Shown: one piece after another, positions 1 to 64,000 of the stretch
Layout of the letters: each line of letters starts with the position of its first letter
How positions within the stretch are numbered: the stretch's first letter is position 1
DNA from: Thermoplasmata archaeon
GTDB taxonomy: Archaea > Thermoplasmatota > Thermoplasmata > Methanomassiliicoccales > Methanomethylophilaceae
Assembly (NCBI GenBank): GCA_015063285.1
Contig: SUST01000001.1
Location: 186,001-250,000, forward strand
Direction of reading: 5' to 3'
Length of the DNA: 64,000 nucleotides
Made by a program: the position numbers and the translations under genes
The notes under the pieces: generated by a model
What the model was told of the DNA's origin: nothing
The model's input: the letters and a program-made list of their open reading frames with translations, nothing else
Databases searched by the model: none

Positions 1-1028
1 CTCCTTTCCAGATATCCTTCGAAAGTGTCCATCGAATCCTCCAGAGCCTTGAGGTTGTACAGCATGAAGTAGGTCATGTCGTTCCCGTCGGTCTCCCCGA
101 AGATGTACGACTCCTCATACCTTCCCTTGTGGTCCCTGATGTACCTGGAAAGGGCCAGGTATTCCATTATGCCGTATCCGCTCTTCAGCGTGTACCAATA
201 GAACAGAGAGCGCGCCACACGGCCGTTCCCGTCCTCGAACGGGTGGATGTATGCGATCGCGTAGTGCAGGATCATCCCTTTGACCACGGGATGCAGAGAG
301 TCGTTTCCGTTAATGAACCCGCATAGCTGCTCCACCGAGCACTCGATCTCCTCTTTGGGAATCGGCTGATGGAACACCTCCCCGGTCAGAGAATCCTGCA
401 CGACCACATCGTCGTTGTCGCGGAAGGTACCCATGTACCTCCCATCCATGGTCCCGTCGGCCACTATCCTGTGGATGTCCTTGATCAATTGAGGGGTCAA
501 AGGCTGATCCGTATGGTCCTTGATGTACAGCATGGCCCTGTAGTTGTTGACTATCATCCTTTCGGACCTGTCCTTCGGACGGATGTTGTGACACAGCATC
601 TCTATGGCCTTCTTAGTAGTGGTCACGGCACCCTCCGCCTGACTGGAGGCTATCGATTCCTCCATCAGTGTCCTAGCTGGATGGTACGCTCCACTGTTCA
701 GAACGTCATCACCTTGGGAGAATCCCTTGTTCGCTCTCGCATCGAACATGCGGAGCATCGTCCAGACCCTTTCCGTTATGAAATACCGGTAATGCGTGTT
801 CCCAAATACCAATTCGGAACCACAGTCCCCGCGGACGAGCTTCATCCTCGCCCATACGACATCGGGATCGAATCTTCCCGTGTCCCTGTTGCGAACCTCC
901 GACCAGTGGAGATATCTCTCGTTGAAATCCTTAGCGTATTCCCTGACCTCGTCTGAAAGTATGTCTTTAGAGCTCTGCCCATCGGACATCATCGCCTCGA
1001 TATCCGGAGGATTCCTTAGAATGCGCAT
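1..1028 (-). CDS. Fic family protein (AMP transferase-like), partial
   Basis: Reads leftwards off the window edge, so the C-terminus is missing. About 342 residues are visible. The Fic catalytic loop HPFEDGNGRVAR lies near residues 262-273, with the catalytic His and the GNGR anion-binding turn intact. A likely inhibitory motif, S-S-Q-A-E-G (S/TxxxEG), sits near residues 128-133, upstream of the Fic core, which is the arrangement of self-inhibited class II Fic enzymes. Family members usually transfer AMP to a target protein; the target here cannot be seen. The ATG at 1028 is preceded by a TATA-like TATTAATAC on the minus strand at about 1048-1056, suggesting a leaderless transcript, and by inverted repeats that could be an operator. 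No antitoxin-like partner is visible; the missing left side could hold one. Confidence 0.85.
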   Translation of the reverse strand, partial: MRILRNPPDIEAMMSDGQSSKDILSDEVREYAKDFNERYLHWSEVRNRDTGRFDPDVVWARMKLVRGDCGSELVFGNTHYRYFITERVWTMLRMFDARANKGFSQGDDVLNSGAYHPARTLMEESIASSQAEGAVTTTKKAIEMLCHNIRPKDRSERMIVNNYRAMLYIKDHTDQPLTPQLIKDIHRIVADGTMDGRYMGTFRDNDDVVVQDSLTGEVFHQPIPKEEIECSVEQLCGFINGNDSLHPVVKGMILHYAIAYIHPFEDGNGRVARSLFYWYTLKSGYGIMEYLALSRYIRDHKGRYEESYIFGETDGNDMTYFMLYNLKALEDSMDTFEGYLER

Positions 1029-1056
1029 GACATAAAGATTGATGATGAGTATTAAT

Positions 1057-1116
1057 ACCCTACCAATTAAGTACTGTTTTGGTAGGGTTATCAGTTTATA
1101 CAATACCAAATTGGTA
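1057..1116. promoter_or_regulatory. Inverted repeats upstream of fic
   Basis: Two palindromic elements occupy the AT-rich gap between fic and the next gene. ACCCTACCAA (1057-1066) is repeated in reverse complement at 1079-1088 with a 12-base spacer, and TACCAAATTGGTA (1104-1116) is a perfect palindrome. A further TTGGTAG follows at about 1122. They sit directly upstream of the TATA-like box of fic, where a repressor would block transcription. The half-site CCTACCAATT also occurs in the metA/metY intergenic region at 26635. Confidence 0.5.
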
Positions 1117-1151
1117 GTATATTGGTAGTGTAATATCACTGATTATGAGGA

Positions 1152-2321
1152 TCAGCTCAGGATGTACCTCGCCGAACGCGTACTGCCTTCGGCCTTCTCG
1201 ATCCTTCCGTCCTTCCTCATGTTCTGCAGGAGATTGGTGGCCTTCACAGAAAGCTGTTCATCGGTCAGACCCTTCCTGTCCCTGAACCTCAGCATATCGA
1301 CCACATCCCCGCGGGTCACGGAACCGTTCTCTTTCAGCAGCTCCATTACGGCGTCGTAATCGGACCCTTTGCTGAAACGGGACGACGGATCCTGATAGTC
1401 CAGATTGATACAGGGCACGCCGTCGTATACTGTGACCAGTCCCCTCGATATGAGGGATTCCATTCTCTTGTCAGACAGATACCTACCGGAATCCAGCCTG
1501 TCCAGGTCCAGTATGTCCTGTATCTCCATGTCCCTGCGGATGTCCAAGGCCCTTGCCAGAGCGCCCTCCCTCCTTCCGGGGAACGTCACCGACACAGAAT
1601 CGTCGGTTATGGAGAATCTGGGCAGCGGGAAGTGCTTGTGTATCTGAGAGAGATAGAAATTACGGATGCCCGCACCGGAATTGGATACAAGACCGATCTC
1701 GGTCATCGCCTTGATGAGGAAAGAGTTCCTGGAGGCCATAGTCTGATTCTGGCCCTTGACGAAGGATTCCGGCTCCACGTCGGGGAAGGATCCCTTGCTG
1801 TACACCGTGACGGACTCGTTCTCCCTCTCGATAACGTCGATGGTCCCGCCCATGGTGTAGTCCTGATGCTGCAGGGCGTTGAATATCGCCTCCGTGAGCG
1901 AAGCGACACGGTATGTGCTCATGAAAACAGGCCCGCTCCCCTCGTCTATCTTTACGGTGGAATTGCTGATGATCGAGGCCAGTTTCCTTGCCGCCAAAAC
2001 CATAGAGCCAGTGAAGGTACGCGAGTCGGCCACGGACCCGTCTATGTCCAGCAGCCTCCACCTCATGCAGACCGTCGACGGGAGCACCTTCTCGGAAGCC
2101 TTCCCCAACAGGATCATGGCGGCGACGGTGACCTTCCCCCTCTTCAAAACGCCGACGTATGACAGGAACTCCTGGTCGTCCATTGCGGACACCTCCTCCC
2201 TGTGCTCAGGATGCTCCGACATATAGGTCGCCCTGACCGCCCTCATGGCCTCGGGGTCCAAGCTGCGGATGTCCGCTTCCTGGACCACGTTCCCCGTCCA
2301 ATCGTCGTATACGCTCTTCAC
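1152..2321 (-). CDS. RecG-like/Schlafen-AlbA family ATP-binding regulator lacking its N-terminal domain
   Basis: A 389-residue protein that matches the second half of the widespread 'putative DNA-binding domain / ATP-dependent helicase RecG-related' family. It has the region ending in SLTEAIFNALQHQDY, which corresponds to the usual REAlxNAlxHRDY of the GHKL-like domain, and a C-terminal winged-helix region ending in RKDGRIEKAEGSTRSARY. Full-length relatives begin with an AlbA_2 (Schlafen) domain of about 110 residues; that is absent. The start is a GTG at 2321 and an in-frame TAA lies four codons upstream, so the domain is not hidden further upstream. These proteins are usually regulators. 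The truncation may be a real short form or a decayed gene. It is separate from the neighbouring fic gene, whose promoter region lies just downstream of this gene's stop. Confidence 0.65.
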   Translation of the reverse strand: MKSVYDDWTGNVVQEADIRSLDPEAMRAVRATYMSEHPEHREEVSAMDDQEFLSYVGVLKRGKVTVAAMILLGKASEKVLPSTVCMRWRLLDIDGSVADSRTFTGSMVLAARKLASIISNSTVKIDEGSGPVFMSTYRVASLTEAIFNALQHQDYTMGGTIDVIERENESVTVYSKGSFPDVEPESFVKGQNQTMASRNSFLIKAMTEIGLVSNSGAGIRNFYLSQIHKHFPLPRFSITDDSVSVTFPGRREGALARALDIRRDMEIQDILDLDRLDSGRYLSDKRMESLISRGLVTVYDGVPCINLDYQDPSSRFSKGSDYDAVMELLKENGSVTRGDVVDMLRFRDRKGLTDEQLSVKATNLLQNMRKDGRIEKAEGSTRSARYILS

Positions 2322-2410
2322 GTCATGACGTTAAGAGGTACTCCGTTATAATCTCATTTATTCTCATTATCATTCCCCCATCAGAAGGGATTCCGCCCCA
2401 TCCGCCCTAT

Positions 2411-2424
2411 AACCATTAAATAAG
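2411..2424 (+). promoter_or_regulatory. TATA-like promoter of hdrD
   Basis: AACCATTAAATAAG is an AT-rich archaeal TATA-like element about 65 bases before the ATG at 2485. A purine-rich AGGAA lies just upstream of the start as a ribosome-binding site. Confidence 0.4.
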
Positions 2425-2484
2425 GATACAAGGTCGACTGACCATTACATCCCGGAGCCCCCCGCTCCGAACAGAGGAATAAGA

Positions 2485-3723
2485 ATGCCGGAACTATTTG
2501 GAAAGAAGATCCACAACCTGCCCCACATCGCGCAGGAGCTCACACAGTGCGTACAGTGCGGATACTGTATCGACGTCTGCGAGGCACACGCTCAGACACC
2601 TTGGGACTCCGTCACCCCCAGGGGAAAGATCTACTACATCAAGCAGATCGACCTGATGGGAACCGGAGGAATGGACAAGCTCCTCAACAGGCCCGTCGAG
2701 CTCAGCCCCGAGTTCGTCGACGCCATGTACAAGTGTACTGGATGCGGAAACTGTGAGGTAGTCTGCCACGCCAAGATCCACCTCGTGGAACTTTGGGAGA
2801 CAATGAGGAAATGGATGGTCGATGTCGGAATCGGACCCATGCCCGCCGCAGTCGCGATGGGTAAGAGCATCCACAAGAACCACAACCCCTACAACGAGCC
2901 CGACTCCAAGAGGGACGCATGGTGGCCCGAGGATGTCGAGAGGCACGTACCCGCCAACGTCGTCTTCTTCGCCGGATGTACCGGATCCTATAGGATGCAG
3001 CACATCGCACAGGCCGGAGTTCACGTTCTCGACCGCGCCGGAGTCCAGATGAACTGTCTCGGACCCGACGAGTGGTGCTGTTCCTCCCCTCTCATCAGGA
3101 CAGGAAACGAGAAGGAGTCCACAGACTGTGCCTACCACAACGTCGAGAAGGCCGACGCCATCGGAGCGAAGGACATGGTCATGACCTGCTCCGGATGCTA
3201 CAAGACCGTCTCCTGCGACTTCGGAAGGTTCTACGCCAAGGCAGGACAGAACGTCTACCACTTCTCACAGTACGTCGAGCAGCTCATCAACGACAGGAAG
3301 CTGCCCCTCAACAACGAGTTCAACCACAAGGTCACATACCACGACCCCTGCCACCTCGGAAGGCACTCCGGTGTCTATGACGCTCCCAGGAACGTCATCA
3401 AGAAGATCAAGGGTGTCGAGTTCGTCGAGATGGAGAGGTCCAGGGAGAACTCCAGGTGCTGCGGTGCCGGAGGAGGATACAAGTCCACATACCCCGACTT
3501 CGCCCTCAACATCGGTATCGAGAGGATCCACGACGCCGAGGCAACCGGAGCTGACGTTCTCATCAGCTGCTGTCCCTTCTGTGTCCTGAACCTCACACAG
3601 GCGGCAAAGAAGATCGGTTCCAACATCAAGGTCATGGACCTTTCGCAGGTCCTCCTCGAGGTCACCGCTCCCAAACCCGCCGAGCCCGCTGCAGAGAAAC
3701 CCGCAGCAGAAGCAAAGGCCTGA
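2485..3723 (+). CDS. hdrD: Heterodisulfide reductase subunit D-like protein
   Basis: A 412-residue protein with the HdrD plan. Two N-terminal [4Fe-4S] motifs are visible, CVQCGYCIDVC (Cys 22, 25, 28, 32) and CTGCGNCEVVC (Cys 84, 87, 90, 94). Two cysteine-rich CCG domains follow, with C-S-G-C-Y-K in the first and CCGAGGG plus SCCPFC in the second. These CCG domains hold the noncubane clusters that reduce the CoM-S-S-CoB heterodisulfide at the end of methanogenesis. Methanomassiliicoccales lack HdrE, and HdrD is proposed to take electrons from the Fpo-like complex. The gene stands alone, with its own promoter and a strong terminator, and no hdrE or hdrABC is beside it. The C-terminus carries an unusual Ala/Pro/Glu/Lys-rich tail of about 20 residues. 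A related GlpC- or LdhE-type iron-sulfur oxidoreductase is the alternative. Confidence 0.82.
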   Translation: MPELFGKKIHNLPHIAQELTQCVQCGYCIDVCEAHAQTPWDSVTPRGKIYYIKQIDLMGTGGMDKLLNRPVELSPEFVDAMYKCTGCGNCEVVCHAKIHLVELWETMRKWMVDVGIGPMPAAVAMGKSIHKNHNPYNEPDSKRDAWWPEDVERHVPANVVFFAGCTGSYRMQHIAQAGVHVLDRAGVQMNCLGPDEWCCSSPLIRTGNEKESTDCAYHNVEKADAIGAKDMVMTCSGCYKTVSCDFGRFYAKAGQNVYHFSQYVEQLINDRKLPLNNEFNHKVTYHDPCHLGRHSGVYDAPRNVIKKIKGVEFVEMERSRENSRCCGAGGGYKSTYPDFALNIGIERIHDAEATGADVLISCCPFCVLNLTQAAKKIGSNIKVMDLSQVLLEVTAPKPAEPAAEKPAAEAKA

Positions 3724-3738
3724 AACACGAACAATCAC

Positions 3739-3765
3739 GGGGGCTCCGGCCCCCTCATTTCCTTT
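3739..3765 (+). terminator. hdrD terminator
   Basis: GGGGGC (3739-3744), loop TCCG, GCCCCC (3749-3754), followed by TCATTTCCTTTTT. This is a strong hairpin with a T-rich tail, five bases before the start of the next gene. Confidence 0.75.
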
Positions 3766-3769
3766 TTAC

Positions 3770-6511
3770 ATGACATTCCCCGAACTCTGCCCCGACATCA
3801 TACGCGTCCTGGCCGAGAAGGGGATCAAGGAACCCACGCCGCCCCAGGCGGATTCCATACCGAGGATCATCAGAGGGGAGAACCTCCTCCTGGTCGCACC
3901 CACAGGTATCGGGAAGACCGAGGCCGCAATACTGCCGATTCTGGAGCTAATCATGCGCTCCAAAGGCAAGCCCGGCATCAGATGCATCTACATCACCCCC
4001 CTCAGGGCCCTCAACAGGGACATGCTGAAGAGGATGGAGGATTACGGAAGGGCCTTGGACATAAAGGTGGGCGTGAGACACGGCGACACCACCCAGGCCG
4101 AGAGGAACTACCAGTCGCAGCACCCTCCGGATATCCTCATCACCACCCCCGAGACATTGCAGGTCATGTTCACCGGGAAGAACCTGGTTCAGCACATGAA
4201 GCACGTTGAATGGGTGATCGTGGACGAGATACACGAACTGTCCAACACAGAGAGAGGAGCACAGATGAGCGTCGCCCTCGAGAGACTGGTGCTGCTGGCA
4301 GGGAACTATCAGAGGATAGGATTGTCGGCAACGGTTGGTAACATCGATCACGTCGCCAGATTCCTTGCGGGGAACAACAGGGAGGTGGTCGTGCGCAAGC
4401 ACGACACCCACAGGGACTTCGACATCAAGGTCGAGAGCCCTCCCCCAGAAAACGACCCTACATTGCTGGACAGGCTCCAGAGCGACCCGGACATCCTTGG
4501 TGTTATGAAAAGGGCCAGAGAGATCGTCGACAACGGAAAATCCACACTGTTCTTCGTGAACACCAGGGAGACAGCCGAATGGCTGGCCGCCCGCTACCAT
4601 CTTTGGGACAAGGACATCTCCATCGAGGTCCACCACGGATCCCTCTCCAAGGAGAACAGGATGGAGATGGAGGACAGCTTCAAGAGAGGGGAGGTGAAGT
4701 GCCTGATATGCACATCATCGCTCGAACTGGGAATCGACGTGGGAACAACGGAGATGGTCATCCAGTACAACTCCCCCAGACAGGTCTCCCGCATGATACA
4801 GCGCGCTGGCCGTGCAGGTCACAGGATAGGTGAGACCATCAGGGCCAAGATCATCGCCACCGCACCGGACGAGGTCGCCGAGGCGATGGTCGTCGCGAGA
4901 AGGAGCGACTCCAAGGAGCTGGAGTACTTCGAGGGCAGGGAATCACCGCTGTCCGTCGTGGCCAACCAGCTCATCGCCATGACCATGACCGGGCCCATGG
5001 ACAAGGAGCTAGCCTACAAGGTGATGCACAACGCGTACCCCTTCCGCAACCTGACCTACGGCCAGATGCTCGATGTCTTAGAACAATTGAAGGGCATCAA
5101 GATGGTCTTCGATGACGATACCACCTTCAAGCGCTCCAAGAAGGGAATGAGCTACTTCTACGACAACATCTCCATGATCCCCGACGAGAGGTCCTATCTG
5201 GTCCGCGACATCGGGACGAGAGCGATCATAGGTACATTGGACGAGAGCTTCGTCGCATCCTTCGCGGAGGAGTTCGCCATGTTCATCGCCAAGGGAAGGA
5301 CGTGGCGCATAGTCGAGATGAGGGAGGACGAGATCCTCGTCGAGGAGGCGAGGGAGGTGGGAGCGGTACCCAATTGGGTCGGTTCCGACATACCCGTCCC
5401 CTTCGAGATCGCCATGGAGGTAGGACGCATGAGAAGGCTCAGGAACTTCTCCGACTACCCCGGCGACGAAGGATGTGCCAGAGTATTGAAAGAGTACTTC
5501 GCGGGACAGGACGAGAAGTCCAAGATGCCCACCGATAAACTGGTCACCGTGGAGATCGCCGACAGGATGGCGATCATCAATTGCTGCTTCGGCAGCAAGG
5601 TCAACGAGACCCTCGGGAAGATTTACTCCGCCCTGCTCACCGCACGTCTCGGGGAGTCCATCGGTGTCACCGCGGACCCCTACAGGATCATCCTGGAGCT
5701 CCCCAGGCATGTCGACAGGGATACGATGATGAACACCATCCGCTCGGTAAAACCGGGAACCGTCGAGGCATTGTCGAGGATGACAATCCTTAACTCCTCC
5801 TTCCTGAGATGGAGGTTCGTCTTCGTCGCCAAGAAGTTCGGCATCATCGAGAAGGAGGCGGACCACCGCTTCATGAACTTCTCCAGGCTGTTTGACCTGC
5901 ACAAGGACACCCCAGCCTACCAGGAGGCGATAAACAAGGTCCTGTGGGAGGATCTGGACATCCCCAACACCGAGAAGGTCGTCTCCATGATCGCCAACGG
6001 TGAGATACAGCTGGAGACCGACAGGATATCGAAGATCGGCCTGGAAGGCATCACCAGGTCCAAGGAGCTGATGCAGCCGGTCCGCGCGGACCATTCGATC
6101 CTCATGGCCCTGAAGAAGAGGCTGGAGGACGAGATCCTGTTCGCATCCTGCATGCACTGCGGCTCTCAGTCCAGATTCAGAGTGGGCGATGCGCCCAAGA
6201 AATTCAAGTGCCCCCAGTGCGGCGGAGTCATGATCGCCGTCCTGAAGAACTACGAGAGAGACACGGTGAAGCTGCTGAAGGAGCCCGCCCTTTCCAAGCA
6301 GGAGAAGCAGGACCTTCAGAAGATGGGAAAGAACGCCAACCTTGTGTTCGAGCAGGGCCAAAGGGCCGTCATCGTGCTTGCAGGAAGGGGGATAGGCCCA
6401 GATACTGCAGCCAGGATACTCCGCACGCTCCATTCCGACGAGGACGAATTCCTGAGGGACATCATGAACGCGGAGATACTGTTTGCCAAGAACAAGAGAT
6501 TCTGGGATTGA
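3770..6511 (+). CDS. Lhr-type (Ski2-like) DEAD/DEAH helicase with C-terminal zinc ribbon
   Basis: A 913-residue superfamily 2 helicase. The Walker A motif APTGIGKTE is near residue 45, DEIHEL (motif II) near 152, SATVGN (motif III) near 185, and the QRAGRAGHR motif VI near 343. Residues beyond about 420 form a long winged-helix and Lhr-core region. Near residues 788-815 two Cys pairs, CMHCG and CPQCG, form a zinc ribbon. Lhr-family helicases unwind DNA or RNA-DNA hybrids with 3'-5' polarity and act in repair. The start ATG follows the hdrD terminator almost directly, so the gene probably has its own promoter overlapping that region. A second, larger Lhr-like gene lies at the right edge. Confidence 0.85.
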   Translation: MTFPELCPDIIRVLAEKGIKEPTPPQADSIPRIIRGENLLLVAPTGIGKTEAAILPILELIMRSKGKPGIRCIYITPLRALNRDMLKRMEDYGRALDIKVGVRHGDTTQAERNYQSQHPPDILITTPETLQVMFTGKNLVQHMKHVEWVIVDEIHELSNTERGAQMSVALERLVLLAGNYQRIGLSATVGNIDHVARFLAGNNREVVVRKHDTHRDFDIKVESPPPENDPTLLDRLQSDPDILGVMKRAREIVDNGKSTLFFVNTRETAEWLAARYHLWDKDISIEVHHGSLSKENRMEMEDSFKRGEVKCLICTSSLELGIDVGTTEMVIQYNSPRQVSRMIQRAGRAGHRIGETIRAKIIATAPDEVAEAMVVARRSDSKELEYFEGRESPLSVVANQLIAMTMTGPMDKELAYKVMHNAYPFRNLTYGQMLDVLEQLKGIKMVFDDDTTFKRSKKGMSYFYDNISMIPDERSYLVRDIGTRAIIGTLDESFVASFAEEFAMFIAKGRTWRIVEMREDEILVEEAREVGAVPNWVGSDIPVPFEIAMEVGRMRRLRNFSDYPGDEGCARVLKEYFAGQDEKSKMPTDKLVTVEIADRMAIINCCFGSKVNETLGKIYSALLTARLGESIGVTADPYRIILELPRHVDRDTMMNTIRSVKPGTVEALSRMTILNSSFLRWRFVFVAKKFGIIEKEADHRFMNFSRLFDLHKDTPAYQEAINKVLWEDLDIPNTEKVVSMIANGEIQLETDRISKIGLEGITRSKELMQPVRADHSILMALKKRLEDEILFASCMHCGSQSRFRVGDAPKKFKCPQCGGVMIAVLKNYERDTVKLLKEPALSKQEKQDLQKMGKNANLVFEQGQRAVIVLAGRGIGPDTAARILRTLHSDEDEFLRDIMNAEILFAKNKRFWD

Positions 6512-6615
6512 CCCGTCATCCATTCAGTAGGATCTACTGGACGCCCGTCTTGTTACTCCCCGTTTGGAATGGACCGAGTAATGATCATCGAATGATCCGA
6601 AAACAACACTAAAAT

Positions 6616-6636
6616 GAGCAGGCGGTGCCTGCTCAT
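6616..6636. terminator. Hairpin between helicase and small gene
   Basis: TGAGCAGG, loop CGGTG, CCTGCTCA: an 8-bp perfect stem, 104 bases after the helicase stop. It is followed on the plus strand by TATTTCCCTT. It could end the helicase transcript or the leftward small gene at 6725. Confidence 0.5.
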
Positions 6637-6724
6637 ATTTCCCTTAGCCGCTCACCCGAAAACCTTCCAGGAGAAAGACTCCGCTGGGCCTTCGATCCGG
6701 AACGGACGTGCAATCCTCAAAGGG

Positions 6725-6871
6725 TCACTGCTTGCCCTTTTTCAGACTCTTGATGGCTTTGAAAGCGCCATCGAGGTCTATGGTGAGGCCTTCCTGTTCC
6801 TCCCCGAACTCGTCGCGCATTACGCCATCGTCTTCTACCTCGTGCTTCTTGAGGAATTCTCTAAGCCCCAT
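6725..6871 (-). CDS. Small acidic protein, 48 residues
   Basis: A 48-residue frame starting MGLREFLKKHEVEDDGVM and ending LKKGKQ, closed by TGA. The start is supported by a GGTGA ribosome-binding site four bases before the ATG, the same site used by other genes here. The middle is acidic and glutamate-rich and the end is basic. I do not recognise a family, and no cysteine or membrane segment is present. It lies downstream of the repeat array and in the same direction as the cyclophilin-like gene. The coding call rests on the ribosome site and an uninterrupted frame. Confidence 0.5.
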   Translation of the reverse strand: MGLREFLKKHEVEDDGVMRDEFGEEQEGLTIDLDGAFKAIKSLKKGKQ

Positions 6872-6947
6872 CTTGTCACCATTCAATCATCTGCGTTCAT
6901 AGTACATAAAGGGTAGACCGGTGATGTCGGAACAAATGTCAAACGAC

Positions 6948-6964
6948 TGACGGGTTTCCCGTCA
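6948..6964. terminator. Hairpin upstream of the small gene
   Basis: TGACGGG, loop TTT, CCCGTCA: a 7-bp stem in the gap between the AGGCAA array and the small gene. Its role is unknown; it may end leftward transcription. Confidence 0.3.
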
Positions 6965-7089
6965 CAGCGCCAGTCCCTGTCGATGACCTGAAGCCCTGAT
7001 GGGATTCGGTGAAAAGTACGGTGTGAAATGAATCGATCCTATTTTCAGCCTTCTTCATTTATTGCCTTTGTTTGACTGAGATTTTTATC

Positions 7090-7207
7090 AGGCAATTTAT
7101 CAGGCAAAAGGCTGTATTAAGGCAATTATAAGGCAATTTTCTGTTTATAAGGCAATATTTTTGTCCTATAAGGCAAGTTTATCAGGCAAAGTGCAGCATT
7201 GAGGCAA
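7090..7207. repeat. Array of eight AGGCAA direct repeats in AT-rich DNA
   Basis: AGGCAA occurs on the plus strand at 7090, 7102, 7120, 7131, 7150, 7171, 7184 and 7202, mostly as TATAAGGCAATTT or TATCAGGCAA. One inverted copy (TTGCCT) lies at 7062. Spacings are 11-21 bases. The stretch 6872-7232 contains no gene I can support. The array lies 3' of the cyclophilin-like gene. It resembles a cluster of protein-binding iterons, but the binding protein is unknown. Confidence 0.75.
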
Positions 7208-7232
7208 TTTGAATCCTCAAACAAAATGAATC

Positions 7233-7715
7233 TCAGCTCTTCTCCAAAGTGAAAACAACAGTCACGTTCGGCTTGTCCAGCATCGCTGTGATCTCCGATT
7301 CCGACATTCCCGATATCTTCCCCAGCCTGGTGTAATCGTAAGCGTTGTCTTCGAAGAAGATGCTGATCTGGACTCCTCTGTAAAGAACAATGTCCCCGGA
7401 ACTGGTCTGTATCCACGAATCGTTCTTAACTACAGACTTCGGCATGCTGCCGGTCTGCTCGAAACCCCCGTAGCGTTCCATGCTGACCGTCATCTTATCC
7501 TTCGCAAGGACCTTGATGGCATCCACCGACGGATTGTCCTCCCAGACCACATCCACCTTCTTTCCGTCTATCGTGAGAATCAGATCCATGTCATCGACCC
7601 CGGGATCCACAGGAGAGGGCTCATCACCCTGCCCGCCATTGATTGCGAAGTAGACGCCTATGCCCGCGGCCAATACGACTGCTAAAACGGCTACCACCAT
7701 GACGGTCCTGTTCAT
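7233..7715 (-). CDS. Membrane-anchored cyclophilin-like domain protein
   Basis: About 160 residues from the ATG at 7715. An N-terminal hydrophobic segment (MNRTVMVVAVLAVVLAAGIG) acts as a signal anchor, followed by a short Gly/Pro/Asp linker. The remainder matches the small cyclophilin-like fold: LTIDGKKVDVVWEDNP, then a GDIVLYRG strand, the YDYTRLGKI motif and a final VTVVFTLEK strand. In bacteria this domain often replaces or accompanies flavodoxin-like redox proteins; its activity is unknown. I chose 7715 rather than an upstream start because the segment before it is polar and not signal-like. It is probably exposed outside the membrane. Confidence 0.65.
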   Translation of the reverse strand: MNRTVMVVAVLAVVLAAGIGVYFAINGGQGDEPSPVDPGVDDMDLILTIDGKKVDVVWEDNPSVDAIKVLAKDKMTVSMERYGGFEQTGSMPKSVVKNDSWIQTSSGDIVLYRGVQISIFFEDNAYDYTRLGKISGMSESEITAMLDKPNVTVVFTLEKS

Positions 7716-7815
7716 GATTATTCGAAGTTGTTTAGATATAAAGCCGTTGAGATTGGAATTTCCAAAGACTGATGGCCCATCCGATGCCTCCGGCCTCATT
7801 CCTTTTCCGAATCCA

Positions 7816-8721
7816 TCAGCTGTTCCCGTCTTCAATTTTCCCAATCCACCCTATCAACTCCTCCAGGACCTCACGGCTCTCCGGCAGATCGGGCTTCAGG
7901 GAAGGGAACGCGTGGTCCAGCTCTTTGTTGCCCCTGTAGAAAAGATACTTGCATGGATGTTCCGCCTTGCGCAGGGCCGCCTCATAGCACTCGGTGTAAT
8001 TCTTGAGGAAATCCTTGTCGCTGCTGACCAGGAACATCGGGGGCAGGTGACCCATCACCTCGAGGCACTCCGGATCCATGAGCTGCTTGAAGGACGGATC
8101 CTTCCTCTTCTCCCCATAGAGGGTCTTGGCATAGGCAAAGCTGAGCATGTCCCTCTTGAAGGTGTAGAACATTCCGCTGAAACAGGCAAGGGAAGATACG
8201 TGAAGGGATGGTTCCTTCAATCCCAGGGCCTCCCTCAGAACCGGGGAACCCAATGAGGCAACGGCATACACGGCCAAGAAGCAACCGGCGCTCTCCGATA
8301 CCACCGCCACGCGATTGGGGTCGCCGCCGTACTCCTCGAGATGTTCGGAAACGAAGGTGAATGCCGCAAAGACATCTCCTATCTCCGAGAATGCATCCGC
8401 CTCCGATAACAACCTGTACTCCGGATTGAAGACAAGGAATCCTTTCGAGACAAGGTTCTCGCTGATTGTCCGTGTTAGCTTCCGTGTACCGACTACGAGC
8501 CCGCCTCCGTGTATCACGACGACGACGGGAAGGGGGACAGGGCCGCGGTCCTTGGGACGGAAGATGTCCACTCCCAACGGAGCGCCGCCTGCGCCCTGAA
8601 ATGTTTCATCCAAAAACTCTTCAACGCCATCAGGGGTCCGGTGGCCCGCCTCGGATCTGGCTTCCCAGTCCCGGCATTTGCCATCCATTCCCCTGGTGAC
8701 GAGTTTTAATAACAGACCCAT
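7816..8721 (-). CDS. Alpha/beta-hydrolase, HSL-type esterase
   Basis: A 301-residue hydrolase. The HGGG oxyanion motif (VIHGGGLVVG) appears near residue 70. The nucleophile elbow VSESAG, near residue 142, stands in for the usual GDSAG. A late Asp (SSDKDF) and His (ELDHAFP) complete a credible Ser-Asp-His triad. This is the hormone-sensitive lipase group, which cleaves short acyl esters; the substrate is unknown. No signal peptide is visible, so it is likely cytoplasmic. It lies just downstream of the phasin-like gene on the same strand, 25 bases apart, and could be cotranscribed with the ligase cluster, which would fit a role in releasing stored acyl compounds. That link is inference. Confidence 0.8.
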   Translation of the reverse strand: MGLLLKLVTRGMDGKCRDWEARSEAGHRTPDGVEEFLDETFQGAGGAPLGVDIFRPKDRGPVPLPVVVVIHGGGLVVGTRKLTRTISENLVSKGFLVFNPEYRLLSEADAFSEIGDVFAAFTFVSEHLEEYGGDPNRVAVVSESAGCFLAVYAVASLGSPVLREALGLKEPSLHVSSLACFSGMFYTFKRDMLSFAYAKTLYGEKRKDPSFKQLMDPECLEVMGHLPPMFLVSSDKDFLKNYTECYEAALRKAEHPCKYLFYRGNKELDHAFPSLKPDLPESREVLEELIGWIGKIEDGNS

Positions 8722-8746
8722 GGGTCAGTTTCTGAAATCCGTTTCT

Positions 8747-9355
8747 TCAAGCCTGCTCGACGGGCTCTTTCTTCTCGACGGGCTTCTTGGGCTCTGCTTT
8801 CTTGGCGGGTGCCTTCTTGGGCTCTGCCTTCTTGGCATCTGCTTTCTTGGCAGGTGCCTTCTTTGCCTCAGCCTGCTCAGCTACCTTCTCGGCTGCCTTC
8901 TTTGCCTCGGTCTTCTTCTCCTCGATCTTGGCCTTGGTGTTCTTTACACCCTCGGAGATCATGTCCTTGTCGAACTTCTGCCTCTGAGCGACGAAGTCGA
9001 AGAATGCGTCAGCCTGCTCGGTGGCCTGCTTGTTGGCCATCTCCTGGAACTTCTTGTTCTTCTTTATGTAGTCCTTGGGGGACACGGGGACGAAGAAGGG
9101 GAACTCGTCGGGCAGGGTGTCTGCGAAGGAATCCTGCATATCCATGCACTGTTTGAAGAATGTGTTCCACTGCTTCTTGGTGGTCTCGATGTAGGTCTTC
9201 TGCATCTCGTCGATCTGCTTGCAGAATGTATCGAGGTTCTCCTCGAACTTCTCCCACTGCTCATCGAAGTCGATCTTCTGCTCGGGCTTCTTCAGGGGGA
9301 ATACCGGGGGGAAAGGCATCGGGGGTGTGTTCTTCTCTTTCTTTTTGTCGCTCAT
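8747..9355 (-). CDS. Phasin-like coiled-coil protein with Lys/Ala/Pro histone-H1-like tail
   Basis: A 202-residue protein. Residues 1-30 hold a short Pro/Met patch (PPMPFPPVFP). About residues 30-150 are amphipathic helix with regular aromatic and charged spacing, as in phasins. The last 60 residues repeat AKKA, APAKK and EPKK. The central part is closely similar to residues 775-875 of the adjacent ligase: both have QWN, a conserved DSFAD/ESFAD, SLPDE or TLPDE, PVSPK and DMISEGVKNTK. A phasin domain plus Ala-Lys-Pro tail is the plan of the Pseudomonas granule protein PhaF, whose tail binds DNA. I cannot show homology to PhaF; the similarity is in architecture. The gene ends 41 bases downstream of the ligase on the same strand, so the two are likely cotranscribed. 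Confidence 0.7.
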   Translation of the reverse strand: MSDKKKEKNTPPMPFPPVFPLKKPEQKIDFDEQWEKFEENLDTFCKQIDEMQKTYIETTKKQWNTFFKQCMDMQDSFADTLPDEFPFFVPVSPKDYIKKNKKFQEMANKQATEQADAFFDFVAQRQKFDKDMISEGVKNTKAKIEEKKTEAKKAAEKVAEQAEAKKAPAKKADAKKAEPKKAPAKKAEPKKPVEKKEPVEQA

Positions 9356-9396
9356 CTAGTCACTTCCTTTTTCTTTTCGTTAAAGCGTTTTGAAAC

Positions 9397-12111
9397 TCAT
9401 TGAGCATCAGTCTTTGACGGGGCGGCCTTCTTGCTGCTGCCCGCCTTACCGGATTTCTTGCTGCCGGCTTTGGCCTTGGTGCTCTTTGCGTTAGCGTTCT
9501 CTTTCTTCTTCTCCTCGATCTTGGTCTTGGTGTTCTTGACACCCTCGGAGATCATGTCCTCGACGTACTCCTGTCTCTTCGATGCGAATTCGAAGAATGA
9601 GTCCGCCTGCTCCATGGCCTGCCTGTTGGCCTTCTCGCGGAATTCCTTGTCCTTCTTCAGATACTCCTTCGGGGATACCGGTGTGAAGAACGGCATCTCG
9701 TCGGGCAGGGAATCTGCGAAGGATTCCTGCATCTCCATGCACTGGTCGAAGTATGCATTCCACTGTCCCTTGGACGCTTCCAGGGACGCTTTGTACATTT
9801 CCTTCATCTGTTTCCAGAAAGCATTCAGATTGGAATTGAAAGTCTCCCAGCCCTCTTTGGACTTGTCATTGTCGTCGCTCCCGGGCCATCCCCAGGGGGT
9901 TCCGAACGGCATGAATGGCATCGGAGGCATGGGCATTATCGTGGGGAACATCGGCATCATACCCTGGAAGAAAGGTATGAGGCCCTTCTCAGGATCCAGT
10001 TTGAAGTTCTTTATGTCCATTCCCTTGAACATGTTCATCGGATACTCATCCATGGCCATCTTGATCAGCCTTGGTGTGAGCTTGTACATGCTCGCGGGTA
10101 TATTGTTGATGTCGAAGTCCATGAGCTTCAGGAACATCTCCCTGAGTCCCGGGATCTTGAAGACCCTTCCGTACTGGCCCTCGAGGATCTCCGGAATGGC
10201 CGCGAACAGCTCGGAGACGATGTTATAGGGATCGTTCTCTAGCTCATCTGGCACTCCTGCTCCCTGGGTGGCGTTCTCGCCCTCCGAAGCGGGTACGAGC
10301 AGGATGTCCGTAACCTGACCGTTAACCTTGACGGGCTTCACGTGGAAGCGCCTTCCTTTGACGTTCCCGCTCTTCAGCTTCTTTGTATCCACCTTGCCCC
10401 CTGCGTTCAGAGGGATGGAATCCATCAGAACGCACTGGCTGGGAAGATTAGTATCCTTGATCTTCCCATCCTTGAGGAAGACCTGAATAAGGGCCTTGCG
10501 CAGGGTGATGAGTTCATCATTCTTCGAGCCCTTGGTCTCCACGTAGAGGATGGGGATGTTATCGTGCAAGACCTTGTAAAACTCCGGAACAAGACCGCAG
10601 GCAACTATTCCGGGCTGTCCGGTGACTGCGGTCTCGATGAGACCTGCGTTGAAGCGGACTCCCGCATTGTTGACGAAGAATTGATTCGAACGTCCTATGC
10701 ACGTAAGGCTTCCGTCCTTGTTGACGCGGACGAGGTCGTTGGAATTGAAGTAATCCTCCCCATCTACTTTCTCCAGTTCGAAGCACACCAGGTCGTCTAT
10801 CTTTCCGTTGCTCATCGAAGGGGATGAAAGGTACAGGATTCCGGTACGGGGTCCGTCGGAGAGATCGTAGAACTTCTTCTCCTCCTCCGAATAGATCTTC
10901 ACCTTCACTCCGGGGAACGGATAGCCTATGGCGTCATCATTCCTGTCGGCTCCCGCGATGAGGCAGGCTCCTCCCAATTCGGACAGGCCGTAACCGTTGA
11001 TAATGCGTGCCGAGGAACCGCAGGATTTCAGATAATCGTTGAATGTCTTCTTGAATTCGGGAGAGACGTAGCTTCCTCCCATGAACACTATCTTCACCTT
11101 GGACAGGTCCATGTCGGGCATGGACTTACCCCAGGAATCCAGGATCGTTCTGCTGGTGAAGAATACGTTGACGCCGTACTCCTCTATGGCCTCTGCATAA
11201 CGGGGGTTGGTGGCGCCGTAAGGCAAACACACGACCTCACCGCCGAGACCGAGCGTAGTGTGGAGCATGTCTATAGTAGCATATGCCCATGACATGTTCA
11301 GCATCAGGCAACTGACGATATGGTCGGGTGCATCCTTGAAGTCCTCGTATGTTTCCTTGGCCTCCATTGCACCGACGACGAACGAGTTCACCGCCCTGTC
11401 GGACATGGGGACCGGTTTATGGATCCCGCTGACCGTTCCTGTCGTATGAAGGATGACTGAAGCATCGGTAGATCCATCTTTGCCATAAGAGATCGGAGAA
11501 GCCTCGTACTCCTGAAGAAGGTCGTCCATCACAAGGCCGCCCTCGAATTCCCTGAACATGGATGTGTTCAGCTTGCGTGCTATCTCCAACGGAGGGATGG
11601 CGTATTCCCCTCCCATGGGGCTTCCCAATACGATGATGTTGCGCAGCCCCAGCTCATCCTTGTCGCGGAGAAGCTTCTTCATGACGTTGGGGAAGGCGAA
11701 CAGCTCGGATACCACAAGGTCTGTGACCTTCTCCTTCTTGATCATGTTGCGTACGTTCTCATCGTCGTACATGTCGAAATGGAACAGGAGCGATACGGAA
11801 GCACCGGTCATGTTCAGACCGTACAGCGCGAAGATCGTCTCCGTCAACATCGTTCCGACCAACATCACACGGGAATGGTTTTTATCGGTGATGTCCAAAG
11901 CGGAGAAGGCCTCCGCGTAGTGCTCCCAATTGCGGAACATCTGACGGTACGTATACTTCCTATAACCGTCCCTGATGGCCACGGTGTCAAGACGTTCATC
12001 GCTGTAAGAATTCAATTCCTTGATGAAGGACCAGCATTTCTGATCTGCTATCTTTCCGTTTTCGATGCGGGCTTTCACCTTCTCGAGTCTTTTCTTTTCG
12101 GCTGCATTCAT
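9397..12111 (-). CDS. Adenylate-forming acyl-CoA ligase-like protein fused to phasin-like domain and basic tail
   Basis: A 904-residue multidomain protein. Residues 1-570 are an ANL-superfamily ligase. Motif A3 appears as LHTTGTVSG, A5 as NGYGLSE, A7/A8 as SNDLVRV and GRSNQFFVNNAG, and the A10 catalytic Lys as NAGGKVDTKK. It probably activates a carboxylate with ATP; the substrate is unknown. Residues 570-700 are an unassigned helical region. Around 725-750 comes a Met/Pro-rich stretch (MPMPPMPFMPFG), then the phasin-like helical domain shared with the downstream gene, then a tail rich in Lys, Ala and Ser. Typical acyl-CoA synthetases are 500-650 residues, so the C-terminal third is extra. 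It is divergent from a paralogue at 12507, with a long shared promoter region. Confidence 0.75.
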   Translation of the reverse strand: MNAAEKKRLEKVKARIENGKIADQKCWSFIKELNSYSDERLDTVAIRDGYRKYTYRQMFRNWEHYAEAFSALDITDKNHSRVMLVGTMLTETIFALYGLNMTGASVSLLFHFDMYDDENVRNMIKKEKVTDLVVSELFAFPNVMKKLLRDKDELGLRNIIVLGSPMGGEYAIPPLEIARKLNTSMFREFEGGLVMDDLLQEYEASPISYGKDGSTDASVILHTTGTVSGIHKPVPMSDRAVNSFVVGAMEAKETYEDFKDAPDHIVSCLMLNMSWAYATIDMLHTTLGLGGEVVCLPYGATNPRYAEAIEEYGVNVFFTSRTILDSWGKSMPDMDLSKVKIVFMGGSYVSPEFKKTFNDYLKSCGSSARIINGYGLSELGGACLIAGADRNDDAIGYPFPGVKVKIYSEEEKKFYDLSDGPRTGILYLSSPSMSNGKIDDLVCFELEKVDGEDYFNSNDLVRVNKDGSLTCIGRSNQFFVNNAGVRFNAGLIETAVTGQPGIVACGLVPEFYKVLHDNIPILYVETKGSKNDELITLRKALIQVFLKDGKIKDTNLPSQCVLMDSIPLNAGGKVDTKKLKSGNVKGRRFHVKPVKVNGQVTDILLVPASEGENATQGAGVPDELENDPYNIVSELFAAIPEILEGQYGRVFKIPGLREMFLKLMDFDINNIPASMYKLTPRLIKMAMDEYPMNMFKGMDIKNFKLDPEKGLIPFFQGMMPMFPTIMPMPPMPFMPFGTPWGWPGSDDNDKSKEGWETFNSNLNAFWKQMKEMYKASLEASKGQWNAYFDQCMEMQESFADSLPDEMPFFTPVSPKEYLKKDKEFREKANRQAMEQADSFFEFASKRQEYVEDMISEGVKNTKTKIEEKKKENANAKSTKAKAGSKKSGKAGSSKKAAPSKTDAQ

Positions 12112-12506
12112 TCTATGAACCTTTGATTTCTTGAATTGGGATGAATTTGGTTTAGCACGCTAAGTGAGCGCTTTGGAGCCCCTTACGAAGTAAGGACGTA
12201 TACGCCAATTTTAAATTATAAAGATTTTCGACCATTGTCGGATAAAGTAACATCCGAGCAATGTAGGAACCGATCAGTTTTCAATGGTCCTGAGAAATGA
12301 ATTTGCAGACAGCCTCATCCGAGAAACTCATCACCCATCTCGAAGACCGTCCTCGGTTCTCCTGCCATGTCGGATCCGTTCCTCCGACTGCAGACTTTTC
12401 CCTTCTAGAACTATCGGCTCGATGTTTGAAAAAATTGACCTGTTGTCGGGAAACTATAAACGAGTTAGACCGATACACCACAGAGACATTATTGCGAGGG
12501 AATCTT
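12112..12506. promoter_or_regulatory. Divergent promoter region of the two ligase genes
   Basis: A 395-base gap between divergent paralogues. A TATA-like TTTTAAATTATAAAG lies at about 12208-12222, and CTTAC-GAA-GTAAG at 12183-12195 is a small inverted repeat. The stretch from 12297 is open in the frame of the right-hand ligase, but its translation does not match the paralogue and looks like noncoding sequence. I see no other gene here. Confidence 0.4.
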
Positions 12507-14915
12507 TTGACCACAAAAAAGAGCAATATAACGAAGCGCATCGAAAGCGGAGAGATCGCGGATCAGCCATGCTGGTCCTTCATCAAGGAAATGAACTCTG
12601 TCTCCAAAGAACGCCTCGACAACGTGGCGCTGACGGACGGCTACAGACAGTATACGTACAGGCAGATGTTCCGCGCTTGGGAGAGGTATGCAGAGGCATT
12701 CTCGGGACTCGGCCTTACCGGCGAGAACCGTTCCCGTGTAGGGATCATCAGCGTGCCTCTTCCTGAGACCATCTTCGCATTGTACGGTCTGAACATGACC
12801 GGGGCTAGCGTCTCCCTGATCTACCATCTCGACCTATACGATGAGAAGCAGATATACAGTATGATCGAGAGGGAGAAGATAACCGATCTGATAATCTCTG
12901 AGGTCTTTGCATTCCCTAATGTGATGAAACGTCTCCTCGAGGACAAGGAGAGACTGGGCATCGAAAACATCATCCTATTGCCCAGCCCAATGGGAGGAGA
13001 ATACGCCATCCCTGCGTTCGAAATGGTCAGGAAACTGAACAAGACCCTGTGCGGCGAACTTTCGGACATCATCTTGATGGAAGACCTTCTGGAGAAGTAC
13101 GAGGCATACCCCATATCAAACTCCAAGAAGGCCGGCCCGATCATCCTCCACACCACCGGAACCGTCAGCGGTATGCACAAACCAGTGCCCCTTTCCAACA
13201 AGGCCATAAACACCGTGGTGTTAAGCATAAGGCAGGCCAGGTTGGAACACGATGATTTCAAGGTGATCCCGGAGCATGTCGTCACCACCGTCCCCTTCTA
13301 CCTGAGCTGGGCGTATTTCATGATCGACTCACTGCACACAGCGCTGAGCTGGGGTGCGGAGATCATATGTCTGCCCATGGCATCTATGAATCCCCATTAC
13401 TCGGAAGCGATCGAGCGTTACAAGGTCAATGTGCTGTTCACCGGGATGATCCTGTTCGACACATGGAACAAGTTCAGGCCGAAGATGGACCTCTCCGAAC
13501 TGAAACTGGTGATCATGGGCGGCACATACATCTCACCCGAGTACAAGAAGGAGCTCAACGCCTATCTGAGATCATGCGGTTCCGAAGCGCGCTTCATCAA
13601 CGGTTACGGACTCTCGGAACTCGGAGGAGCGTGCATCGTCTGCCCCTCGTCAAGGGAGGACGATGCCATCGGATATCTGCTGCCTGGATTCAAGGCCAAG
13701 ATCTACGTCGAGGATGAGAAGCGCTACTACGATGTATCCGACGGCCCGCGCACAGGAGTCCTCTTGCTCAGTTCACCGACAATGAGCGACGGCAAACTGG
13801 ACAACACCATGTTCTTCGACCTTGAGAAAGTGGACGGGGAGATGTACTTCAACTCGCACGATCTGGTAAAAGTCGCCGAGGACGGATGCATGACCTGCAT
13901 CGGCAGATCCAACAACTACTTCGTCAACAACGCCGGGATACGCTTCGATGCCGGATTGGTGGAGACGGCTGTCACGAAGCAGCCCGGGATAAGGTTCTGC
14001 GCTCTCGCACCGGAATTCCACAAGGTCCTGCACGATAACATCCCCATCCTCTACGTGGAGATGAAGGATCAAGACGGAGATAGACTCACCACCCTGCGCG
14101 ACGCGCTGGTCCAGGTATTCATAAAGGACGAGCTTATTTCGAACACCAACCTCCCCAGCCAAGTCGTGTTCTTGGATAAAATGCCCCTGAATTCCAACGG
14201 AAAGGTTGATGCCAAGATGCTCAAATCGGGATTGGTTACGGGAGTCCGCTACTCCATCAAACCCGCCTATGTCGATGACCTGTTGGTGGACATAGTTCTG
14301 GTCCCGGCGGCGGAAGGCGAATTCGCCACGGTGGGAGCCGGAGTACCTCAGGAACTCGAGGAGGATTCCTACAAGATCCTGGCGGAATTCTTCGCTGCGA
14401 TACCGGAAATGAAGGAAGGAGGAATGCTGAAGGCGCTGAACATCCCCGGACTCAGAGAGCTCATCATGAAGCTGACCGATTTCGACGTCGATAACATCCC
14501 GCAGAGCCTATGGAATCTGGCACCGAAGCTTTTCAAAATGGTCTACATGGATCATCTGATGCCATTGATGAAAGAGATCAACCAATTAGAGGATGCGATT
14601 TCCAGTTCCGGTATGATGAGCCCGCCTATGATGCCCCCCATGCCTTTCATGCCGCTCCCCGGATTCGGTCCGAAGATGCCTGATTTCAACGCTGACATGG
14701 AGAACCTCTGGAATCCGATCATCAAGATGCAGAAACCTCCCATGATGCCGGGCTTCCCGCCATTCCCATTCTTCCCCATGCCGATGGGGCCGACAGTTAC
14801 GAAGGAGGATGACGATGCAGAAAAGAAAGCGAAGAAATCTTCCGCCAAGAAAGCTGCCAAACCCAAACCGAAGGCCACCGTCGATGGCAAAACTAAGAAA
14901 GCCAAGAAAGCGTGA
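12507..14915 (+). CDS. Adenylate-forming acyl-CoA ligase-like protein with Met/Pro-rich and basic tail
   Basis: A paralogue of the ligase at 9397, about 802 residues from the proposed TTG at 12507. The TTG is preceded by GAGGG, and similarity to the paralogue begins right after it (ITKRIESGEIADQPCWSFIKE). An ATG at 12297 would add about 70 unrelated residues. ANL motifs are present: LHTTGTVSG (A3), NGYGLSE (A5), SHDLVKV, GRSNNYFVNNAG, and the A10 Lys in NSNGKVDAKM. It has the same unassigned helical region, two Met/Pro-rich stretches (PPMMPPMPFMP and PPFPFFPMPMG), and a terminal Lys/Ala tail, but it lacks the phasin-like domain. The shared tails suggest both enzymes go to the same cellular structure. 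Substrate unknown. Confidence 0.75.
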   Translation: MTTKKSNITKRIESGEIADQPCWSFIKEMNSVSKERLDNVALTDGYRQYTYRQMFRAWERYAEAFSGLGLTGENRSRVGIISVPLPETIFALYGLNMTGASVSLIYHLDLYDEKQIYSMIEREKITDLIISEVFAFPNVMKRLLEDKERLGIENIILLPSPMGGEYAIPAFEMVRKLNKTLCGELSDIILMEDLLEKYEAYPISNSKKAGPIILHTTGTVSGMHKPVPLSNKAINTVVLSIRQARLEHDDFKVIPEHVVTTVPFYLSWAYFMIDSLHTALSWGAEIICLPMASMNPHYSEAIERYKVNVLFTGMILFDTWNKFRPKMDLSELKLVIMGGTYISPEYKKELNAYLRSCGSEARFINGYGLSELGGACIVCPSSREDDAIGYLLPGFKAKIYVEDEKRYYDVSDGPRTGVLLLSSPTMSDGKLDNTMFFDLEKVDGEMYFNSHDLVKVAEDGCMTCIGRSNNYFVNNAGIRFDAGLVETAVTKQPGIRFCALAPEFHKVLHDNIPILYVEMKDQDGDRLTTLRDALVQVFIKDELISNTNLPSQVVFLDKMPLNSNGKVDAKMLKSGLVTGVRYSIKPAYVDDLLVDIVLVPAAEGEFATVGAGVPQELEEDSYKILAEFFAAIPEMKEGGMLKALNIPGLRELIMKLTDFDVDNIPQSLWNLAPKLFKMVYMDHLMPLMKEINQLEDAISSSGMMSPPMMPPMPFMPLPGFGPKMPDFNADMENLWNPIIKMQKPPMMPGFPPFPFFPMPMGPTVTKEDDDAEKKAKKSSAKKAAKPKPKATVDGKTKKAKKA

Positions 14916-14952
14916 AAACGATTCTGCAAGGATCGAACAGGATTCCCTTAAC

Positions 14953-14969
14953 GGGGGGTCAAACCCCCC
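14953..14969 (+). terminator. Terminator after the ligase
   Basis: GGGGGG, loop TCAAA, CCCCCC, 38 bases after the ligase stop. No T-run follows closely, so termination may be partial. The rest of 14970-15110 holds nothing I can identify. Confidence 0.55.
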
Positions 14970-15110
14970 ATGAAACATCCTTCTCTACCAATCAGTTAGC
15001 GACCGTCTCCGTACGTGCCTCTCCGCCTATAACGACGATCGGCAATTCTATATCGGCTCTAGATTCGGTTCTATCATCGGGGACTAAGGAGATTGGTTCC
15101 AACGGTTGTC

Positions 15111-15740
15111 TCATCCTAGAAGATTCTCGCCCATCGCGAAGGCCGTCCTCAGTTCTCCGGGGAACACCTTCTCCCTCCTCTCGATCCTCTGTTCGGCATC
15201 GAAGAAGGTCCAGTCGAACTTGCTGTAATCCTTCACCTGAAGGGTCTCTCCCACGACAAGAACCTTCGTAGGACCTATGAATGAATCCAATGTCGACCTG
15301 TACTTCTCCAGCATCTCATCGTAGAAGCCTGAGGGAGCATTGGACGTCATGATCAGGAGCACGGGGATCCTGCGTGTGTTGCAGCAAGGGTGCTCCTTGT
15401 TGTAAGTGAGGTAGGGGAAGACCAGCCTCTCGTAGAATGTCTTGAACTGTGCGCACAGGTCTCCGAAGTAGTTGGGCGCACCTATGATGAGACCGTCAGC
15501 TTCCCTTATCGAATCCAAAACAGGCTTGAGTCCATCCTTAACGACGCATTCGCCCTCATGTGCCTTCCTCTTGCATCCGAAGCACGAGATGCATCCGGTA
15601 TAGCTGTCCAGTTTGTAGAGGTCGAACTTATCGACCGCCGCACCTTTGGATTCGGCACCCTTGGCAGCCTCGTTGATGAGCATATCCGTATTCCAACCCG
15701 AACGCGGGCTCCCGTTGACAGCGACTACCTTTCTGGACAT
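15111..15740 (-). CDS. NADPH-dependent FMN reductase / iron-sulfur flavoprotein family
   Basis: A 209-residue flavodoxin-fold protein. The FMN phosphate loop NGSPRSGWNTD is near residues 9-19, and GAPNYFGD near residue 91 binds the isoalloxazine ring. A cysteine cluster CISCFGCKRKAHEGEC near residues 50-65 resembles the compact [4Fe-4S] motif of methanogen iron-sulfur flavoproteins (Isf). Such proteins carry electrons or reduce oxygen species in the cytoplasm. It has a single gene neighbourhood with no obvious partner. A related but shorter paralogue lies at 21843. Confidence 0.8.
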   Translation of the reverse strand: MSRKVVAVNGSPRSGWNTDMLINEAAKGAESKGAAVDKFDLYKLDSYTGCISCFGCKRKAHEGECVVKDGLKPVLDSIREADGLIIGAPNYFGDLCAQFKTFYERLVFPYLTYNKEHPCCNTRRIPVLLIMTSNAPSGFYDEMLEKYRSTLDSFIGPTKVLVVGETLQVKDYSKFDWTFFDAEQRIERREKVFPGELRTAFAMGENLLG

Positions 15741-15854
15741 GCATGATTGTAAAGAATGTCGGAATAAATCCGTTTCTTAAGTTCCGCATATGCAGAACCC
15801 TTTCACATAGGTCGTGACATCCAATATAAGTATGGAAGCAATGATACCAATCCC

Positions 15855-16022
15855 ATGTCTAACAAGTTCTACAGGATGCTGTCGGCCCTCATAGCAATCA
15901 TATTCGGCATAGTATGGATATACTTGGCCAACGACTCGGGCGCCCCGTGGTTCTTCTCACTCTTCGGAGTGGTGTTCATAGGCATAGCAGCCTTCATCTT
16001 CGTGAAGGCACTGCTGTCGTAA
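15855..16022 (+). CDS. Small membrane protein, 55 residues
   Basis: An uninterrupted frame of 55 residues from ATG at 15855 to TAA. Two hydrophobic helices (MLSALIAIIFGIVWIYLA and SLFGVVFIGIAAFIFVKAL) are joined by a short polar turn, NDSGAPW. No family is recognised beyond 'two-helix membrane protein'. It lies divergent from the flavoprotein gene at 15740, with its own start region, and is followed by a clear hairpin terminator. The strong hydrophobic periodicity makes chance unlikely. Confidence 0.65.
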   Translation: MSNKFYRMLSALIAIIFGIVWIYLANDSGAPWFFSLFGVVFIGIAAFIFVKALLS

Positions 16023-16063
16023 TCTCCATTGGAAATCGACGATCATCGATTCCTTGATGAAAA

Positions 16064-16082
16064 TCAGGGCCTGAGGCCCTGA
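16064..16082. terminator. Bidirectional terminator
   Basis: TCAGGGCC, loop TGA, GGCCCTGA: a perfect 8-bp stem between two convergent genes (stops at 16022 and 16099). Confidence 0.65.
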
Positions 16083-16098
16083 GATGAATGGTATCGGA

Positions 16099-17034
16099 TC
16101 ACTTCTCGAGAAGACTGGACCCGATCAGCTTCCAGGAAGAATAACTTGATTGGACAAGACGGGTCTTGAACTGCATCTCCTGCAGGGCGACGGCATCTCC
16201 CAAATGGGCAATCGTGAAAGTCCGCTCCTCCTTGTTCAGCCCCTCCGTTACCAGCGTGTGCACATCGTAATATCCGTTCCCCATGGGAAGGTCGAACCTC
16301 TCCCTGCTGTCGGACTCCTCGATGATTGTCTCGTACTGCTCTTTCAATTCCTGCAGCTTGTATGCATAGGAAACATAGGACAGGAAACTGTCCCTGTCGT
16401 ACTCATCACCGTTCTCCATAGTGAGCATGTCGCCGTCGACGGACGCCACGGTCAGATCGACCGTTTCCTCCATCAGGACGAGCATCTTCAGAGCGACGGC
16501 TGTATTCCCTTGTTCGTCTATCTTCCCGACGGTCATCAGCCTCTCGGTGGTGTTGGCATCTCCCCCTGTCTGGACGTCCACCCTCTTGAGTTCCGTACCC
16601 TCGGTTATATCCGAAGGGGAGACCGGCTTGGTGAGATCCACCGTCGTCGAGACCAATGACCTCACATAATGCAGGGAATAGTAGTCCTCCTCCTCGTAGA
16701 CGGGGACGTCCGACCCTTTGGCAAGATACACTAGGGTATCGTCGGAATGGAAGGTGCGGCATTCGAGGTCCGATCCCTTGTAGGGGTAGAGCGCATCCTC
16801 CCCCTGCGCCATCTGCGACACATCGTAATGCAGGAAGCGGTTGTAGAACTGATTCACATTCATCTCCATATCGTATGCGATGTGCTGCTCGGCATAGAAC
16901 TCATATTCGATATAGTCCCCTACGACCACATCCTCCCTCACGCTGTAACCCTCTTCCGACGTCAGGAATGAGAACAGCATCACCAGGACGACCGCAGCCG
17001 CGGCAGCCCCGAAGATGAACGCGTTCTTGCTCAT
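16099..17034 (-). CDS. Signal-anchored extracytoplasmic protein of unknown function
   Basis: About 311 residues from ATG at 17034. An N-terminal hydrophobic anchor (NAFIFGAAAAAVVLVMLFSF) is followed by an acidic, beta-rich domain with many Tyr and Glu residues. No catalytic motif is recognised. A TTG at 17073 would extend the protein by 13 residues, but CATTATAAAG lies in that extension about 25 bases before 17034 and looks like the TATA box of a leaderless transcript, so I prefer 17034. Similar single-anchor proteins of unknown role are common in wall-less Thermoplasmata; here also see 33248 and 52959. Confidence 0.65.
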   Translation of the reverse strand: MSKNAFIFGAAAAAVVLVMLFSFLTSEEGYSVREDVVVGDYIEYEFYAEQHIAYDMEMNVNQFYNRFLHYDVSQMAQGEDALYPYKGSDLECRTFHSDDTLVYLAKGSDVPVYEEEDYYSLHYVRSLVSTTVDLTKPVSPSDITEGTELKRVDVQTGGDANTTERLMTVGKIDEQGNTAVALKMLVLMEETVDLTVASVDGDMLTMENGDEYDRDSFLSYVSYAYKLQELKEQYETIIEESDSRERFDLPMGNGYYDVHTLVTEGLNKEERTFTIAHLGDAVALQEMQFKTRLVQSSYSSWKLIGSSLLEK

Positions 17035-17215
17035 GGCCAGAGTATCGCCTATCGACTTTATAATGATGGTCAAATCGGGTGAACTTGACTCCCGCCGTCA
17101 GGATGATACTGTACTCACAGAGCCTTTTCTTACAAGGGTTCAAAACAACCGAGGCGTCGACCTCCTTTGACCGACCATCAGCCGCTTTATTGATATTATA
17201 TCTATACACAGAATC

Positions 17216-17274
17216 GGGAAAAATGTATTTTTCTACATTTTTCCTCATGTAAAAATGTATTTTATTGCATTTTT
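17216..17274. repeat. AT-rich inverted-repeat cluster (AAAAATG half-sites)
   Basis: GGAAAAATGTA (17217-17227) is repeated in reverse complement, TACATTTTTCC, at 17234-17244. A second pair, AAAAATG (17251-17257) and CATTTTT (17268-17274), follows. Four half-sites within 60 bases, upstream of the anchored-protein gene, suggest an operator. Confidence 0.55.
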
Positions 17275-17483
17275 CCCAAATTCAGAATCGTCGGAATAAT
17301 CACGATCAGTTCAATCATATCACAGAAATAAGATGGCACCAGACTATTGAGAACTGTCAATTTTCGCCCGGATCCGACGGTGTTCATGAGCGTAAACACG
17401 TTCTGTATCATCGCTCTGCCCTGCCCCGGTGCCTGATCCCCGAGACAGCCTAGGACGCAATTCCTGTACATGCCCGTGCTCAT
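17262..17483 (-). CDS. Doubtful small ORF, 73 residues
   Basis: A frame whose ATG overlaps the stop of the upstream ATPase by four bases (ATGA), ending in TAA inside the inverted-repeat cluster. The C-terminal third is hydrophobic (FCDMIELIVIIPTILNLG). I do not recognise it. The ATGA overlap is the only support for translation, and the sequence could equally be noncoding. The rest of 17074-17479 has no other gene candidate. Confidence 0.2.
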   Translation of the reverse strand: MSTGMYRNCVLGCLGDQAPGQGRAMIQNVFTLMNTVGSGRKLTVLNSLVPSYFCDMIELIVIIPTILNLGKMQ

Positions 17484-18700
17484 AAAGGATCCTTAACCCA
17501 CTCGTCGTAATCGACGATCCTTATCCCTTCGGCTTCATCCATCATGGTCTTACCCTTGCATAGCAGGAACTTCGGATAATTGTCGTCTATCGCCCTCAGC
17601 GGCGCCAGCTCTCTCCTGAAGGTATCAGCGGAAAATGCATCGGAGCACACTTGGTAGTAGGCCTTGTACTTAGGCGTCCACACCACGAAATCGACCTCTT
17701 TGCCATTCACATCGTAGGTGGCCACGTCCCCATACTTCTTCTTCAGCTCAATGAACACTATGTTCTCCATGATACCGTCGATATCGTCTGGGCGGACGGG
17801 CACCGTCCTGTTCCTGATTCCGATATCTGTACAGTAGAACTTGTCCGTCGTGCGAAGATATTCCTTGGTCTTCGAATCCATCCTCTTGGAACGGTAGAAC
17901 AACAAGGCGGATTCCAGCATCGATATGTATCCGTCAACGGTCTCCGGATTGGTGGGCGATGAGGTGCTTGTAAGATACCCTGCTGCCGATCTGACCGACA
18001 CCCTGTCTCCGATGCTGCGCATCATGTAACGATTCAGGTTCACGATCTTGGCAGGGTTCCTGATCTCATTGCGCTGTATTACATCCTTGACGAAAACGGT
18101 ATCGAATGTTCCTGAAAGCATCATGTCTATCAGGTCCGTGTCATCCTCGTCCATCAGCGCCACGGCCGGAAGAGAACCTGAATCCTGGAAACGCCTGACC
18201 AGTGCATCCTCATCCGATTGGTCGCCACGGCTCCTCCTGAACTCCACGAACTCCCTGAAGGTCAGAGGATACACCTGTATCTCGATGTATCTTCCTGAGA
18301 GTTTGGTCGCCAGTTGCGATGACAGCATATTCGCGTTGGAACCGGTTATGAAAACATTGGCGCCGGAATCATAGAACGATTCCACAGCACGCTCCCATCC
18401 TTCGATGTCCTGCATCTCATCGAGAAGGATGAATGCCCCCTCACCGACCTGTACCTTCGATTTGACATCGTCAATGAGTCCGCGTAAATCGGGCCTCTCA
18501 TCATCCAACTCCTCATCAAACTTGCGGTAATAGATCCTGTCAGCAGACGTCCCCGATTCCACCAGATCCTTCATCAGAAGCTTCAGGAGTTTGGATTTAC
18601 CTGTACGCCTCATGCCCACTATAACCTTGATAGTCGGCGATTGCACAGACCTCATCAGAAGGGATTGGTATACAGGACGGGGTACCAAGCATTCTTCCAT
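17480..18700 (-). CDS. AAA_14/DUF4143 family ATPase
   Basis: A 406-residue protein of the archaeal-bacterial ATPase family with a C-terminal DUF4143/PD-(D/E)XK-like domain. Walker A is GMRRTGKSKLL near residue 30, Walker B FILLDEMQD near 93, and sensor-like FITGSNANML near 117. The C-terminal part has FIELKKKYG and VDFVVW, which resemble restriction-like nuclease core residues. These proteins are very numerous in Methanomassiliicoccales and gut bacteria and their biological role is unknown; roles in mobile-element biology or defence have been guessed. Two 18-bp operator-like repeats lie directly upstream. A second, distantly related family member occurs at 35068, also behind repeats. Confidence 0.8.
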   Translation of the reverse strand: MEECLVPRPVYQSLLMRSVQSPTIKVIVGMRRTGKSKLLKLLMKDLVESGTSADRIYYRKFDEELDDERPDLRGLIDDVKSKVQVGEGAFILLDEMQDIEGWERAVESFYDSGANVFITGSNANMLSSQLATKLSGRYIEIQVYPLTFREFVEFRRSRGDQSDEDALVRRFQDSGSLPAVALMDEDDTDLIDMMLSGTFDTVFVKDVIQRNEIRNPAKIVNLNRYMMRSIGDRVSVRSAAGYLTSTSSPTNPETVDGYISMLESALLFYRSKRMDSKTKEYLRTTDKFYCTDIGIRNRTVPVRPDDIDGIMENIVFIELKKKYGDVATYDVNGKEVDFVVWTPKYKAYYQVCSDAFSADTFRRELAPLRAIDDNYPKFLLCKGKTMMDEAEGIRIVDYDEWVKDPL

Positions 18701-18703
18701 ATT

Positions 18704-18763
18704 GATATGTTATATAATATCACTATATAAATTGATTTTTGATTTGATATGTTATAGAATATC
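18704..18763. promoter_or_regulatory. Twin 18-bp operators upstream of the ATPase
   Basis: GATATGTTATATAATATC (18704-18721) and GATATGTTATAGAATATC (18746-18763) differ by one base, are each near-palindromic, and start exactly 42 bases apart, close to four helical turns. A TATA-like TATATAAATT lies between them. The first copy abuts the start codon. Confidence 0.7.
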
Positions 18764-18831
18764 AAATTTACTTTTATGAAATTCAGGAAGAGAATCGTGT
18801 TTCCTACATTGTTCCCACGAAGTAACGACAG

Positions 18832-19458
18832 TCACTCGGCTCTCACATTATTGGTCAGGACACCGACATTCTGAATCCTGGCACATACAATATCCCCGGG
18901 TCTTATCTCCGACACTCCCTCGGGCGTACCGGTGATCAGGATGTCCCCTTCGTACATGGTGATGTACCTCGACACATACGAGACCAACCAAGGCAGGGTG
19001 AAGATCATGTTCGCGGTGTTCCCCTTCTGTCTGACCTCTCCGTTGACGGTGAGCTCGAGCTCAAGGTTCTGCAGATCCCCCGCGTCCTTCACAGGAACAG
19101 GCTCCGACATCGGCCCGAACGTGTCCATACCCTTGGCAAGATCCCATGTGTTCCCCTCATCGCGGGCCTTCCACTGCATATCTCTGGCGGAGACGTCGTT
19201 GAACACCGCCACGTGGGAGATGTACGACATCGCATCCTCCTCGGGAACATGCTTGCATTCCTTCCCGTAGATCAGCGCAAGCTCGACCTCGTGCTGCACG
19301 TTGGTGACCCCTTTCGGGATGACGATGTCATCGCCGTTACCGATCAGGCAGCTGACGGGCTTGAAGAAAATGGTGGGCTCCTCGGGGAGCTTCGATTTCA
19401 GCTCCTTGATGTGGGATCTGTAGTTCCATCCCACGCAGACGATCTTGGTGGGCCTCAT
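18832..19458 (-). CDS. Fumarylacetoacetate hydrolase family protein
   Basis: A 208-residue FAH-fold enzyme. The family signature FFKPVSCLIGNGDDIVIP is near residues 31-48, EVELALIYG near 57 gives metal-binding glutamates, and TGTPEGVSEIRPGD near 178-191 closes the fold. FAH-type enzymes hydrolyse or decarboxylate acyl-pyruvates and related beta-keto acids; the length and compact fold suit an acylpyruvase or oxaloacetate decarboxylase-like enzyme. Its start overlaps the stop of rlmE by four bases (ATGA), so the two are translated as a pair, although no functional link is known. Confidence 0.82.
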   Translation of the reverse strand: MRPTKIVCVGWNYRSHIKELKSKLPEEPTIFFKPVSCLIGNGDDIVIPKGVTNVQHEVELALIYGKECKHVPEEDAMSYISHVAVFNDVSARDMQWKARDEGNTWDLAKGMDTFGPMSEPVPVKDAGDLQNLELELTVNGEVRQKGNTANMIFTLPWLVSYVSRYITMYEGDILITGTPEGVSEIRPGDIVCARIQNVGVLTNNVRAE

Positions 19459-20138
19459 ATGAACCCGCCCTTGACAGTGAACTCGGGTTTCTTCTCCTTC
19501 TCGGACACGTCCTTCAGCTTGACGGTCTTGCCGTAGAACCCCTGACAGATGACGTAGACCTCGGAAGATGTGGGCCTTGAAGCATCCGGAGAATGGACCT
19601 TCACCGATTGGAACCTCTTCTCCAATTCGGATTTCAGGGAATCGAACATATCTCCCATGAAGACCTTCATTACCAGTTTACCTTCCTTCTTCAGGATGCG
19701 GTCGCAGACGTTCACGGCGAACATGCACAGATTGATCGACCTCGCATGGTCGGTGGAGTAATGGCCCGCGATGTTCGGGGCCATGTCCGACAGGATGACA
19801 TCGGCCTTCCCGTTGAACCTCTCGAGGAGCTCCCTCATGGTGGAATCCTCGGTGATGTCGCCGATGATGAACTCCACCCCGTCCAAAGGTTTGATGTACC
19901 TTAGATCGACGCCGATGACATGCCCGTTCGGCCAGGTCCTCTCCTTGGCGACCTGACACCATCCGCCGGGACATGCTCCCAGGTCCACGACGGAATCCCC
20001 CTCCTTGAATATGCCGAACCTCTCATCTATCTGAATGAGCTTGAAGGATGCCCTGGAACGATAGTTGAGCTTCTTGGCGAGCTTGTAATAATGCTCGTTC
20101 CTTCTTTCAGCGACCCAACGGTCGTGGAGATCGGCCAT
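19455..20138 (-). CDS. rlmE: 23S rRNA 2'-O-ribose methyltransferase RlmE/FtsJ
   Basis: A 227-residue methyltransferase. SAM-binding motif VVDLGACPGGWCQVA is near residues 49-63, followed by GVDLRYIKP and the conserved DVILSDMAPN with catalytic Asp. The other K-D-K-E residues are in YYKLAKK near the N-terminus, LVMKVF, and SSEVYVIC. It methylates the A-loop uridine of 23S rRNA (or tRNA in some relatives). About 30 extra residues at the C-terminus (EKEKKPEFTVKGGF) exceed the usual core. A perfect 13-base palindrome, AGGAGATTCTCCT, lies at 20149-20161, just upstream of the start. It forms a two-gene operon with the FAH-family gene. Confidence 0.92.
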   Translation of the reverse strand: MADLHDRWVAERRNEHYYKLAKKLNYRSRASFKLIQIDERFGIFKEGDSVVDLGACPGGWCQVAKERTWPNGHVIGVDLRYIKPLDGVEFIIGDITEDSTMRELLERFNGKADVILSDMAPNIAGHYSTDHARSINLCMFAVNVCDRILKKEGKLVMKVFMGDMFDSLKSELEKRFQSVKVHSPDASRPTSSEVYVICQGFYGKTVKLKDVSEKEKKPEFTVKGGFI

Positions 20139-20301
20139 GAATCTGATTAGGAGATTCTCCTATTAATGGGGTTTGCAGTCTGACTTGAAGTCATATAAGA
20201 ACATCAAAGACCGTGCTTCATCCTTAGAAATAACCGACTGTGCCGCTCTCTGGTCAAAACTGATTCAAAGACTTCACGCAAAATGATGCACATTGATACG
20301 T

Positions 20302-20361
20302 AAAACCAACGAATCGACCGCTGTATTAAATATCAATAGTAAAAATGAAGACAATAGGTGA
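20302..20361. repeat. Duplicated promoter/leader block, copy 1
   Basis: A 60-base block that recurs at 21149-21208 with three differences. It contains TATTAAATATCAA (TATA-like) and ends with AATAGGTGA, the ribosome-binding site of the antitoxin-like gene. It is part of a duplication that includes the coding sequence. Confidence 0.85.
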
Positions 20362-20365
20362 ACAA

Positions 20366-20560
20366 ATGGCCACCGAAAGCTTCCTTGAAGATATGGTCCT
20401 CGACACCGAGGAGAAATGCGAGAATATGCTGAAGGCTATTGAGCATTATGATCAACGGGGAGGCATAAAGATCACCGATGACTGCGATATTCCGATTTTA
20501 ACAGCTGAAGAAGCTAGAGCTTCTTTCAAAAATATGGGATACAATGTCGGAGATGATTGA
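20366..20560 (+). CDS. Antitoxin-like small protein paired with GNAT
   Basis: A 64-residue acidic protein, MATESFLEDMVLDTEE at its start and SFKNMGYNVGDD at its end. Small acidic proteins beginning MATxSF/MATTSI and lying immediately before a GNAT gene are common in gut bacteria and archaea, and are regarded as antitoxins. The start at 20366 is chosen over the ATG at 20345 because the duplicated copy at 21215 keeps only this frame and because GGTGA lies four bases upstream. Its end overlaps the GNAT start (20544) by 17 bases, giving translational coupling. GC content is much lower than that of neighbours, suggesting transfer. Confidence 0.65.
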   Translation: MATESFLEDMVLDTEEKCENMLKAIEHYDQRGGIKITDDCDIPILTAEEARASFKNMGYNVGDD

Positions 20561-21140
20561 TTCTAAAATCAAGACAATTCAATTGTTGGACGCGTTGAAA
20601 ACGCTTGAACAATCTCAACTACAGGCCTTCCTACACACGTTTGAATGCAAATAGAGTCCGGATTTAGAGCGTTTTCTATTCGAACGCTCTATTGAATTTG
20701 AGAAAAGAGACCTTTCGAGAACGTATATCGTATACGATGAATCTAAAGGTGTCATTCTTGGATTCTATTCAATTGGATTAAAAAGTCTACAATTGAGTGA
20801 AAATACATCTGTATCTAAAAACCTGCAAAAGAGAATGAATATGGATCCAGACTCTAGAATACTGCAGACACACTTACTTGGGCAGCTATGCAGATCAGAA
20901 TCGTCAGCCCCAGGTTTTGGAGAATCCATGATGAATAGTGCCCTGAAGGTATTCAGAAACGTGAAAAAAGAAGTAGGATGTAAATTGATTCGTGTAGACT
21001 GCGACCCCATAATGACGGGCTACTATGAAAAACATGGATTCAAATCAATAGCATTCAATAAAGAAAAAAAACCAGCTACAAATGATTGCTTTTATCTAAA
21101 CAAATTAAGCGGTCCTGAAGAACCAGAACCGCTCCCTTAA
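20544..21140 (+). CDS. GNAT acetyltransferase, toxin-like, with in-frame TAG (possible pyrrolysine)
   Basis: A 198-residue frame from ATG 20544 to TAA, interrupted only by TAG at 20652-20654 (residue 37). Both sides belong to one protein: before it TFECK, after it SPDLERFLFE and a segment ending LSRTYIVYDE, together the conserved F-x-C-x-N-x-x-L-x-x-FL region of toxin-type GNATs. Later come GVILGFYSIGLKSL, the acetyl-CoA loop region (LLGQLCRSE, GFGESMMNSAL) and DPIMTGYYEKHGF. Family toxins acetylate aminoacyl-tRNA. With TAG as stop, only a 36-residue peptide would form, though an internal ATG could restart at 20835. Pyrrolysine insertion, or a disabling nonsense mutation, would each explain it. 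It overlaps the antitoxin-like gene and ends before a second antitoxin copy. Confidence 0.65.
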
Positions 21141-21148
21141 TTAATCTA

Positions 21149-21208
21149 AAAACCAACGAACCGACCGCTATATTAAATATCAACAGTAAAAATGAAGACA
21201 ATAGGTGA
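21149..21208. repeat. Duplicated promoter/leader block, copy 2
   Basis: Second copy of the block at 20302-20361 (57 of 60 bases identical, offset 847). It places the same TATA-like sequence and GGTGA ribosome site before the second antitoxin-like gene. Confidence 0.85.
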
Positions 21209-21214
21209 CAAAAA

Positions 21215-21409
21215 ATGGCAACCGAGAGTTTCTTCATGGACCTAGATCTAAGCACCGAGGAGGCAGTATCTAACTTCGAGAGAGCAATAGAGATCCTTGA
21301 AAAACGGGGGCCGATTAAAATCCCGAGACATCCAGAGTTTTGCATTCTTGAAGGAGAGTAGCTAAAGGAAAGCTTTAGGAAAGCGGGATATCATATCAAA
21401 AATGAATAA
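21215..21409 (+). CDS. Second antitoxin-like protein with in-frame TAG
   Basis: A 64-codon frame from ATG 21215 to TAA, with TAG at 21359-21361 (residue 49). Its translation aligns end to end without gaps with the 64-residue protein at 20366: both begin MATESF, both contain TEE and RG.IKI, and both end SF(K/R).xGY. The TAG falls opposite Glu49 of the first copy. The tail after the TAG (LKESFRKAGYHIKNE) stays well conserved, which argues that it is still translated. A GAG-to-TAG nonsense mutation is the simple alternative. No second GNAT follows; the next 85 bases are AT-rich and without a gene. Confidence 0.5.
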
Positions 21410-21462
21410 TTTTAAAAGATTTTTGTTTTATTTGCACAATTACTGACCAAATATAGATTCGC

Positions 21463-21470
21463 TTTATATA
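21463..21470 (+). promoter_or_regulatory. TATA box of the RNA candidate
   Basis: TTTATATA within GATTCGCTTTATATACATT, about 25-30 bases before the GC-rich structured region. It resembles an archaeal promoter and would start transcription near 21495. Confidence 0.45.
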
Positions 21471-21494
21471 CATTGGATGAATAGTCTCATTGCC

Positions 21495-21770
21495 TTAAGC
21501 ATATCTGACTCGTAAGAGAAAGTGTGTTGCGCCGCGTATGTGACGCATAGGTCGTGCCGCATGGCACGAAAGCCGGTGTTAATAGCGCCGGACGGCATGG
21601 GTAAGTATAAGCGCCCGCAAGGGTGGAACGGGTTAATTCACGTTCGCGCCGGTGTAATAGCCGACACGTCATACAGAACCGTGCCAGCACGCGGTTTACC
21701 AAGTAAAACACAGGTTAAAGCCCGTGAGGAGAGCTCAGCTCCCCCCGCGTGCACCATATTCTCGCATATT
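21495..21770 (+). ncRNA. Structured RNA candidate of unknown family
   Basis: A GC-rich block flanked by AT-rich DNA, with no credible protein frame. Stems include CGTGCC/GGCACG (21553-21568), CCGGTG/CGCCGG near 21573-21591, and CGCCC-GCAA-GGGTG with a GNRA loop (21612-21625). ACCGTGC/GCACGCGGT near 21684 and GGAG/CTCC near 21728 are further stems. GCCGGTGTTAATAGC (21572) recurs as GCCGGTGTAATAGC (21648). It could be a free-standing RNA or a long leader of the flavoprotein gene at 21843. It lacks the GGAAAGUCC core of RNase P RNA and the helix-8 core of SRP RNA. Ends are approximate. Confidence 0.45.
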
Positions 21771-21842
21771 CTGATCTGAGTTCCTTCAACACTGAGCCTC
21801 ACACAAATTATATTCGAACATCTGATTCTTGAATCGAGCGAA

Positions 21843-22349
21843 ATGGCGAATATCATCATTCTCAACGGTTCCCCGAGGAAGAACGGGAACACATCATCAC
21901 TGGTCAAATCCTTCACGGACGGGGCCAAGGCATCAGGAAACACTGTGAAAGAATTCTATCTTCAGACCATGACGATCCGCGGATGCATGGCCTGTATGGG
22001 CTGCTCACGCAATGCGGATCCCTGCGCCCAGAAGGACGAGATGAAGCAGATCTACGACGCATTCATGACATGCGATGTGGTCGTCCTGTCATCACCCGTA
22101 TACTTCCTGGGCATCTCCGGAGTCCTCAAGACCGCTGTGGACCGCATGATAGCGGTCTTCGCCAAATACGGATACGAGGCATGTCAGAGGGACTGCGCCC
22201 TGCTGATGACATCCGACGACCCCCAGTACAATGAGTCGGTGACATGGTACCGCAACTACGTCGACAGCGTGGGATGGAACAGCCTCGGAGAGGTCCTTGG
22301 CTCGGGCTCCGCACAGGCGGCATACGACCTTGGGGCATCCATAAACTGA
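21843..22349 (+). CDS. NADPH-dependent FMN reductase / iron-sulfur flavoprotein family
   Basis: A 168-residue flavodoxin-fold protein. FMN loop NGSPRKNGNTSSL is near residues 7-19, the GCMACMGCSRNADPC cluster near 47-61 could bind an iron-sulfur cluster, and SSPVYFLGISG near residue 83 contacts the flavin. It is shorter than the 15111 paralogue. The long structured stretch upstream may be its leader. A glutamate symporter gene begins 18 bases downstream on the same strand, so the two may be cotranscribed; no known pathway links them. Confidence 0.8.
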   Translation: MANIIILNGSPRKNGNTSSLVKSFTDGAKASGNTVKEFYLQTMTIRGCMACMGCSRNADPCAQKDEMKQIYDAFMTCDVVVLSSPVYFLGISGVLKTAVDRMIAVFAKYGYEACQRDCALLMTSDDPQYNESVTWYRNYVDSVGWNSLGEVLGSGSAQAAYDLGASIN

Positions 22350-22367
22350 TAGCGGGAAGGGATATAA

Positions 22368-23543
22368 GTGCAATTTCTGTTCCTCGACATGTATGAGACG
22401 ACTGCATTAGGGGCTGTCGTTCTTATCGTCGGGGTATGGATGGTGAAGCGCTCGGAACTCCTCAGGCGTTTCTGCATACCCGCCGCAGTCGTCGGAGGTC
22501 TAGCGTTCTCCTTGATATTGCTGGTCCTTCACGTCGGGGACGTAGCGGAGATCACGTTCGATGAGACGATAAAAGAGATCTGCATGAGGGCATTCTTCTG
22601 TTCGATAGGATTCCTTGCATCCTTCTCGATGCTCAAGTCGGGAGGTAAGATGCTGATGATCCTGATCGCCCTCGTGGCCGTGATCATCCTGATGCAGGAT
22701 ACCTTGGGACCGCTCTGTGCCAGCCTGTTCGGTATGGATCCGAAGTACGGGCTTGCGCTCGGTTCCATCTCCCTGTTCGGAGGACACGGAACGGCGGCCG
22801 CTTACGGGCAGGTCCTCGTGAACGATTACCATCTTGAAGGTGCGGATGTGGTCGCGATCGCCTCCGCTACATTCGGTCTCGCCATCGCCGGGATCATAGG
22901 CGGTCCGATCGCAAAGAAAAGGATTAGGAACCATTCCCTCACCCCTGTCGGAGAGAGCTTCATAGTGAGCGAATCCAACAGGGAGATGTCCGCTCACGGA
23001 TTCCTCATAGGGATGATACTGATAGTATTGTGTTTGGGATTGGGCACCCTGGTCAACGACCTGTTCTTCAACCTCGGCATATCCCTGCCCACATACTTGG
23101 GTGCGCTGATCGTGGCCGTCATCGTCAGGAATGCAGCGGATGCCTTGGGTTATGAGCTCCCGGTAAGGGAGATAGAGACCACGGGATGGGTCTGCCTCAG
23201 CCTGTTCCTCGCCATAGCGCTGATGATGATCAAACTCTGGCAGCTGGCGGACCTCGCCGCGGTGATGGTGATTACATTGATCATACAGGGAGTGGCCCTC
23301 GCCCTGTTCGTCTATTATATCGTCTTCAGAGCGACCGGAAAGAATTACGAATCGGCGGCTCTTACTGCGGGATTCATGGGATTCGGTATGGGTGCGATCC
23401 CCAACGCTGTGGCCAATATCGAAGCTATAACGAAGGAATTCGGACCTGCACCCATGGCCTATTTCCTGATACCTTTGGTTGGGGGCGTTTTCACCGACCT
23501 GGTAAACGTGACGATACTGACCGTCATGCTGAACATTCTCTGA
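22368..23543 (+). CDS. gltS: Sodium/glutamate symporter family
   Basis: A 391-residue integral membrane protein of the GltS family, which imports glutamate with sodium. About ten to twelve hydrophobic segments are visible, and SLFGGHGTAAAYG near residue 136 and GFMGFGMGAIPNAVANI near 337 are the paired glycine-rich re-entrant loop signatures of the family. The start is a GTG at 22368. The 3' end overlaps the convergent gene at 23524 by 20 bases. Confidence 0.85.
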   Translation: MQFLFLDMYETTALGAVVLIVGVWMVKRSELLRRFCIPAAVVGGLAFSLILLVLHVGDVAEITFDETIKEICMRAFFCSIGFLASFSMLKSGGKMLMILIALVAVIILMQDTLGPLCASLFGMDPKYGLALGSISLFGGHGTAAAYGQVLVNDYHLEGADVVAIASATFGLAIAGIIGGPIAKKRIRNHSLTPVGESFIVSESNREMSAHGFLIGMILIVLCLGLGTLVNDLFFNLGISLPTYLGALIVAVIVRNAADALGYELPVREIETTGWVCLSLFLAIALMMIKLWQLADLAAVMVITLIIQGVALALFVYYIVFRATGKNYESAALTAGFMGFGMGAIPNAVANIEAITKEFGPAPMAYFLIPLVGGVFTDLVNVTILTVMLNIL

Positions 23544-24039
23544 CACCGGGCAGTTCGAAGCCCAGCGCCAGGTATTCTTCCCTTGAGAACCTGTGGTATG
23601 TCACCTGCCCCAGCTCCTCAGAGAGACAATAGACATCATCATCTAATTCTTCGGGGAAGAGGAGTATCCAATCGAAATCGATGTACCCCGACTTCGATAT
23701 GAGCGACTCCGGATACCTCTCCTTGATGAACCCCTTGACCTTCTCGATATCCATACCGCCCTTGGTGGCCGACACGACATCGACCATCGTCCTCTTCATC
23801 GGCAGTCTCGAGATACGGACGCAGTCCTTCTCGTTGACAGTTACCCTCAGGCGCTGAGGGAGCCTCTCCAGGACCATGTCGGGGAAATCCTTTTCAGAAG
23901 CTCTGCGGAACTCCTCCTCGATGGGGGAATCCCCCTCGAAGGGATAGTAAAGCGACACGCTCCCGTAGGAATCCCCAATCTTCAGATACATCTCCTGAAC
24001 AGTCGTCACGGCCCTGGAGAAAAGCTCCTCCCCGTTCAT
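23524..24039 (-). CDS. DUF3877-like protein of unknown function
   Basis: A 171-residue soluble protein starting MNGEELFSRAVTTVQEM, with YYPFEGDSP near residue 31, a Lys/Arg-rich middle and FDWILLFPEELDDDVYC near 123. It resembles DUF3877 proteins known from Firmicutes, but that is from memory. The ATG overlaps the iscU stop by four bases (ATGA), so it is the third gene of the iscS-iscU operon. The context suggests a link to Fe-S assembly or sulfur metabolism, which is inference. It converges on gltS with a 20-base overlap. Confidence 0.55.
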   Translation of the reverse strand: MNGEELFSRAVTTVQEMYLKIGDSYGSVSLYYPFEGDSPIEEEFRRASEKDFPDMVLERLPQRLRVTVNEKDCVRISRLPMKRTMVDVVSATKGGMDIEKVKGFIKERYPESLISKSGYIDFDWILLFPEELDDDVYCLSEELGQVTYHRFSREEYLALGFELPGVRECSA

Positions 24040-24482
24040 AACGGACACTCGTCGTTGATATCCGCCTTCGGAGGCTTCAGCCCCTCGATGATGGTACCGC
24101 TCTTCTGACAGTAATCCCAAAGTGCGGCATGGATCGCCTCCTCCGCAAGGAGGGAGCAGTGTATCTTCACGACCGGTAGACCGTCCAATGCCTGCATGAC
24201 GGCCTTGTTGGTGATTTCCATAGCCTCCTGCACGGATTTCCCTTTGACCATCTCGGTGGCCATGCTGCTGCTCGCGACGGCCGCTCCGCAGCCGAATGTC
24301 TTGAACTTGCAGTCCCTGATAATCCCGTTCTCGTCGATGTCGAGGAATATCCTCATGATGTCCCCGCACTTCGCGTTCCCGACAGTTCCCACTCCAGACG
24401 CGTTCTCGATCTCCCCCACATTCCTGGGGTTGGTGAAATGGTCGATGACCTTATCGCTGTATTCTCCGTCGTACATGATCAT
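24036..24482 (-). CDS. iscU: Fe-S cluster scaffold IscU/NifU-N
   Basis: A 148-residue IscU-type scaffold. The three cluster-binding cysteines are at 39 (GNAKCGD, with the conserved Asp), 65 (TFGCGA) and 109 (KIHCSLLAEEA). IscU receives sulfur from IscS and builds [2Fe-2S]/[4Fe-4S] clusters for apoproteins. Residues ICL..PVV are as in the NifU N-terminal domain; no Nfu domain follows. The start overlaps the iscS stop by four bases, so both are translated together. The final tail ends in NDECPL, an extra cysteine near the C-terminus. Confidence 0.92.
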   Translation of the reverse strand: MIMYDGEYSDKVIDHFTNPRNVGEIENASGVGTVGNAKCGDIMRIFLDIDENGIIRDCKFKTFGCGAAVASSSMATEMVKGKSVQEAMEITNKAVMQALDGLPVVKIHCSLLAEEAIHAALWDYCQKSGTIIEGLKPPKADINDECPL

Positions 24483-25660
24483 ACCTTCTGTTTCTTGATG
24501 AAATCGTCATAGAGCGGGGAGAGCGACCTCATTGTCTCCACCGTCTGTTTGAGGGAATCCGCTGCATAATCGATCTGCTCCATCGTCGTTCCCTCCGGGA
24601 TCGATACCCTGATGGAACCGTGGGCGATCTCATGGGGGAGTCCGATCCCCAAAAGGACATGGGAAGGGTCCAACGAACCAGACGCACATGCGGAACCGGT
24701 CGAGATGTACACTCCCTTCATGCCGAGGCTCATCAGCATCGACTCTCCCTCGATGAACTCGAAGCTGAAATCCGCGTTGCTCGGGAGCCTCTTGTCCCTT
24801 GATCCGTTCAGCCTAGAGTACGGGATCTCCTTCAGAACGCGGTCGATGAGATGGTCGCGGAGCTCTGAGAGCTTTGTGATGGTGTCGGGCATCTCCCTAC
24901 ATGAGATCTCGGCAGCGACACCCATCCCGACGACTCCGGGGACGTTGGTGGTACCGGCCCTGCGGCCCTCCTCCTGCTCCCCTCCGTGCATGAAGGAGGG
25001 AAGCCTAATCCCTTTCTTGATATAGAGGAAACCTACCCCCTTCGGGCCACCGAACTTGTGACCGCTGGCACTGAGCATATCGATGTTCATCTTACCGACA
25101 TCCAAGGGTATGTGTCCGAAGGCCTGTACGGCATCGGTATGGAACAGGATACCCTTCTCGTGGGCGAGCTTTCCTATGGCGGCGATAGGCTGTATGGAAC
25201 CGATCTCGTTGTTGGCGGTCATCACGGATATGAGGACGGTATCAGGCCTGATGGCCTTCTCCAGCTCATCCATCCTGATGATACCTTCTGAATCCACTCC
25301 GACCCTGGTGACCTCGAATCCCCTCTTCTCGAGGTAGACCGCGGTCTCCAGTATCGCGTGGTGCTCGATGGTGGAGATGATCAGATGCTTCCCTTTCTTC
25401 TCCAGCATCTCCATCGTCCCTATCAGGGCCCAGTTGTCCGATTCCGTTCCGCCGGACGTGAAGAATATCTCCGACGGTTCGGCACCGATACATGAAGCGA
25501 TCTGCTCCCTTGCCTTCTTGACGGCCGCCCTGGGGTTCCTCGACATGGCGTGGATGCTCGAAGGGTTCGCATACTCCTCCATGAAATAAGGCATCATGGC
25601 GTCCAGCGCCTCCTTCCTCATACGTGCGGTCGCAGCATTATCTAGATATACACTCTGCAT
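24479..25660 (-). CDS. iscS: Cysteine desulfurase IscS/NifS
   Basis: A 393-residue PLP enzyme that takes sulfur from cysteine for Fe-S assembly. The PLP lysine is in SGHKFGGPKG near residue 202. The catalytic Cys is in TGSACASGSLDPSH near 325, in the short loop typical of group I enzymes. TSGGTESDNWA near 69 binds the cofactor phosphate. It starts at 25660, right next to metA (stop at 25665), and heads the operon iscS-iscU-DUF3877-like. Close spacing to metA means the operon may extend back to the divergent metA/metY promoter. Confidence 0.93.
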   Translation of the reverse strand: MQSVYLDNAATARMRKEALDAMMPYFMEEYANPSSIHAMSRNPRAAVKKAREQIASCIGAEPSEIFFTSGGTESDNWALIGTMEMLEKKGKHLIISTIEHHAILETAVYLEKRGFEVTRVGVDSEGIIRMDELEKAIRPDTVLISVMTANNEIGSIQPIAAIGKLAHEKGILFHTDAVQAFGHIPLDVGKMNIDMLSASGHKFGGPKGVGFLYIKKGIRLPSFMHGGEQEEGRRAGTTNVPGVVGMGVAAEISCREMPDTITKLSELRDHLIDRVLKEIPYSRLNGSRDKRLPSNADFSFEFIEGESMLMSLGMKGVYISTGSACASGSLDPSHVLLGIGLPHEIAHGSIRVSIPEGTTMEQIDYAADSLKQTVETMRSLSPLYDDFIKKQKV

Positions 25661-25664
25661 TAGG

Positions 25665-26591
25665 TCATCCTCTGATTCTTTCTTTGCTCTTCAGATCGTA
25701 AGGTGTGAGCTGGTAGACGTAGTAATTCAGCCAATTCGTGAAGATCAGCGTCGAATAGCTGCGCCAGCTCAGTATAGGATCGAAACGGGGATCGTCCCCG
25801 GGATAGTAATTGAGCGGGAATGCGGGCTCGATTCCCTTATCGACATCCCTCTGGTATTCGTTGGCCAGTGTGTTGACGTCGTATTCCATGTGACCGGTGA
25901 TGAATATCTCCAGATCGTCGGAGATGATTATGGCCGGATCCCTTTCGGAGTCAACTGCGGCCACGTGCAGCCTGGGGTCCTTGAGTACATCGTCCAGATC
26001 CACGGTCGCATACCTTGACTGGGGGACCCTGAAGACATCGTCCACCCCTCTGAGCAGGGGCTCTGTGGGGGCGAGGTTCCTGTATTCGAAGATACCCGCC
26101 TTCTTCTTGGGGAGCGCATGCTTCTGGATGCCGTAGTGATGATAGAGTCCGGCGAGAGATGCCCAGCAGATGTAGACGGTGGTCACCACATGGTGCTTGG
26201 ACCAGTCCATGATCTCCTTGAGTTCCGGCCAATAGTCCACCTCTTCATATTCTATATCCTCTAAAGGGGCCCCGGTGATGATCATGCCGTCCAGGTTCTC
26301 ATGTCTGATGTCATCGAAAGTTTTGTAGAACCTGTCCAGATACTCGCGGGAGATATGCTTCGATTCGTGGGAGGCAGGGACCAATAGGGTTATGTCAATC
26401 TGCAGAGGAGTGTTGCTGAGCAACCTCATTAGCTGTATCTCAGTCTCCACTTTGGTGGGCATCAGATTGAGTATCGCAATCTTAAGGGGCCTGATGTCCT
26501 GACTGAGAGCCCTTGTCTCTTTCATGACGAATATGTTCTCCTTCTCCAATTGGGAGAAGGCGGGAAGTCCGTCGGGAATGTTTATCGGCAT
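25665..26591 (-). CDS. metA: Homoserine O-acyltransferase, MetA type
   Basis: A 308-residue protein starting MPINIPDGLPAF, the usual MetA N-terminus. LNLMPTK is near residue 39, the catalytic Cys is in VYICWASLAGLYHHYG near 141, and the His and Glu of the triad are near 235-240 (FITGHMEYD). It activates homoserine with acetyl- or succinyl-CoA for methionine synthesis. Since the divergent gene is an O-acetylhomoserine sulfhydrylase, the product is probably O-acetylhomoserine. The start at 26591 has GGTGAT three bases upstream; an alternative further upstream lies within promoter DNA. Four bases separate its stop from iscS. Confidence 0.93.
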   Translation of the reverse strand: MPINIPDGLPAFSQLEKENIFVMKETRALSQDIRPLKIAILNLMPTKVETEIQLMRLLSNTPLQIDITLLVPASHESKHISREYLDRFYKTFDDIRHENLDGMIITGAPLEDIEYEEVDYWPELKEIMDWSKHHVVTTVYICWASLAGLYHHYGIQKHALPKKKAGIFEYRNLAPTEPLLRGVDDVFRVPQSRYATVDLDDVLKDPRLHVAAVDSERDPAIIISDDLEIFITGHMEYDVNTLANEYQRDVDKGIEPAFPLNYYPGDDPRFDPILSWRSYSTLIFTNWLNYYVYQLTPYDLKSKERIRG

Positions 26592-26634
26592 ATCATCACC
26601 ACAAGGTCTAATCCAAATTGTGTATTTAGTAATT

Positions 26635-26655
26635 CCTACCAATTTAATAGGTAGG
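26635..26655. promoter_or_regulatory. Operator-like inverted repeat between metA and metY
   Basis: CCTACC (26635-26640), nine-base spacer AATTTAATA, GGTAGG (26650-26655), centred between the divergent sulfur genes. The spacer is AT-rich and could hold the TATA element. The same half-site (CCTACCAATT) occurs upstream of fic near 1060. A regulator responding to sulfur or cysteine, perhaps the Rrf2 protein at 28926, might bind here. Confidence 0.55.
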
Positions 26656-26694
26656 TTTTTAATCATCTTGTGTGTTGTAGGCCCCGGTGATCAA

Positions 26695-27990
26695 ATGACA
26701 ACACCGAATGGATACAAACTCGAGACTTTGCAGGTACATGCTGGTCAGGAGAAGGCCGATCCTGCGACCGACTCCCGCGCAGTACCCATCTATATGACTA
26801 CATCCTATGTCTTCAAGGACTCCGCAACGGCAGCCGGACGTTTCGCCCTCACGGAACCGGGAAACATCTACACAAGACTGATGAACCCCACATCCTCGGT
26901 GTTCGAAGAGAGGATCACTGCACTCGAAGGAGGGGTAGCCGCGCTCGCCACCGCATCGGGATCGGCTGCGATCACATATTCGATACAGAACATCGCCCTC
27001 GCAGGGGACCACGTCGTCTCCTCTGCCAACGTCTACGGCGGTACCTTCAACCTTCTGGCCAACACCCTCAGGGAACAGGGAATCGAGACCACCTTCGTGG
27101 ACCCTTCCGACCCCGAGAACTTCAGGAAAGCCATTAAACCCAACACCAAGCTGCTCTACACCGAGATCCTGGGCAACCCGAACTCCGATGTCGCCGACAT
27201 CGATGCGATCTCCAAGATCGCCCACGAGAACGGGATCCCGCTCATCGTCGACAGCACATTCAGTCCGCCCTCCGTATTCAGGCCCATCGAGCACGGCGCA
27301 GACATCGTGGTGCACTCCGCTACCAAGTTCATCGGAGGGCACGGTGTCGCAATGGGAGGAGTGATCGTCGACAGCGGAAACTTCGATTGGGCGCAGAACG
27401 ACAAGTTCCCCACGCTCTCGAAGCCCAACCCATCCTATCACGGAGTGGTATTCACCGAGGCCGTCGGCAAGGCGGCATTCGTCGTGAAGATCCGTACCAC
27501 CCTCATGAGGGACCAGGGGGCCGCCATCTCACCTTTCAACTCGTTCCTGCTGCTGCTAGGGCTGGAGACGCTGTCCCTGCGTACCGAACGCCATATCGAG
27601 AACGCCCTGAAGGTCGTGGAGTTCCTGAAGAACCACCCCCAGGTGGAGAAGGTCAACCATCCTTCCCTGGAGACCGGTGCGAAGAAGGAGCTCTATGACA
27701 GATACTTCCCGAAAGGGGCCGGATCCATCTTCACCTTCGAGCTCAAAGGAGATGCCCAGAAGGCCAAGAAGTTCACGGAGTCCCTCCAGCTGTTCTCCCT
27801 GCTAGCGAACGTCGCGGATGTGAAATCCCTGGTGATCCACCCCGCATCCACCACGCACTCGCAGATGGAGGAGAAGGACCTTCTGGCGAGCGGCATCAAG
27901 CCAAACACCATCCGTCTCTCCATCGGTACGGAGCACATCGACGACATCATAAACGATCTCAAAAACGCATTCGAAGCAGTCAAGGAGTGA
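26695..27990 (+). CDS. metY: O-acetylhomoserine sulfhydrylase
   Basis: A 431-residue Cys/Met metabolism PLP enzyme. HAGQEKADPATDSRAVPIY at the N-terminus and YTRLMNPTSSVFEERIAALEGG-type sequence near residue 63 are MetY hallmarks. The PLP lysine lies in VVHSATKFIGGHG near 210. It makes homocysteine from O-acetylhomoserine and sulfide. The start at 26695 is supported by GGTGATC five bases upstream; a longer frame to 26524 would run through the operator and metA. It is followed by cysK five bases later, so the two enzymes share one transcript. Confidence 0.93.
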   Translation: MTTPNGYKLETLQVHAGQEKADPATDSRAVPIYMTTSYVFKDSATAAGRFALTEPGNIYTRLMNPTSSVFEERITALEGGVAALATASGSAAITYSIQNIALAGDHVVSSANVYGGTFNLLANTLREQGIETTFVDPSDPENFRKAIKPNTKLLYTEILGNPNSDVADIDAISKIAHENGIPLIVDSTFSPPSVFRPIEHGADIVVHSATKFIGGHGVAMGGVIVDSGNFDWAQNDKFPTLSKPNPSYHGVVFTEAVGKAAFVVKIRTTLMRDQGAAISPFNSFLLLLGLETLSLRTERHIENALKVVEFLKNHPQVEKVNHPSLETGAKKELYDRYFPKGAGSIFTFELKGDAQKAKKFTESLQLFSLLANVADVKSLVIHPASTTHSQMEEKDLLASGIKPNTIRLSIGTEHIDDIINDLKNAFEAVKE

Positions 27991-27995
27991 AATCA

Positions 27996-28922
27996 ATGCT
28001 TTACAAATCAATCGACGAGACAATCGGAAACACACCTCTGGTGGAATTCACAAACCTGGAGAAGGAACTGGGCCTCAAGGCCAAGATCTTCGGTAAGATG
28101 GAGTACTTCAACCCCGCTGGATCCGTCAAGGACAGGATCGCGAAGGCGATGATCGACGAGCTCGAGAAGCAGGGCAAGATCAACAAGGACACCATCCTCA
28201 TCGAACCCACATCCGGGAACACCGGTATCGCTCTGGCATCCATCGCGACCGCCAGGGGATACAAGATCAAGATCGTGATGCCCGAGACCATGTCCATCGA
28301 GCGCCGCAAGCTCATCAAGGCATACGGAGCGGAGCTCGTCCTCACAGAGGGAGCCAAGGGAATGAAGGGAGCCGTCGCCAAAGCTGAGGAGCTCTCCAAG
28401 GAGATACCCAACTCGGTCATACCCGGACAGTTCGTCAACCCTGCCAACCCCGAGATCCATTTCAAGACCACAGGTCCCGAGATCTGCAAGGATCTCAACG
28501 GAAAGGTGGACATCCTCGTCGCCGGAGTCGGAACTGGAGGTACCATTACCGGAGCCGGAAAGTATCTTAAATCTAAGATTCCTAGTGTTAAGGTGGTCGC
28601 AGTGGAACCCAAAGGTTCACCGTTGCTGTCCGAAGGAAAGACCGGACCCCACAAGATACAGGGAATCGGAGCAGGATTCGTCCCCGACACACTGGACACA
28701 AAGATCTACGATCAGGTCATCGCAGTGGAGGACAACGACGCCTTCGTCAACGGAAGGCTCGTCGGAAAGACGGAAGGGGTCCTTGTGGGAATCTCCGCAG
28801 GGGCAGCCATCACAGCCGCGATCCAGCTGGCCAAGGATCCAGCGAACGAGGGAAAGAACATCGTCGCCATCCTTGCCGACACTGGAGAGAGATATCTGTC
28901 CACAGCACTGTTCGAGGAATGA
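27996..28922 (+). CDS. cysK: Cysteine synthase (O-acetylserine sulfhydrylase)
   Basis: A 308-residue PLP enzyme. IGNTPLVEF near residue 10, the PLP lysine in AGSVKDRIA near 43, the phosphate-binding PTSGNTGIALA near 69, and GVGTGGTITG near 174 are all family signatures. It makes cysteine from O-acetylserine and sulfide. I chose the ATG at 27996 because GGAGTGA from the metY end lies five bases upstream; a GTG at 27987 is possible. Three bases separate its stop from the Rrf2 regulator gene. Confidence 0.94.
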   Translation: MLYKSIDETIGNTPLVEFTNLEKELGLKAKIFGKMEYFNPAGSVKDRIAKAMIDELEKQGKINKDTILIEPTSGNTGIALASIATARGYKIKIVMPETMSIERRKLIKAYGAELVLTEGAKGMKGAVAKAEELSKEIPNSVIPGQFVNPANPEIHFKTTGPEICKDLNGKVDILVAGVGTGGTITGAGKYLKSKIPSVKVVAVEPKGSPLLSEGKTGPHKIQGIGAGFVPDTLDTKIYDQVIAVEDNDAFVNGRLVGKTEGVLVGISAGAAITAAIQLAKDPANEGKNIVAILADTGERYLSTALFEE

Positions 28923-28925
28923 GAC

Positions 28926-29327
28926 ATGAGTCTGTTGGTATCCACAAAGGGAAGGTACGCATTGCGCGTCATGCTCGACATGGCCGAGCAGGGGGAAGGT
29001 GCGGTCGTACCCCTCAAGGATATCGCCAACAGACAGGGACTGTCACTCAAGTACCTTGAGGCCATAATGCCGAACCTCAAGGAATCCGGTCTTGTGACCG
29101 GGGTCGCGGGCAAGGGCGGCGGATACAAGCTGTCCAAGCCTGCCGACCAATACACGGTGGGCGAGATACTCAAAGTCTCCGAGGACCAGCTCGCCCCCGT
29201 GGCATGCCTCAACGAAGGCTTCGTCTGCGCCAAGGCGGACACATGCAAGACCCTTCCGATGTGGAGGAAGCTCGACGGGATAATATCCGATTATCTGGAC
29301 ACCGTCAGGCTGACGGACCTACTCTGA
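28926..29327 (+). CDS. Rrf2 family regulator with three-cysteine motif
   Basis: A 133-residue winged-helix protein of the Rrf2 family (IscR, CymR, NsrR). The N-terminus STKGRYALRVMLDMA and the recognition region LSLKYLEAIMPNLKESGLV are characteristic, with the GKGGGYKLSKP wing. Cys residues near 94, 101 and 107 in ACLNEGFVCAKADTC match the Fe-S ligands of IscR in number and approximate spacing. It is the last gene of metY-cysK-rrf2 and is likely to control that operon and possibly iscS-iscU across the divergent promoter, in response to Fe-S or cysteine status. A CymR-like role without a cluster is possible, but CymR lacks these cysteines. Confidence 0.88.
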   Translation: MSLLVSTKGRYALRVMLDMAEQGEGAVVPLKDIANRQGLSLKYLEAIMPNLKESGLVTGVAGKGGGYKLSKPADQYTVGEILKVSEDQLAPVACLNEGFVCAKADTCKTLPMWRKLDGIISDYLDTVRLTDLL

Positions 29328-29420
29328 ACATTCTTTCACAATCTAGACTTGTTGTATTTCATTAAGTCACCATCCGAACTCATAAAAACCTGGTGCCCAT
29401 ATCCTCTTTCAGAGGATCAC

Positions 29421-30437
29421 ATGAGCGGTTGGACCTACGAGAAATCGGGCGTTAGCATCGATCAGAAATCGAACGCGATCAAGGCATTGGTCGACAAGCT
29501 GGAGTATAAGAGGGACGGCATAGGACAGAACGTCCGCCTTCCGGGACTCTTCGCAAGTCTGATCGACTTCGGCGACAAATACATCACACTCGCCACCGAC
29601 GGAGTCGGTACCAAGCTCATGATCGCGGAAGCCCTGAACAAATGGGACACCGTTGGAATCGACTGCATCGCGATGAACGTCAACGACACCATCTGCGTGA
29701 ACGCCGAGCCCACATCCTTCGTAGATTACATCGCTATCGACAAGCCCAACGAGGAGATCACCAAGGAGATCGGTATCGGACTCCAAAAAGGTGCGGAACT
29801 CTCCAACATGGAGATCGTCGGTGGGGAGATAGCCGTCCTCCCCGAGATCGTGAACGGCGTGGACCTCTCAGGAACCTGTCTCGGATACGTCGCCAAGGAC
29901 AGGATCATAACCGGGGAGACCTGCGAGGAAGGGGACCTCATTATCGCTCTGAAGTCCTCAGGTATCCACTCGAACGGACTGACCCTCGCCAGGAAGATCG
30001 TCGAGGCCAACAACATCAGATGGAACGACAAGGTATCCGGCCTCTCCAAGTCGATGGGTGAGGAGCTCCTCACTCCCACTGAGATCTACGTGAAGCAGGT
30101 CCTCGAGATCACATCGAATTTTAACGTCCACGGACTGGTGGACATCACCGGAGGAGGCCTCAGGAACATCCTCCGCATGAAGAAGGGACTCCAGTACGTC
30201 ATCAGCGACCCCGTCAAACCCGCACCCATCTTCCAGAAGCTCCAGGAGCTCGGAGAGGTGGAGGACAAGGAGATCTATCAGACGCTCAACATGAGCATGG
30301 GATTCACCATCATCGCCCCCGCCGACGATGCTGAGCAGATCGCCAAGAAGTACTCCAACGCAGAGATAGTCGGACGCGTCCAGAAAGGGAACGGTGTCCT
30401 GCTGGAACCCGGGAACATACTGTACGACCACTACTGA
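29421..30437 (+). CDS. purM: Phosphoribosylaminoimidazole synthetase PurM
   Basis: A 338-residue AIR synthetase of purine synthesis (FGAM to AIR). It has SGVSIDQKSNAIKALV at the N-terminus, an ATDGVGTKLMIA ATP/Mg loop near 62-73, GIDCIAMNVNDTICVNAEP near residue 81, VGGEIAVLPE near 134, and GLVDITGGGLRNI near 240. AIR is also the substrate of ThiC, which is present at 46630. The start at 29421 has GGAT upstream. It stands alone in front, and converges with the prenyl synthase with no space between their stop codons. Confidence 0.93.
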   Translation: MSGWTYEKSGVSIDQKSNAIKALVDKLEYKRDGIGQNVRLPGLFASLIDFGDKYITLATDGVGTKLMIAEALNKWDTVGIDCIAMNVNDTICVNAEPTSFVDYIAIDKPNEEITKEIGIGLQKGAELSNMEIVGGEIAVLPEIVNGVDLSGTCLGYVAKDRIITGETCEEGDLIIALKSSGIHSNGLTLARKIVEANNIRWNDKVSGLSKSMGEELLTPTEIYVKQVLEITSNFNVHGLVDITGGGLRNILRMKKGLQYVISDPVKPAPIFQKLQELGEVEDKEIYQTLNMSMGFTIIAPADDAEQIAKKYSNAEIVGRVQKGNGVLLEPGNILYDHY

Positions 30438-31397
30438 TCAGCTGAGCCTAGTGAGGTTCAGCTTCGTAAGGTCAATGAGGGACTGCCTGTAGGGGCTGTC
30501 CGGAAGAATGCTGAGGCAGTCCACGGCCTCGTCGACATAATCCTTGATGATGAGCTTGCAGTCGGAGACTGCCTCAGTCTGGACGATCAGCTCGCGGACA
30601 TCCTCAAGGGGTGCGCCCTTCTTGATCATTCCGCGGATCTTGTTACCTAGCTTCACATCCCTCATAGCGAGAATTGTCGGCAGAGTAATGATCCCTTCGC
30701 TGAGGTCCCTCATCGCCGTCTTACCGGAGACCTTCTCGGTTCCTAGAAGGTCGATCAGGTCATCGGCTATCTGGAATGCCATTCCGTAGAGCTGTCCGAA
30801 ACGGGCCACCTCCTCGATGACCTCATCGGATGCCTTTGCTGCGATTCCTCCTGTTCTAGCACATTCGGAAAGGAACGCTGCCGTCTTACCGGAGATGACT
30901 TGATAGTACTCCTGCTCGATGATATCGAGATCGAACTTGTGGTTGTACTGCAGGAACTCGCTGTCGGCAAGGGATGAACCCATATCGATGATGCTCTGAA
31001 GGAGCTTGGGGTTGGAATCGAAGAGGGACATGGCCTTCACCAGCATCATATCGCCGGTGGTGAGCGCCTTCTTCACTCCGAACTGCCTGTAGGTCGCGGG
31101 CTTGCCGCGGCGGCTTTCGCTCTCATCGTTGATGTCATCGTGGATGAGCGTGGCCATATGGGTGAGCTCCGCTGCAGCGGCGTATTTCAGGGTGTTCTCG
31201 TCCGCCTTGGTCCCGCATGCATAGCATATGAGGATGATCATGGACGGACGAATCATCTTCCCCGGAGAGTCCAATGCATAATCGAGAACATCCTGGACCT
31301 CCTTGTTGCTGTCGCGGGTGACCTCATGCATTATCCTGGAGACCTCTTTCAGATCCTCCGAGATGATGTCCTGCCATCCGCTAGCATCCGCTGCCAT
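30438..31397 (-). CDS. idsA: Polyprenyl diphosphate synthase, geranylgeranyl type
   Basis: A 319-residue trans-isoprenyl diphosphate synthase. The first Asp-rich motif is in LIHDDINDESESRRGKP near residue 89, the second is QIADDLIDLLG near 216, and both have the DDxxD pattern. It makes C15-C20 chains for archaeal ether lipids; chain length is not certain from sequence. The FARM motif lies in the Lys/Arg-rich region near residue 45. It is a single gene convergent with purM. The gap to 31560 holds a promoter for the next gene and nothing else that I see. Confidence 0.9.
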   Translation of the reverse strand: MAADASGWQDIISEDLKEVSRIMHEVTRDSNKEVQDVLDYALDSPGKMIRPSMIILICYACGTKADENTLKYAAAAELTHMATLIHDDINDESESRRGKPATYRQFGVKKALTTGDMMLVKAMSLFDSNPKLLQSIIDMGSSLADSEFLQYNHKFDLDIIEQEYYQVISGKTAAFLSECARTGGIAAKASDEVIEEVARFGQLYGMAFQIADDLIDLLGTEKVSGKTAMRDLSEGIITLPTILAMRDVKLGNKIRGMIKKGAPLEDVRELIVQTEAVSDCKLIIKDYVDEAVDCLSILPDSPYRQSLIDLTKLNLTRLS

Positions 31398-31560
31398 ATT
31401 TGCCGTCGATACCTTAGTAGTATAAAGAAAATAGCGAAGTAGAGTTGACCGAATCCCATTTTAAGACCATATGCGACCCCAGCCGCCGCCATAGTGACGA
31501 AAACTACGAGTCATACTGTGGCGCATTTAAATTGATTAGATTAAATACAACCACGATAAC

Positions 31561-33144
31561 ATGGATTTCGAACGTTCAAACGAATATCATTCATTCCGTA
31601 CGAAGTTCCTGGCGGTAGTGATTATCGCCGCCATGGCGTTCTCAGCGCTCGCATTGCTCCCCGAGGAGCAGTCCGATGCCGTCAGCAAGAACGTGACAGT
31701 GAACAACTGGGGTGAATTAAAAGAGGAATTGAAACATCTCGAGAATGACGAGGTCATCATGTTCGGCCAGGACATAGAACTGGATAATGATGACGACATA
31801 ACGATCGGGGGCGTGAAGAACCTGACCATTGATATGTTCAACCACGTCCTCAAAAGATGGATCGGCGGCCGCGGACATGAAGAGACCGGTCAGATCAAGT
31901 TCGAAGACGGCGCAGTTGTAAGGATCATAAACGGAACCCTGAACGGAGGGTGTTATGATAACGGAGCCGGACTGTATATCAAGGGAGGAAGTTCCGTCAC
32001 CCTTGAGAATGTGAACTTCAAGAACTCCTATGCTTCCGATGAAGGAGGCTGCATTTTCATCAAAGAGTCATCCACTCTGGTGATGAAGAACGGAGAGATT
32101 TCCAATTGCGTTGCGGAGGACGACGGGGGCTTCATCAGAGCTTTGGACTCTTCGAATATAGTCCTTGAGAATGTGAAATTTATTGAGGGTACCGCCAGAG
32201 AAAAAGGGGGTGCAATCAACGCCGAAGACGGAACTACCATGACCATCACTAACTGTGAATTCCAAGATAACTTCAGCAGCGATGACGGCGGAGCGATATG
32301 TCTCGAAAATACTGGTCAGGTTGACATCATAGGATGTACGTTCTTCAGGAACAGCAGCTATGGATGCGGAGGGGCCCTCTGCATCGACAACGCGGAAACG
32401 GTCAACATCAAAGGATGCACTATCAGATACAACAATGTCCATATGGGTGATGATTGGATTGACGGCGGAGGAGTCTTCATCAAAGAGAGTAAGGTGTTCA
32501 TCGGTCCCAACGGGGATACTGGATGCCTTTTCATCAAAAACACTGCCAGCGTCAACGGAGGTGCGATCCGTATCTACGGAGGAGATGTCGAGATAAGGGG
32601 AGCCGAAATAAGTGAAAACTTCACGGATGAATCGGGTGGAGCGATATATGTGACCGGCGACGCCAATCTCCTGCTCGAGGATTGTAAAATCAGCAAGAAC
32701 AAGTCCGAGGATGGGATCGGAGGAATCCTGATCGGAGACGATGCCAATGTCAAAATGCAGGGCTCCATGTACATAATGGAGAACGAGAAGGGCAGCGATA
32801 CGAAAGGATTCCTTGGAGTCGCAAATGTCTACATCGAAGGCAAGAACACGATCGAATGCGGAACCTTCAAGGACGGCACCGAGATCGGAATCGATCTGGA
32901 GAAGAAGGACAGGGTGTTCACCAAGGGCTATCAGGCTTCCAATCCCGACAAGGACCCTGCGGCATTCTTCAAGACAACCGACGGATACTACGTCGCCCAG
33001 GACCCTGATTCGAAAGAGGTCAAGTTCTACGGCGGATCCAGCGGCGACATGTCAGACAACACCATCTGGATAGTCGTCGGGATCATCGCGGCTATAGTCG
33101 TGATCGGTATCGTGGTCTACTTCGTCAAATTCAGGAAACCCTGA
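31561..33144 (+). CDS. Adhesin-like surface protein with parallel beta-helix repeats
   Basis: A 527-residue secreted membrane protein. An N-terminal signal segment (FLAVVIIAAMAFSALALLP) leads to a series of imperfect repeats of about 25 residues, with GGAI, GGAL and GGCIF turns and asparagine ladders, typical of right-handed beta-helix (Pmp/pectate-lyase-like) surface proteins. A C-terminal helix (IVVGIIAAIVVIGIVVYFV) with a short basic tail anchors it. Such adhesin-like proteins are numerous in gut methanogens and may bind host or microbial glycans. A strong hairpin terminator follows. The next gene is another anchored surface protein in the same direction. Confidence 0.8.
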   Translation: MDFERSNEYHSFRTKFLAVVIIAAMAFSALALLPEEQSDAVSKNVTVNNWGELKEELKHLENDEVIMFGQDIELDNDDDITIGGVKNLTIDMFNHVLKRWIGGRGHEETGQIKFEDGAVVRIINGTLNGGCYDNGAGLYIKGGSSVTLENVNFKNSYASDEGGCIFIKESSTLVMKNGEISNCVAEDDGGFIRALDSSNIVLENVKFIEGTAREKGGAINAEDGTTMTITNCEFQDNFSSDDGGAICLENTGQVDIIGCTFFRNSSYGCGGALCIDNAETVNIKGCTIRYNNVHMGDDWIDGGGVFIKESKVFIGPNGDTGCLFIKNTASVNGGAIRIYGGDVEIRGAEISENFTDESGGAIYVTGDANLLLEDCKISKNKSEDGIGGILIGDDANVKMQGSMYIMENEKGSDTKGFLGVANVYIEGKNTIECGTFKDGTEIGIDLEKKDRVFTKGYQASNPDKDPAAFFKTTDGYYVAQDPDSKEVKFYGGSSGDMSDNTIWIVVGIIAAIVVIGIVVYFVKFRKP

Positions 33145-33158
33145 ACAAACCATTAACC

Positions 33159-33178
33159 GGGGAGGGAAACCCCTCCCC
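33159..33178 (+). terminator. Terminator after adhesin gene
   Basis: GGGGAGGG, loop AAAC, CCCTCCCC: a perfect 8-bp GC stem, 15 bases after the stop. Confidence 0.7.
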
Positions 33179-33247
33179 AGACGATTCTCTTCCGGTTTTT
33201 CCCATCATCCTATTTATTGATTCAGAACGATTCCCATCAAGATTCAG

Positions 33248-34882
33248 ATGTCACTCAATCCCAAGATAATAGCGGTAATAGCCGTCGCGGCCATCGCATG
33301 CATTGCAGCCGGTGCCTTCATAGTCATGAACCAAGAAAGCTCGCCCGACATTCAGGGCAACTGGGTAAAGTACGATCTGTCCGGTGAGAAAGATGCTGGT
33401 ATGGAATCCTACACAGAAACGGGCCAGGTAACGATGCTATACACATTCCACAGCAAATCGGACAAGAGCTATCAGATCATGAATGCAGGGATGACCACCC
33501 GCACATACACTGAGATGGGTAAGACGGCCCAAATCCCAATAATAGGATTCTCCTGGATGCAAGAGAAGGGCTCCATGAAGAAGGGCGGGACCGAGACCAT
33601 ATCCACCGCCGCTGGCGAAAAAGAATGCACCATCTACAAGGATCTCGTCAAACTGGGAGATACCTGGACATACTGGATAGCTGACGATTGGATACCCTAC
33701 AAGATAGTCCGCGAGGTCGGTTCGGCCGAGCAGTCGGGATCGTTCATATCGTCCACGACCTACACCTACATAAGCAACGGCCACGAGGACATCGAGACCG
33801 ACTGCAAACTTGTTGTAGCAGAGGGAGAGGGCGTGAAGGTCAGCGGCAACGAGGGGACCTACGCCATCGGAAGCAAGGTGAAGCTCACGGCCGAATATGA
33901 CAAGGACAAGGGATTCGGCGGATGGTACGACCGCAACAACAAACTGCTTGGAAAGGATCCGACCCTGGAGATCACAATTACCCGCGACACCGAGATCCTG
34001 GCCCTCAACGGGCTCGGATGGGATAGGGAGCTGGAGCCGGGAGTGATGATTGACCTCAAGGACACGTTTGGTGTCCAAGCAGACAGGTTCCTCATAGAGA
34101 ACAACGATATGGGCACGACCGAGATGTCCGACGGCACATATGATTTCGAAGGGGGTTCCTACACGATCTACGCTTATGAATCGGACGTTCCCAAGAAGGT
34201 TTACAACGTCTATGTGGACGGAACCGTCACACGTCTATTCGAGTGGACGTACGGCGGCTCCTACTATCAGATAACCATGAAGATCGATTACTCCGATATC
34301 ACCTACGCCAAGGACCTCTACACACCTCAGCAGAGGAGCTCCGACAGACCGGACCACGTCCGTGACAGGACCTTCGTCACCTACAGCTACACCGACAAAA
34401 TCATGGCCCCGTACATGGATGGATTGGTCTCCAAGCTTATCGAACTGTACAAGATGAGCTACAGCGAGGTCGACGAGTACGGATACCTCGATTACGTACT
34501 GAGGTTCACGCAGGAGATCGAATACCAGGCCGATGAGGAATACACCGGCTACATTGAATACTGGAAGTTCCCATTGGAAACGCTCTTCGATAAGGGAGGG
34601 GACTGCGAGGACACCTCGATACTGTTCGCCGCCATCGCGCATCAGAGCAGGGAGATCCTCGGTTTCGATACCAGAGTCGCCCTCGTGCTGATGCCTCAGC
34701 ACGCATGCGCAGGCGTGATCATAAAGGAATCCACCGACTACAAGAAGAACCCCGACGGATTCATCTTCGGAGAGACCACCGCCACAGGTTACGACCTCGG
34801 GGACATCCCCGGCAAGGTGGAGGATTACTTCCTCGATGCGAAGTACTACCCCAACGTTTCCACCACGATAGAGATCGTCTGA
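33248..34882 (+). CDS. Anchored extracytoplasmic transglutaminase-like protein
   Basis: A 544-residue protein. The N-terminus has a signal anchor (IIAVIAVAAIACIAAGAFIV). The middle is beta-rich and unassigned, with a short InlB/BIg-like segment (GTYAIGSKVKLTAEYDKDKG, near residue 200). Near residues 440-490 there is a transglutaminase-like core: ETLFDKGGDCEDTSILFAA carries the catalytic Cys, and MPQHACAGVI the His. Such domains act as cysteine peptidases, amidases or crosslinking enzymes. In Methanomassiliicoccales they occur in surface proteins of unknown role. The gene lies between two terminators and is monocistronic. Confidence 0.7.
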   Translation: MSLNPKIIAVIAVAAIACIAAGAFIVMNQESSPDIQGNWVKYDLSGEKDAGMESYTETGQVTMLYTFHSKSDKSYQIMNAGMTTRTYTEMGKTAQIPIIGFSWMQEKGSMKKGGTETISTAAGEKECTIYKDLVKLGDTWTYWIADDWIPYKIVREVGSAEQSGSFISSTTYTYISNGHEDIETDCKLVVAEGEGVKVSGNEGTYAIGSKVKLTAEYDKDKGFGGWYDRNNKLLGKDPTLEITITRDTEILALNGLGWDRELEPGVMIDLKDTFGVQADRFLIENNDMGTTEMSDGTYDFEGGSYTIYAYESDVPKKVYNVYVDGTVTRLFEWTYGGSYYQITMKIDYSDITYAKDLYTPQQRSSDRPDHVRDRTFVTYSYTDKIMAPYMDGLVSKLIELYKMSYSEVDEYGYLDYVLRFTQEIEYQADEEYTGYIEYWKFPLETLFDKGGDCEDTSILFAAIAHQSREILGFDTRVALVLMPQHACAGVIIKESTDYKKNPDGFIFGETTATGYDLGDIPGKVEDYFLDAKYYPNVSTTIEIV

Positions 34883-34894
34883 TACACATTCAAA

Positions 34895-34922
34895 GCCCGC
34901 AGTTCAATGACTGCGGGCCTTT
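34895..34922 (+). terminator. Rho-independent-like terminator
   Basis: GCCCGCAGT (34895-34903), loop TCAATG, ACTGCGGGC (34910-34918), followed by CTTTTG. A 9-bp stem with a short T-run, 13 bases after the stop. Confidence 0.75.
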
Positions 34923-34950
34923 TGACTTCTAGTTTAGAGGTTCTAATTCT

Positions 34951-35043
34951 ACAAACTACCGAACAATTTCGTCACAAACTACCGAACGGATTATCTACAA
35001 ACTACCGAACAGAATCTTAATAAACTACCGAACGGATTGTGTT
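34951..35043. repeat. Four 23-bp tandem repeats upstream of the ATPase
   Basis: AAACTACCGAAC starts at 34953, 34976, 34999 and 35022, exactly 23 bases apart. The conserved 14 bases (ACAAACTACCGAAC; ATAAACTACCGAAC in the last) alternate with nine-base variable AT-rich spacers. The array ends about 25 bases before the ATPase gene. It is too short and regular to be a CRISPR array. It looks like a cooperative operator. Confidence 0.85.
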
Positions 35044-35067
35044 CATGATAGATTGAGCTTCAAATAC

Positions 35068-36321
35068 ATGCCTAGAATCGTCGACGAGACTCTACAATTC
35101 AAACTTAAGAGCAAGGGTGCTGTCTGGGTCAAGGGTCCTAAATGGTGCGGAAAATCCACAACATCAAAACAATTTGCCAAAACAATAATCCGCATGCAGG
35201 ACGAGGAGACCAGGCAGCAGAACATAGCTCTTGCAAAACTGAGCCCCTCTGATTTCCTGAAAGGTGATACGCCCCTTCTCATCGACGAATGGCAGGTCAT
35301 ACCGTTCATATGGAATCAGATCAGAACTGAGGTCGATATACGCGATGCATTCGGTCAATTCATTCTAACAGGATCAAAGAAGCCCAAAGACATCGATGAC
35401 TCTGAAAAACACACAGGAACTGGGCGCATAACATCCTTGACCATGAGACCGATGACGCTTTACGAGTCTGGAGAGAGTGATGGATCGGTATCATTAGAGG
35501 ACCTTTTCAACGGAGGAGGCGCTTTCTCTCGTTGCGATAAGAAACTATCCGATTACGCGTTTTACACAGCAAGAGGAGGATGGCCGAAAGCCATCGGTCA
35601 AGAACGTAATGTGGCCTTGGAACAAGCGGTGGACTATCTGGACGGTATAGTGAATACAGATATGTCCAATGATGATGTAAGGAGGGATCCTGAAAGGGTC
35701 AGACTTCTTCTAAGATCCTATGCCAGAAACTGTTCGACTCAAGCCAACAACTCAACGATCAAATCCGATATGATAGAGAACGATACGATGTCACTGGATG
35801 AGGATACCATCGCATCGTATGTCAAAGCGCTAAAGGGGTTGTACGTCATCGAGGAATCAGAGGCGTGGAATCCGAACATCAGATCTAAGACGGCCATTCG
35901 GACCTCCAATACGCGCTATTTTATCGATCCCTCCATAGCCTGTGCCGCATTAGACATAGGTCCCGAAGGCCTGATAGGCGATCTTAACCTATTCGGATTC
36001 CTGTTCGAAAACCTTTGTGTTCGCGACCTAAGAGTCTACGCGGAGAGACTCAAAGGCAAGGTGAAGCACTACAGAGATTCATCAGGACTAGAAGTGGATG
36101 CAGTTATCACCCTGAGGAATGGCGATTGGGCTGCTATAGAAATCAAATTAGGTTCTGAAGAATACATCGAAGAGGGTGCTTCTAACCTGCTGAGATTGGT
36201 CGACTGCATGGATCCCAGGTCCAAGAAACCAAAGTTCATGATGGTACTGACCGGATCAGGAACAGCATACAGAAGGGAAGATGGGGTTTGGGTAGTTCCC
36301 CTCGGCTGTCTGGGCCCGTGA
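35068..36321 (+). CDS. AAA_14/DUF4143 family ATPase with PD-(D/E)XK-like end
   Basis: About 417 residues from ATG 35068; a TTG at 35053 would add five. Walker A is GPKWCGKSTTSKQ near residue 24, Walker B LLIDEWQ near 75, and sensor LTGSKKP near 107. The C-terminal DUF4143 region holds an E-VDAVI...AIEIKLG pattern near 340-360, like a restriction-nuclease core. Base composition is more AT-rich than the neighbours, which suggests transfer. Four tandem repeats precede it. It is only distantly similar to the family member at 17480. Cellular role unknown; these ATPases are strongly expanded in gut archaea. Confidence 0.8.
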   Translation: MPRIVDETLQFKLKSKGAVWVKGPKWCGKSTTSKQFAKTIIRMQDEETRQQNIALAKLSPSDFLKGDTPLLIDEWQVIPFIWNQIRTEVDIRDAFGQFILTGSKKPKDIDDSEKHTGTGRITSLTMRPMTLYESGESDGSVSLEDLFNGGGAFSRCDKKLSDYAFYTARGGWPKAIGQERNVALEQAVDYLDGIVNTDMSNDDVRRDPERVRLLLRSYARNCSTQANNSTIKSDMIENDTMSLDEDTIASYVKALKGLYVIEESEAWNPNIRSKTAIRTSNTRYFIDPSIACAALDIGPEGLIGDLNLFGFLFENLCVRDLRVYAERLKGKVKHYRDSSGLEVDAVITLRNGDWAAIEIKLGSEEYIEEGASNLLRLVDCMDPRSKKPKFMMVLTGSGTAYRREDGVWVVPLGCLGP

Positions 36322-36351
36322 GATGCAATATCCGAGCGAGAAAACAGATCC

Positions 36352-37029
36352 TCACTGCTTGACGGCCTTCGCATTCATCACGGACATGAGGATCGACGTG
36401 CAGGAAGTCTTCCCGGACCTGACCGAATAATCCAGAAGACTGATCATATCCTTGTCCGGGATCAGATTGGAATCCACGGCAGAATGCAGAACGACGATAT
36501 CGTTCTCCATGATCGCATGCTCCGCCATGGGGATGATACGGGACCTCATGTACTGGATGTACATCTCACGGTTGTCATCTGTCAGCAAGATGGGGTTCGA
36601 CAGCCTGGACATGGCGATCTCCTCTGACATCCTCTGACGAGTGGTGAGGATCTCGTTGTCGAAATCCGGGAAACAGATCGAATAGCCCGCCAGGAAGTTG
36701 AATGAGAACCCGTCACCGCATGTGACCTGACAGTCCGTGCTGATGCTCCATCCGAAACTGTTGAATGCCTCGAAACTGCCGAGATAGTTTATCATCCTGA
36801 GTCCCGAAAGCGATACGAGGGCCTCCGAAGATGCCCTGGTGATGCTGGCCGGGATGACCAATGTACGTCCGCTGGACCCGTGGCAGTCCCTAAGGAACTG
36901 CGGTCCGAGAGAAACCACTTCCACACCGTTCACCACTGCGGGCACTACTATATTCAAATCGCTGGTGATCAGCCGCGTGATCTCCAGTCCTCCGTCCGTC
37001 AGGACGGTCTCCACTCTGGCAGCGCTCAT
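36352..37029 (-). CDS. Unknown protein with LRR_5-like segment
   Basis: About 225 residues from ATG 37029, which overlaps the stop of the MoxR gene by four bases (ATGA). The N-terminal part reads as a BspA-type leucine-rich repeat (LNIVVPAVVNGVEVVSLGPQ, then TLVIPASITRASSEAL). The C-terminal half is helical with many Met and Ser residues and has no recognised motif. It is the third gene in the VWA-MoxR operon and may act as a partner of these proteins. No signal peptide, so it is presumably cytoplasmic. Confidence 0.55.
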   Translation of the reverse strand: MSAARVETVLTDGGLEITRLITSDLNIVVPAVVNGVEVVSLGPQFLRDCHGSSGRTLVIPASITRASSEALVSLSGLRMINYLGSFEAFNSFGWSISTDCQVTCGDGFSFNFLAGYSICFPDFDNEILTTRQRMSEEIAMSRLSNPILLTDDNREMYIQYMRSRIIPMAEHAIMENDIVVLHSAVDSNLIPDKDMISLLDYSVRSGKTSCTSILMSVMNAKAVKQ

Positions 37030-38390
37030 TGCAATCCCTCCATCATGGATTTGATCTTCCTGTTCCTGCCTTCGCTGAGCAGTTCGTCGTTGTACGCATA
37101 GAGCGTTCCTCCCGGCTTGGAGAACATTACCACATTGTAGCATGAGATGAGTCCGGTGAGCAGCGAGACGGTCTCCGGACCGGTACCGAACGTGGATTTT
37201 GCGAATTCCATCGCATTCCTGACATGAGTGTCGAACTTATCCTTGGCCTCGCCCAGTTGGGTCGTGAGCTCCTCCAGGGTCTTCAGATCGTTCATGCATC
37301 TGAGGGTGAACTGCAGCCCGGCCCTCTCCTCCGCCGTCAGGTTGGTCTTGAGTTTCTTCCTGACCTCGTTGATGGTCATTCCTTTCTCCCTGTCAAGATG
37401 GTCGATGGCATACTCCAGAGACATCGCGTTCCCTGCCTCTGCATTCAGCCTTCCGATGAGGATAGAGATGACGGCCAGCCTCCCTTCCGCGCTCATGGTG
37501 TTGGGACCGGCCTCGAAGGAACCGGCCAGGATCGCATCCGAATTGTAATCCTCGCGGTACTTCCTGTAGAACTCCCTGTACTTGTTGAACTCCGCCGCTA
37601 TCTCCGGGTCCCTGATGTACTGCGTTATGACATCAATACATGCCCAGACGCCCTTGCCCTCGAATTCGTTGAGCACCACGGACAGGTCCTCCCATGCACG
37701 TGGGGTGACGAACTGTATGCCGTCAACGGTACGCTCTATCTTCAGCAGGTTCTGCGGTTTGACCTTCAGATAGTAGATGATGGAATCGTTGACCCCGTTG
37801 CTCATCGCGTATCTCAGCCAGACGTCCGTATCGGGTTCCACCTCGATGATCCTTATCCTGTCCAGGGTCGCAACGTCGAACTCCCTGGCGGAATCGTTGA
37901 ACTCGGGAGGGTTCCCTGCCGCCACCAGCACCCATCCGTCCGGGATCAGGTGCGGGCCGAACTTCTTGTTCTGCAGGAGGTCCAGCATCGCAGGGGCTAG
38001 CGTCTCCGAGACACAGTTGATCTCGTCGATGAACAGTATGCCTTCCTTCTTCCCCTCGTTGTATATGACGTCGTACACGGATGTGATGATCTCGCTCATG
38101 GTGTACCTAGTCACGGTGCACTCATAGCCTCCGTAGGTCTCCTTCTCGATCATCGGCAGACCAATCGCGGACTGACGGGTATGGTGGGTGATGGTGTACG
38201 ACACGTATCCGAGACCGAGCTCGGCAGCTATCTGCGACATTATTGCCGTCTTTCCCAATCCCGGCGCTCCCAGTACCATTATGGGCCTCTGTCTAGCACG
38301 GGGGATCAGGTAGTTCCCAGCGTCGTCCTTCGACATGTACGCCTCAATGGCGTCCTTGATATGGTCCTTGGCATCCTGAATGTTCATCAT
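37026..38390 (-). CDS. MoxR-type AAA+ ATPase
   Basis: About 454 residues. Walker A GAPGLGKTAIMSQ lies near residue 44, Walker B GILFIDEIN near 123, sensor 1 VLVAAGNPPEFND near 158, and the arginine-finger region DRIRIIEVEPD near 179. MoxR ATPases act with VWA proteins as chaperones that insert cofactors or remodel complexes. Here the VWA gene lies directly upstream, as in the RavA-ViaA pair. Two adjacent ATGs (38390, 38387) are possible starts; I use the first. The region after residue 260 is helical and specific to the subgroup. Confidence 0.82.
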   Translation of the reverse strand: MMNIQDAKDHIKDAIEAYMSKDDAGNYLIPRARQRPIMVLGAPGLGKTAIMSQIAAELGLGYVSYTITHHTRQSAIGLPMIEKETYGGYECTVTRYTMSEIITSVYDVIYNEGKKEGILFIDEINCVSETLAPAMLDLLQNKKFGPHLIPDGWVLVAAGNPPEFNDSAREFDVATLDRIRIIEVEPDTDVWLRYAMSNGVNDSIIYYLKVKPQNLLKIERTVDGIQFVTPRAWEDLSVVLNEFEGKGVWACIDVITQYIRDPEIAAEFNKYREFYRKYREDYNSDAILAGSFEAGPNTMSAEGRLAVISILIGRLNAEAGNAMSLEYAIDHLDREKGMTINEVRKKLKTNLTAEERAGLQFTLRCMNDLKTLEELTTQLGEAKDKFDTHVRNAMEFAKSTFGTGPETVSLLTGLISCYNVVMFSKPGGTLYAYNDELLSEGRNRKIKSMMEGLQ

Positions 38391-38442
38391 AGGCAAGCCA
38401 AGCAATCACATTAGTACAATAAAAAGAACGAGAGAAAGAATG

Positions 38443-39687
38443 TCACCTCTCAGCCAAATCATGGGTGCCGATACAGACCTTCATGGCCCACATGGGGGTC
38501 TCGAAATCCAGATACTTATCGTCGCAGAAAAGGAAGGCCACGGGATAGTCGGGCTTCTTGGTGGGGTAGGTCCCGATACCGTCGGTGAAATAGATCAGTC
38601 CCCTGAGGTTGTTGAACTCCCCTTCGTCCAAGAGATAGTTGACATAATCGAACACGGGCCTGAAGTCGGTACCCTTCCCGCCCTTGATCTCCATGTTGTC
38701 GATGAGCCTCCTCATATCCGCACGGCTCCTTATTACATCGTCCGAACGGACGTTGTCGTCGCACTGGACTATATGAAGGTTGGTCCTCCTGGAAATCTCG
38801 CACTGCTCCATTATGTCGTAGACGTCCTCGATGAAGCTGACCACAGGGCCCCTCATGGTGGAACCGGAGGTGTCTATGGCGATGACGAAATCCTCTATCA
38901 TCGGCGAATTGGATTGCTCCACCGCATCGATCAGCGGGATGTTCCCGTAGAGCTGGATGCCGTAGCTGTAATACGCCGGATCGAACTCATTGACATCCAG
39001 CTTGACCCTCTCCCTGGTTGTCAGGAACTTCCTCAGGAATGCGCGGTAATCGGTCTGCTTCCTGTTCCTGATGCGCAGGACGCGCATGAGGGCATCGGTC
39101 TTCCCCGAGAGGTTCTTGGAGAAACCCTCGATCTCGACCATCATCTGGGCGGACATCTCCTGCCATTCGGGATGCTCCTTGCCGTCCCTGGATTCGTGGC
39201 TGTCTATGCAGAACAGGGGAGGGTAGGTGTTGATCTGCCATTCGGAAACCTTGGAGAGCTCCTCCGCAAGGAGGTCCACGGTCGGTGCGCCGGTCTTCTT
39301 CAGCATCCTCTCGAACACGAATATGCGGTCGTCCGCCTGAGGTAGTGCGACATGGGGCGTGCCCAGCATATCGAGGGAGTACTCCACTATCATATCCTCA
39401 GCAATGTCGCGGAACCTATTCTCGTTCTTGTCGTAATGCCCGAGGACCATGTGCATGACCATGTGGGCTATGACCCTCGATATGATGTTCGGATCCTTGG
39501 AGAAATCCCTGAGAACCCTGTCGATGTGGAAATACAGATGGGAACTGTCGTAATGGTACGGACCGTCGCCGTCGAGGATGACCGTCTCCAAGGCCAGGAC
39601 CGGACGCGTGATGAACCTGAGGTCCATGCAAAGATCGGTGCGGCAGTTCGCCACTATCTCCTCAGCCACTGCCCTGTTGCCTGTCAT
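38443..39687 (-). CDS. VWA-containing, metallopeptidase-like (DUF2201) protein
   Basis: A 414-residue protein. The N-terminal half is of the DUF2201 peptidase-like type, with HMVMHMVLGH near residue 71, where HxxxH and a following His recall a zincin motif, although the Glu of HExxH is missing. The C-terminal half is a VWA-like domain with the MIDAS sequence DTSGST in VIAIDTSGSTMRG near residue 270 and a later GGKGTDFRPVF. It lies upstream of the MoxR ATPase on the same strand, so the pair forms a typical MoxR/VWA module. No heme, nickel or Rubisco genes are nearby, so the substrate of the module is unknown. Confidence 0.8.
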   Translation of the reverse strand: MTGNRAVAEEIVANCRTDLCMDLRFITRPVLALETVILDGDGPYHYDSSHLYFHIDRVLRDFSKDPNIISRVIAHMVMHMVLGHYDKNENRFRDIAEDMIVEYSLDMLGTPHVALPQADDRIFVFERMLKKTGAPTVDLLAEELSKVSEWQINTYPPLFCIDSHESRDGKEHPEWQEMSAQMMVEIEGFSKNLSGKTDALMRVLRIRNRKQTDYRAFLRKFLTTRERVKLDVNEFDPAYYSYGIQLYGNIPLIDAVEQSNSPMIEDFVIAIDTSGSTMRGPVVSFIEDVYDIMEQCEISRRTNLHIVQCDDNVRSDDVIRSRADMRRLIDNMEIKGGKGTDFRPVFDYVNYLLDEGEFNNLRGLIYFTDGIGTYPTKKPDYPVAFLFCDDKYLDFETPMWAMKVCIGTHDLAER

Positions 39688-39794
39688 GCGGATCGGTCAC
39701 TGAATCCCTTTACGAGGACTAAAAACCATACGGAGAGCAATTCTATCCGCCATAGAAAAATTGGAAGGACGGCTGCCGATGCGGGGAGGGTCAA

Positions 39795-39818
39795 GGCGCA
39801 CGGGAAGACCCGTGCGCC
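39795..39818 (-). terminator. Terminator after flavin reductase
   Basis: GGCGCACGGG, loop AAGA, CCCGTGCGCC: a perfect 10-bp stem just downstream of the leftward flavin reductase gene. Confidence 0.7.
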
Positions 39819-39825
39819 CTGCATT

Positions 39826-40392
39826 TCATTTGAGTTCTTTTCCAATCTGTCCGGCCTTTCCGACCTTCTCCCCGAGAAGGTTGTAGTTCCAATTGAATTG
39901 GTCGAACATGATGAGATCTGTCTTCGATATGTCTATCTTGCCGTTCTCCGCGACAATCTCCTCGTCGGCACAGACGTTGACGATCTTTCCTACGACTGCG
40001 TACATGTTCTCCGTCTTCACCACTTCTGCGAGATCGCATTCCAGGGAGATTGGGAACTCCTCGATCAGCGGAGCGTTCACATGGCTGCTCCTCACTGCAT
40101 GAAGTCCAGAATGCGCGAACTTATCGGGAACCTTGTTCCCGGACACGATCCCCACATAATCCGCAGGGACCATTGTCTTCCTGTCGGCCAATCCCACTGT
40201 GAAGGATTTGGCAGAAAGTATGTTCTGAGTGGTCTTGTGATCCTCGTCGATGAACAGGGCGATCTTGTCCATTTGACATATCATGCCCCAAGCTGCATTC
40301 ATCAGGTTGATGTTTCCCTTGTCGTCGTATGCCGATATTATGAGTACGGGCATCGGACAGACTGCCGGTACGGATCCCAGATCCTTCTTCAT
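39826..40392 (-). CDS. Flavin reductase-like FMN-binding split-barrel protein
   Basis: A 188-residue protein of the flavin reductase-like domain family. Signatures include PVLIISAYDDKGNINLMNAA near residue 16, DHKTTQNILSAKSFTVGLA near residue 50, GIVSGNKVPDKFAHSGL near 78, and EFPISLECDLAEV near 107. It binds FMN and may reduce flavin with NAD(P)H. It follows the NTF2-like gene by one base and both are divergent from an HxlR regulator, a common arrangement for redox-responsive HxlR operons. Confidence 0.85.
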   Translation of the reverse strand: MKKDLGSVPAVCPMPVLIISAYDDKGNINLMNAAWGMICQMDKIALFIDEDHKTTQNILSAKSFTVGLADRKTMVPADYVGIVSGNKVPDKFAHSGLHAVRSSHVNAPLIEEFPISLECDLAEVVKTENMYAVVGKIVNVCADEEIVAENGKIDISKTDLIMFDQFNWNYNLLGEKVGKAGQIGKELK

Positions 40393-40393
40393 C

Positions 40394-40780
40394 TCAATCC
40401 CTCTTTATGGTGTTGGAGTTCTGATTGTAAGCCTTGGCGACGCATTTCCATTCGCCGTCCATCTTGAGAAGGAGGAGATAATCGGTGAAGTCGATCCTCC
40501 CTCCCCAGCCCTCTTCCAGCACACGCACGACCGCAAGTGACTCCTCCAAATCGATCACATCGATTCTTGCCTTGAATGAATCCCCGCCCGAAACGGTGTC
40601 GACGTTGTGATAGAACTGTTCGATGGAACCGTGCTCGAGTTTCCCATCCAGGAAACCGAAGAGGACGGCATCGTCGGTGAATAGCTTGCGGGCATGGGTG
40701 CTGTCCCCCTGCGCCACGCTCTTCACGAAATTCATCGCCGCTTCTTCGACTGCCTTATATTCTGCTATAGAAGACCTCAT
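40394..40780 (-). CDS. NTF2-like (SnoaL/lumazine-binding-type) protein
   Basis: A 128-residue protein with the NTF2-like cone fold: an N-terminal helix EYKAVEEAAMNFVKSVAQGD, then ARKLFTDDAVLFGF, and a closing strand WKCVAKAYNQ. This fold occurs in small-molecule binding or isomerase proteins; the ligand is unknown. It is cotranscribed with the flavin reductase and divergent from the HxlR gene, so it is probably under that regulator's control. Confidence 0.75.
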   Translation of the reverse strand: MRSSIAEYKAVEEAAMNFVKSVAQGDSTHARKLFTDDAVLFGFLDGKLEHGSIEQFYHNVDTVSGGDSFKARIDVIDLEESLAVVRVLEEGWGGRIDFTDYLLLLKMDGEWKCVAKAYNQNSNTIKRD

Positions 40781-40806
40781 ATAGAGAGTGATGAGTTAGC
40801 CATAGT

Positions 40807-40821
40807 TAAGTCAAGTACTTA
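40807..40821. promoter_or_regulatory. Inverted repeat between HxlR and its divergent operon
   Basis: TAAGT-CAAGT-ACTTA, a perfect 5-bp inverted repeat with a five-base spacer, in the 76-base intergenic region. It is a fitting operator for the HxlR dimer. Confidence 0.5.
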
Positions 40822-40856
40822 CAGTTAATCAATATACTAACCTTGGAGAAAGTGCT

Positions 40857-41195
40857 ATGGTAAGATGTATCGCGGACGAAGAACTGTGCAGAACGGGTTT
40901 CAGCTACACCCTCTCCCTGATCAACGGGAAGTACAAGATGACAATACTTTACACGCTGATGGAATTCGGTTCCGTCAGATTCAACGAGATGAAGAGGTAC
41001 ATCGCAGGAGTATCCGATAAGACACTCAGTTCGGCGCTCAAGGAACTGGAGCAGGACGGTCTGGTGCACAGGGAGATGTATCCTCAGATACCCCCGAAGG
41101 TCGAATATTCCCTGACAGAGACCGGAAAATCACTGATTCCCCTCCTGGACGGGATGTGCGAATGGGGGGACAGGCACCGCCCGGAACAGCTTTGA
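40857..41195 (+). CDS. HxlR family transcriptional regulator
   Basis: A 112-residue winged-helix protein. CIADEELCRTGFSYTLSLING near the N-terminus and LMEFGSVRFNEMKRYIAGVSDKTL, SALKELEQDGLV and PPKVEYSLTETGKSL are the usual HxlR order. Cys residues at 4 and 11 could sense oxidants or electrophiles, as in related HypR/YodB proteins. It is divergent from the NTF2-like and flavin reductase genes, with an inverted repeat between, so autoregulation and control of that operon are likely. Confidence 0.88.
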   Translation: MVRCIADEELCRTGFSYTLSLINGKYKMTILYTLMEFGSVRFNEMKRYIAGVSDKTLSSALKELEQDGLVHREMYPQIPPKVEYSLTETGKSLIPLLDGMCEWGDRHRPEQL

Positions 41196-41212
41196 CCGTC
41201 TGATCGCCGGGA

Positions 41213-41752
41213 TCAATAGTTGAGCTTCGCATAAAGCGCGCCGCATACCGATCCCAAAGCGGCGCAGGTCTCCAGCGAGAATCCGCCCGTCGTTATGTCC
41301 AGATTGTACTTCGGGATCTTCATGACATTCTTCGGTACCCCGTGGGGGCCGATCCCGAAGACCAAAAGGATGCTCTGACCGTTCTCCACCATATCCGTGA
41401 GCTGCCCAACGGACACCTTCTTGTCCGGCTCCGCCCTGCATGTGGTGAGTATCGGCTCCCCGAGCTGCGGAGGGAAACCCTTGGAAGGATAGGGGAACTG
41501 CTGGAAGCGGCCCTTCTCGGCGAGGTCCACGAAGTAATCCCCGTGATGGCCGATGCTGGTGGTCCCTGCTATCCAATTGGCCACCTCCACCGGCGTGCGG
41601 CACTCCTCCGGGATCGGGAAACCGAACAGTGCCAGATTCATCTCGAATGCCATTGCGAGATCGCCTGCACGGGCGATGATGCGCCTGTGCGGCTCCCTGA
41701 AGTTCTGGTCGTAGGAGTTGTACAATCCGATCGTGATCCTTCCCCTTCCCAT
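41213..41752 (-). CDS. DUF531 (SPOUT-like) archaeal protein
   Basis: A 179-residue protein that matches the archaeal DUF531 family: ITIGLYNSYDQNFREPHRRI near the start, LALFGFPIPEECRTP, and ILLVFGIGPHGVPKNVM near 128, with a TTGGFSLETC loop near 155. The GIGPHG-type glycine loop is like the SAM-binding knot of SPOUT methyltransferases. The substrate is probably RNA but is not known. Its N-terminus overlaps the end of the small gene upstream by 115 bases in another frame. Confidence 0.75.
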   Translation of the reverse strand: MGRGRITIGLYNSYDQNFREPHRRIIARAGDLAMAFEMNLALFGFPIPEECRTPVEVANWIAGTTSIGHHGDYFVDLAEKGRFQQFPYPSKGFPPQLGEPILTTCRAEPDKKVSVGQLTDMVENGQSILLVFGIGPHGVPKNVMKIPKYNLDITTGGFSLETCAALGSVCGALYAKLNY

Positions 41753-41913
41753 CGCTCCTTCCTCCTCCTTCCGACTATGGCGTAGCTGTCGCCGTCCATG
41801 AATATCTCGTATTCGGGGTACTGCCTCTGGAGCTCCGCGACCTTCGTCATGACCTCCATCATGGTGAGCTTCTCCTTGTGGAAATCGATGAAGATACGGT
41901 CGGGTTCGTCCAT
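41638..41913 (-). CDS. Small protein overlapping DUF531, 91 residues
   Basis: A frame of 91 residues from ATG 41913. The first 50 residues are protein-like: MDEPDRIFIDFHKEKL, then VMTKVAELQRQYPEYEIFMDGDSYAIVGRRRKE. The remaining 40 residues lie inside the DUF531 gene in another frame and are rich in Ser, Thr and Arg, as expected of noncoding readthrough. Either the stop codon was lost by a recent change, or a longer overlapping protein is made. The position upstream of DUF531 fits a short archaeal partner protein, but I do not recognise a name. Confidence 0.5.
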   Translation of the reverse strand: MDEPDRIFIDFHKEKLTMMEVMTKVAELQRQYPEYEIFMDGDSYAIVGRRRKERWEGEGSRSDCTTPTTRTSGSRTGASSPVQAISQWHSR

Positions 41914-41945
41914 AAAGTTGCCTTCATGAATGATTGGTAGAAGAG

Positions 41946-42021
41946 ATGGTGCCGTGAGCCGGGCTCGAACCAGCGACTTCGAGATCTTCAGTCTCGCACT
42001 CTCCCAACTGAGTTACCACGG
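41946..42021 (-). tRNA. tRNA-Phe (GAA)
   Basis: Cloverleaf on the minus strand. Acceptor GCCGTGG pairs with TCACGGC. Anticodon stem CGAGA/TCTCG encloses loop CTGAAGA, giving anticodon GAA. The T arm is GCTGG-TTCGAGC-CCGGC. Discriminator A is followed by CCA, so the 3' end appears to be encoded. Confidence 0.93.
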
Positions 42022-42073
42022 CGCAATTTCCCCCTATGAACATCCTGTTTATAAGCCTTTTTAGTGGGTAAAC

Positions 42074-42090
42074 GGGGGTTCATCACCCCC
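42074..42090 (-). terminator. Terminator after gyrA
   Basis: GGGGGT, loop TCATC, ACCCCC, just downstream of the gyrA stop (minus strand). Confidence 0.6.
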
Positions 42091-42097
42091 TGGATAC

Positions 42098-44593
42098 TCA
42101 CTGCGCCTGATTCTCCCCTGATACCTCTGGGGAGTCGCTCTGCTCCTCATCGGGGACGCTGTCCTCGGCCATCAGCGGCTCCACGGCGATGATCTTGTCA
42201 CCGTCGCGCATGTCCATGACCCTGACGCCCTTTGCGTTGCGTCCGGTCTCACGGATGCTGTCCGCCTGCATGCGGATGATCTTTCCGCTCTTGGATTGGA
42301 GCATCAGCTCGTCGCCGGTGACGACCTTCCTGACGCTGACGACCTTTCCGTTGCGCTCGTCGGTCTTGATGGTGATAACACCCTTTCCTCCGCGCTTGGT
42401 CTTGCGGTAGTCGTCGACATCGGAGATCTTACCGTATCCGTTCTCGGACACGGTCAGCAGCCTGTCGCCGGGCTTGACAACAGCCATGGATACGACCTTG
42501 TCGCCGTCGGAGAGGGTCATTCCCTTGACTCCCATGGTGTCCCTTCCCAGCGGGCGGGCGTCGGTCTCGTCGAACCTGACGGCCTGTCCGTCGGCGGATG
42601 CGATTATGATCTGGTCGCTTCCGTCGGTGATTCCCATGGCGATGAGCTCGTCGCCCTCGTCCAGCTTGATGGCCTTGATTCCCTTTGCCCTGACGTTTCC
42701 GTAGGCGGACATGACGGTCTTCTTGAACAGACCGTTCCTGGTGCAGAACACCAGGTATCTGTCGTCGGGGAAGTCGTGGGTGGTGATGGAGTTGATGATC
42801 TTCTCCCCTTCCTCCAGGTCGGGTATCAGGTTGACCAGCGGCTTGCCCTTGGCCTGCCTGCTTCCCTCGGGGATCCTGTATCCCTTCAGCCACTGCATGC
42901 GTCCCTTGTTGGTGATGAAGAGGATGTAGTCGTGCGACATCATGACGAACATCGCCGCCACGTGGTCCTCCTCCTTGGTCTGCATGGCCGTGAGCCCCAC
43001 TCCTCCGCGGGACTGCTGCTTGTAGGTGTTCAGGGGGATCCTCTTGATGTAGTTGTCATTGGAAACGGTGACGACGACCTTCTCGTTGGGAATCAGGTCC
43101 TCCTCGTCGGCATCGATCTCGTTGGGATCGATCTCCGTGCGGCGCTCGTCGCCGTAGGTATCGGACATCTGCTTGAGCTCGTCCTTGATGATGTTCAGGA
43201 CCCTCTGCTCATGGGCGAGGATGTCCTTCAGGTCGTTCATCAGGACGATGAGCTCGTCGTACTCCTTCTTGATGGAATCCAATTCGAGTCCGGTCAGCTT
43301 CTGGAGCCTCATGTCCAGGATTGCCTTCGCCTGCTCCGAATCGATGCCCAGAAGGTTCTGCAGACCTAGGTTCGCTGCCTCTCCATCGGCCGATTCGCGG
43401 ATCAGTGCGATGGTCTCGTCCAGCATGTTGATGGCCTTCATCAGACCCTCGAGGATGTGGAACCTCTTCGCCGCCTGGTCCAGTTCGAACTGCGTCCTGC
43501 GTGTGACGACGCTCTTCCTGTGCTTGATGTACTGCACGATGAGCTCCTTCAGACCGAGGAGGGAGGGCTTGTTGTCCACCAGGGCGATGTTGATGACACC
43601 GTAGGTGATCTCCATGTTGGTCTTCCTCCACAGGTTCTCCAGCACAACGTTGGGGATGGCGTCCTTGTGGAGCTCGATGACTATGCGCATTCCGTGCCTG
43701 TCGGACTCGTCCCTCAGGTCGGTGATGCCCTCGATCTCCTTGTCCTTTACGCGGTCGGCGATCTGCATGATCAGCATGGCCTTGTTGACCTGATAGGGGA
43801 TCTCGTCCACGATGATCCTGGTCTTACCGTTGTCCATGTCCTCGAAGTGGACCTTGGACCTTACCCTGAGCTTTCCCTTTCCGGTCTCGTATGCCGACCT
43901 AATTCCCGACAGGCCGTAGATGGTTCCTCCCGTTGGGAAGTCGGGACCCTTGACGTACTGCATCAGGTCGTCGACGGATGCCTCGGGATTGTCGATGGTA
44001 TAGGAGATGGCGTTGCACACCTCGGTGAGGTTGTGCGGGGGCATCTTGGTGGCCATTCCGACCGCGATACCGTCCGATCCGTTCACCAGCAGGTTGGGGA
44101 ACTTGGAAGGCAGTACCGAAGGCTCCTTCAGGGAACCGTCGTAGTTGTCCACCATGTCCACGGTCTCTTTGTCCAGATCGAGCAGCAGGTCGCTGGCCAT
44201 CTTGGACATCCTGGCCTCTGTGTAACGCATGGCCGCCGCGGAGTCACCGTCGACCGAACCGAAGTTACCCTGTCCGTCCACCAGGGGATACCTGAGGGAG
44301 AAAGGCTGGGCCAATCTGACCATCGCTTCGTATGCCGCGGAATCTCCGTGGGGATGGTACTTTCCCAGGACCTCTCCGACCACTGTGGCGGACTTCTTGT
44401 GTGGTCTGTTGTATGTTAGACTGAGCTGGTCCATGGCGTACAGGATCTTCCTGTGGACCGGTTTCAGTCCGTCGCGGACGTCCGGAAGGGCACGTCCGAC
44501 TATGACGCTCATGGAGTAGTCGATGTAGGAGCGCTGCATCTCCTGCTCGACTGTCTGGTTGATTATCCTCTTGGTAGGCTGTTCCTCATCCAT
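42098..44593 (-). CDS. gyrA: DNA gyrase subunit A
   Basis: About 831 residues. The catalytic Tyr is in [13 protein letters not shown], near residue 124, and the family start [21 protein letters not shown] is intact. The GyrA box reads QSRGGVG near residue 530, so the C-terminal wrapping domain is that of gyrase, not topoisomerase IV. The subunit breaks and rejoins DNA while GyrB drives negative supercoiling. I use the ATG at 44593, with GTGAT upstream; the ATG at 44605 would overlap the gyrB stop. The last 30 residues are acidic. Gyrase was acquired from bacteria in Thermoplasmata and relatives. Confidence 0.96.
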
Positions 44594-44597
44594 GGTA

Positions 44598-47940
<3,343 letters not shown>

Positions 47941-47963
47941 CCCCGTACCGTCGGAGGCATTGC

Positions 47964-48692
47964 ATGGATAATCCAAAGCTCCTGTACGCAGCGATTGCCG
48001 TAGCAGCCATCGCCATAGTCTGCATCCTTTGCTTCAACACATTCGCTGATGACAGGAAGGATCCTGCCATGGATTCGTCAGATTTCGTACTGCTGACGGA
48101 TGCCGTCCCCGATGCCATCCTCGAGATACGTTACTATTCGACATACAACTTTGTGGGGGACAGGATTGACGGTTACGAGGAACCGACAGCATTCCTCACG
48201 AAGGAGGCCGCCAAGGCCCTCCGCGAGGTCAGCGATGAGCTGAAGGAGAAAGGATACCGCCTCAAGATCTACGACGCGTACCGCCCCCAGATGGCCGTGG
48301 ACCATTTCGTGAGGTGGGCAAAGGACGTGGATGACGTGAGAATGAAGGAGTACTTCTATCCGGAACTGGAGAAGGCGGATCTGTTCCCCCAGATGTACAT
48401 CATGGAGAGGTCCGGACACACCAGGGGCAGTACTGTGGACCTCACGCTATTCGATATGAGAACTGAGAAAGAGGTCGATATGGGCGGTACCTTCGACTAT
48501 TTCGGGGAGCTCAGCCATCCCGATTATCCGTACATCACCGAAGAACAGTTCGCCAACCGCATGCTGCTGAGGGAAGCCATGATTAATCACGGGTTCAAGC
48601 CCCTGGAGACAGAATGGTGGCATTTCACATTGGAAGATGAGCCCTTCCCAGACACCTATTTCAAGTTCCCCATAAACAGCGATTCGTTATGA
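47964..48692 (+). CDS. Membrane-anchored VanX-like D-Ala-D-Ala dipeptidase family (M15D)
   Basis: A 242-residue protein. A signal anchor (LLYAAIAVAAIAIVCILCFN) exposes the enzyme outside. The zinc-binding set is complete: SGHTRGSTVDL (SxHxxGxxxD) near residue 156 and ETEWWHF (ExxWH) near 216. YSTYNFVGDRIDGY near residue 55 and DAYRPQMAVDHF near residue 103 match VanX/DdpX enzymes. The start at 47964 has a GGAGG ribosome site. Family members cleave D-Ala-D-Ala. Since the likely host has no peptidoglycan or pseudomurein, it may feed on bacterial wall peptides or act in competition; that is inference. It lies 23 bases downstream of thiC. Confidence 0.85.
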   Translation: MDNPKLLYAAIAVAAIAIVCILCFNTFADDRKDPAMDSSDFVLLTDAVPDAILEIRYYSTYNFVGDRIDGYEEPTAFLTKEAAKALREVSDELKEKGYRLKIYDAYRPQMAVDHFVRWAKDVDDVRMKEYFYPELEKADLFPQMYIMERSGHTRGSTVDLTLFDMRTEKEVDMGGTFDYFGELSHPDYPYITEEQFANRMLLREAMINHGFKPLETEWWHFTLEDEPFPDTYFKFPINSDSL

Positions 48693-48735
48693 CAACCTGA
48701 TTATATCCTGCAATAAAGGGAGTACATGTAACGCA

Positions 48736-48751
48736 GGACTGATTTCAGTCC
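48736..48751. terminator. Palindrome upstream of TnpB element
   Basis: GGACTGATTTCAGTCC, a perfect 16-base palindrome between the VanX-like stop and tnpB. It could be the terminator of thiC-vanX or the left-end hairpin of the IS605-type element. Confidence 0.45.
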
Positions 48752-48836
48752 AATCTCCACTTTCGGGTATTTTCGGTGACCCCTTTCAGAGACTTATATA
48801 CAAAAATCAAGGTTAGTATGTCGGGAGATAAAGTAG

Positions 48837-50153
48837 ATGTACAGATCGATCACCATGAGAGTGGAACCCAAAGCAGAACAAAGAAAGTTCCTGGATGAAA
48901 GCATCAAAGTACATCACTACGTATACAATGCCTTGATCACAGCTACTAAGTTGTACTTTTCATATCATGGAAACCTGCCTTCCCATAATGAACTTAACAA
49001 AGTATGCACCCAAATCTGGCAAAACAATCATTGGATGCACGGCATCTATCAAAACACTATGAATCAGACAGCCAAACGTGTTCTTGATGCATTTAAGTCA
49101 TGCAATCCAGAGATAAAGCAAATCTCCAGAAAAAGAAAGAGCGGAAATATCGCGGGTGCCCTCGTTCTAAGGTCTCCTAGATACAAGAAACTCAACCGTT
49201 CCAACACTTTCGGATACATTTCCAATAATACTTTCAAAGTGGTCAATTCAATCGATGACAAAGGAAAACATCGCAGATCACTATCCCTCGGAAAAATGAA
49301 AGGGCTCCTCAGATGCTACAACCAATCCACACCCATACCTGGAAAACCAAAGGCAGTAATCATTACCAGAAGAAATCTCGGAACTCATTATGAATACTAC
49401 ACAACCATACAATTCGAATAGGAAAACATAACATGCAGACATTTTGCAGATGATTGTGAATCTGAATTAGAACTCGAAACCATGGTTTTCAACATGTATA
49501 CATTTCCAAAACCTGTAGGAATCGATGTAGGAATCACAAATGTTGCAACCCTTTCAGACGGCACCGTGTACAACAACATACGTGAATACACAATGATGCT
49601 GAACGAGTTCCGCGAAAATCAGATGAAATTGTCCAACACGTTACCAAACACAAAGAATTACAATATGAAGAAAAGTCGTCTGAACCATAAATACAAGAGA
49701 ATAATCAATAAGAGGAAAGACTATCAGGAGAAGACATCTCTTGAGATAGTAAGGAAGCATACCAAAATTGTCATGGAAGACCTTTCAGTAAATAGATTGA
49801 GATCGATCTCCAAATCCCCTTCTATGACCATCTCTTACATTGACAGTTCTCTGGGTAGATTGAGACAAAGAATCTGCTGCAAAGCAATAGAAGCTGGCCG
49901 CCAGATAGTCTTAGTCAATCCGAGAAATACGTCACAAATGTGTTCAAGGTGTGGGGCAATTGTACATAAGGAACTGAGTGCTCGTATGCACAAATGCTCT
50001 CAATGCGGCTTAATAATGGACCGCGATCTGAACGCATCTATCAATATACTCCGCCTTGGGTTGACCGACAACCCCTCTCTCGCGTCAGAAGAGAAAATAG
50101 CCCCGTCATCTTGGCAGGGGCATGAGTATTCCAGTTTACTCATAGCAGTGTAA
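48837..50153 (+). CDS. tnpB: TnpB (IS605/IS1341 type) RNA-guided nuclease with in-frame TAG
   Basis: A 438-residue frame from ATG 48837 to TAA, interrupted only by TAG at 49419-49421 (residue 195). The N-terminal part has the usual OrfB helical lobe (VHHYVYNALITATKLY, HGIYQNTMNQTAKRVLDAF). After the TAG come the RuvC core residues: PVGIDVGITNVATLSDG (Asp), KIVMEDLSVNRL (Glu), then the zinc ribbon CSRCG/CSQCG and DRDLNASINIL (Asp). With TAG read through, it is a complete TnpB. If TAG stops, it gives a 194-residue RuvC-less piece, with a possible separate restart near 49482. No tnpA is present, so it would be non-autonomous. The region is AT-rich compared with its neighbours. Confidence 0.8.
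50101..50143 (+). other. Hairpins at the tnpB 3' end (right end / guide RNA candidate)
   Basis: CCCC (50101-50104) can pair with GGGG (50117-50120), and ATGAGTA (50122-50128) with TACTCAT (50137-50143). TnpB systems make their guide RNA across the gene end and right end of the element, so this is the expected place. The element's exact right end was not found. Confidence 0.35.
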
Positions 50154-50232
50154 CTGGTAAACTCAAGAAGGACAAGGAAAAAGCAATGAGTGCTAAAACA
50201 ACAAATCTCACAGTGGCTGATAGAATAAAAGG

Positions 50233-50306
50233 AGAGCCGCTGAAGGGATTTGAACCCTCGACCTTCTGGTTACGAATCAGATGCTATACCACTAAGCCAC
50301 AGCGGC
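50233..50306 (-). tRNA. tRNA-Thr (CGU)
   Basis: Cloverleaf on the minus strand. Acceptor GCCGCTG pairs with CAGCGGC. The anticodon stem is TCTG(A)/(C)CAGA with one mismatch at its base of loop, enclosing TTCGTAA, so the anticodon is CGT. The T arm is GAGGG-TTCAAAT-CCCTT. Discriminator T; CCA is not encoded. It lies 79 bases after tnpB. Confidence 0.9.
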
Positions 50307-50367
50307 GTCAAGACTAGTGATATTATTACTCTATAAATAGGACGCGGATGGACCGTTCAGACGTGCA

Positions 50368-51906
50368 TCAGATGTATCTCATGCCGGGATCGGTGGGCAT
50401 CGCGCTTCCGTCCTGACCGTGGAACGTACCGACACATGTGCCGTCTGGATTCCACTGACCGATTATGCGCCCTCCGTCGACGTACAGGATACCGTTACCG
50501 CATGGACGGGTGTCATCGCATCCTCCCTCGTAGACCGGCCTTCCTTCGCGGCTTATCCTGATGTTCCCGACGAATCTGTCGTTCTCGACGATTCCTTCGT
50601 ACAAGAACCCGTCGCGTGCCGTGAACATGGTAGTAGGCCCTCCGCGGACGCCGTTGTTGTAATTGCCCCTGGTCCACGAGCCGTCGGCCCAGTAGTAGCA
50701 TCCGGGACCGTTCCTCACTCCTCCTACATGGACGCCTTCAAAGCGGTCCCCGTTGGGATAGAAGTACACCCCGGGACCCGTGAACAGTCCCCTCTCGTCG
50801 AGCATTCCCCTGTACACGCTGCCGTCCGGGTTCCTCATCTCCTGTCCCTGTGGCGGCATGCCGTTCTGTACCGGATAGTAATTGGCGGCCGGAAGGGACA
50901 TCTGCTCCGCCTCCTCCTTCTTATGCCTGTTCTTCCTGAGAAGCCACATGCGACTGAAGGAGTTCGCATACTTCCTGAGGTCCACCTCGTGGCCCAGGAT
51001 GAGCGCGTTGTCGTAATTGGGCAGTTTGCTATCGTACACCAATATCCTGAACCAATTTCCGTCCGCCGCATAAACGGACAGGTGATCCTGCATGATGACT
51101 ATATCCTGCACCGTTATCTGATAGTACGGGTTGGACATCGATTGCTTAGCGGTGAAGATCTCCATCCTCACGCCTTTGTCCCCCCTCTTGAATGCTATCT
51201 GCCTCTCGCCGTGTTTGTTGCTGTAAAGCCTCAGGCGCACCGGTTCCGTAGAGCCTGAATCCAGCATCTGCCTGAGCTCTCCCGCTCCTGAGCTTAGGAT
51301 GTACGCATCATCGACACTGGACATCCTCATCTCCATCCCTTCCAGACTGCGTACCGAGGCCTGAATGAAACTGTATGTCGATATGGACTTGTCCTGTGAT
51401 ATTATGAGGATGCATACGGACATGCATACGACCATCAGACTGACCCCGGTCTCCGAGATCAGAAGATCCATCGGCTGGTGGTTGAAGAGGATTGCCTTGC
51501 ATATCGCCAAGAGGACGAATATGAGTATGGTGTTCCTGATCCCTGCGATGCTTATCTCCATCTTCAGCCAAAGGGCAAGGCCCATGAATATCAGCGGGAT
51601 CCCTATGACGATCTGAACGAAACCGGGGCCCGGACTGATCATGCTGTGATCGTACAGGATGTCCGAGATCCCTCTTGCGAGCAGGTACAGGCCGAAGAAC
51701 AAGGTCTGCACCGCCATGACATCGCTTACGCTGTCCTTCATCGCGCGCAGGCTGATGAGCGATCCCAATGCCATCACGATTATGGGGATGATCACATCGA
51801 TGTCGCTGAGCTCTTCCGTGAAAGCGGCATCCATATACCACAGGACGACGGCGAAGATCGGCATCAGGAGTATGATCGTCAAAAGCTTCTTGCTCTTGTT
51901 GTTCAT
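50368..51906 (-). CDS. Membrane protein with MORN repeats
   Basis: A 512-residue protein. The first 170 residues hold about six hydrophobic segments. A soluble domain follows, and from about residue 365 there are MORN-type repeats: YRGMLDERGLFTGPG, YFYPNGDRFEGVHVGGVRNG, YYWADGSWTRGNYNNG, and LYEGIVENDRF. MORN repeats often bind phospholipid or proteins and are uncommon in archaea. It is the last gene of a four-gene operon and its start overlaps the stop of the upstream gene. Function unknown. Confidence 0.7.
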   Translation of the reverse strand: MNNKSKKLLTIILLMPIFAVVLWYMDAAFTEELSDIDVIIPIIVMALGSLISLRAMKDSVSDVMAVQTLFFGLYLLARGISDILYDHSMISPGPGFVQIVIGIPLIFMGLALWLKMEISIAGIRNTILIFVLLAICKAILFNHQPMDLLISETGVSLMVVCMSVCILIISQDKSISTYSFIQASVRSLEGMEMRMSSVDDAYILSSGAGELRQMLDSGSTEPVRLRLYSNKHGERQIAFKRGDKGVRMEIFTAKQSMSNPYYQITVQDIVIMQDHLSVYAADGNWFRILVYDSKLPNYDNALILGHEVDLRKYANSFSRMWLLRKNRHKKEEAEQMSLPAANYYPVQNGMPPQGQEMRNPDGSVYRGMLDERGLFTGPGVYFYPNGDRFEGVHVGGVRNGPGCYYWADGSWTRGNYNNGVRGGPTTMFTARDGFLYEGIVENDRFVGNIRISREGRPVYEGGCDDTRPCGNGILYVDGGRIIGQWNPDGTCVGTFHGQDGSAMPTDPGMRYI

Positions 51907-52922
51907 CAGGCCACCCTCCTGAACCTGTCCCTGTAGAACAGGGGGCCGTTATCCTCTTCCATTCTCCTGATCCTGAACACACCGGTCTTCGGACCTTCGA
52001 AGCCCACGATCAGATGGTCCTTAGTCACCGCGATGTCTATGATGCGCATGGAGTTAGATCCGATGACGGAACCGTCCCTATGCTCCGAGAACGTCATGTA
52101 CACAGGCCCGTCCGGCCCGTACCACCTGCGGAGGAATGCGGTCCCGTATCTCATACCGTCGTGGAACGGGAATATGTACTCGTACTGGACGGGACCCTCC
52201 CTGAAACCGGTCATCTTGGATTCAGGCATGGTACCGTCGCAGAAATGCAGTATGAATGCGACCGACTCCGGGTCTATCGAGATGTCCGGACCGCTGACGT
52301 TGGTGAGCCTGAATCCGGCGAACGCACGGGCCATACGGGCGATGTCCGTCGAGTAGCGGACAGGGTGTGACGAGACGAGGATCAGATAAAGAATAATCAT
52401 GGCCAATGTGACCGCATTGTCACCCTCGTCAAACAGGAAGTTGTTGAGGTTGTCCGACGTCATTACATATGTTATGAGCTCAATGGTCAGCAGCGCCGCG
52501 AACATTCCCGAACCGACACACACCCAGAACACTCCTCTGGAATTGCTCAGGAGGTATCTGAATCCGGAATAGACCAAATTGCCGGCCATGATCGTGAGGG
52601 CGAGTCCCGAGATCTCGTCAACCATGCTGTTGCTGAATATCATCGGACAGTAGCTCAGGAACCTGGCGATTCCCAAGGCAATGGCGTACATCCCCACAGC
52701 GAAGAATATGCTGCGGTGCCTATCCAGGATAATCGCTAATCCCAAGGCCAATGGGAATATGTATACGATTACGCTGGCCAGCATATCGTTGCCGAATTCG
52801 AAATCCCAATACAGTCCGAGTGAGGCGTAGATCACCATCACGACACCCATCAGGATTGTGATGTTCGCCATAATTCCGTCGATGACGAACCTCATTCCGT
52901 TGCGGATGCCGTTATAGATCAT
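51906..52922 (-). CDS. Polytopic membrane protein of unknown function
   Basis: A 338-residue protein with about seven or eight hydrophobic segments in residues 1-190, followed by a soluble domain of about 140 residues rich in aromatic residues and ending RFRRVA. Architecture is like that of the next gene (helices then soluble part), but I cannot show homology. It sits between the large surface protein and the MORN protein in one operon, so it may anchor or regulate the complex. No motif is recognised. Confidence 0.6.
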   Translation of the reverse strand: MIYNGIRNGMRFVIDGIMANITILMGVVMVIYASLGLYWDFEFGNDMLASVIVYIFPLALGLAIILDRHRSIFFAVGMYAIALGIARFLSYCPMIFSNSMVDEISGLALTIMAGNLVYSGFRYLLSNSRGVFWVCVGSGMFAALLTIELITYVMTSDNLNNFLFDEGDNAVTLAMIILYLILVSSHPVRYSTDIARMARAFAGFRLTNVSGPDISIDPESVAFILHFCDGTMPESKMTGFREGPVQYEYIFPFHDGMRYGTAFLRRWYGPDGPVYMTFSEHRDGSVIGSNSMRIIDIAVTKDHLIVGFEGPKTGVFRIRRMEEDNGPLFYRDRFRRVA

Positions 52923-52958
52923 GCGACAGTGACTCCTTTTTCGGTTTTATATGTGCGC

Positions 52959-55478
52959 TCACTCGTTGAACTTGAATAGATGAGGCCTCTTTATCCTCAG
53001 CACTATGAGGGTCACCACCAGCTCCGCGGATGCCACCGAGAAGATGATCAGCATCAGCTTGGCCGTGAGCTCCATGACGGTCGGTCCAGGCACTATCCCT
53101 GACTGGTCTAGGTTGATGTTGAGCTTATTGAGGGACTTCTCATACTCGGTACCGTCTGACTTGATCAGGTCGAGGTATATCCTCACCAGATTGATCCCGA
53201 TGTTCACACCTCTCTCGACGTCCACATCGAAGCTCCTTATCGTGAGCTCCACATCCCTGTATGTATTGTACACCTGGACCGAATCCCTGCTCAGTACGAG
53301 CTCCGATGATGTAAACAGCAGCCTTCCGTCGACGACGAAGTCATCTGTCCTCAGAGCGTTGACGATGGCGAATATCCCCTGTTCCTTGGCGTCGTAACCC
53401 TCGATGTCCAGTGTACCATGGGTAACGGATATGCCCGAATCGTCGTTGACCAGCCTGAAGTCCATGTCGTAATGCACGACGGACAGGTCCCAAGGCATGT
53501 GGATATCGAGTGTGTATCCTATACCTTCATCGAATGTCAGGTCCAGTTCTCCCCTGAGCTCGGTGAGGGTGAGGACGAGTTCGGTGGTACCGACGGGATC
53601 CGTATGCTGAATGGTATCGTCCACCACTACCTTGTATCCGACCGAATTGGCCCTTGCCGCTACAGTCGTGGTGTCGGTGTACTTCGAATACGAGACCAAT
53701 ACCGAGAGCGTCATGCTGGTCGGCGATGTTTCCGACATCGCGGTACCGGTGACCTGCAGACGGTTGGATTCGCTCGTCGATACGACATCGAATCCTGAAT
53801 TGGAGACTTGGATCTCGGCAACGGTATCGTCGGTGAACTGTATCCCTTCCGTGAAGGCCTTAATGACCTGGTCCATGTTGCCCACTGTGTCGATGTAGAC
53901 CATCGTCTCCTGGAGATTGTAATCGGTGACCGTGTGGCCCAGCTTCTCATCCTCCTTCTCGGTCTCGGTCTCGATGAATTCGAAACTGACGGTCAGAGTG
54001 TTGTGCTTCCTGGCATCCTGCTCCAGAACGGCGGACATATCCTCTATCTTCAGGTCTATCTTCCCGTCCCCGTCGTAATCCGCGAAGAGGTAGTGCACAT
54101 CGCCCTTGACGATACCGCTGTAATCCAGCAGTTCCTGGAGGGTTATCTCGCCCTCTACGCAGTATATCGAATACAGCTTCGCAAGGTCGAGATTCTCGGT
54201 CTGCAGATGGACCAGGGCCGCATCCAACTTGAACACTATGGCATCCCCGGACTCCCTCGTGTACACGAGCATGGGCACCACGACATCCACCGTGAGCTTG
54301 TAATCCGTGGTGAGGCCCAGGGATTGGAAATTCGCCTCATCCGCCTTCAGCGTATTGACGACATTATCCTCGGTGAACCCTGCGACCAGGAACCATTCCG
54401 CTTCCTCATCCGCATCAATGGTGACGTAAAGATGCTCCAAGTACCTGTCCACCTCTTTGACGTCGGAGACGTAGAACTCCCCTGTCTCCGCTGTGATGTT
54501 GAGCTTCTTGATGATGTTGACGTCCTCGGTCTCCTTGATGTCGTGTTGCTTCAGGATGAACCATATGACCTTGAGGTCCGACTTCATGTAGAGGTCGGTA
54601 TCGGTGAAGACGGCGGAATCCAGGATCTTGTCCCCTTCGGTCCTTTGGGTGGTGACTTGTCCTGCAGAGGCCTTGACCTCCACGAAGAAATCACTGTCCA
54701 TCTCCATAGTGATCAATCCCATGTCGTTGAAGTTCTTGGTCTCCTCGACACCGGATCTGGGGAAATCCTCCTTCACGGTCACGGATGTGAAATCCATAGT
54801 GATCTTGGGATTGCCCTCTAACGGGATCTTCATGTCCACGGCATGCCTGGACAGATCGGAATAGACGTGCATGGTCTCCACGAAATAGACACCTTCGTCA
54901 TCCGAGGACTTGCTGATATAGGTGAGCTTGTTGAAATCTATCTGGTATTCGATCCCCTGCTTGGACAGCAGATGTGCGGCATACGGGTCCTGGACGATCG
55001 CCTGGAAGCTGCTCCAGCCGAAGTACATGTTATGGTCCTCCCCGTTCGGGGTGAACCTCATCTCGGAACCGTCCTTTATGGCTGGAATACCTCCCAGGAC
55101 CACGGTACCGTCGAATGATACCTCGAGCTCGGCCCCCAAAACGGGCAGTACGGCACCGATGAGGACCAGTGCCGTATCCTTTCCGAACACCATGCTGCCT
55201 CCGGAGCTGACAAAGGACGCCCTGTCGATAACGGTGACGCTGCTCTCGGCACCGAAATCCATCGTGTATTCGCCGAGGTCGATCACGGCGTCCTTGTGGA
55301 CCACGATCACGGAACCGTCCTTGTATGTTATATCGTCGGTGAGGGTGACGTTCCCCTTGAGGTCTATGATGTCCTTGATACCTTTGACATCTGCCGACGA
55401 ATCATCGGATAGCTGGACCGCGGCGAATGCCACAGCCAGAAGTATGAATGTGAGCAGGAAGGCCTTGCGGAAGCTCAT
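52959..55478 (-). CDS. Large secreted, C-terminally anchored surface protein
   Basis: An 839-residue protein from ATG 55478. The N-terminal signal peptide (FLLTFILLAVAFAAVQLS) is followed by 'DDSSADV', like the SDA-type cleavage regions of other surface proteins here. The rest is beta-rich, with many Thr, Val and Asp residues and no Cys-rich or catalytic motif. It ends with a hydrophobic helix (MLIIFSVASAELVVTLIVL) and a basic tail. The start overlaps the MFS stop by four bases (ATGA). A longer frame upstream runs inside the MFS gene and is not coding. It may form a surface layer or a binding module for the transporter; that is inference. Confidence 0.7.
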   Translation of the reverse strand: MSFRKAFLLTFILLAVAFAAVQLSDDSSADVKGIKDIIDLKGNVTLTDDITYKDGSVIVVHKDAVIDLGEYTMDFGAESSVTVIDRASFVSSGGSMVFGKDTALVLIGAVLPVLGAELEVSFDGTVVLGGIPAIKDGSEMRFTPNGEDHNMYFGWSSFQAIVQDPYAAHLLSKQGIEYQIDFNKLTYISKSSDDEGVYFVETMHVYSDLSRHAVDMKIPLEGNPKITMDFTSVTVKEDFPRSGVEETKNFNDMGLITMEMDSDFFVEVKASAGQVTTQRTEGDKILDSAVFTDTDLYMKSDLKVIWFILKQHDIKETEDVNIIKKLNITAETGEFYVSDVKEVDRYLEHLYVTIDADEEAEWFLVAGFTEDNVVNTLKADEANFQSLGLTTDYKLTVDVVVPMLVYTRESGDAIVFKLDAALVHLQTENLDLAKLYSIYCVEGEITLQELLDYSGIVKGDVHYLFADYDGDGKIDLKIEDMSAVLEQDARKHNTLTVSFEFIETETEKEDEKLGHTVTDYNLQETMVYIDTVGNMDQVIKAFTEGIQFTDDTVAEIQVSNSGFDVVSTSESNRLQVTGTAMSETSPTSMTLSVLVSYSKYTDTTTVAARANSVGYKVVVDDTIQHTDPVGTTELVLTLTELRGELDLTFDEGIGYTLDIHMPWDLSVVHYDMDFRLVNDDSGISVTHGTLDIEGYDAKEQGIFAIVNALRTDDFVVDGRLLFTSSELVLSRDSVQVYNTYRDVELTIRSFDVDVERGVNIGINLVRIYLDLIKSDGTEYEKSLNKLNINLDQSGIVPGPTVMELTAKLMLIIFSVASAELVVTLIVLRIKRPHLFKFNE

Positions 55479-56992
55479 ATCGTATTCCTCCTTCCTGCGA
55501 GTATGATCATGGGGATGGCGACGATGACGAAGACTATCGCTCCCCCTGTCAGCGTAAGCCCGACACCTTCGGCGAACGCCGAGGCTATCTTCTCCGAGAG
55601 CCCGGGGACCAGTCTGACGAAGTCCCCCAGAGGCGTCAGCAGAAGCGATGCCAACGAACTGTCGGCCGGGAGATCGAGATGAAGGATCTCGTTCCAATGC
55701 TCCATGGTCTCCGCCATGGCCTCCCTCATGTAGTAATCGGAGAACGCCTGATAGCAGTTGTAACCTGCCCAAAGCGCCACGGTACGGATCATGATGGCGA
55801 ACGACATTATCGCACCGTTGTTGTCCTTGGTGGTCCTGTTCTGGATGGTGGCGTTGAGCATCGAGACCAGACATCCTATCGCCAGTCCGAGCACGAACAG
55901 ATGCAATGCGAAGAATACCGATGGGTCGTCCTCCTTGACCAAGACCATGGATATCAGAGCAATCGGGGTCAGGATGGCGCTCAGCAGGAACCACGGCAGA
56001 TGTCCCGTCTTATGGATCACCTTGGAGATCGTTATGGCCGTGATGGCGGCACCGCACACCAAGATAATGAAGAACGGCGCGGCCTCGCCCACGGTCATCC
56101 CGTAGGTGAAGAAAGCGATCTTGACCATGTATCCCACGGTGGCCATGTTTATCAGTCCTAGCAGGATGATGAACACCATGCAAGCGGTCGTCAGACGGCC
56201 GTTGTCGATCTTCCGATGGAAGACTGAGTGGGGATTGACTATCTCGACGAAGATGAACAGGACTGTCATCATGATCAGGAATGCGATCCATTCCATCGCG
56301 ACAGGGTTCTCCAGATCCCATTCGAGATAGAGCTTCTGAAGCAGGAATACCAGGACACCGGCCCAGACGGTTGCGATGATGGCTCCAGGGATATCCGCCT
56401 TCAGCTTGCTGGTCTCTCCGTTCTTGAGTATCTGCAATGCAGGATAGGTCATGACGGCCTGCGCCACGGCCAGGATCCAGAACGCAGTCGGCCAACCGAT
56501 AGTTTCAACAAAAGCCTTCCCTGCGAACAGACCGAAGAGCATTCCGGCTCCGAATCCCAGGGACATGATACCGTTCGCGATGTAACGGTTCTGCTTGTCC
56601 GGCACGTCGAAGTAGATCTGTGCGATGCATGTGACGATGACCAGTCCGGCTCCGAATCCCTCAACGACACGCCCTATGAGGAAAAGATTCATGTCCGTGC
56701 ACATGGCGCAGAAACATGTCGCTACGATGAACAGAACGGCTCCCAACGCATAAGGCATGCGCCTTCCGTACCTATCGATAATACAGGCGGCCAGGGCCAT
56801 GGAAGCGCATTCTCCCGCAACGAACATCGGGAACGTCCAGGCATAACCCTTGGACGGGAATGAATCGAGGTCGAACATCAGATCGAACGATATGATCTGC
56901 GTCATCGCTGCGGGAACGCAGACGACGAAAGTACTGAGAGATAACAGGAACAATGCCGGCAGTTTCTTCTTGACCGCTTCATCCAAACCCAT
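55475..56992 (-). CDS. MFS transporter, 14-helix DHA2-like
   Basis: A 505-residue transporter with about 14 hydrophobic segments. The loop 2-3 motif is DRYGRRMPYALGAVLF near residue 73, and GRVVEGFGAGLVIVT near residue 106 is a motif B/C-like sequence. Residues 180-260 hold the extra helices of the EmrB/QacA group, usually drug or metabolite exporters driven by proton flux. A late extracytoplasmic segment of about 60 residues lies before the final helix. It heads a four-gene operon with the surface protein and two membrane proteins. Substrate unknown. Confidence 0.85.
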   Translation of the reverse strand: MGLDEAVKKKLPALFLLSLSTFVVCVPAAMTQIISFDLMFDLDSFPSKGYAWTFPMFVAGECASMALAACIIDRYGRRMPYALGAVLFIVATCFCAMCTDMNLFLIGRVVEGFGAGLVIVTCIAQIYFDVPDKQNRYIANGIMSLGFGAGMLFGLFAGKAFVETIGWPTAFWILAVAQAVMTYPALQILKNGETSKLKADIPGAIIATVWAGVLVFLLQKLYLEWDLENPVAMEWIAFLIMMTVLFIFVEIVNPHSVFHRKIDNGRLTTACMVFIILLGLINMATVGYMVKIAFFTYGMTVGEAAPFFIILVCGAAITAITISKVIHKTGHLPWFLLSAILTPIALISMVLVKEDDPSVFFALHLFVLGLAIGCLVSMLNATIQNRTTKDNNGAIMSFAIMIRTVALWAGYNCYQAFSDYYMREAMAETMEHWNEILHLDLPADSSLASLLLTPLGDFVRLVPGLSEKIASAFAEGVGLTLTGGAIVFVIVAIPMIILAGRRNTI

Positions 56993-57090
56993 ATTCGCGC
57001 GCGCCCCTAATATAACGAGGTTTAAACGGCTGTCGTATAAAACATCTTTTCGACTCTGCTGATTTATATCTTTAACACCGTTTCTTCAAT

Positions 57091-57834
57091 ATGATCTGCT
57101 ACTTCTCCGCAACAGGCAACAGCAAGTACGTTGCCCAGAGGATATCATCGGCGATCGGAGAGGATTCCGCCTCGATAGAAGGACTGGACCCTTCTACACT
57201 ATCTGGAGAAAAGATCTTCGGTCTGGTCACCCCTGTGTACTATTGGGCCCTGCCGAAGATAGTTTCGAGATTCCTGGAGCAGGTCAAACTGAACGATCCC
57301 GAATACGTTTTCCTGGTGATCACCTACGGGACCACCACCGGCGCCTGCCGCGCCAACGCTGCAAAGATCCTATCCAAGAACGGAGTGAAGATCGATGCTG
57401 CATTCGACATAAGGATGCCCGACACCTGGACGCCGATGTTCGACCTCAGCGACCCCCAGTTCGTGGCGGAATAGAACCATGACGCGGAGGCGTACATCGA
57501 CAGGGTCATCATGAGGGTGCAGGAGCAAGCCAAGGGCAACTACATCGAGAAGGAGAAACCGAGCATAACGAGCATGGTTTCGAACACCATGTTCGACAGA
57601 GACAGACGTACGAAGAACTTCTTCCTCGATGACGGATGCACCGGCTGCGGCCTATGTGCCAGCAGATGTCCGGCTCAGGCCATCGAGATAAAGGATGGCA
57701 AACCCGTTTGGGTGAAGGAACAGTGCGAACTTTGCCTGAGATGCCTGCACCACTGCCCCCAGTTCGCCATCCAATACGGTGATGGAAAAACGAGGGAGCA
57801 CGGTCAGTACAGGAACCCTTACGTCAAGGTATAA
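57091..57834 (+). CDS. EFR1-type flavodoxin-ferredoxin protein with in-frame TAG
   Basis: A 247-residue frame to TAA, with TAG at 57472-57474 (residue 128). Part one is flavodoxin-like: CYFSATGNSKYVA is the FMN loop and VTPVYYWALPKIV its ring-binding loop. After the TAG, an alpha-helical linker (NHDAEAYIDRVIMRVQEQ) leads to two [4Fe-4S] motifs, CTGCGLCASRCP and CELCLRCLHHCP. This flavodoxin-plus-ferredoxin order is that of EFR1 proteins (about 250-260 residues), so the TAG splits one gene. Read-through, for example as pyrrolysine, would restore it. If the TAG is a true stop, the ferredoxin part may restart at the ATG at 57511. It lies divergent from the MFS gene. Confidence 0.8.
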
Positions 57835-58650
57835 TCAGTTCTGGCGGTACTGCGGGAACATGTCCCTGAAGACGACCGCATCCTTCTCGATGAGCGGCGA
57901 TTCGCATATGAAGTTGCATTCCTGCTTCGTATCCGCTAGAACGTTCGCCAGCATCTGAAGGTCGGGATCCTTGGCTTCAAGGGGCAGATGCGAGATCTCT
58001 CCCTTGTCGCCGTACTTTATGCAACTGATGTGGAAATGTGCGATATCTCCCGCCAGAGGAAAGAACTGGTCGATGAGTCCTCTCATATCGTCCTCGGTCT
58101 TCAGATACCCGTGTCCCCTGGCGTGTACATGTGCAACGTCGAGCACCGGATGGACACCGTCGACCTCGTCCATGACCTTCCCGATCTCGTCCAGGGTACC
58201 GAATTGACCGAGCTTTCCCATGGTCTCCACTCCGAGGGTGACATCTTTGATCCCTTCGTCGTCCAGAAGGTCCTTGCACTTCCTCAGCCCGTCTATGACG
58301 TTGGGTAGGGCGGTCTCTGGGGATTTTCCATAAGCGGCAGCATGGATGACTATGATGTAGGCACCGAGGTTGTGTGCGGCACGTGCGGTATCCATCACCC
58401 AATCGATGCTTTTCTCGCGGGTCTCCATCGTATCCGAGTTGAAACTGATGAAATACGGCGCATGGCAGCTGAGCCTGATATCGAGCTCCTTCGCCTTCGC
58501 TCCGACCTCCTGGGCCCTCTCGGGCTTGATGCGTGCTCCGCGGACGAACTCCACCTCCAGGGCGTTCAGGCCAAGGTTCTTAGTGTATTCCAACGAACCC
58601 TCGGGCGTCTTTCCTGCCGAGGGGTATCCTGCGGGACCGAATCTCATCAT
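57835..58650 (-). CDS. Endonuclease IV-like (AP endonuclease family 2) protein
   Basis: A 271-residue TIM-barrel protein. RFGPAGYPSAGKTPEGSLEY near the start, LSCHAPYFISF with a metal His near residue 66, VIHAAAYGK near 107, GVETMGKLGQFG near residue 145, LDVAHVHARGHGY near 173, and HFHISCIKYGD near 206 are the zinc ligands of the Nfo fold. It probably nicks abasic sites in DNA; sugar isomerase relatives are less likely. The start at 58650 or 58647 was chosen from homology. A DNA glycosylase lies divergent 45 bases away, so the two form a base-excision pair. Confidence 0.85.
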   Translation of the reverse strand: MMRFGPAGYPSAGKTPEGSLEYTKNLGLNALEVEFVRGARIKPERAQEVGAKAKELDIRLSCHAPYFISFNSDTMETREKSIDWVMDTARAAHNLGAYIIVIHAAAYGKSPETALPNVIDGLRKCKDLLDDEGIKDVTLGVETMGKLGQFGTLDEIGKVMDEVDGVHPVLDVAHVHARGHGYLKTEDDMRGLIDQFFPLAGDIAHFHISCIKYGDKGEISHLPLEAKDPDLQMLANVLADTKQECNFICESPLIEKDAVVFRDMFPQYRQN

Positions 58651-58695
58651 GACCGCGTGATGGGGATGACCGAATAAATGATTATCTGGAAACGC

Positions 58696-59511
58696 ATGTC
58701 CGATTTGATGAGAATCGATCTGGAAGTCTCTTTGGACCCTACCCTGGGATGCGGCCAGGCACACAGGTGGCATAAGCTGGACAACGGCGACTGGGAGGGA
58801 GTGTGGAGGGACCAGGTCATCACCATGAGGCAGCTGTCGCCGGGATCCGTGGAGGTCAAAGGGACCGACGACCGCAAAGGAATCACAAGATACCTGGGCG
58901 GAGAGGACGATCTCGATGCGATCATATCGAAGATCTCCAAGCGCGACGAATACGTCGCAGGTCTCGCAAAAAGATGTCCCGGGATGCGCATCCTGCGCCA
59001 GGACCATTGGGAATGCCTCGCTACATATCTTCTGGCGACGAACGCCAACGTCGCACGCATCGGTCAGATGGTGGAATCCGTCTGCGATCATTTCGGGAAG
59101 GATCTCGGAAGGAGACACGGCTTCCCCACGCCAAAACAGATCCTGGACAACTGCGGATGCATATCCGAATGCAGATTGGGATTCAGGGAACAGAGGTTCA
59201 TTACCCTCGCCGAAAGGGTGGAATCGGGAGATCTGGACGTGGAAGCGTTCTCTGAAATGAATTACGAGGACTGCATCCAGAACCTTCAGGGTATCAACGG
59301 GGTAGGACCGAAGGTGGCGGACTGCGTCGCATTGTTCGCATTCGAGCACATGGAGGCATTCCCGATAGATGCACGCATATCGAAGGTCATGGAGACCAGA
59401 TACGGAGTTACGGGAAGCTACAAGACCGTGTCGTCATACGGACGCGGACTGTTCGGAAAATACGCCGGATACGCGCAGGAGTTCCTCTATCACGCTGACT
59501 TCATAGAATGA
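58696..59511 (+). CDS. OGG1-like 8-oxoguanine DNA glycosylase
   Basis: About 271 residues. The N-terminal half has the OGG domain order (DPTLGCGQAHRW, and ITRYLGG). The helix-hairpin-helix and catalytic part is LQGINGVGPKVADCVALF, with the Lys of a bifunctional glycosylase, and the conserved Asp in EAFPIDARISKVM. Cys residues of a [4Fe-4S] are absent, as in OGG1. It removes oxidised guanine and nicks the strand. ATG 58696 is preferred; 58678 and 58708 are possible. It lies divergent from the endonuclease IV-like gene. Confidence 0.88.
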   Translation: MSDLMRIDLEVSLDPTLGCGQAHRWHKLDNGDWEGVWRDQVITMRQLSPGSVEVKGTDDRKGITRYLGGEDDLDAIISKISKRDEYVAGLAKRCPGMRILRQDHWECLATYLLATNANVARIGQMVESVCDHFGKDLGRRHGFPTPKQILDNCGCISECRLGFREQRFITLAERVESGDLDVEAFSEMNYEDCIQNLQGINGVGPKVADCVALFAFEHMEAFPIDARISKVMETRYGVTGSYKTVSSYGRGLFGKYAGYAQEFLYHADFIE

Positions 59512-59513
59512 AT

Positions 59514-59906
59514 TCAGATCTCGGGCAGTACGCCGCGGCACATGCCTTCGCACTTGATGGCATTCGTACCGAACAGCTGCTGATAGATCTCATCGATGAT
59601 TCCCATCTCACCGACGGTGCGGCAGACCCTGCACATCTCCATCTCGAAGGTGCTCTTACCCTCAGCGATGGCGCTCGCGGATTCCCTGATCTTTCCGATG
59701 AACTCAGGATATTTGATGGAATTCTCGATGATGGCGCTGTCTCCTCTCTTCTTCTTCAGATATTGGGAGATCGCCGCATCGGTTACACCGAATTTCCTAG
59801 CCACTTCGGCCTGCGACATATGGTGGACGTTGACCAATTCATTGGCCACCTCCCTCCTAACAATCGGAAGAACGTACCAAACGATAATCTCGCAGGGAAT
59901 CTTCAT
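59514..59906 (-). CDS. HTH regulator with cysteine motif
   Basis: A 130-residue protein. An HTH of the form MSQAEVARKFGVTDAAISQYL is near residues 30-50, followed by a basic KKKRGD. The C-terminal part has CRVCRTVGEMG and later KCEGMC, four or five cysteines suited to a metal or iron-sulfur cluster. Such archaeal regulators occur widely but their signals are not known. The ATG at 59906 is placed 25 bases after TATATA, so transcription is probably leaderless; a GTG four codons upstream is the alternative. Two palindromes upstream suggest autoregulation. It converges with the OGG gene, two bases apart. Confidence 0.75.
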   Translation of the reverse strand: MKIPCEIIVWYVLPIVRREVANELVNVHHMSQAEVARKFGVTDAAISQYLKKKRGDSAIIENSIKYPEFIGKIRESASAIAEGKSTFEMEMCRVCRTVGEMGIIDEIYQQLFGTNAIKCEGMCRGVLPEI

Positions 59907-59920
59907 GGTGTCGAGCACAA

Positions 59921-59965
59921 AATGTCAGTATATAGACATTGGCAATAACACTGGTTAATTTAACC
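59921..59965. promoter_or_regulatory. Promoter and operators of the HTH regulator
   Basis: AATGTC-AGTATATA-GACATT (59921-59940) is an inverted repeat with the TATA box inside it. GGTTAATTTAACC (59953-59965) is a perfect palindrome just further upstream. The first would let a bound regulator cover the TATA box of the HTH gene. Confidence 0.6.
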
Positions 59966-60003
59966 TGGCCAAAGTTTTTTTCATCCGTCTGACACTTGAC
60001 TGG

Positions 60004-63000
60004 TCAGGCTCCTGTGTTCACTTTGGTGTAGAACTCGGATACGTCCCAATCCTCGTCCTCTCTCTGACGCTGCGTGTCTAGCCTAGCCCCCACCGACTGC
60101 GCGGCCTCCTTCATCATACGCTCGGCGCGCTCGTTGCCTTGGAATTCCTCGACCTTCGCGCCTGCGACGGTGATCTTGCCGATGAATGATCCTATGACCT
60201 TGTTGTTCGCGATGATGACGGACCTAGTCGTTCCCGTCTCCGTCTTGAACATATCGCGGAAGTACAGGTTGAGGTTGTCCTGCGAATTGATGATAAGGGA
60301 TTCCCCTGCCCTGCGCATCATCTTACCGATATCCTCGGCCAGCATCCATCTGAGCGTGGGATCGTCCTTGACGAAGAATCCCTTCTTCACGAATCCGTCG
60401 TCCTCTAGCGCCCTCAGGACCTCTCTGGTGAACCCCATCCTGCTGGACAGGAACGTGGACATGTCCTCGGCGGAGAAAATTCCGAAATCGCGGAAATGCA
60501 TCTTGGCGACCTCTTTGGCGGCCTCGAGCTGATCCATACCGTTGTCGGGGACGAGACTGTAGGTCGAATCCGCTCCCTGGTAGATCACGGAGTTCTTGCT
60601 GAACTCGGAGAATAACTCGTTGGTCCTCTCGAGGGACAGCGGGGACTCCTCCACTATCTTCTTCTTGGACACGGGCTGCATCTTGGCGATGAGCTTCATC
60701 ATGAGTTTCGCGTCATCATCTGGCTCATATGCCTTCATGGCTTTGAAGATGGCTCCGTGCTCCGCATTAGTGTATCCCTGGTATCCGGGGACCAATGTCA
60801 TCTTCATGAGGTTGCCCTTCTCGATCTGCTTCTTCATGGTGGTCTTCTCGGCCACACGGGTCATGACCTCCTGGTCGCCCCTGATGTATCCGCGGACCTC
60901 CACACACTCGTCCACGGTCCTATACTTATTGGCCTTGGACACCCTCTGCTTGGTGAAGACGTACGTGATCATCTGCTCCTCGGTCATCGTCCAGGGATCG
61001 AAGCGTCCCTTCGCGTAGAATCCGTTGACGAGCACGTATCCGTGATCCTCCATCACCTTGCTGACGTCGTCCTCCAGCTTCTCGGTGTCGGTGCCCATGA
61101 CCTCCCTTATGCGGACGATCTCGATGTTCTTCTGCTTGTAGAATCCCATCATTCCGTCCACGGCATCGAGGACCTCCGGAAGCATCGCGGGGTCGTCCAG
61201 GTCCATGGAGCGGATCTCGATCACACCGGACATCTCCCAGATCTCCAGCGCTCCGACTATGTTGTTGCCCTTGACCAGCGGGAAGATCCATCTGTCGCCG
61301 TAACGCGCGGAGATCTCGGCCCATTTGGAACCGAGGTCGGGGTCGAACAGGGAAAGCAGCCTGATGGGGTACTCCTGCTCCTCCACGTGCTCCAATGCGG
61401 GGATCTCGTCCTCCATGATGTACATGGGACTCTGGCCCTCCCCTACGCTCACGACCTTCGCGCCTATGTCCGCGGCGCATTCCTCTATGACGTCCAGCGG
61501 GACACCGACGATGTACCGCAGAGCGGAAGCGGGAAGCGGGCCGTACGCCCTGATGGCCTTCGCTATGAGGTCCTTGGCGGGATCGCCCTCCACATCGCCT
61601 GGATAGAACACGGCGTAGGTGTTCTCGGTACCCCAGTCCTCCTTCTCGCTGAAGGCGCGGATGATACGCAGGGAACGGTCGAGGCGCATGACGGTGTCGC
61701 GGATGACATCCTTCTCTTTGCCGGTCTCCGCCACCAGCTGCCTCAGAGTGGCGGTGCCCATGCGGTCGATGACATCAAGCAGCTCCTCGTCGCCGGGGGA
61801 TGTCTCGTCGGTCCTGATGGCGGCGTACCTGTCGGCATCGTCGCTCATCACGAACCTGACCTTGCCTCTGACGAACCTTCCCAGCTGTATGTCTCCGTTC
61901 TTTCTCATCTCGTACCATTCGCTGAGGTCGAACCCGTCCACCCTGTTGTAGACGTCCAGCTCGTTGCCCGCGGAGCCATGGAAGTCGAAGAACTCCTTGA
62001 TAGTCTTGAAATGCTGGCCCTTGGTCAGCCTGTAGCGCTCCACAGCCTCGTAGCTGTAGATGTTGTCATGACCGGCCTTAAGTCTCATATGGTCGATCTT
62101 GAGCATGTACTGGTCGTTCTCGGATACCAGGAACCTGCCCTTCACGACATCGTCGTTGGCAACAAGGGATTCCAGCGATGCCTTGGCCTGTTCTTCTGTA
62201 ATTGATAATGAGAATGCCACTTCTTGGACTGTCGCGGGTGCGAAGCAGTCCAGGTACCTCATGACTATGCGGTCGGTGGCGTCGTTCCTGTCGATCTCGG
62301 GATACTCCACGCGTCCGAACAGCCATTTCCCTCCGGAGAGGTCTGACCTGGTGATCAGATACATGGATTCCAGCTTCCTGAGGGACCTGACGGTCATATC
62401 CTCGCTGATCTCCAGCTTCTCCACGATCTCGCTCATCGGGGTGTCCATGTCTATGGCGCCGTAGACGTCCTTGTCGGTCTCGTTGAGCTCGCGCTCCTTC
62501 CTGGTAGCGGCGGCATAGAACGGAAGCTCGTCGGCCACCATGATGTGGGGGTCGTCCAGGAACACGGTGCCTATCTCGCCGGAATGCATAAGTTCGCGAA
62601 CCCAGCCGTCGACGGTCTTCCTGTCTTCGTCAGTGTAGGAGTAGATGTTCCTCCCCCTCTCGCGCAGAGCCTGCAGGGGACCCGTCTCCATGAGGAGCTT
62701 CGGTATGTCGTCCTTGCATGTTATACGCGTGGGCTTCTGGGCATAATACGGTACAATCTGGTCCTCGTCGAACTCGAACTCGCTGACGCTGTCACCGAGG
62801 GCACGGTACAGGACCTTCCTGTGGAGCTCCCTGAGCAGTGCGGAACGGTCCTCCATCAGCACGATGTCCGAGAATCCCGACAGGATGGCTGAATGTGCGA
62901 ACGGGGAGGGCGTACCTGAGAAACGGATGAGGTTGAGCTGCATATCTCCGGAATCCAGCAGATTGAGGACGTACTTGGCGTTCTTGATGTCCATGTCGTC

Positions 63001-64000
63001 CTCCATGACCTCCCTGTAGGTCTCCTCGATGACAGGGACGCCTTCCATGCCTCCCAGCGCTTCCAGGAGATAGGTGGAACGGATCTGCTGCCTGTTGACC
63101 GATATGGGGCGGCCCATGTAGTTCCTGAGGATCATGAAGCTCCTGGCGGCGGTGTGCCTGAACCTGAGCTTGAAGATCTCCGAATCCTTCAGGGACTTCC
63201 TGAGGACGGTCTCCAGCTCGTTGGCCTTGATCAATCCCGGAAGCTTGTCCAGATCGAAAGTCCTGGGGCATCCCAGCATGAAGCTGTCATCGGATATCGT
63301 AACGGAAACGTTGGCCCCCAGCATCCCTGTGAGCCTGTGGGCGTACGCACGGGACAGCGCATCGTTGACCCTGCGTCCGAACGGGAAGTGGAACACGAGC
63401 TTCTGGTTGCCCGAAGGGTCGATGTACTCCTCGACTGCAAGCTTCTTGTCGTCGGGTATGAAGCCTGCGACGGCGTCCTGCTCCTTGAAATATGAATATA
63501 CGCTCCTTGCGGAACCCTCGTCCACATCGAACTCCTCCGATATGGCCTTGATCGCCTCCCTCTCGTCCTGGAGGATCCTCTGCGACATCTCCCTCCTGAA
63601 GATGGCGACGTCCATGGACAGGTCGAAAGACCTGGGGAGCATCTCTCCCGCCCATGAGGGAACGGTGGGCTTCCTTCCGTTGGCCTCCTTCACATAGGCG
63701 GTCATACCCTTGGAGCGGACGAACTCGAAGGACCTCCCTCCCAGGACGAAGACGTCCCTGGGCGACAGCCTCTCGACGAACTTCTCGGACAGTTCCCCGG
63801 CGACAGTTCCGTGGTTGTTGATGACACGGTAGTTGGCCTCCTCCGGGATCGTTCCGAGGTTCATGAAGTAGATCATACGGGAACCCTTCTTCTTACCGAA
63901 CAGGTTCTCCTCCTCGTCATACCATATCTTGGAATACACTCCCTCAAAGTCATCCTTGCTCCCCAGGTACCTGATGACCTGCATGAAGCTCTCCTTCGGG
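60004..64000 (-). CDS. Large Lhr-like ATP-dependent helicase, partial (N-terminus outside)
   Basis: Runs leftwards from the right edge and stops at 60004. About 1332 residues are visible, and the frame stays open to base 64000, so its start and probably the helicase motor domains lie beyond. The visible part matches the Lhr C-terminal region: ERLSPRDVFVLGGRSFEFVRSKG near the start, then VFHFPFGRRVNDALSRAYAHRL, and FRHTAARSFMILRNY, which are typical of the beta-rich Lhr core. The remainder has repeated winged-helix domains. It would total about 1700 residues. Lhr helicases act in DNA repair. The HTH regulator follows on the same strand. Confidence 0.85.
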   Translation of the reverse strand, partial: PKESFMQVIRYLGSKDDFEGVYSKIWYDEEENLFGKKKGSRMIYFMNLGTIPEEANYRVINNHGTVAGELSEKFVERLSPRDVFVLGGRSFEFVRSKGMTAYVKEANGRKPTVPSWAGEMLPRSFDLSMDVAIFRREMSQRILQDEREAIKAISEEFDVDEGSARSVYSYFKEQDAVAGFIPDDKKLAVEEYIDPSGNQKLVFHFPFGRRVNDALSRAYAHRLTGMLGANVSVTISDDSFMLGCPRTFDLDKLPGLIKANELETVLRKSLKDSEIFKLRFRHTAARSFMILRNYMGRPISVNRQQIRSTYLLEALGGMEGVPVIEETYREVMEDDMDIKNAKYVLNLLDSGDMQLNLIRFSGTPSPFAHSAILSGFSDIVLMEDRSALLRELHRKVLYRALGDSVSEFEFDEDQIVPYYAQKPTRITCKDDIPKLLMETGPLQALRERGRNIYSYTDEDRKTVDGWVRELMHSGEIGTVFLDDPHIMVADELPFYAAATRKERELNETDKDVYGAIDMDTPMSEIVEKLEISEDMTVRSLRKLESMYLITRSDLSGGKWLFGRVEYPEIDRNDATDRIVMRYLDCFAPATVQEVAFSLSITEEQAKASLESLVANDDVVKGRFLVSENDQYMLKIDHMRLKAGHDNIYSYEAVERYRLTKGQHFKTIKEFFDFHGSAGNELDVYNRVDGFDLSEWYEMRKNGDIQLGRFVRGKVRFVMSDDADRYAAIRTDETSPGDEELLDVIDRMGTATLRQLVAETGKEKDVIRDTVMRLDRSLRIIRAFSEKEDWGTENTYAVFYPGDVEGDPAKDLIAKAIRAYGPLPASALRYIVGVPLDVIEECAADIGAKVVSVGEGQSPMYIMEDEIPALEHVEEQEYPIRLLSLFDPDLGSKWAEISARYGDRWIFPLVKGNNIVGALEIWEMSGVIEIRSMDLDDPAMLPEVLDAVDGMMGFYKQKNIEIVRIREVMGTDTEKLEDDVSKVMEDHGYVLVNGFYAKGRFDPWTMTEEQMITYVFTKQRVSKANKYRTVDECVEVRGYIRGDQEVMTRVAEKTTMKKQIEKGNLMKMTLVPGYQGYTNAEHGAIFKAMKAYEPDDDAKLMMKLIAKMQPVSKKKIVEESPLSLERTNELFSEFSKNSVIYQGADSTYSLVPDNGMDQLEAAKEVAKMHFRDFGIFSAEDMSTFLSSRMGFTREVLRALEDDGFVKKGFFVKDDPTLRWMLAEDIGKMMRRAGESLIINSQDNLNLYFRDMFKTETGTTRSVIIANNKVIGSFIGKITVAGAKVEEFQGNERAERMMKEAAQSVGARLDTQRQREDEDWDVSEFYTKVNTGA

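Follow-up and report, generated by a model that had tools for sequence, protein, structure and literature searches.

The window analysed here is a 64,000-nucleotide stretch (positions 186,001 to 250,000 of contig SUST01000001.1) from an archaeon of the order Methanomassiliicoccales. Between positions 7816 and 14915 it contains two divergent genes for ANL ligases, a gene for a stand-alone hairpin protein and an esterase gene (Table 1). Ligase 1, the hairpin protein and the esterase are encoded in a single minus-strand operon with intergenic gaps of 41 bp and then 25 bp. The open reading frames described in the first-pass annotation (9397-12111 and 8747-9355 on the minus strand, 12297-14915 on the plus strand) were found to be real, as was the proposed pair of ligases facing away from each other: both score far above the Pfam AMP-binding cut-off of 29.9 bits, and their cores are 61% identical to each other. 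The domain assignments were also borne out. Ligase 1 carries a hairpin domain and a Lys/Ala tail, ligase 2 carries Met/Pro linkers and a Lys/Ala tail and has no hairpin, and the domain of ligase 1 recurs in the stand-alone protein (residues approximately 30-166). The adjoining esterase is an HSL-type alpha/beta hydrolase (BD-FAE/Abhydrolase_3) and a member of the ligase 1 operon.

Table 1. Features of the ligase-hairpin-esterase locus, in window coordinates.
Feature	Position	Strand	Evidence
Ligase 1 (904 aa), ANL AMP-forming ligase	9397..12111	-	AMP-binding 123 bits; P-loop HTTGTVSG-H-K, NGYGLSE, GRSN, PLN..GKVD Lys invariant; 61-65% full-length identity to Clostridia
Ligase 1, order of parts: ANL ligase, family-specific block (residues ~600-685), Met/Pro linker, hairpin, Lys/Ala tail	9397..12111	-	
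Ligase 1, hairpin ("phasin-like") domain, residues 748-882	9466..9870	-	Helices 748-800 and 814-882 (low-confidence model); 56% identity to stand-alone protein
Ligase 1, Met/Pro-rich linker, residues ~715-747	9871..9969	-	Sequence; Pro/Met-rich in every ligase of alignment A2
Ligase 1, Lys/Ala-rich tail, 36 aa, net +9	9400..9507	-	Charge count
Stand-alone hairpin protein (202 aa) with MPFPPVFP at the N-terminus, two helices (30-80, 93-166) and an AAKP-like tail	8747..9355	-	AlphaFold; family alignment A3
Hairpin protein, Lys/Ala/Pro tail, 55 aa, net +8	8750..8914	-	Charge count
HSL-type alpha/beta hydrolase (esterase), operon gene 3; HGGG, SESAG with Ser nucleophile	7816..8721	-	Pfam BD-FAE 75 bits; 56-63% identity to esterases adjoining the hairpin gene at six clostridial loci
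Ligase 2, ANL ligase of archaeal subclade, divergent, without hairpin	12507..14915	+	AMP-binding 110 bits; core 83-86% identical to G079 and G085 ligases
Ligase 2, Met/Pro-rich linkers	14607..14801	+	Sequence
Ligase 2, Lys/Ala-rich tail, 37 aa, net +9	14802..14912	+	Charge count
Inserted block: operon, ligase 2, FMN reductase, AAA ATPase; between Lhr helicase/cyclophilin-like genes and FAH-family gene	7816..18831	.	Lhr-FAH spacing in relatives

The AMP-binding scores, an invariant P-loop lysine and an invariant C-terminal catalytic lysine (Lys573) place the ligases in the ANL superfamily. The best family matches are generic acyl-CoA synthetases, and the nearest solved relatives, both weak matches, are a beta-aminoacyl-ACP synthetase and DltA. 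The mechanically called frame of ligase 2 starts at 12297 and encodes 872 aa; because homology begins only near 12507, where a TTG is preceded by GAGGGAA with its GAGG motif, this TTG is probably the true start. The esterase was assigned to the HSL/BD-FAE group by a score over the family cut-off, the HGGG motif and the serine nucleophile.

The AlphaFold model of the stand-alone protein, built from an alignment of 20 hairpin members, shows two long helices followed by a disordered tail, with pLDDT of 80-92 in most 10-residue blocks of both helices. Two helices are also predicted, at low confidence, in ligase 1. Four positions (L81, P82, P93 and Q126) are invariant across the 20 aligned rows, and 16 copies of the domain were counted in the first loci; the sharing of this domain is therefore not due to chance. 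The domain occurs fused or separate, since the ligases of three clostridial loci (L012, L013 and L066) have no hairpin and are adjoined by a separate copy. Heptad coiled coils have a periodicity of 102.9 degrees and 11-residue repeats one of 98.2 degrees. The hairpin peaks at 97.5 degrees in helix 1 and 98.5 degrees in helix 2, far from the former and near the latter. This periodicity was stronger than in shuffled sequences (p<0.05) in 14 of 20 members for helix 1 and 18 of 20 for helix 2, the members being related and so not independent tests. Compared with 874 ordinary 45-residue windows, amphipathic strength lies at the 89th percentile for helix 1 and the 97.5th for helix 2, which is marked, but not extreme. 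The amphipathic faces are rich in Met, Phe and Trp. A PhaP control gave 97-99 degrees in five of seven genuine phasins, each picking its best window freely. The hairpin family has no counterpart in Pfam or the PDB: a sequence-profile search of the PDB returned only chance-level matches, and a fold search of the PDB with Foldseek returned none, a two-helix hairpin offering little to match.

The first-pass annotation had called this domain phasin-like and compared the locus to PhaF. As an analogy the comparison is partly supported, by the repeated amphipathic helices accompanied by enzymes, an esterase and, in archaea, Lys/Ala tails; as a claim of phasin homology it is not. Phasin_2 is the commonest Pfam match of the hairpin members (9 of 20) and was rejected as evidence of homology: with the tails removed, 5 of 10 forward sequences (best E 0.0015) and 5 of 10 reversed sequences (best E 0.0039) match, and because reversed sequences match as often, the matches are a composition effect. 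The best domain-only phasin score is 19.1 bits against a cut-off of 24.9, with reversed controls reaching 17.8, and no hairpin member exceeded a Pfam phasin cut-off (PF05597, PF09361, PF09602 and PF09650) in the scans that printed cut-offs. A relationship to phasins was likewise not borne out by the Foldseek search of the PDB, which was empty, or by hhalign of the hairpin profile, in which the probability of a match to a set of seven PhaP sequences stayed below 1%. The hairpin does have the amphipathic helical structure of phasins, as judged by model and periodicity, and may work in a phasin-like manner; membership of the family is not supported.

A search for a PhaC-like synthase elsewhere in the genome had been proposed at first pass, and no credible one was found in nine carrier genomes, several of which are incomplete. 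PhaC_N (PF07167) was absent from all nine, with a working positive control in Caulobacter. Among the nine, TIGR01836 gave only weak, sub-cut-off matches in two Clostridia (L049 and L050), and the L049 match was discarded as a secreted protein in which a hydrolase is joined to a solute-binding domain. A WS/DGAT profile matched none of the nine genomes, the control genomes being silent as well; a published survey found no WS/DGAT among 427 archaeal proteomes (PMC6355812). A PHA-granule system is not supported for this operon.

The tails differ between the two domains of life. In archaea, the tails following the hairpin have a net charge of +0.15 to +0.29 per residue and the ligase 2 tail one of +0.24, with the tail of archaeal ligase B of G079 near zero. 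Tails of bacterial stand-alone hairpin proteins range from -0.02 to +0.12, several bacterial fused ligases end acidic, and many bacterial members have no tail. Because bacterial versions are near-neutral or tailless, the tails are not essential to the module; basic tails are mainly an archaeal trait, and the module occurs without them as well. The tails vary freely between orthologues in part, across domains, and not within archaea. The PhaF tail is highly positive, with about eight AAKP repeats. As whole proteins, PhaF has a net charge of +35 and AlgP one of +55 (PMC9239181). The AlgP-type KPAA histone-H1-like tails (PMC9239181) resemble the present ones in being Lys/Ala/Pro-rich, disordered and C-terminal on a helical protein; those described here, however, comprise 31-55 aa with a net charge of only about +8 to +9. 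The attachment to DNA proposed at first pass has the basic Lys/Ala tails of the archaeal proteins in its favor, and their small charge and the near-neutral, acidic or absent bacterial tails against it: the case for tethering is weak, and such attachment is doubtful. The basic archaeal tails may add a weak contact with nucleic acids or acidic surfaces. Methanomassiliicoccales lack eukaryotic-type histones, and the DNA packers of the order are unknown (PMC4153887); the tails may matter in such a lineage. The APAKK motif was considered as a genome-wide quirk and rejected, being rare (2-13 sites per carrier genome) and partly concentrated in this cluster.

Archaea are not the only carriers: gut Clostridia share the system, and their metagenome-assembled genomes contain full-length relatives of ligase 1. 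Clostridial record titles include RUG isolates and goat ileum, and from record titles all carriers would be rumen or gut organisms. In the window and at five clostridial loci (L009, L010, L011, L013 and L066), a ligase gene is directly followed by a hairpin gene and this by an HSL esterase gene; at contig edges, L067 has the hairpin gene then the esterase gene, and L012 the ligase gene then two hairpin genes. Of 147 genomes of the archaeal order, four, all of one genus, have both a ligase of this subfamily and the hairpin; the other 143 have neither. A phylum sample of 390 genomes besides the window's own yielded one marginal match. The hairpin was found in 9 of 250 genomes of the clostridial family and, in a broader sample of the clostridial order, in the query genome only. 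Of the four archaeal carriers, just one has the esterase gene close to the ligase. A type B carboxylesterase was considered as a fixed archaeal member and rejected: G082, G084 and G088 have it but lack the ligase, and neither G000 nor G085 contains a close homologue. Searches of viral contigs found no relative, and searches of plasmids only distant ligases.

The ligase tree is split with a support of 100 into one group of six archaeal and two clostridial (G596 and G662) sequences and another of window ligase 1 and six clostridial sequences. Wherever it is rooted, this tree requires a minimum of two crossings between the domains Archaea and Bacteria, of either direction. In its core, window ligase 1 shares 66-70% identity with clostridial cores and 60-65% with archaeal ones, including ligase 2; this cell therefore holds, side by side, two ligases of different history. 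The genes for the Lhr helicase and the FAH-family protein are 12.3 kb apart here and approximately 10-1170 bp apart in G073, G078, G082, G087 and G081, with a cyclophilin-like gene between them in G081. The spacing indicates that the locus is an insertion between genes that neighbor each other in relatives. Contamination of the archaeal bin or a misplaced bacterial contig was rejected, the flanking Lhr and FAH genes being 82-95% identical to those of relatives and the contig 279 kb long. Tree and neighborhood together indicate that the operon is interdomain-mobile, a finding overlooked at first pass and stronger than the PhaF reading.

What does the operon do? The observed gene content and conserved gene order, the shared hairpin, the ligase motifs that are kept, the mobility and the patchy co-occurrence are best accommodated, tentatively and at somewhat less than even chances, by a mobile gut operon for a surface-scaffolded acid-processing module made up of an esterase and ANL ligases that amphipathic hairpins would scaffold on a hydrophobic surface or on one another. 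The order of reactions, the substrate and the surface are the parts of this explanation that we infer. A cytosolic esterase would free a carboxylic acid from an ester, and the ANL ligases would then adenylate the freed acid, with CoA or another molecule as acceptor. The hairpins, both ligase-fused and on the separate partner, would keep the enzymes assembled at a hydrophobic surface, for which an inclusion, a lipid body or a membrane is a candidate. Conserved gene order, joint occurrence in four genomes and the switching between fused and separate hairpins favor this explanation, as do the two-helix model, the amphipathic periodicity, the invariant ligase motifs and the droplet and granule precedents. 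Counting against it, the esterase gene is only rarely near the ligase in archaeal carriers, no polymer or lipid synthase was identified in the carriers, and a two-helix amphipathic hairpin fits a coiled-coil oligomerization domain equally well.

This last point leads to the strongest competitor, which is somewhat unlikely: a self-assembling scaffold in which hairpin bundles or coiled coils and the low-complexity Met/Pro linkers gather the ligases and the hairpin protein into a filament or condensate that needs no lipid or polymer surface. Coiled coils, too, would fit the hendecad-periodic hairpin, the ligases and their partner carry Met/Pro-rich linkers and disordered charged tails, and PhaF itself is a tetramer (PMC3574117); the Met/Phe/Trp-rich faces and the ester hydrolase partner, however, suggest a hydrophobic substrate phase. 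Less probable still is an ordinary acyl- or aryl-CoA synthetase that works with an esterase on dietary esters (BD-FAE-like feruloyl or short-chain) and for which hairpin and tails are dispensable. The top family matches, generic acyl-CoA synthetases and BD-FAE, agree with this, as do the several ligases without a hairpin; yet these usually adjoin a stand-alone copy, and the hairpin is kept across domains with its invariant positions. A role of the separate hairpin protein, or of the Lys-rich tails, as acyl acceptor of the ligase, by protein acylation or in a carrier-like manner, is improbable: carrier-loading ligases (beta-aminoacyl-ACP synthetase, DltA) are among the nearest solved relatives and both ligase and partner have Lys-rich tails, but a carrier-protein fold is absent and many bacterial members are tailless. 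A true phasin system, in which PHA-type granules would be bound to the nucleoid in the manner of PhaF, is highly improbable, since its helix and AAKP-like tail architecture, PhaP-like amphipathic angle and histone-free background are outweighed by the lack of PhaC_N or a credible PhaC in nine carriers, homology no better than the reversed-sequence control and a small tail charge that is neutral or missing in bacteria.

A surface-scaffolded acid-processing module, if true, would mean that methanogenic archaea and gut bacteria exchange a kit for arranging acid metabolism on an intracellular surface, and that organisms relevant to methane emission contain an unrecognized storage or scaffolding body. 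The job of phasins would then have been solved a second time, by a non-homologous family, and the hairpin would be a possible enzyme-fusion tag. That the locus encodes a new interdomain-mobile inclusion or enzyme-coat system, in which a new amphipathic hairpin family surrounds a non-PHA intracellular body with its own ligases and esterases and acquires basic tails in archaea, is rather unlikely.

How does the operon compare with known systems? The ligases share the ANL fold and motifs with PRK07529/NF005714-like acyl-CoA synthetases, but score approximately 80-87 bits against a cut-off of 632 and form a divergent subfamily distinguished by an additional conserved block, a Met/Pro linker and a hairpin. 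The esterase shares the alpha/beta hydrolase architecture and the HGGG and Ser nucleophile motifs with HSL/BD-FAE esterases, but has SESAG where G-x-S-A-G is usual and is, in Clostridia, a fixed partner of the hairpin gene. Long amphipathic helices with a periodicity of approximately 97.5 degrees are common to the hairpin, PhaF/PhaI (PF05597) and PhaP (PF09361), and a Lys/Ala/Pro tail to the hairpin protein and PhaF; there is, however, no detectable homology, the two-helix hairpin is here fused to an enzyme, the tail is weakly charged and not conserved, and no PHA synthase was found. PHA granules bear the acyl-CoA synthetase ACS1 and the depolymerase PhaZ together with phasins (PMC5658603), a division of labor among esterase, ligase and helical protein that the operon would repeat, although its parts are unrelated and include no polymerase; it would act somewhat like the surface of a carbonosome, without belonging to that family. 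Lipid droplets are coated by helices with 11-residue repeats, and perilipins and apolipoproteins with such amphipathic 11-mers work with lipases on the droplets (PMC5889406). The hairpin can be compared with these proteins by analogy, in its hendecad-like amphipathic periodicity; it is prokaryotic, fused to an ANL ligase and partnered by an esterase.

Proteins with Lys/Ala-rich tails were also found outside the window. In one clostridial cluster, the esterase is followed by a 170-aa protein that matched no Pfam family, and in which a hydrophobic N-terminal helix precedes a long KAAAPAK-repeat tail (133 aa, net +21). A second hairpin protein, bearing a 130-aa Lys/Ala/Pro tail, is solitary on contig 6 of genome G147, with no ligase seen adjoining it.

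A carboxylesterase close to the clostridial clusters has a membrane-like N-terminal region; its nucleophile box is GFSSG in L013 and GFDAG, with loss of the serine, in L009. DUF1269 and DUF308 (HdeD-like) membrane proteins are recurrent neighbours of the clostridial operon.

Within the window, two adjacent ORFs may, judged by sequence likeness, constitute a split IS200/IS605-type TnpB/OrfB. The inserted block contains a 324-aa protein, putatively secreted or membrane-anchored, for which Pfam gave no family. In the archaeal genome G085 (locus L047), a ligase is likewise accompanied by relatives of the window's FMN reductase and AAA ATPase, the FMN reductases being 70% identical; the two genes beside the ligase in both genomes are perhaps common island cargo.

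Coordinates of genes in the window and at related loci
Feature	Locus	Position
170-aa tailed protein	L013	11899-12411
Solitary hairpin protein	L068	9673-10500
Carboxylesterase	L009	5817-7814
Carboxylesterase	L013	3454-5427
Carboxylesterase	L065	1-1977
DUF1269/DUF308 membrane protein	L010	12268-12846
DUF1269/DUF308 membrane protein	L066	4972-5487
DUF1269/DUF308 membrane protein	L009	12139-13308
DUF1269/DUF308 membrane protein	L067	2004-2789
Putative split TnpB/OrfB	window	48837-50153
FMN reductase and AAA ATPase	window	15111-18700
324-aa protein	window	16099-17073

Follow-up and report, generated by a model that had tools for sequence, protein, structure and literature searches.

An in-frame TAG codon in an EFR1 flavodoxin–ferredoxin gene of a gut methanogen is very likely decoded as pyrrolysine

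Introduction

The window analysed here is a stretch of 64,000 nucleotides. Near its end lies a gene for a flavodoxin–ferredoxin protein whose reading frame is interrupted by a single TAG codon. The question is whether this codon terminates translation, and so divides the gene into a flavodoxin and a ferredoxin, or is read as pyrrolysine (Pyl) within one polypeptide. In Ca. M. alvus, 16 proteins other than the methyltransferases are predicted to contain Pyl, and TAG accounts for 1.6% of its stops (Borrel et al. 2014, PMC4153887). In-frame amber codons are given for 46 genes of ISO4-H5 (PMC5011839) and for 25 genes of ISO4-G1 (PMC4824259). Where amber codons are decoded efficiently, it has been argued, a newly arisen one persists in its gene as a stable change (PMC4153887).

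A literature search for EFR1 proteins in connection with Pyl found no report. Archaea that read all TAG codons as Pyl have reportedly been described in a recent paper. Here, we compare the gene with its relatives and with the use of TAG in its own genome, and conclude that UAG at codon 128 is very likely decoded as Pyl.

Results

The gene encodes an EFR1-family protein

The open reading frame (57091-57834) comprises 247 residues if TAG is read, with its end at TAA (57832-57834) and a single in-frame TAG at 57472-57474 (codon 128). Its features are as follows.

57091..57834, plus strand: EFR1-family flavodoxin–2[4Fe-4S] ferredoxin gene (NF038196, 235.7 bits, cut-off 75)
57091..57522, plus strand: flavodoxin domain, residues 1-144, including the TAG-bearing helix 122-144 (PF12724 at residues 1-126 and AlphaFold2 model)
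57472..57474, plus strand: in-frame TAG at codon 128, where a pyrrolysine is predicted inside helix α5 of the flavodoxin domain (aligned TAG in L006; AlphaFold2 helix 122-144)
57637..57756, plus strand: two [4Fe-4S] cysteine motifs, C183-C193 and C212-C222 (Pfam and alignment)

The read-through protein matches the whole of the NCBIfam model NF038196 (EFR1; positions 1-242 of 242), far above the curated cut-off of 75 bits, as the initial annotation had proposed from the sequence. Each piece alone matches a complementary part of the same model: the piece before TAG scores 115.7 bits (model 1-122) and the piece from 57511 scores 100.5 bits (model 149-242). One family model thus covers both halves. 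Pfam identifies the flavodoxin domain and 4Fe-4S matches. The eight cluster cysteines (C183, C186, C189, C193, C212, C215, C218, and C222) form two CxxCxxCxxxCP motifs and are invariant across 13 aligned proteins, bearing out the claim that the downstream sequence continues in frame with intact cluster motifs. A fold search matched flavodoxins and proteins containing a flavodoxin domain (best 2fox, E 9.5e-5) and nothing more specific, and a sequence search of solved structures returned mainly ferredoxin-type matches. The protein is predicted to carry an FMN-type flavodoxin and two [4Fe-4S] clusters, and probably has a redox function.

The gene stands alone, flanked by two minus-strand open reading frames of 505 and 504 codons. 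A promoter and terminator scan gave nothing above shuffled sequences.

The TAG codon lies within a predicted helix

The initial annotation placed the TAG codon in the linker between the domains. We modelled the protein with AlphaFold2 from 13 sequences (mean pLDDT 77.5). Strands and helices follow one another in the model as they do in flavodoxins, and the last flavodoxin helix (residues 122-144) comes after the fifth strand. Block means of pLDDT are 79 for residues 121-130, 94 for residues 131-140, and 97 for residues 141-150. By this model, residue 128 is inside the last flavodoxin helix, α5, and not in a linker. Confidence is low in the [4Fe-4S] part (residues 161-247, with block means of 48-79), and domain contacts were therefore not read from the model.

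A foldable short form needs a domain boundary at the stop, and the predicted structure has the codon within the helix instead. A product that ended at TAG, with 127 residues, would be missing 17 of the 23 residues that make up helix 122-144. Therefore, a useful flavodoxin-only form is unlikely on the predicted structure, and the main attraction of the idea that one mRNA yields both a flavodoxin and the fusion, as first suggested, is removed.

A diverged relative has TAG at the same codon

At E 1e-30 or better, 45 of 102 genomes of the same family match the EFR1 protein. The best match besides the window's own is in G062 (locus L006; 59% identical, one TAG), followed by G054 (SIG9, locus L007; 58% identical, no in-frame stop). 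A related-locus search gave 14 loci, which include these two archaeal loci and Lachnospiraceae. In an alignment of 26 rows (L021 and L022 duplicate L006 and L007), the TAG of L006 falls exactly on the TAG codon of the window. L006 comes from a second species of the same genus, in a different neighbourhood. The alignment of orthologues had been named beforehand as a check, and it favours Pyl. The aligned codon is Gln CAA in L007 and Gln CAG in three Lachnospiraceae (L008-L010), and the remaining relatives have Lys, Ile, Arg, Leu, Met, Val or Thr. The TAG codon is thus aligned with sense codons of homologues, and the reading frame is kept on both sides. Since CAG is one change from TAG, the Lachnospiraceae codon suggests how the amber codon arose.

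A family model applied to the 102 genomes recovers 76 EFR1 genes in 62 genomes. In-frame stops occur in 3 of the 76, and all are TAG, with no TAA or TGA. Within the genus, a more distant EFR1 gene (L051:2588-3310, G064:C152) carries its TAG at another site, codon 100. When 147 genomes of the order were searched with a stricter threshold (E 1e-45), 17 matches were obtained, of which 2 have TAG. The own genome also contains an EFR1 paralogue without an amber codon (G000:C3).

The window and L006 have identical codons at 8 of 67 columns of about equal variability, and the common TAG is therefore modest evidence when taken alone. In a tree of 24 proteins, the window's protein, L006, and L007 are grouped (support 95/94), and their next relatives are Lachnospiraceae, in a six-row group with support of 100/99. 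Within the archaeal group, the window's protein pairs weakly with L007 (85/51), and the two TAG genes are not grouped. Given this weak pairing, TAG may have had a single origin, two origins, or one gain and one loss.

Both halves are under purifying selection

Between the window and L006, pN is 0.293 and pS is 0.63 over the 127 codons before TAG, and pN is 0.25 and pS is 0.62 over the 119 codons after it. By this comparison, both halves of the gene are under similar purifying selection. The downstream half contains a candidate start codon for a separately made ferredoxin.

57511..57513, plus strand: ATG at codon 141, where translation of a separate ferredoxin might restart (L006 has no start codon at this position of the alignment)

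In the stretch from TAG to this first possible restart (codons 129-140), 7 of 12 residues are identical between the window and L006, and the differences at codon positions 1/2/3 number 2/4/8. Over the wider stretch 129-158, 13 of 30 residues are kept (pN 0.41, pS 0.86), indicating from the sequences compared that this stretch is constrained, but less so than the rest of the gene. From TAG to the first cluster, L006 has no ATG or GTG, and the sole candidate start is TTG at codon 160. Selection after TAG and the lack of a start common to both species indicate that the downstream half is kept as protein while a shared restart site is lacking. RNA folding downstream of TAG gave z scores of -0.99 and 0.02 in the two species, with nothing unusual and nothing common to both.

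The genome has Pyl genes and hardly uses TAG as a stop

In the own genome, the 3' part of pylS lies at a contig edge and is followed by pylB, pylC, and pylD (G000:C13:1-3291). The last three names were assigned from sequence and gene order, which we take to follow the known operon. The pylS gene is cut by the contig end (positions 1-255, locus L001), and the remaining end of PylS is 96% identical to that of G062 over 84 residues. The tRNA-Pyl (CUA) is absent from the assembly, although the same query matches in five of five pylS-bearing relatives: ARAGORN places tRNA-Pyl next to pylS in G054, G062, G064, and G016, and in G072 the match lies beside pylS. The absence is most simply explained by the contig break at pylS and is likely an assembly gap.

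The genome contains two copies of mtmB, with one TAG each. In a survey of 13 mtmB rows, all 10 near-full-length copies have one TAG. The dimethylamine methyltransferase gene mtbB (PF09505) was not found in the whole genome, though mtmB is present twice.

Among 272 coding-scored open reading frames in 344 kb of the own genome, 241 end in TGA, 27 in TAA, and 4 in TAG. The TAG share is close to the value for Ca. M. alvus (1.6%, PMC4153887). One of the four TAG-ended frames is the EFR1 gene itself, and the other three have no Pfam match when read through. In the 64-kb window, 39 of 41 coding-scored frames end in TGA, one in TAA, and one in TAG, and the last two are the end and the in-frame codon of the EFR1 gene. 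That TAG is hardly used as a stop suggests that it is decoded efficiently.

We also scanned for coding scores that continue across stops. With the strictest setting, the scan accepts 11 TGA places and 1 TAG. The TGA places are taken to be neighbouring genes that share a frame by chance; because they pass too, the scan is not specific, and we rejected it as proof of readthrough.

The same sample of the genome yields further amber codons. A NADAR-domain protein (PF08719, 74.2 bits, residues 7-138; L068:1704-2132, plus strand, G000:C2) has an in-frame TAG at 1893, mid-domain. It is the sample's only other in-frame TAG with domain support and, by sequence, another candidate for Pyl. Two places in G000:C1 (L067:16552 and L064:13437) have an in-frame TAG between coding-like stretches without a Pfam match. 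The first appears by eye to be a Sel1-type repeat protein, a type that also occurs among the amber genes given for Ca. M. alvus (PMC4153887).

The gene is probably accessory

The three closest archaeal copies (the window's gene, L006, and L007) are in unrelated neighbourhoods, and synteny as a proof of orthology was rejected. They are 57-59% identical in EFR1, versus 81-96% for the pyl genes of the same genomes. Six genes of L050, comprising pyl and neighbouring his genes, are 78-90% identical to those of G062, and three pyl genes are 81-90% identical to those of G054; among the reciprocal best hits of this comparison there are also pairs with 29-61% identity, and some of these are probably not orthologous. 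Together with the Lachnospiraceae as next relatives, the neighbourhoods and identities suggest that EFR1 is accessory and has been exchanged in the gut. The initial annotation reasoned that a redox protein is not a mobile gene and is therefore less likely to be decaying. The selection data and the TAG of L006 agree that the gene is not decaying, whereas the unrelated neighbourhoods, the low identity, and the Lachnospiraceae as next relatives speak against its being immobile.

Discussion

Our data are best explained by decoding of UAG at codon 128 as Pyl to give one full-length protein, because the TAG is common to a diverged relative, selection acts on both sides of it, the genome has pyl genes, and TAG is avoided as a stop. 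Pyl was also the reading of the initial annotation. In the mechanism we propose, PylS would charge tRNA-Pyl(CUA) with pyrrolysine made by PylBCD, the charged tRNA would decode UAG at codon 128 of the standalone EFR1 gene, and ribosomes would yield one 247-residue protein with a flavodoxin and two [4Fe-4S] clusters. Pyl would be part of the last helix of the flavodoxin domain, where the position tolerates various residues, and probably replaces an ordinary one. The TAG most likely arose by a change of CAG, a Gln codon, to TAG and would be tolerated because UAG hardly serves as a stop in this genome. We infer that readthrough is near-complete and that the residue has a neutral role. It is improbable that two diverged methanogens actively maintain Pyl at this place in the helix, either for a role of its own (for example, of its side chain where flavodoxin and ferredoxin meet) or because the output of full-length EFR1 tracks the supply of pyrrolysine or methylamine.

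The gene could instead be split, with UAG ending a flavodoxin and translation restarting at ATG 57511, which lies 13 codons past TAG and opens a frame that scores 100.5 bits as EFR1 by itself. This is quite unlikely. The corresponding stretch of L006 offers nothing before the TTG at codon 160, the codons between TAG and the ATG keep most of their residues with changes mostly at third positions, and termination would cut a predicted helix. Partial readthrough, giving a 127-residue flavodoxin and the full fusion in a ratio set by pyrrolysine supply, is conceivable at any amber codon, and it is somewhat unusual for two species to retain TAG where the site varies (at comparable columns, 8 of 67 codons are identical). 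However, the short product would be an incomplete flavodoxin, the two species have neither an RNA structure nor a restart codon in common, the close relative L007 has Gln CAA, the genome carries an amber-free paralogue, and the rarity of TAG stops points to efficient decoding. We consider such leakage, and with it the control by pyrrolysine supply put forward initially, very unlikely.

Gene decay with a nonsense mutation, or an error in sequencing, has to be considered for a contig of a metagenome-assembled genome (MAG), all the more with a paralogue in the same genome. The same TAG in an independent MAG (L006) argues against a base-call error, the downstream half is under purifying selection with its cysteines intact, and the in-frame stops among the 76 EFR1 genes are all TAG. 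Decay or error is thus largely refuted and the least credible of these explanations.

Decoding as Pyl would place the gene among known systems. In MtmB, Pyl is catalytic. The EFR1 gene has the same codon and the same machinery in the same genome, but MtmB has TAG in all near-full-length copies, whereas the EFR1 site varies and relatives manage with other residues. Within its own family the protein is typical in its full-length match, flavodoxin, and two [4Fe-4S] motifs, and unusual in its TAG, which just 3 of 76 members in 102 genomes have in frame. It resembles the non-methyltransferase Pyl proteins predicted for Ca. M. alvus, ISO4-H5, and ISO4-G1: an amber codon in an ordinary gene with amber-free homologues, a pyl operon, and very few TAG stops. 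Table 7 of PMC4153887 differs in listing no flavodoxin or EFR1 protein. The same paper names an amber-bearing 'putative Fe-S binding protein' of Ca. M. intestinalis (AGY50215), which may or may not be EFR1.

The EFR1 gene is one more case of the published pattern of predicted Pyl in many non-methyltransferase proteins of the order. It would bring an electron carrier into the set of pyrrolysine proteins predicted for gut methanogens, and two diverged EFR1 copies have their amber codon at one and the same site. Standard-code annotation would split such a gene into two pieces, and for gene calling in this genus the finding favours handling UAG chiefly as a sense codon.
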